Below are positions 1-18,435 of a stretch of 18,435 bases of DNA, in pieces; within the stretch, counting starts at the first letter, position 1, and each line of letters opens with the position of its first letter. Source of the stretch: Pseudomonadota bacterium (GTDB lineage: Bacteria; Bdellovibrionota_C; UBA2361; OMIW01); contig OMIW01000134.1 of assembly GCA_900299205.1 (NCBI GenBank), forward strand, positions 1 through 18,435, written 5' to 3'. Position numbers and translations under genes: made by a program. Under the pieces are notes generated by a model, which saw nothing but the letters and a program-made list of their open reading frames with translations, made no database searches and was not told where the DNA came from.

Positions 1-1454
1 CGGGTGTGTTCAGGGAGGATTACCGAATCGATAAATCCGAGTGAAGCGACCTGCCACGGGTTAGCGAACTCTCGCCGATACGAAGCGACAAGCTCGGCTC
101 GCTTTTCGGGAAGATTACCGGCTTCACGCGCATCCTCAAGTTCACGCTTATTCACGATATTAACGGCTCCCTCGGGGCCCATGACCGCAACCTCAGCAGT
201 TGGGTATGCAAGGTTGACATCGCCCCGCAGGTGCTTTGAGCTCATGACGTCGTATGCGCCTCCATACGCCTTGCGGGTGATAACGGTGACTTTGGGCACG
301 ATTGCTTCTGCGTAGGCATACAGTAACTTTGCACCATGTCTTATTATGCCGGTGTGTTCCTGATTGACCCCGGGGAGAAATCCTGGCACATCAACGAGGG
401 TCAGCAGAGGTATCGCGAATGCATCGCAGAATCGAACAAATCGAGCGGCCTTCACGCTTGCATCACAATCGAGACAACCTGCGAGGACCTGAGGTTGATT
501 GGCAACCACACCGATGGGCCATCCATCGAGACGGATAAAGCCGGTGATGATATTCTGGGCAAAGAGAGGTTGAGTTTCGAAGAAGTGGTGCTCGTCGGCG
601 ATCTCTCGGATCAATTCCCGCATATCGTACGGCTTGTTCGGATTCTCGGGAACCATCTTCGTCAGAAGAGGCGATTCCCGACCAGCAATGTCAGTGGTGG
701 GCCGACGAATGACCCCATCGAGATTATTCTGCGGAATAAAAGAGACCAACTCGCGCGCGAGCGCGATAACGTCCTCATCACGGGGGGCAGAGAGGTGAGA
801 TACGCCACTCAACGTACTATGAGGGTGGGCACCTCCAAGGCGTTCTTTGGTTACCTCCTCCTTAGTAACCGCTTTAATGACATCGGGCCCGGTGATAAAC
901 ATGTAGCTGTGATGCTCTGCCATCAGGACAAAATCAGTAATTGCGGGTGAGTACACGGCGCCACCCGCGCACGGTCCCATTATAAGCGAAAGCTGCGGCA
1001 CGACTCCCGACGCGAGGGTGTTTCGCAAAAAGATATCAGCGTATCCGGCGAGGCTCTCAACACCCTCCTGAATACGCGCGCCCCCAGAATCGTTGATCCC
1101 AATAATCGGACAGCCGTTCTGCATCGCCAGATCCATAACTTTACAGATCTTGCGCGCGTGCATCGTGGCGAGCGAACCCCCGAAAACGGTGAAGTCCTGG
1201 GCGAACACAAAGACCTGGCGACCCTCAATGGTGCCATAGCCCGTAATAACACCATCGCCCGGGATCCGCTCGGTGTGCGACGATTGGCTTGTAGCGAGCT
1301 GATCGATCTCCCGAAACGAATCGGGATCGAGTAGTAGGGCGATACGCTCGCGAGCGGTGAGCTTGCCAGCCTCGTGTTGCTTCGCAACTCGTTCCGAGCC
1401 ACCCCCGGCGAGTGCCTGGTTTGTCCTGTCGAGCAGTTCGTCGCGTGATGACAT
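1..1454 (-). CDS. pccB: Acyl-CoA carboxylase carboxyltransferase beta subunit (propionyl/acetyl-CoA type), 3' end cut by window edge
   Basis: The open minus-strand frame gives 484 residues with no stop before the window edge. The ATG at 1454 follows a good Shine-Dalgarno (AGGGAGGT, 4 bases away). Visible family motifs are an N-terminal K-L-T-A-R-E-R-I stretch, the oxyanion-hole segment NDSGGARIQEG, GPCAGGAVYSPA, DVPGFLPG, GIIRHGAKLLYAYAEA and RKAYGGAYDVM. The sequence breaks off in GFIDSVILPEHTR. Family members are about 510-520 residues, so only some 25-35 are missing. The family transfers a carboxyl group from carboxybiotin to acetyl- or propionyl-CoA in the cytoplasm, as a hexamer with a biotin carboxylase subunit. 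A biotin-dependent decarboxylase subunit is the alternative. Substrate preference cannot be read from the sequence. The gene lies 31 bp after the lipoprotein gene, probably in the same transcript. Two long plus-strand frames inside it are shadows. Confidence 0.95.
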   Translation of the reverse strand, partial: MSSRDELLDRTNQALAGGGSERVAKQHEAGKLTARERIALLLDPDSFREIDQLATSQSSHTERIPGDGVITGYGTIEGRQVFVFAQDFTVFGGSLATMHARKICKVMDLAMQNGCPIIGINDSGGARIQEGVESLAGYADIFLRNTLASGVVPQLSLIMGPCAGGAVYSPAITDFVLMAEHHSYMFITGPDVIKAVTKEEVTKERLGGAHPHSTLSGVSHLSAPRDEDVIALARELVSFIPQNNLDGVIRRPTTDIAGRESPLLTKMVPENPNKPYDMRELIREIADEHHFFETQPLFAQNIITGFIRLDGWPIGVVANQPQVLAGCLDCDASVKAARFVRFCDAFAIPLLTLVDVPGFLPGVNQEHTGIIRHGAKLLYAYAEAIVPKVTVITRKAYGGAYDVMSSKHLRGDVNLAYPTAEVAVMGPEGAVNIVNKRELEDAREAGNLPEKRAELVASYRREFANPWQVASLGFIDSVILPEHT

Positions 1455-1485
1455 CGGTACCTCCCTGGTGCGTGATTGTAGTGAC

Positions 1486-2034
1486 TTATGGATGGTTGTC
1501 CGGTGGTAACTTGCCCGCCTTCGGCCCTTTGTCCCCCTTTTCCGCCGAAAGGGCGGTCTCTTCCTCCTTCACGATCTGTTTTGCCAGCCTATCAAGGGCA
1601 GCATCAAACAGGAGCGTGTCAAGATGACGATGCGCCTGAAGAAGTTCGAACGCTTCGCGGTTTTCTCCGTGGAGTTCGTACCACCGAGCGAGAGAACGCC
1701 ACCGGTCTGCGATAAGTGTTGAATCAACTCCCTTGGCTTCGGCCTCGGCAAGAGCCGCACGAGCTCCGACAATATTGTCGCGGTTCACCTCAATATCGAC
1801 GATTAACATGAGATAGAAGTAGGGGTTTTCCCACGAGGGACGATCCTCTACCCCGAGTCGGTGATCGATATGGGCGCGATAGCTTGTTATCGCATCATCG
1901 TACCGCTTAAGTCGAAGCTGCTCTTCCGCTTCGCTAAGGTGGAGTGAGCCCCGCCCAAAGCGGCATCCAGTAATAAGAAAAATTGATGTCAAGGCGACAA
2001 TCAACGAAGCGATGCGGATTGAGGTGATACTCAT
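1486..2034 (-). CDS. Small TPR-like lipoprotein, function unknown
   Basis: The frame encodes 182 residues. The N-terminus is a lipoprotein signal: a short basic stretch, a hydrophobic core (IASLIVALTSIFL) and the lipobox I-T-G-C with Cys24. The residue after the Cys is Arg, so there is no Asp retention signal; this suggests, without proving, outer-membrane sorting. From about residue 33 a tetratricopeptide-like helix pair is visible (AEEQLRLKRYDDAITSYRAHI). The rest is helical and charged and ends in a Lys/Glu-rich tail. I use the ATG at 2034, which places the signal peptide right at the start. An ATG at 2067 would add 11 residues and reduce the gap to the upstream gene to 14 bp. Neither start has a strong ribosome binding site. 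The gene lies between the LpxL-type gene and pccB on the same strand and is probably co-transcribed. I do not recognise a specific family, so the function is open. Confidence 0.82.
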   Translation of the reverse strand: MSITSIRIASLIVALTSIFLITGCRFGRGSLHLSEAEEQLRLKRYDDAITSYRAHIDHRLGVEDRPSWENPYFYLMLIVDIEVNRDNIVGARAALAEAEAKGVDSTLIADRWRSLARWYELHGENREAFELLQAHRHLDTLLFDAALDRLAKQIVKEEETALSAEKGDKGPKAGKLPPDNHP

Positions 2035-2081
2035 GATAGATCTTTGTTGGGGGACTGTTTTCGGCATTCCGTCGGGCGATA

Positions 2082-3023
2082 CTATTCGGCTAAGCGGGAC
2101 GAGGCTCGAATAGGCGAAACAGCAGAAGGGATCGAACCTTCGTGAGATACTGATACCGCTTCGCTTTGAATCTCGCCACCCCCCTCTCGTTGCGTGAGCC
2201 ACGCAAGATACTCTGTAGAGGAGAGGGGAGCGGCTTCCACGGGGGACCGCCACCGCTTGTGGATCCACACCCATTGCTCAGGATACTTCCGGATTAATGA
2301 CTCGAGATGGACGTGGTACTCCCTGAGAATGGCCTGAACCGATTTACGCCCGTCGATAGCTCGAATGTCAACGCGGTACGAGAGAGGGCCCGTTCGGACA
2401 AGGAACGCCGAAATGATGCTCGCGCGTGTTCGAAGCGCGATCTCGACAAGGGTCGCGGGGGTTTTTGCAGGATGCCCGAGAAAAGGGACCCATTCACTCC
2501 GCACCGTAGTGTCTTGATCGATCAACGCGGCGATGGTGGCTCCTGAGGTCAGAAGACGGGCGATCTCGCGCCCCCCCGAAAGCCCTGTTCGCCACAGCAT
2601 CGTTACCCCTGACTGGTCGCGAAGTCGCTGAACGAGCCGCTGCGATATCGCACCCCGGACCTCGCGCCCAATCGCGTGAAGCGGCATACCCCGATAATTG
2701 GCATACCCCGAGAAAAGATCCCAGCTTCCCAGATGTCCCGTCAGGGTGACAAGTCCTCGCCCTTCAGCGCGCGCCCTCTCAACGGCATCCCATCCATCAC
2801 AAGTAACCGAGGCGACCTCGAGAACGGAGCGACAGAGCACCCCCTCGATAAGTGACCTCCCGAGATGATCGAATAGTCGCCTCGATGTGGCGGGGGGGGC
2901 CTCGGGGAGAAATCGCGCAAGCTGTCTTTGAGCTACTTGTTTTTCTCGGATCGGAAGATAATAGGCAATCCGCCCCAAGAGCCCACCGAGCGTTATCGCA
3001 GTTGATACGAGCGTTCTTTTCAC
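2082..3023 (-). CDS. LpxL/HtrB-type lysophospholipid acyltransferase
   Basis: This 313-residue protein has the LpxL/LpxM (lipid A biosynthesis acyltransferase) signatures. The catalytic H-x4-D motif lies in TGHLGSWDL (His97, Asp102), there is a DQD at 169-171, and the C-terminal YPEQWVWIHKRW is at 247-258. The family transfers an acyl chain from acyl-ACP to a lipid A precursor or related glycolipid at the inner face of the cytoplasmic membrane. Length and motif order are normal. The last 50 residues are Ser/Pro-rich and probably variable. The ATG at 3023 has GGAGAG about 7 bases upstream. The gene starts 29 bp after the stop of the M50-like gene. Two homopolymers interrupt it: a run of eight C on the coding strand at codons 42-44 (plus coordinates 2892-2899) and seven G near codons 150-152 (2571-2577). 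A PatA-like mannoside acyltransferase is a less likely alternative, because the C-terminal motif is LpxL-like. Confidence 0.9.
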   Translation of the reverse strand: MKRTLVSTAITLGGLLGRIAYYLPIREKQVAQRQLARFLPEAPPATSRRLFDHLGRSLIEGVLCRSVLEVASVTCDGWDAVERARAEGRGLVTLTGHLGSWDLFSGYANYRGMPLHAIGREVRGAISQRLVQRLRDQSGVTMLWRTGLSGGREIARLLTSGATIAALIDQDTTVRSEWVPFLGHPAKTPATLVEIALRTRASIISAFLVRTGPLSYRVDIRAIDGRKSVQAILREYHVHLESLIRKYPEQWVWIHKRWRSPVEAAPLSSTEYLAWLTQREGGGEIQSEAVSVSHEGSIPSAVSPIRASSRLAE

Positions 3024-3052
3024 TGAGTCTCTCCGCGCCGACGATCTCTACC

Positions 3053-4213
3053 TTAATAGGGCATTTCAGGGGGATCTTCCGGCGGCTCCTCCTTCCGGAT
3101 AGCCCCCACGATAAGCACATCGCTCAGGTGCTCGGGGAGGATAATCCCCTCAAAGGTGTTCTCTGTCGAAACCACCACCGCCGCTCCATCTGGGCTTCCT
3201 CCTGCGAGAACTTCTGAGACCGGCGTCTCAAGATTGACGATCTGAGCGGGTGGAGAGGCCAACTCGGCAACCAGCTGCTCCTGTTTGTCTGCGTGAGCCG
3301 CTGCTGAGAGGAGGGTGCGCCTGTCGACCAGCCCGATTATGCGGCCTTGCAAAATCACGGGAAACACATCCTGAAAGGATGATTGTGCGATTCGGAGTGC
3401 TGCTGAGATGGTGACTCCGTGGGTAAACGAGTCAACCCGTTGCGCTGGGCGCATCACCTCTCGCGCACTCATCCCTGCCGCAGCAAGGAGGGCGGTCTCC
3501 TCCATGACGATTTGCATCGAAGCGGAAAGAATCATCAGGCAGAGAAAAAAGAGGGAAAATGGTCCCAGCCAGAGAGAGAGCAGCCCGATGCCGAGAGTGA
3601 TCAGTTGGCCTGACCGGATAAGGCTGAGGGGGGACAGCGCTCCGGTGGGCGCCCTTTGTTGAGAAAGGAATCGGAAGAGCCGTCCCATATCGAGGGGCTC
3701 GAGGGGCAGAAGATTAATAAGCCCCAGCGACGCCTGAATGACGAAGAGGTGCATCATCTGATTGTAAGCAAAAGGTATGGGAGGGCCGGCGTACGGCTCG
3801 ATGGCAAAGCACCAAATCGCGGCGGCAGTTGCGAGGTGGACACCACTCGGAGCGAGGATCGCCATGGCCCCCTTAGTTAAGCTCACTGAGTTCTCAAGCG
3901 GTGGTACCAGAAGACTCCCGGTGCTGGTATCGGCACCGGAGGGGCGCCACCGAGCCATCCCCACCTCGCCAAAAGGCATGAGTGCTATTCCTCGAGGTGG
4001 TTCAGGAAGCTCAGCCCAGCGACTGAGAGCTAGGTGAATGAGGAGGTGCATCACTAGGGATGCAAGCACTGCGAGGCCGAAGAGCACCGCCTGCTGACCG
4101 GTAAACTCCGCCTCTGCTGCCACCACAAGTACAAGGAGGAGGACTGAAAAATGGAGTGCCGTCGGTGTGCCCGCGACTGAGCCAAGCGGAATTGAGGGAA
4201 GGGGAATTCTCAT
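3053..4213 (-). CDS. Site-2-protease (M50)-like membrane protein with CBS pair; catalytic Glu missing
   Basis: The protein has 386 residues from the ATG at 4213. The opening resembles M50 proteins (PSIPLGSVAGTPTALHF). Hydrophobic helices lie near residues 20-33, 40-62, 115-137, 150-170 and 203-235, followed by two CBS-like repeats at roughly 248-305 and 318-372. The zinc-protease motif HExxH should sit in the second helix, but the sequence is H56-L-L-I-H60, so the general-base Glu is Leu. The second metal-ligand motif N-L-L-P-x-x-P-L-D is kept (Asp175), as is the LMPFGEV strand that follows HExxH in this family. The fold is therefore clear, but proteolysis is doubtful. CBS pairs often bind adenine nucleotides, so a ligand-sensing scaffold is possible. 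The gene leads the minus-strand cluster. A GTG at 4252 would extend it by 13 residues but has no ribosome binding site. Confidence 0.85.
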   Translation of the reverse strand: MRIPLPSIPLGSVAGTPTALHFSVLLLVLVVAAEAEFTGQQAVLFGLAVLASLVMHLLIHLALSRWAELPEPPRGIALMPFGEVGMARWRPSGADTSTGSLLVPPLENSVSLTKGAMAILAPSGVHLATAAAIWCFAIEPYAGPPIPFAYNQMMHLFVIQASLGLINLLPLEPLDMGRLFRFLSQQRAPTGALSPLSLIRSGQLITLGIGLLSLWLGPFSLFFLCLMILSASMQIVMEETALLAAAGMSAREVMRPAQRVDSFTHGVTISAALRIAQSSFQDVFPVILQGRIIGLVDRRTLLSAAAHADKQEQLVAELASPPAQIVNLETPVSEVLAGGSPDGAAVVVSTENTFEGIILPEHLSDVLIVGAIRKEEPPEDPPEMPY

Positions 4214-4425
4214 GGCCCTATCGTACCGAAAGATGCTTTCGCAAACAATCACAGGAGGACGGGAAAACCGCCTTTGGTCGGAGTGGTGTTTGGTGAAGCC
4301 ACGGAGCCTTCACGCTCAAAATATGGTCGGGGAGGGTGGTAAAAGAGGGAGACTCACCGAACAAATCGGCGCATCATTAAGGAGATCCCGAAAGGGGTTT
4401 TGCATGTCAGGTCAGGGAGGGGGAG

Positions 4426-5082
4426 ATGGGCGCGAGAGAACGTAAAAAAGGGGATGGATTAAGGCAGGGTAAGCAAAAAGAGCAAGGCCGGCGGCGGGTT
4501 CCTCCTGAACGGCTCGGGCTCGATCATCATCACCAGCTGCTGAGGGATGCCTGCTCTGTGGTGTTGACGGCTATCGGCGAAGATGATCAGCGCGAGGGGT
4601 TGCGTGATACCCCTCAGCGATTTGGTCGGGCAATGCTCGAGATGACCGAGGGGTATCGCCAAACGGCCAGCGATATTGTCGGGGACGCGATTTTTACCGA
4701 AGCGTCAGCCGAGCTAGTCCTTGTGAAGCGGATTGAATTCTACTCACTCTGTGAGCACCATCTTCTCCCATTTTATGGTCATGCCCATGTGGGATATATC
4801 CCCAACGGGAAAATTATCGGACTCTCAAAGATACCCCGGCTGGTGAGGCTTTTCAGCCGTCGCCTTCAGGTTCAGGAGCGGCTTAGCGAACAGATAGCGA
4901 GTGCGATTGATGAGGTTCTTGCCCCCCGAGGTGTGGGGGTCGTCGTCGAAGGGCATCATCTGTGCATGATGATGCGGGGTATTCAGGTGCAGTCCGGGCA
5001 AATGGTAACTTCGGCATTTCGGGGGGAGCTGAAAAAGAACGGGGTCGGCCGAGATGAATTTTTACGAGCTGTCGGACGGTAG
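4426..5082 (+). CDS. folE: GTP cyclohydrolase I
   Basis: This 218-residue protein matches the family's usual length. The signatures are [21 protein letters not shown] at the front, C109-E-H-H112-[29 protein letters not shown]180-MMMRG and TSAFRGEL at the end. Cys109, His112 and Cys180 are the zinc ligands. The enzyme converts GTP to 7,8-dihydroneopterin triphosphate, the first step of tetrahydrofolate synthesis, in the cytoplasm as a decamer. The first 30 residues are a charged Lys/Arg/Gln-rich extension of no recognised function. The ATG at 4426 is preceded by GGGAGGGGGAG, a purine-rich ribosome binding site. The gene diverges from the M50-like cluster across a 212-bp spacer, and the downstream C26 hydrolase follows after 40 bp on the same strand. 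Confidence 0.97.
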
Positions 5083-5122
5083 TTGCGAAAAAGGCCGATA
5101 AATCGTAAAATAAGAGGATATT

Positions 5123-6001
5123 TTGAATGACAACCGCGGCAAAGCTGCAATGAATACGTCGAGCGAGCCCTTCTCTTTAGTGCCCACTGGCTCAGACCCC
5201 GATGGCGCGGTACCCCTCGCGCCCCCGTCACCTCCAAAAATAGCCGTTACCTGCTGTAACGAAGGCTCCCCCACCAAGGCACACCCATTTTTCTCGATCC
5301 GATGTTGCTGCGTGTCGGTCGTTCGGCGTCTTGGAGCCGTTCCGTTTCTCGTGCCCCCGATGTTTTGTGAGGCATCGCTATCGGTGCTCTATGATCTTGC
5401 CGATGGCATCCTCATTCCCGGCGGGGCTGATGTGTCTCCCGTTCATTATGGCGGAGAGCCTCATCCTGCCATGGAGCAGCACGATGGTGAGCGAGATCTC
5501 GTGGAGCTCTATCTTGCGAGACGGGCAATTGCGGATAAAAAGCCGCTGCTCGGAATCTGTCGAGGAATGCATGTCATAAATGTCGCTCAAGGGGGCACGC
5601 TCGTGCCTGATCTCGCCGATCATCAGCGAGAGACTCACTGGCCGAAAAATGAAAATCATCACGATTTTGGGTGGCACGAATTGGCCCACGATATCGAGAT
5701 AGTTGACGGGTCGCTTCTTGCTGACCTGCTTGGAATTACTAGGATTCGGACGAACTCCCTCCATCATCAGTGCATTGGTTTCCTCGGTGAGGGGCTTCGG
5801 GTGACTTCGTCGACCTCTGATGGTGTGCCCGAATCGCTCGAAGCCGTGGAGCGTGATAGGTTCCTTCTCGGCGTTCAGAGTCATCCAGAGACGCTATGTA
5901 ACGATATCGTTCCCGCATGGGAGGCTTGCTTTACCGGCCTCATACGGGCCTCAGCCCACTGGCGCGACCAGAGGGCACAGGTGGCTTCTCGGGGGGGCTG
6001 A
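5123..6001 (+). CDS. Class I glutamine amidotransferase-like hydrolase, peptidase C26 (gamma-glutamyl hydrolase / PuuD type)
   Basis: The protein has 292 residues from a TTG start at 5123, chosen because AGAGGA lies 4 bases upstream; the ATG at 5150 has no clear ribosome binding site. The C26 hallmarks are ILIPGGADVSPVHYGG at 97-111, the nucleophile elbow G-I-C146-R-G, MHVINVAQGGTL directly after it, NSLHHQ at 211-216, and S-H254-P-E256 completing the Cys-His-Glu triad. The family hydrolyses gamma-glutamyl amides such as gamma-glutamyl-GABA (PuuD) or folyl-polyglutamates. No polyamine genes are nearby and folE lies 40 bp upstream, so a role with gamma-glutamylated folates or pterins is a reasonable inference. 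The exact substrate is not visible. The first 38 residues are a Pro/Ser-rich extension. A G7 run (5991-5997) sits three bases before the stop codon, so an indel there would change the C-terminus. Confidence 0.88.
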   Translation: MNDNRGKAAMNTSSEPFSLVPTGSDPDGAVPLAPPSPPKIAVTCCNEGSPTKAHPFFSIRCCCVSVVRRLGAVPFLVPPMFCEASLSVLYDLADGILIPGGADVSPVHYGGEPHPAMEQHDGERDLVELYLARRAIADKKPLLGICRGMHVINVAQGGTLVPDLADHQRETHWPKNENHHDFGWHELAHDIEIVDGSLLADLLGITRIRTNSLHHQCIGFLGEGLRVTSSTSDGVPESLEAVERDRFLLGVQSHPETLCNDIVPAWEACFTGLIRASAHWRDQRAQVASRGG

Positions 6002-6040
6002 AAGGCAAGTATGTGCGACTAGCGTCGGTGCTGCTTGCTG

Positions 6041-7012
6041 TCACCCGAGCGGCATGGATGTCGTGGGTTGCGGGATGTTCTCTCGCCCGAGCAGACGAGC
6101 GATAAACTCCGCGAGGTGGGCTGGATGGAAGAGAGGGCCCAGCTCAGGATCGGTGCTCGTCATGTCCTGCTCAAGAAACAGCATCTTGTACAAGGTCTCT
6201 CCCCATTTCTCCCGAAAACGAGTCCGGAACAAATACTCTCGCGCCTCGATCTCGTCCGGATTCTCAATTCCCCATGTTGAGCGTCCTCCAAAGTGGAGGA
6301 TAAGACTGGTCCCGGCGAGAAGTATGGGAAAACCAGCCATGATTGCTCTAAGGCAGTAATCGTAGTCCTCGCCCCCCCCTTTGCCGAACGACTCGTCAAA
6401 TCCACCCACCTCCCGGGTGACAGCGATAGGAATCCTGACACACGAGAAGGGGAGAACCAGCATCACCCGCAGGAGGATATTCTGATTCGTATGAAATTCT
6501 GCAAGCGCTTGAAATCCGTGAAGGTGATTCTCGACATCTGAGAGAGTCATTCGGGGAGAGAGGGTGAACACTGAGGTTGTTCGATCCTCGCCCGGTTTCA
6601 CGATTGCAAGCGCGTACTGGAACTCCCGATTCGTGGCAGGGATTGCGATTGCATCACCACATGCGAGGAGGCTTTCGAGCCATTTTGGGGAAAATATGAG
6701 GTCATTGTTGAGAAAAATCAGATCGCGTCCCAAGCGAAGAGCCTCACCGAGGAGGGTGTTGCCGTTTGTGGCAAATCCTTGGGGTTGGTGAGGGACGATA
6801 CGGGTGATGCGGGGATCGTGAGAGATGGCTAGGTCAGCGGCAGATCCGTCGTTGTCGATGAGGATGACCGTATCGTCCGGGACAAGCGGGGTGTGGGTGA
6901 ATAATGAAGTGAGAGCGAGCTCCGTGTAGTGAAGAGATGGAGCGGTGGATACCATGCCGAGGAGGATGGGAGGTCGGACTTTGGGGCGGAAGATGGGAAG
7001 CATGGGAAGCAT
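6041..7012 (-). CDS. Family 2 glycosyltransferase
   Basis: This 323-residue protein has a GT-A fold. An N-terminal strand (PPILLGMVST) is followed by LIDNDGS at 51-57 for nucleotide-sugar binding, a DXD-like site L-N-N-D at 101-104, and the acceptor-side segment VGGFDESFGKGGGEDYDYCLRA with E-D-Y-D at 215-218, which is typical of rhamnosyl- or galactofuranosyl-like GT2 enzymes. The family moves a sugar from an activated donor onto a glycan at the cytoplasmic face. No other polysaccharide genes are adjacent, so the product is unknown. A run of eight G in the coding strand (plus 6372-6379) encodes the glycines just before the catalytic EDYD. An in-frame TAG lies just upstream of the ATG at 7012. 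A second ATG comes three codons later in a duplicated nonamer, so the start could be either. The gene ends convergently, 39 bp from the C26 gene. Confidence 0.9.
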   Translation of the reverse strand: MLPMLPIFRPKVRPPILLGMVSTAPSLHYTELALTSLFTHTPLVPDDTVILIDNDGSAADLAISHDPRITRIVPHQPQGFATNGNTLLGEALRLGRDLIFLNNDLIFSPKWLESLLACGDAIAIPATNREFQYALAIVKPGEDRTTSVFTLSPRMTLSDVENHLHGFQALAEFHTNQNILLRVMLVLPFSCVRIPIAVTREVGGFDESFGKGGGEDYDYCLRAIMAGFPILLAGTSLILHFGGRSTWGIENPDEIEAREYLFRTRFREKWGETLYKMLFLEQDMTSTDPELGPLFHPAHLAEFIARLLGRENIPQPTTSMPLG

Positions 7013-7087
7013 GGGAACCTAATTCAGACATCGTGGTCTGGATTAGGATAGAATTCGGTTGCGATAGGGACAAGGGCAGATGTGAGG

Positions 7088-8194
7088 TCAGTCCGCGCGG
7101 ACGAAGGTTGAGGGTAAAGATGTGGTCGATGCGAGATAGTTGTTGATGATGCGCTCAACCTCTGTGGGTTCGAGCGTGCTCCCTCTGGCGCGGGGAGATC
7201 CTCCAATAATATCGCTGCCCCCCCATCTATCCAACGAATCATGAGAAATTCCCTCGGCCCTGTTGAGCTCATCGTAAAGATCAGAAATAGGGAAAGAAAT
7301 GAAGGGAGAGATTTTACCTATTGAATACCGAAATACCCCGGCTTTTTTGTCCCCGGGTGATTGTTCCCGAAATGCGATAAATGCTTTCACTCCCGAATGA
7401 TAAACAGCCGCTCGTGCGTCGTAGCCGACCTCTTCGACGAGGGTCCACCCATCCCCTTCACCCTCAGGCCCATTAAACTCGGTATCGAGTTTGATCCTCT
7501 CGCCGTGCCCGTCAATATGCCTGTCGATTCGTTCCCCTACAACGTCAATAATATCTGCTAATTCCTTGCCATCCATGGAAAAGAGACGGCCACTGCGCCT
7601 CGCTTCATTGTAAGGGCGATATATCCAGGCAAGCTCTTGAGCAAATTCTGATTCTGGATCAATCGGGAAAGCACCGGCCGTTCGGTCAAGGAGATCGACA
7701 TTCCGGACGAGACGATTGATACGCCACTCGCTTTTCTCAGCAGACACGCGGGTATGGTTTTTCAGCAACCAGACGGCGGTGCAAACATCTTGATCTGCGT
7801 CATTCACAAATATGCGAAGATGCGGAGCCCCGCCAGCCGAGAATGTGTCCATCAGACCCATTTTGAGGGCAATAAGCACCTGCTCTGTCGTACTCCCTGT
7901 TGCGAGGCGATCTACCCCTTCGTGGTGATTGAAATTAACTCGTGGGCCAGACGGGTCAAATTCAGGGGGGCCGAAGACGATACCGTCGAGCGCGACTGAA
8001 AACTCGGGAGCCCTGGCCTCAAAATCGTCCCACCGGATAACACGCCGGGGAGTAACGAAAAGTTCAACGCCATCTTTGAAGTCGCGATGGTACGTTACTC
8101 CGAGTGCTTCGTGGAGCTGACTCTCCGCACCTGGCCGAGGTAGCTCCCCATTTATTCGGTTTTCCTGAGACGGCATCATGTGAGGTTCAACCAT
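7088..8194 (-). CDS. Unrecognised 368-residue protein with DHH/DHHA1-like motifs
   Basis: I do not recognise a named family. Striking motifs are F-G-P-P-E-F-D at 74-80, V-N-F-N-H-H-E-G-V-D-R at 86-96, N-D-A-D-Q-D at 131-136 followed by VCTAVWLLKNHTR, a central acidic helical region, a strand pair at W-T-L-V-E-E-V-G-Y-D-A-R, and a glycine-rich R-W-G-G-S-D-I-I-G-G-S-P-R near the C-terminus. The His-His pair, the Asp cluster and the late glycine-rich motif resemble, in order, the metal-binding DHH and substrate-binding DHHA1 parts of DHH phosphoesterases. This is an analogy, not an assignment. I use the ATG at 8194; a GTG at 8233 and ATGs at 8179 and 8176 are alternatives. There is no signal peptide or membrane helix, so it is probably cytoplasmic. 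It lies between ppa/HAD and the glycosyltransferase on the same strand, with gaps of 129 and 75 bp, so it may have its own promoter. Confidence 0.85.
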   Translation of the reverse strand: MVEPHMMPSQENRINGELPRPGAESQLHEALGVTYHRDFKDGVELFVTPRRVIRWDDFEARAPEFSVALDGIVFGPPEFDPSGPRVNFNHHEGVDRLATGSTTEQVLIALKMGLMDTFSAGGAPHLRIFVNDADQDVCTAVWLLKNHTRVSAEKSEWRINRLVRNVDLLDRTAGAFPIDPESEFAQELAWIYRPYNEARRSGRLFSMDGKELADIIDVVGERIDRHIDGHGERIKLDTEFNGPEGEGDGWTLVEEVGYDARAAVYHSGVKAFIAFREQSPGDKKAGVFRYSIGKISPFISFPISDLYDELNRAEGISHDSLDRWGGSDIIGGSPRARGSTLEPTEVERIINNYLASTTSLPSTFVRAD

Positions 8195-8323
8195 TCCTCT
8201 CGATAGGCACTGGTTGTTACCCACCCGAGGCACGAGCTTTATTGCCCTTAATAATGATCCTCTCGCCTTCGCTCTGAGTCAATAATTAGACCAAAAGATT
8301 CGGAAGGTCCCACCCCAATAATC

Positions 8324-8950
8324 TCACCCTCCAACCACAAATCCCAAATCCTCCAAATCCGTGACTAAGCGCTCGTGGGTCGTATATTGATGCGCCTGCC
8401 ACCCGAGGGCCGTCGCTGCAGCGACGTTTTCGGCGCGATCGTCGAAGAAGAGAATCTCGCCGGGAGATCTGTCCAGTGCTCGCGCAGCCTGCTGATATAT
8501 CGCCGCAGAGGGTTTCGCTACCCCCATCTCCTGCGAAGCAAAGCGGTGGGCGAATTGGTCCATGAAATGGTACTGCTGATGGAGCTGTTCCCAGTGGATT
8601 GAATTGGTATTGGATAAACATCCAATCACCGCTTGCTGACGGAGAGTGGGTAAGAGATCGCAGGTTGTGTGGATGGTGGGACCAAGTTCTGCGTTAAAAG
8701 CGTCCCTGATCGCGATTGACGGGAGCTCTGTCATGAGGCGCTCATTTACCCAAGCTGCTACTGCTTCGTGAGAGAAGTGGCGTATCGAGAAGTGGTGCCA
8801 CCATTCGGTGTCAGCGAGGAGGGTTCGTTGAATGTCGTCTGGGTTGTGGGCACAAAGATCGGCGAGCGTGGCGAAGATTCTCGAGCTATCAACGGAGACG
8901 ACGACGTTACCAAGATCAAAAAGGATGCATGTAATGCGGGACGATGACAT
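8324..8950 (-). CDS. HAD-superfamily phosphatase, YihX-like
   Basis: This 208-residue protein has all four HAD motifs: F-D12-L-G-N-V-V (motif I), L-S113-N-T-N (motif II), V-A-K146-P-S (motif III) and F-F-D170-D171-R-A-E-N (motif IV). The helical cap lies between motifs I and II. FDLGNVV and SNTNSIHW are typical of the YihX branch, which acts on alpha-glucose-1-phosphate and other small phosphate esters. In this branch the second Asp of motif I is replaced, as it is here. The substrate cannot be fixed from the sequence. The ATG at 8950 has GAGAG about 8 bases upstream. The gene begins 39 bp after the pyrophosphatase stop codon, so the two are probably co-transcribed. Confidence 0.9.
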   Translation of the reverse strand: MSSSRITCILFDLGNVVVSVDSSRIFATLADLCAHNPDDIQRTLLADTEWWHHFSIRHFSHEAVAAWVNERLMTELPSIAIRDAFNAELGPTIHTTCDLLPTLRQQAVIGCLSNTNSIHWEQLHQQYHFMDQFAHRFASQEMGVAKPSAAIYQQAARALDRSPGEILFFDDRAENVAAATALGWQAHQYTTHERLVTDLEDLGFVVGG

Positions 8951-8989
8951 CAGAGTCTCTCAATATCTTCTGAGAAAGGATCTCGGATT

Positions 8990-9637
8990 TTACCGGGATC
9001 CCCAATAACTGGAGCGATAATCACCCAAGCTGGCCTGAATTACCCGGTACGCTTCTTCGCGGGAGAAGGTCTCGACTATGTGACACTGCGAGACCATCGT
9101 CTCGGGGGAGAGTTTGTAGGTAAGGAAGTAGTGCGAGAGGCGGTTGAGAAGCGCGGCGGGACAGTCGGTAATGTCGCGCCAGTTGTCGAATGCGGGATCT
9201 CCTTCGAGCACCGCGATCAACTTGTCATCTGCTTCGCCTTTGTCGACGAGTCGGAGGCCACCGATTGGACGAGCGCTCACGAGGATGTCTCCATGATGCA
9301 CCACTCGCTCGGTAAGGATGCAGATATCGACCGGGTCAGCATCACCGACGATCTGGTGCTGAACACCACCATCGGCACCGGTGCGCGCGAGCGCATCCAT
9401 GCACAGCTTCGCGACCTGATCACCACATAGTGTCTGCGGAATGAATCCGTACATCGCTGGACAGATATTCGAATATCGTTGAGGCCGGTCGATGCGAAGA
9501 ATACCAGAGGCCTTGTCAACTTCGAATTTGACCGTGTCAGTTGGAACGATCTCGATATAGGCAGTGATGACCTCGGGGCATCGCTCGCCGGGGGTGACGC
9601 CATGCCAAGGGTGGGCTCGGAAGTGTTCGGGTTTCAT
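8990..9637 (-). CDS. ppa: Inorganic pyrophosphatase, soluble family I
   Basis: This 215-residue protein contains the full active-site set in E. coli order: Lys37 and Glu39 (VKFEVDK), Arg51, Tyr63 (YGFIP), the acidic cluster Asp99/Asp101/Asp104 (GDADPVDICI), Asp132/Asp137/Lys139 (VDKGEADDKLIAV), and Tyr174-Lys175 near the end. The enzyme hydrolyses pyrophosphate to two phosphates with Mg2+ in the cytoplasm, which drives biosynthetic reactions forward. It is somewhat longer than the E. coli enzyme (about 175 residues), with an N-terminal HPWHGVTPGE segment of the eukaryote-like/long bacterial type and an insertion near residues 72-97. The ATG at 9637 has no obvious Shine-Dalgarno. The gene is first in its transcript; a promoter is expected between it and the terminator at 9732. 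Confidence 0.96.
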   Translation of the reverse strand: MKPEHFRAHPWHGVTPGERCPEVITAYIEIVPTDTVKFEVDKASGILRIDRPQRYSNICPAMYGFIPQTLCGDQVAKLCMDALARTGADGGVQHQIVGDADPVDICILTERVVHHGDILVSARPIGGLRLVDKGEADDKLIAVLEGDPAFDNWRDITDCPAALLNRLSHYFLTYKLSPETMVSQCHIVETFSREEAYRVIQASLGDYRSSYWGSR

Positions 9638-9731
9638 GTGGTGAGACGCTTAACGGGTTGGTAATTGCCCTCAAAGGGTATCACACGGTTGGAGAGGGGG
9701 ATATGAATTTCGATTTTTTAGGGGCGGGACT

Positions 9732-9772
9732 AAAAAAGGGGCCCCGGAAACTCGCTGGACGAGTCCCCGGGG
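9732..9772 (-). terminator. Rho-independent terminator of the 127-residue gene
   Basis: Read on the minus strand, a GC-rich hairpin is formed by CCGGGG pairing with CCCCGG, then a two-base mismatch, then ACTCG pairing with CGAGT around a five-base loop. It is followed by CCCC and a run of six T (plus-strand A run 9732-9737). It lies 12 bp past the stop codon of the minus-strand gene at 9784-10167, so it should isolate that gene from ppa. The plus-strand side lacks a T run, so termination is predicted in one direction only. Confidence 0.8.
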
Positions 9773-9783
9773 GGGAGGCGCAT

Positions 9784-10167
9784 CTACTCTGCTGAGTTGA
9801 GTCGCTTATCCAGAACCAAGGCGAGTACCTCCTCAGGATCAGAGCCGTGAGTTACCTCTACGCAAGCAGGGTTCGAGTCTGCTTCCAGAATCACTAGAAC
9901 GCGCCGATTTGTCTCGAACAACGCCCCGATCGAAAATGGACTGCCTGAAAGGGTAGCGCAGGCAAAGCCAACCAGACGGAGTTCCGGGACGTTGATCAAT
10001 CGAGGTTCGCCAAGGCTATCTTTAAAACAGTCCCAGAAGGTAGGAAACGAGTCCTCGATGAACCGCTCTACGTCGCGAAACTGCTGACGAGCGTCTCTCA
10101 AGCTAAGGGCTCTCGATTTATCTTGACGCTCTTGATTCAGCCGATTGATGAAATCCTGAAGGGTCAT
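9784..10167 (-). CDS. Hypothetical 127-residue protein, orphan unit
   Basis: The protein has 127 residues, is acidic, and shows no signal peptide or membrane helix. The N-terminal 45 residues look helical and charged (DFINRLNQERQDKSRAL, then QFRDVERFIEDSF). The rest alternates strands and helices (ELRLVGFACATL, then RRVLVILEAD). I recognise no family and see no clear helix-turn-helix. It is a stand-alone unit: a perfect inverted repeat ends 8 bases before the ATG and a strong terminator begins just after the stop. The start lacks a Shine-Dalgarno, and the sequence between repeat and ATG is T-rich. Codon use resembles the neighbouring genes. The architecture suggests a regulated single-gene cassette; the function is unknown. 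Confidence 0.75.
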   Translation of the reverse strand: MTLQDFINRLNQERQDKSRALSLRDARQQFRDVERFIEDSFPTFWDCFKDSLGEPRLINVPELRLVGFACATLSGSPFSIGALFETNRRVLVILEADSNPACVEVTHGSDPEEVLALVLDKRLNSAE

Positions 10168-10175
10168 AACCAGAA

Positions 10176-10216
10176 AAATTGGACTTGTTCAACGCTTCAC
10201 TCAACAAGTCCAATTT
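10176..10216. repeat. Perfect 14-bp inverted repeat in the leader of the 127-residue gene
   Basis: The left arm AAATTGGACTTGTT (10176-10189) and right arm AACAAGTCCAATTT (10203-10216) are exact reverse complements, separated by 13 bases. On the minus strand this is a stem-loop ending 8 bases before the ATG of the 127-residue gene, and the 3' arm runs into a short T tract. Each arm has only four G or C, so it is a poor classical terminator. A protein-binding operator, a translational hairpin, an attenuator or the scar of a small mobile element are all possible. Confidence 0.85.
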
Positions 10217-10438
10217 CAACCTTCCCCAGGGTTATGCGTGGGAGAACCGTTTCGTATCGTACCGGACCGAATTTATTCTCTGATCTGACCAAAAAAAATC
10301 ACAAGTCGGTGAATTTAAACCCATCAGACGTTGGCTCCTTGACACCTCGTTCCCCTTGTTTTCCGCAAAACCGAGCTATCCTCCTGTTTCCTATGCACAT
10401 TCCTGAGCGGTGTGCTACAGTTCGGCCAAAAGGGCTCG
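10217..10438. other. Divergent intergenic region upstream of leuS unit
   Basis: This non-coding stretch lies between the inverted repeat and the small frame ahead of leuS and should carry promoters for both directions. A perfect TTGACA occurs at 10339-10344 on the plus strand, but no convincing -10 box lies 16-19 bases after it, so I do not call a promoter. A run of eight A lies near 10290. I see no RNA gene, T-box or riboswitch signature. Confidence 0.5.
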
Positions 10439-10576
10439 ATGTGCGGGATGGCTGAGCTTCTTGCTCGATTTCGCTCCCTTGCGTCGGTCTTGCTTCGGTC
10501 CACCCGCGTCCCATCGCGGAGCCTCCTGATATTGTTCACTATTCTACTTTCCTCTTTTCCCACGGAACCCTCATGA
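10439..10576 (+). CDS. Possible leucine-rich 45-residue upstream frame overlapping leuS
   Basis: The 45-codon frame starts at ATG 10439 with AAAAGGG four bases upstream and ends in TGA at 10574-10576, overlapping the leuS ATG as ATGA. Ten of its 45 residues are Leu, five of them CTT, including adjacent CTT CTT and pairs at codons 18-19, 29-30 and 36-37. The C-terminal half (SLLILFTILLSSF) is hydrophobic. The leuS start itself has only a weak ribosome binding site, so translational coupling through this frame is plausible. It may be a regulatory leader, a small membrane peptide, or chance. It does not resemble a known peptide family. Confidence 0.4.
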   Translation: MCGMAELLARFRSLASVLLRSTRVPSRSLLILFTILLSSFPTEPS

Positions 10577-13077
10577 GCGAACGGTACGATCACCAAGCAG
10601 TTGAGCAACGATGGCAGGCGGCGTGGGAAGAGCAAGGTATCGATCAAACCAAGGCTGACCCCGCGCGGCCAAAATGGTACGCCCTGACAATGCTGCCGTA
10701 TCCATCGGGGGATCTGCACGCTGGCCACTGGTATGCGATGACACCCTCTGATGCGGCCGCCCGGTTTCGTCGGATGCAGGGGTATAATGTATTTTTCCCT
10801 GTCGGGTTCGATGCGTTTGGCCTCCCCGCCGAGAATGCGGCAATCAAGCACAATCTCCACCCCAAGAAATGGACCTACGACAACATCTCCCGCATGCGGG
10901 GACAGCTTCGTCAGATGGGAGCGATGTGGGCATGGGACCATGAGGTCGTGACCTGCGACCCTGATTATTACAAGTGGACCCAATGGTTCTTTTTGCGCCT
11001 TTATGAGGCTGGGCTTGCGTATCGGGAATTTGCGCCGGTGGATTGGTGCCCTGGTTGCAATACCACCCTTGCTCGGGAGCAGGTCGTGGGGCTCGATCGG
11101 CTCTGCGAACGGTGCGACAGTCCCGTTGTTAAAAAGGAGCTCAATCAGTGGAAGTTTCGGATCACCCGGTATGCCGAGGAGCTATTGACTGAACTGGGAG
11201 CTCTCGCATGGCCCGAGCGGGTCAAGACGATGCAAACGAACTGGATCGGGAGGAGCGAGGGGGCTGAAGTTGTCTTTTCGGTGCAGCCAACCACGGATTG
11301 CCCTGAGGGGAGCACCATCTCCGTTTTCACCACCCGGCCAGACACCCTCTGGGGTGCGACCTTCTTGGTGCTGGCCCCGGAGCACCCCGCCGTCTCGGCT
11401 CTCACTCCCCCGTCGCACCGCGCCTCAGTCACCGCCTACACCGAAGCGGCCCAGCGGCTCGATGAACGAACGAGGACAGCGACCGATAAGGAAAAAACAG
11501 GGGTTTTTACCGGAGCATTCGCGGTTAATCCCGCGACGAATCAGTCGGTGCCGGTGTGGATAGCTGACTACGTCCTGATGGGGTATGGGACGGGCGCGAT
11601 CATGGCGGTGCCAGGACACGACGAGCGCGATTACGAATTTGCTCACAAGTTCTCCCTCCCGATTGTTACCGTTATTGAACCTCCGCTGGGAACGACAGCT
11701 CCGACCGGCGCGTACTCATCAAAAACGGAGGGGACGCTCGTCGCCAGTGGTCCATTCACCGGCACCCCGGTGTCAGAAGCGATACCCCGTGTTGCTGAAT
11801 GGATAGAGGGGCAAGGATTTGGAAAACGCACGATTACGTATCGGCTGCGCGATTGGTTAATCAGCCGTCAACGGATGTGGGGTACCCCCATTCCTATGGT
11901 GTATTGTGCACGCTGTGGTGAGGTTCCGGTTCCGTACGAGGCACTTCCGGTTGCTCTCCCGGATGATGCCGCATTCAAGCCAACGGGAGAGAGCCCTCTG
12001 AAATATCACCCGACCTTCCGCCATGTCTCTTGCCCTCGGTGTGGGAATGCAGCAGAGCGAGAGACCGATACGATGGATACCTTTCTCTGCTCGAGCTGGT
12101 ATCAGTACGGGTACATCTCCCCGTACTGGAAGAAGGGGGAGGTTATTCATCGGGATGATACGCCCTGGGATCCTGCTGCGTTTTCATACTGGGCGCCGGT
12201 GGATCAGTACACCGGGGGGATCGAGCACGCGACGATGCATCTCCTTTACACGCGCTTCTTTTCGAAGGCGCTTCGTGACATCGGGCTGTACGACTTTTCG
12301 GAGCCGATGATTCGGCTGGTCAATCAGGGAATGGTTCTGGGTCCAGATAACGAGAAGATGTCGAAGAGCCGGGGCAACGTCGTTAATCCCGACGATTATG
12401 TGCGGGACTATGGGGCTGATACGGTACGTGGGTATCTGATGTTCCTCGGTCCGTGGGAGCAAGGAGGGCCCTGGGACCCGAGCGCGATTGAGGGCATTTC
12501 TCGATTTTTGCATCGGACCTGGCGGCTGGTTCTCGAAGAAGTGGCCGCCGAACCGGGATCACGCGCAGAGGGAACAACGACTGACGTCGGAAAGGCCGAT
12601 AGCCTTGTTGAACGACGGATGCACCAGTTGATTATGCGCGCGACTGACGGGCTCTCCGACTTTCGTTTCAATACGGTGATCGCCGGATTTATGGAGTTTG
12701 CGAATCTTCTCTCCCGAGAGCGTGGGTCGGTGAGCGGGTCGGTCTGGCGAACCGCGTGTCGCACCCTCCTTCAGCTCATGGCGCCGATCTTTCCCCATAT
12801 TACGGAGGAGTTGTGGCATCGGCATGGAGAGAAGGGAAGCATTCACCGTTCACAATGGCCGGTCGCGGACCCCGAGAAAGCGAAGGAGGACACCATTACC
12901 ATCGTCATTCAGGTAAATGGGAAGTTGCGGGGTGAGATCTCGGCTGCCCCAGGTACCCCTCGCGAACAGGTTGAAGCTGCGGTGCGTAGTCACCCTGCGG
13001 TGGGGAAGTGGTGCGACGGGAAGGAGATCCGGAAATTGATCGTCATCCCCGATAAATTGGTGAACGTGGTTGTCTGA
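10573..13077 (+). CDS. leuS: Leucyl-tRNA synthetase
   Basis: This 834-residue class Ia synthetase charges tRNA-Leu with leucine. The HIGH-type motif is H49-A-G-H52 in LPYPSGDLHAGHWYA. A zinc-knuckle segment with C-P-G-C and C-E-R-C follows near residues 159-181. The CP1 editing domain contains T-T-R-P-D-T and GTGAIMAVPGHDERD, whose conserved Asp is present, so post-transfer editing of mischarged tRNA should be intact. The KMSKS loop is exact at 595-599 (NEKMSKSRGNVVNP). The anticodon-binding and C-terminal domains end in VNGKLRG...VVV. The length is normal for bacterial LeuS. The ATG at 10573 has only a weak upstream GGA and overlaps the stop of a leucine-rich small frame. The DUF1003 gene follows after 10 bp. 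The N-terminal sequence reminds me of Chloroflexi-type LeuS; this is an impression only. Confidence 0.98.
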   Translation: MSERYDHQAVEQRWQAAWEEQGIDQTKADPARPKWYALTMLPYPSGDLHAGHWYAMTPSDAAARFRRMQGYNVFFPVGFDAFGLPAENAAIKHNLHPKKWTYDNISRMRGQLRQMGAMWAWDHEVVTCDPDYYKWTQWFFLRLYEAGLAYREFAPVDWCPGCNTTLAREQVVGLDRLCERCDSPVVKKELNQWKFRITRYAEELLTELGALAWPERVKTMQTNWIGRSEGAEVVFSVQPTTDCPEGSTISVFTTRPDTLWGATFLVLAPEHPAVSALTPPSHRASVTAYTEAAQRLDERTRTATDKEKTGVFTGAFAVNPATNQSVPVWIADYVLMGYGTGAIMAVPGHDERDYEFAHKFSLPIVTVIEPPLGTTAPTGAYSSKTEGTLVASGPFTGTPVSEAIPRVAEWIEGQGFGKRTITYRLRDWLISRQRMWGTPIPMVYCARCGEVPVPYEALPVALPDDAAFKPTGESPLKYHPTFRHVSCPRCGNAAERETDTMDTFLCSSWYQYGYISPYWKKGEVIHRDDTPWDPAAFSYWAPVDQYTGGIEHATMHLLYTRFFSKALRDIGLYDFSEPMIRLVNQGMVLGPDNEKMSKSRGNVVNPDDYVRDYGADTVRGYLMFLGPWEQGGPWDPSAIEGISRFLHRTWRLVLEEVAAEPGSRAEGTTTDVGKADSLVERRMHQLIMRATDGLSDFRFNTVIAGFMEFANLLSRERGSVSGSVWRTACRTLLQLMAPIFPHITEELWHRHGEKGSIHRSQWPVADPEKAKEDTITIVIQVNGKLRGEISAAPGTPREQVEAAVRSHPAVGKWCDGKEIRKLIVIPDKLVNVVV

Positions 13078-13087
13078 TTAAGGAATC

Positions 13088-14011
13088 ATGAGTTCAGAAC
13101 CACCAGAGCATTCCGGAGAATCGCCCCCTAAGAAAGGGGAACACAGGCAGACGGACGATCCAGTCACTACCGATTCTCCCGGTGTGGCTGAACATACCCA
13201 CCATAATCATCGTCACCGCCGAGGCGATCCTGCCCTCGCAATTCATTGTGCCGCCTGTCATCGGCGCGTCGTGGCCATGGAGCTTTCGCATGGCGCACTT
13301 CACGGATCGGCGCTCAATCAATATATCAGCGAGCAGATTGCCGGCTGGCAGGAGGATCAGCCGATCTGTCATCGGTGCTTGAACCGATTTCGAGCAGGGT
13401 TTGTCGCGCATACGATTGCCCAGGAACGGGGCGAACTGACCCAGCTCGAGGAGGAGGTCATCAGAAGCCTTCAGGAGCAGGCGATTATTTCAGAGAATAT
13501 TAACACCCAATTCGATCAATCGCTCACGAGAGGGCAGATCGTCGCTGACAGGGTGGCCGCGTTCGGCGGGAGCTGGACATTTATTGGACTTTTCTCTCTC
13601 ATCCTTGCGGGGTGGATTATTGTGAACTCGCGGGGAGGGAGTACAGACTCATTCGATCCGTATCCATTCATTCTCCTCAACCTTCTTCTCTCGTGTATCG
13701 CTGCGATGCAGGCGCCCATTATTATGATGAGTCAAAATCGTCAGGAGGCAAAAGATCGCTGTCGGTCGGAGCAGGATTATCTTGTCAACCTGAAAGCGGA
13801 GCTTGAGATTCGCCACCTCTCGCGAAAACTCGACCAGCTGATGAGCCATCAATGGCAGCGACTCCTCGAGGTGCAGAACATCCAGACTGAGCTTCTTGAG
13901 GAGCTTTTCGAGCTCCAACGACGGCTCGCCACTGGTCGGCATTCGGAACGAAGACCCCACGAGTCCGTTCCGATAGGCGGGCGATCCACGCCAAGGACGC
14001 ACTCTGACTGA
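13088..14011 (+). CDS. DUF1003 membrane protein with zinc-ribbon-like N-terminus
   Basis: The protein has 307 residues. Residues about 150-245 are a clear DUF1003 domain: RVAAFGGSWTFIGLFSLIL, a first membrane helix at about 162-180, DPYPFILLNLLLS, a second helix at about 193-213, and MMSQNRQ...KDR...DY.VNLKAELEI after it. The domain's function is not established; it is a two-helix inner-membrane protein. Ahead of it lies a His-rich stretch (HTHHNHRHRR, 36-45) and two Cys pairs, C54-x2-C57 and C94-x2-C97, suggesting a zinc ribbon. The C-terminal 70 residues are helical and coiled-coil-like. The ATG at 13088 has AAGGA upstream and lies 10 bp after leuS, so co-transcription is likely. Confidence 0.92.
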   Translation: MSSEPPEHSGESPPKKGEHRQTDDPVTTDSPGVAEHTHHNHRHRRGDPALAIHCAACHRRVVAMELSHGALHGSALNQYISEQIAGWQEDQPICHRCLNRFRAGFVAHTIAQERGELTQLEEEVIRSLQEQAIISENINTQFDQSLTRGQIVADRVAAFGGSWTFIGLFSLILAGWIIVNSRGGSTDSFDPYPFILLNLLLSCIAAMQAPIIMMSQNRQEAKDRCRSEQDYLVNLKAELEIRHLSRKLDQLMSHQWQRLLEVQNIQTELLEELFELQRRLATGRHSERRPHESVPIGGRSTPRTHSD

Positions 14012-14168
14012 GAGGACATCGGAAACGTACAGGGGTACACAGCCTTTTGATGTGAGGCAACTCGGGGCCAACTCGAGGTGCACGCACTTTATCGCACACT
14101 GCTAAACGATACTGCATAACGCAAGAAGTCGGGAGGGGTTGAAGTTCCGGGGTTCAAGGAGGAGGTCG

Positions 14169-14399
14169 GTGAGAGCGAGTGGATACCGTGATGGGGGATT
14201 GAACAGCCTAAAATTGCTTGGGACCGGGATGGCCCAGTGCGGGGTGGATTCCTTCCCTCATGCGCTTGTGCGAGATGCTGAAGAGGCGGAGCTCCTCTCG
14301 GAAGCTCTCGGTGTGCGTTTTTTTAGGGGGCAAGCTGAAGTGGATAACCTTCATGTTGCCCTCGACGAGGGAAAGGTTCGCGCACTTCTGGAGGATTAA
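14169..14399 (+). CDS. Possible small protein upstream of the flagellin
   Basis: The 76-residue frame starts at GTG 14169 with a very strong Shine-Dalgarno (AAGGAGGAGG) a few bases upstream, in frame with a longer TTG-initiated version beginning at 14139. The second half (DAEEAELLSEALGVRFF, then EVDNLHVALDEGKVRALLED) has natural-looking amphipathic helices and ordinary codon use. It ends 80 bp before the flagellin start. I recognise no family. A competing minus-strand frame at 14208-14513 overlaps the flagellin start and looks less protein-like. This could also be chance in a 468-bp spacer. Confidence 0.4.
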   Translation: MRASGYRDGGLNSLKLLGTGMAQCGVDSFPHALVRDAEEAELLSEALGVRFFRGQAEVDNLHVALDEGKVRALLED

Positions 14400-14479
14400 G
14401 GGTCGGAGAGAGGTTTGGGTGGTTGGGATGGGAGCGAGTCTTGTCCGACCGTCTATCTCAAGAGGTCGCGGAGGGCACC

Positions 14480-15301
14480 ATGGGCGTGTTAGGAGCAAGT
14501 AACGCCGTAACATCTTGGTTGGTAGGCTATATCCGTGAGTCTACGTGGGACGTCGAGCGAATTCAGAAGAGGCTCCTGACGGGAGAGCGGGAAGATGATG
14601 CGGTGAGAAGAGGGATTGCGAGGGGTATTGATGCTCAGGTGACGACGGGTCAGGCCACAATCAGTAATCTCAATGATGGCATCTCGTATTTGAACATCGC
14701 CGATGCTGCCCTCGAGGGAGTTCAGTCGATAATGGAGGAGGTCAAAGCAATAATCGAGGAGGCGGGAGCGACCACCGATGCGACAACGCGAGCTAATCTG
14801 AATAACCAGGCAACCGTTCTGATTTCCCAAGCTAACGACCTAATCAGCTCGGCAGAGTTCGGTCAAATAAGCATTTTTTACGGTGACTCGCAATCAATTA
14901 CCCTGAGCGCCAGCCAGGGGAGCTCGGGATCCTTCAAGGTTGTGGTAGGGGATGGAAACTCAATTCAATATGGAGCAATTAATATTTCATCGACGGGGAA
15001 TCCGACAACAGAGCTTGCTCGGGTCGACACCTATCTTGCGGTCATAGATGGTCGCCGAGGAGTCATTAACGCGGGTCGCTCGCGGGCAACCGCGGCCGTG
15101 ACGTACCTTGGGGTGATGGTAGGTTTGTATGATGAGGCATCGGTTACGATGCGCTCTATCGATGAGACAGAGGAGACAGCGAATCTTGAGAGGGCAACTG
15201 CTCAACAAGAGATAGCTTCAAACCTCCTGCTCGATCAGCTCCAACGAACTGAGAGCTTGATGTCGCAGATTTATGGGTCGATTCGGTCGTGGAGCGCGTA
15301 G
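14480..15301 (+). CDS. Divergent short flagellin
   Basis: The protein has 273 residues from the ATG at 14480, which has GGAGGG four bases upstream; an in-frame ATG at 14423 has no comparable site. The N-terminal D0/D1 helices are recognisable: V-E-R-I-Q-K-R-L-L-T-G-E-R corresponds to the SLERLSSG-R-I region, and ISNLNDGISYLNIADAALEGV to the classic ANDGISLLQTAEGALSEI segment, followed by a long helix and ISSAEFGQ (the NTTEFNG site). A short variable centre (about 130-175) is followed by a C-terminal helix with R-V-D-T-Y-L-A-V-I-D-G-R-R-G and ETANLERATAQQEIASNLL (matching ETAELT-A-ILQQAG). The protein should polymerise as a secreted filament subunit. Divergences are DDAVRRGIA in place of DDAAGLAIA and an aromatic C-terminal end (RSWSA). 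No other flagellar gene is in the window. Confidence 0.85.
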   Translation: MGVLGASNAVTSWLVGYIRESTWDVERIQKRLLTGEREDDAVRRGIARGIDAQVTTGQATISNLNDGISYLNIADAALEGVQSIMEEVKAIIEEAGATTDATTRANLNNQATVLISQANDLISSAEFGQISIFYGDSQSITLSASQGSSGSFKVVVGDGNSIQYGAINISSTGNPTTELARVDTYLAVIDGRRGVINAGRSRATAAVTYLGVMVGLYDEASVTMRSIDETEETANLERATAQQEIASNLLLDQLQRTESLMSQIYGSIRSWSA

Positions 15302-15767
15302 AGGAATTTTCGAATGGCCCAAGGGGCAGGGCGCATGTTGGACTCAGGCGAGGTTGGTACGGGAGTGCTCTGGCCTCTAGAAGCTCTTCTTCGCAACGAT
15401 CCGTGGTGCGGTCGAAGGCCCATTAGGGGGGCGGATATGCAGGGAATTTAGGGATGAAGGTTTCATGTGAACTCCCTCCGAGGTCCGTTTAATGCCTCTG
15501 TCGAAATTTGATTGGGGCCATCGCTCCGTCTGAAGGGGAATGACAAAGGGGTCGACGACAGCCCCAAAGGGCCTTTTCGAAGGCCGTGTCCTGATATCTG
15601 GATGGGGCCGACCCCGCCTGCCCATTTCCCCGTGCGAAATCAATAATCATAGACTCGAACGCCTCTCGAGGTGTATAATCAAACGGTGAGCTAAGAATAT
15701 GGTCGGACAACCGTTCGATAGCGATTTGAGAGAGAATGTGAGATGAGCCAATCACGGGGGGGGCGGC
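15302..15767. other. 466-bp spacer between flagellin and TadE-like gene
   Basis: I see no confident gene here. A 45-codon plus-strand frame (15314-15451) has AGGA upstream of its ATG but an uninformative sequence. A minus-strand GTG frame (15489-15755, 88 residues) has a plausible N-terminal half but no ribosome binding site. A six-base stem with a TTCG loop lies at 15570-15585 with no T run. Eight G in a row (15756-15763) form the only purine tract in front of the next start codon. Promoters for the downstream gene are expected here but not identifiable. Confidence 0.4.
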
Positions 15768-18435
15768 ATGTCGGTAAAAAGGGAGTGGCGTTCTTTACGG
15801 GGCTCTAAGGGCAGATCGGAGCAGGGGGTTCACATTCTCGAGTTTGCATTGATAGTTCCCGTCCTCTTTGGGATGGTTCTTGCGATAGCAGAACCTTTAG
15901 TGGTGATGCATCGTTACAATGGAATTCACCATCAACTTACCGAGCTGACGGATGATGCCCGGGGGAACGTTTCTCTTCTGGGAGATTTCTGGAACGGGGG
16001 GTCTGACCCCGATAGCAATCCCGAGTATCAGGCGTTCAAAGAAGCCCGCGCAAACCTGTCGCAGAGATTTACATCGGCGATGTCGGGAGTGAGTGGGGTT
16101 TCAGTTATCCCCGTGACGCACCTTGACAGGATAGGAACTGAGGAAAGATGGGTCGAGCTGGATATCGGGTATTTGCCACCGATGACGTCGGCTGTGGTAA
16201 ATCAGTGGCATGACGGACCAAACAATTCGGCGTCTTTGAATAATTCTCATGCCTGTGGCGTGGTCGCGCAGACGACGTCGTCGGCGAATGTGGCGAGTGC
16301 GCATAACAAGTTCAATGCGAGAAAGAAGCTGCAGAATCACGAGGATTCTGAGGATCAACCGAGGTCCAGCCGATCTGGAGAGCGGGCAACCTGTCGGATA
16401 AAGGAGGTACCAGCGGCTGAGCTGGCCTCGTGGAGCAGTCTTCCTTCGGTGAGTGCAAAACTTCCGACCGAAATGATGGCCGTGGTTGAGGTGAAAGGTA
16501 TCGTGGGGTCGTACCCCATGGTGGTGGCGGTGCCGTTTTATCCGCAGGTGCCCCAAGCGGTGACGGCTCCGAGCTGTCTGCCCAAGGCATCTTCGGGCAG
16601 CTGGTCGAACTGGAACCCGGTGTGTGGTCCGGGGACTCGGACTAAGACCGATAGCGATCAGTGTAGTAATTCGTGGACCTTTACGGAGTCACGGTGTCAG
16701 ACGTGCTATGAGTGGAGGGCCGGCTGGGGCAGAGACAATCCGAACGGAGAATGGAGCCCGAACTGCGAGGCCGATGGGATGCGCCGGCAATGGAAGTGGG
16801 AACAAGATACTGGGGGTTGCGAACCGAATAGGGGTCATCATTTGCAGGCAGGATGTCGCCCGACCGATAGCCGGTGCGGCTGGGTGAGGACAAATACGTC
16901 CGAGTGTCCTGTTGCTTGTGGTGGAGGGGAGAGGGCGTATACCGATACGAATGCGTGCAACGAAACTCGGCCAGGGGTTGAGGTATGTAATACGCAGCCT
17001 TGTTGTAATGCGCATCGGCTGGACATTGTGAATAAAGGGGATTGGGGGCTTGGCAGTCGGAAGTCAGTTCTGTCTGGTGATGGGAATTCGTGCTTGAGCG
17101 GCTTAGTCGACAAGGCTTGGAATGACAGTCAAGGTGCACGTCGGGGGAATGGAGTCGATGCGAGGGATGACGATGCAGCGGACCGTCTGTGTGAGCTTCT
17201 TGATCAAAAAGGAAAGGCAACCCAGCAAGGAAAAATACTGGAAGCGTTTGGTGCTTATGCTGGCTGCATCTACGTTAAGACGGAAGACTATGTCGGCGCA
17301 ACGACAAACATCTTTACGGGCTACCTCTCAGCCGATTGTCAATCAATTATCCCCGCCAGTAGCGTGAATGGCCTCTGTTCCCATGTGGAGTTCGGTTACA
17401 GAGTTTCCCCCATATCCCTCGCGTGGAGCGAGCGGGAACAAAGTTCAGACGACGAGCTCGTCGTTACTCAATTTCCCCTTTTTGAAGGTCCAGAGAAGGG
17501 GTGGGTAGTTTGGAAGGCCTCGGGTCGAATGCCGCTCCTTGTGAGGGATCCAGAGAGAACGGGCAGGGTTGTTTCGGCTGAGCAGCTCTTTGGATCCCGA
17601 AGCTTTGGTGGTAAGCCCGGAGGAGGGCACTGGGCGCACGGTTTCGACGCATTGGCGACCCTTGATTCTGACTTGGATGGGAAAGTCTCGGGGGGTGAAG
17701 TGACGGACCTTGCGCTCTGGTTTGATGAAAACCGGGATGCAGTGTCACAGCCTGGCGAGGTGAAATCACTTTCTGATCCCTCTGTGGGCGTGACTGAACT
17801 GTTTTACAAAGATGTGAAGCGAGATGAAAAAACGGGAGACGTGATAGCTGAAATTGGCTTTTCACGGGCGGTGGACTCAGGGGTGCGTCAAGGGAAAGCA
17901 ATCGATTGGTTTGCTGAGGGAGGTCCGAGTAGGCAACAGGTGATAAACCAGTTGCTTGCGATATCTGACACGAGACCAGAGCCAGTGAGGAAGTCGGGGG
18001 CGGCGACGAAAGATGGCTCGGGCGGCTCAGGGTCCGCATCATTGAGCGGAGCGCCGAGAAAGAAGGTGGTATCATCGCCCCTTAACGGGCTTTGGCTGTG
18101 GAATGCAGAGGGAGAGCGGTCGAAGGAGCTCGAGAAAGAGGATCTGGGAGGCGTCCTTCTCTTTGCCGACTTTGGCAAAGGAGTGATTGCGGGTCAGTCG
18201 ATCATTGAGGTCCCCTTTATCGAGGGTGCTCCATACCGAGGACAGATTACCTCAGTGAGCTTCACAGGTACATCAAAGAGGCGAGCAGGAAAGAAAATGG
18301 AACTTGCGTTCACAATCTTTCCGGGGGGTGAGGAGAATAAAGCGACTGCGGTCAGCACGACCGCTGTTCTGGACGAAAATACCAACACCATCCGAGGAAC
18401 CAGTCGTGCACAGGTTATGTACGAGGGGAAGTTAA
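15768..18435 (+). CDS. TadE-like membrane-anchored surface protein with TSP1-like repeats and EF-hand pair, 3' end cut by window edge
   Basis: The open frame gives 889 residues with no stop before the edge; the TAA at the last three bases is out of frame. The N-terminus is TadE-like: a basic leader, then EQGVHILEFALIVPVLFG with the conserved Glu, and one hydrophobic helix (about 21-42). Residues 43-265 look like the following pseudopilin or secreted region. A cysteine-rich part (270-413) contains thrombospondin-type-1-like repeats: W279-S-N-W282-x3-C286-G-P-G, G-E-W329-S-P-N-C333, and C380-P-V-A-C384-G-G-G ending in C407-N-T-Q-P-C412. Residues 627-665 hold two EF-hand calcium loops with correct spacing: D633-x-D635-x-D637-G...E644 and D653-x-N655-x-D657...E664. 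A Gly/Ser linker (about 745-762) follows. A large Tad-type minor pilin or adhesin is likely. The gene follows a divergent flagellin; its start is preceded by a G8 run. Confidence 0.85.
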   Translation, partial: MSVKREWRSLRGSKGRSEQGVHILEFALIVPVLFGMVLAIAEPLVVMHRYNGIHHQLTELTDDARGNVSLLGDFWNGGSDPDSNPEYQAFKEARANLSQRFTSAMSGVSGVSVIPVTHLDRIGTEERWVELDIGYLPPMTSAVVNQWHDGPNNSASLNNSHACGVVAQTTSSANVASAHNKFNARKKLQNHEDSEDQPRSSRSGERATCRIKEVPAAELASWSSLPSVSAKLPTEMMAVVEVKGIVGSYPMVVAVPFYPQVPQAVTAPSCLPKASSGSWSNWNPVCGPGTRTKTDSDQCSNSWTFTESRCQTCYEWRAGWGRDNPNGEWSPNCEADGMRRQWKWEQDTGGCEPNRGHHLQAGCRPTDSRCGWVRTNTSECPVACGGGERAYTDTNACNETRPGVEVCNTQPCCNAHRLDIVNKGDWGLGSRKSVLSGDGNSCLSGLVDKAWNDSQGARRGNGVDARDDDAADRLCELLDQKGKATQQGKILEAFGAYAGCIYVKTEDYVGATTNIFTGYLSADCQSIIPASSVNGLCSHVEFGYRVSPISLAWSEREQSSDDELVVTQFPLFEGPEKGWVVWKASGRMPLLVRDPERTGRVVSAEQLFGSRSFGGKPGGGHWAHGFDALATLDSDLDGKVSGGEVTDLALWFDENRDAVSQPGEVKSLSDPSVGVTELFYKDVKRDEKTGDVIAEIGFSRAVDSGVRQGKAIDWFAEGGPSRQQVINQLLAISDTRPEPVRKSGAATKDGSGGSGSASLSGAPRKKVVSSPLNGLWLWNAEGERSKELEKEDLGGVLLFADFGKGVIAGQSIIEVPFIEGAPYRGQITSVSFTGTSKRRAGKKMELAFTIFPGGEENKATAVSTTAVLDENTNTIRGTSRAQVMYEGKL

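Follow-up and report, generated by a model that had tools for sequence, protein, structure and literature searches.

The gene that runs off the end of this contig encodes a protein in which a TadE-type pilin helix is fused to a domain with the fold of the FrpC self-processing module (SPM) of Neisseria meningitidis, and genes for relatives of that domain stand next to Tad minor-pilin genes in five loci. Taken together, the fusion in this protein and the operon linkage in its relatives connect the SPM-like domain with minor pilins of the TadE type, which is a better finding than the thrombospondin type 1 (TSP1) modules stressed in the first-pass annotation. On the reading we prefer, with a probability of about 55%, the product is a calcium-binding, minor-pilin-like protein at the tip of a Tad pilus, or otherwise anchored through its pilin helix, whose head would serve adhesion. 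Two systems are linked in this way, the variable tips of Tad pili and the FrpC-type calcium module, a connection for which we found no precedent in the literature searched, where no paper connected TadE or the pilus with FrpC or self-processing.

The gene and its contig

The window, by which we mean the whole 18,435-nucleotide stretch that was analysed, is an entire contig (G000:C134), and the reading frame at its end is truncated for that reason. The open frame of at least 889 residues described earlier is real, and comparison with relatives suggests that about 15 residues are missing from the end of the protein; a search of the other contigs for the continuation of the gene did not find it. 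The features discussed below are collected in Table 1. A run of eight G lies shortly 5' of the ATG, where slippage could alter the spacing of the ribosome site.

Table 1 Features of the truncated gene and of the region upstream of it, in window coordinates
Feature	Coordinates	Strand	Remarks
Sigma-70-like promoter match, TAGACT-18-TATAAT	15650..15679	+	Consensus match only; upstream of the ATG at 15768
Whole reading frame, 889 residues seen	15768..18434	+	No stop codon; cut by the end of the contig and window
TadE/class IV pilin-like signal, residues 16-51	15813..15920	+	Leader, G20/V21, E25 (+5), hydrophobic helix
TSP1-like module 1, residues ~268-310, W..W..CGPGTRT..C..C	16569..16698	+	Weak structural resemblance
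TSP1-like module 2, residues ~316-368	16713..16872	+	Most degenerate of the three
TSP1-like module 3, residues ~371-414, CPVACGGG...CNTQPC	16878..17009	+	Sequence comparison and weak structural matches
Cys-containing N-lobe, residues ~412-546	17001..17405	+	Conserved C475, C500, C524, C537
FrpC-SPM-like domain, residues ~547-735	17406..17972	+	S547-P548 in place of the scissile Asp-Pro
EF-hand loop 1, D633-SDLDGKVSGG-E644	17664..17699	+	
EF-hand loop 2, D653-ENRDAVSQPG-E664	17724..17759	+	
C-terminal beta-barrel, avidin-like topology, residues ~770-889	18075..18434	+	AF2 model; cut by the contig end

The fusion to the TadE helix was seen in one genome only, a MAG, and the contig end is close, so that an artefact of assembly or annotation, a chimeric frame made from two genes, had to be weighed. 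We give this a very small chance, since the frame runs uninterrupted over 889 codons with even composition and the TSP1-like modules recur in a second TadE protein that this genome encodes.

An FrpC-SPM-like domain in the main body of the protein

The main body of the protein, residues ~412-889, was overlooked by the first-pass annotation. It is a clade-specific, multi-copy family, found in 16 of the 45 genomes with 1-9 matches each and with 22-35% identity to the window sequence in the search of relatives; when the named genome contigs were scanned with the full protein, a single distant SPM-like match was obtained (L028, labelled Bdellovibrionaceae). The family profile matches the FrpC SPM structures at E 4e-17. 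In the AF2 model of residues 412-889 (pLDDT 75) the SPM part lies mostly at 85-98, and this model aligns with 6sjw at Z 15.7 over 156 residues with 23% identity (Foldseek E 2e-7), 6sjx being the only other strong structural match for the region. Profile and structure both place the SPM fold in the window protein. Pfam matched nothing in the 889 residues except TadE, below threshold, and, in a difference from FrpC, no RTX family; the family's NCBIfam matches (for example XopAW, E 0.016) were set aside as due to the EF-hands alone. In one relative's genome two SPM-like genes form a tandem pair (L184, G042:C106).

The claim of two consecutive EF-hand loops proved strong, although the pair forms the core of the SPM-like domain and is no module of its own. 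Each is a 12-residue loop with acidic residues or Asn at positions 1, 3, 5 and 12, conserved in ~52 relatives: across the family D633 is kept in 53/53 sequences, E644 in 52/53, and D653 and E664 in 52/52. Pfam's EF-hand models pick up as many as 19 of 34 family members, the window protein not being among them. FrpC binds calcium at four sites (D419-G424 with D456, D462-E474, D499-D511 and D521-E532), and upon binding cuts Asp414-Pro415 by a mechanism that relies on the Asp side chain (PMC7078468). By alignment, the loops of sites 3 and 4 are shared with FrpC (PDB 6sjw/6sjx) and near-invariant in the family, whereas the first (DLDGDG) is gone and the second degenerate. Also shared are the Pro at the cleavage boundary, present in all 51 aligned sequences, and the port glycines; the positions that match the FrpC 'narrow port' in the alignment (L607, G609, G625) and D713 are near-invariant.

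In contrast, the scissile Asp of FrpC is Ser or Thr in 49 of the 51 relatives, the position before the Pro being occupied by Ser in 35, Thr in 14, and Cys and Asp in one each; the sole member that keeps Asp-Pro is L193:5534-7018 (G040:C44). Since seven of eight SPM homologues sampled on plasmids of other bacteria keep Asp-Pro, the eighth having Thr-Pro, it is the clade that has departed from this pair, near-uniformly. The loss of the catalytic Asp within a conserved SPM fold amounts to a natural experiment on the fold without self-cleavage.

With S547 in place of the scissile Asp, FrpC-type clip-and-link is probably absent from the window protein, and the classical reaction is unlikely in the family on the aligned sequences; on the simplest reading, calcium has a structural role in the SPM-like domain. 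Alternative Ser/Thr chemistry in the family is possible but unsupported. It would have outside calcium strain the Ser/Thr-Pro bond of a protein at a Tad tip, so that the chain would be cut and covalently coupled at S547-P548 or just beside it, and if this were true a pilus-borne segment would be freed or covalently joined to a neighbouring surface. The restriction of the pre-Pro position to four residues and the near-invariant port residues and D713 are consistent with such a variant, but we see only a slim chance for it: FrpC needs the Asp side chain (PMC7078468), the corresponding anhydride is impossible with Ser or Thr, two of the four FrpC calcium loops are lost or degenerate, and the clade has left the Asp-Pro that homologues elsewhere retain.

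Beyond the SPM-like domain, the model ends in a barrel with the topology of avidin and streptavidin (Z 9.6, 98 residues aligned; Foldseek not significant). No sequence match to the barrel was found in the PDB or Pfam, and none to avidin. Apparent stand-alone barrel genes were mostly fragments at contig edges. Both this barrel and the fused pilin-type helix set the window protein apart from FrpC.

A TadE-type N-terminus on a single family member

The TadE-like N-terminus reported earlier is supported by the pilin motif G20/VHILE25 (the slash marking the presumed cut), followed by a hydrophobic helix, and by a TadE HMM, though PF07811 covers residues 23-51 at 17.4 bits, under its cut-off of 22.9. 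The TadE of the genome's own Tad locus (C150) itself scores just 23.4 bits with this model. The HMM was built from relatives in the class, with the window's own genome left out, and gave the window N-terminus 15.9 bits; none of 200 shuffled N-termini scored above 4.4. TadE genes occur in 36 of 37 genomes of the lineage, with up to 38 matches, and the G/xxxxE motif is common to the own-genome TadE proteins of C62, C174, C142, C114 and C150. The pilin signal and hydrophobic helix are those of TadE and TadG (PF07811, PF13400); unlike these small pilins, the window protein has ~890 residues and falls below the Pfam cut-off.

Within the C-terminal family the window protein is the only member with the pilin motif. 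In the relatives the distal part stands as a protein of its own, usually with a signal-peptide-like N-terminus (judged by eye), then a Cys-rich (DCxGxCxG, GCGCG) or Pro/Thr-rich stalk, then the domain, whereas in the window it is fused to the TadE helix.

Two further large or split TadE-like genes were noticed in the same genome. L115:8809-11382 (G000:C114) encodes an orphan TadE-like protein of 857 residues with no other Pfam match, and L127:7044-8075 and L128:5697-6068 (G000:C131 and C174), whose TadE-like fragments have in common the sequence ...LADSARVIARAIQDDPT, are probably a single orphan gene lying across two contig ends.

Some relatives of the domain adjoin Tad minor pilins

When the neighbours of 36 SPM-like genes were clustered, the family that recurred most was that of the TadG-like proteins, at four loci and always on the same strand; the ABC-type ATPases that made up the other cluster varied in both distance and strand. 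In a fifth locus, G042:C83, the genes run TadE-TadE-TadG-SPM with a gap of 27 bp. The five loci (G032:C306, C170 and C312; G042:C83; G035:C62) come from three genomes in two families, with gaps of 27, 64, 137, 252 and 1343 bp and the SPM-like and TadG-like genes on the same strand throughout; in G032:C170 an opposite-strand gene lies in between, and in G032:C312 the contig end truncates the TadG-like gene, which lies downstream there. PF13400 and PF07811 confirmed minor pilins in all four loci tested, the TadG assignment coming from PF13400, and Pfam found vWA in two of the TadG-like proteins, one of them weakly. At a rough estimate (38 TadE matches in a 4.5 Mb genome) a gene would lie next to TadE by chance in ~2% of cases, which makes the three-out-of-three adjacency in G032 unlikely to be accidental. 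No Tad gene was seen near ~40 of the 47 SPM-like loci whose flanks were read.

Tad machinery is present in the window's own genome; its absence would have counted against the first-pass annotation. The 8.6-kb contig C150 carries RcpC, TadA, TadB, TadC, TadE and a TadG-like gene (PF13400 marginal), and C4 has two Flp pilin matches, both below the Pfam cut-off. An A24 prepilin peptidase was not found in this MAG, which is ~90% complete; the enzyme is present in 34 of the 37 genomes covered by the search, and its absence here is therefore probably due to incomplete assembly. These genes, with the TadE-TadE-TadG operons adjoining the C-terminal relatives, strengthen the earlier view of a TadE-anchored protein. 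The window gene itself is not beside Tad genes, and no other minor pilin lies in the window before the contig ends.

That isolated position fits a more modest role, in which the TadE-like helix is an inner-membrane anchor only, the head stays in the periplasm or is released without ever joining a pilus, and the SPM-like domain serves as a structural module that binds calcium. The genome commonly has TadE genes as orphans (C62, C114, C142, C131/C174), the window TadE stands outside any Tad locus, and most C-terminal relatives begin with a signal-peptide-like stretch and lack Tad genes nearby. The operon association at five loci, the presence of the Tad machinery and the Cys-rich stalks, which suit extracellular display, speak against it, and we consider a mere anchor unlikely, though it deserves to be taken seriously.

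Display at the tip appears most likely by analogy with Myxococcus xanthus, whose Tad tips carry interchangeable minor-pilin complexes of the TadEFG type with distinct distal domains (PMC12075869). These Kil/Tad Tips (KilLMN; TadEFG) combine a pilin-type helix with a large variable distal domain, as does the window protein, and several different tip-like proteins occur per genome, as they do here; the TadE-TadE-TadG sets beside relatives of the window domain liken these to the minor-pilin complexes of the Tips. Unlike those, the window gene is an orphan and not part of a trio. The published KilN4 tip domain had no PDB match, and the description of the Tips mentions neither a calcium nor an SPM domain (PMC12075869). 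In the window protein, cleavage behind G20 would leave the pilin helix to insert into the inner membrane or the bundle at the tip, the three Cys-rich TSP1-like modules would form a short stalk, and the distal part would comprise the calcium-binding FrpC-SPM-like domain followed by the barrel. A calcium-stabilised binding head presented at the tip could then adhere to surfaces or other cells. Of the pilus-tip adhesin proposed earlier, the better supported part is a TadE-anchored, calcium-binding surface protein at or near the tip, and adhesion, like processing of the helix, the location at the tip and calcium binding itself, is what we infer from the observed domains, their homology, the fusion, the operon linkage and the Tad genes. 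The gene suggests that a whole lineage carries such proteins on its pilus tips, and a lineage-specific family with swapped stalks and one pilin-helix fusion offers a testable candidate for how pili are equipped for contact.

The TSP1-like modules are degenerate

The first-pass annotation was partly confirmed in what it observed and partly supported in how it read it: the TadE N-terminus and the EF-hand loops stand, and the TSP1 part is motif-like and below Pfam thresholds. The CGGG...CNTQPC tail is indeed present, and its spacing, together with the Trp of module 1, is that of a thrombospondin type 1 repeat (PF00090/PF19030); but the core motif has five rather than six cysteines, and on the sequence the three tandem copies are degenerate. 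Neither a Pfam search of the window protein nor comparison of the TSP1-like part with Pfam and the PDB, by single sequences and by a five-module profile, gave a significant match. PF00090 had no match in the own genome at E<=1, and its matches across 37 genomes, mostly at chance level, were discarded.

The pattern of the three modules recurs in one other place in the genome, L004:3177-4676 (G000:C62), a second TadE-like protein of 499 residues with two near-identical TSP1-like repeats and no SPM-like domain. Module 3 is ~50% identical to these repeats, which match TSP1_ADAMTS at E 2.6e-4, below threshold (21.6 against a cut-off of 23.8 bits). The cysteines are in this sense conserved in a paralogue, but they are absent from the other family members, which hold different Cys-rich or PT-rich stalks at this position, and a search of the other 44 genomes of the phylum found no clear relatives of the repeats and two weak matches. 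The AF2 model of this part is of low confidence (pLDDT 42); among its weak structural matches TSR chains recur for modules 1 and 3 (Z 2.4-3.2).

A genuine TSP1 adhesin, whose binding surface would consist of transferred repeats of the animal or apicomplexan type, would account for the CSxTCGGG...CNTQPC motifs, the near-threshold C62 repeats and the recurrent TSR chains. It is improbable in our judgement, given the missing Pfam match, the poor model, the lack of clear relatives and the unrelated stalks of other members, and the earlier emphasis on animal-like TSP1 as the central feature is doubtful. Stalk exchange is also visible among the paralogues, where DECGVCGGDGSSC-type Cys-repeat stalks (L034, L043, L044, L048 and others) are swapped ahead of the same C-terminal domain.

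Other genes in the window

Two reading frames on the minus strand, at 7088-8233 and 9784-10167 (381 and 127 residues), have no meaningful Pfam match. Directly upstream of the fused gene, at 14423-15301, lies a short stand-alone flagellin-like gene whose start codon is uncertain and whose product matches Flagellin_N and Flagellin_C.
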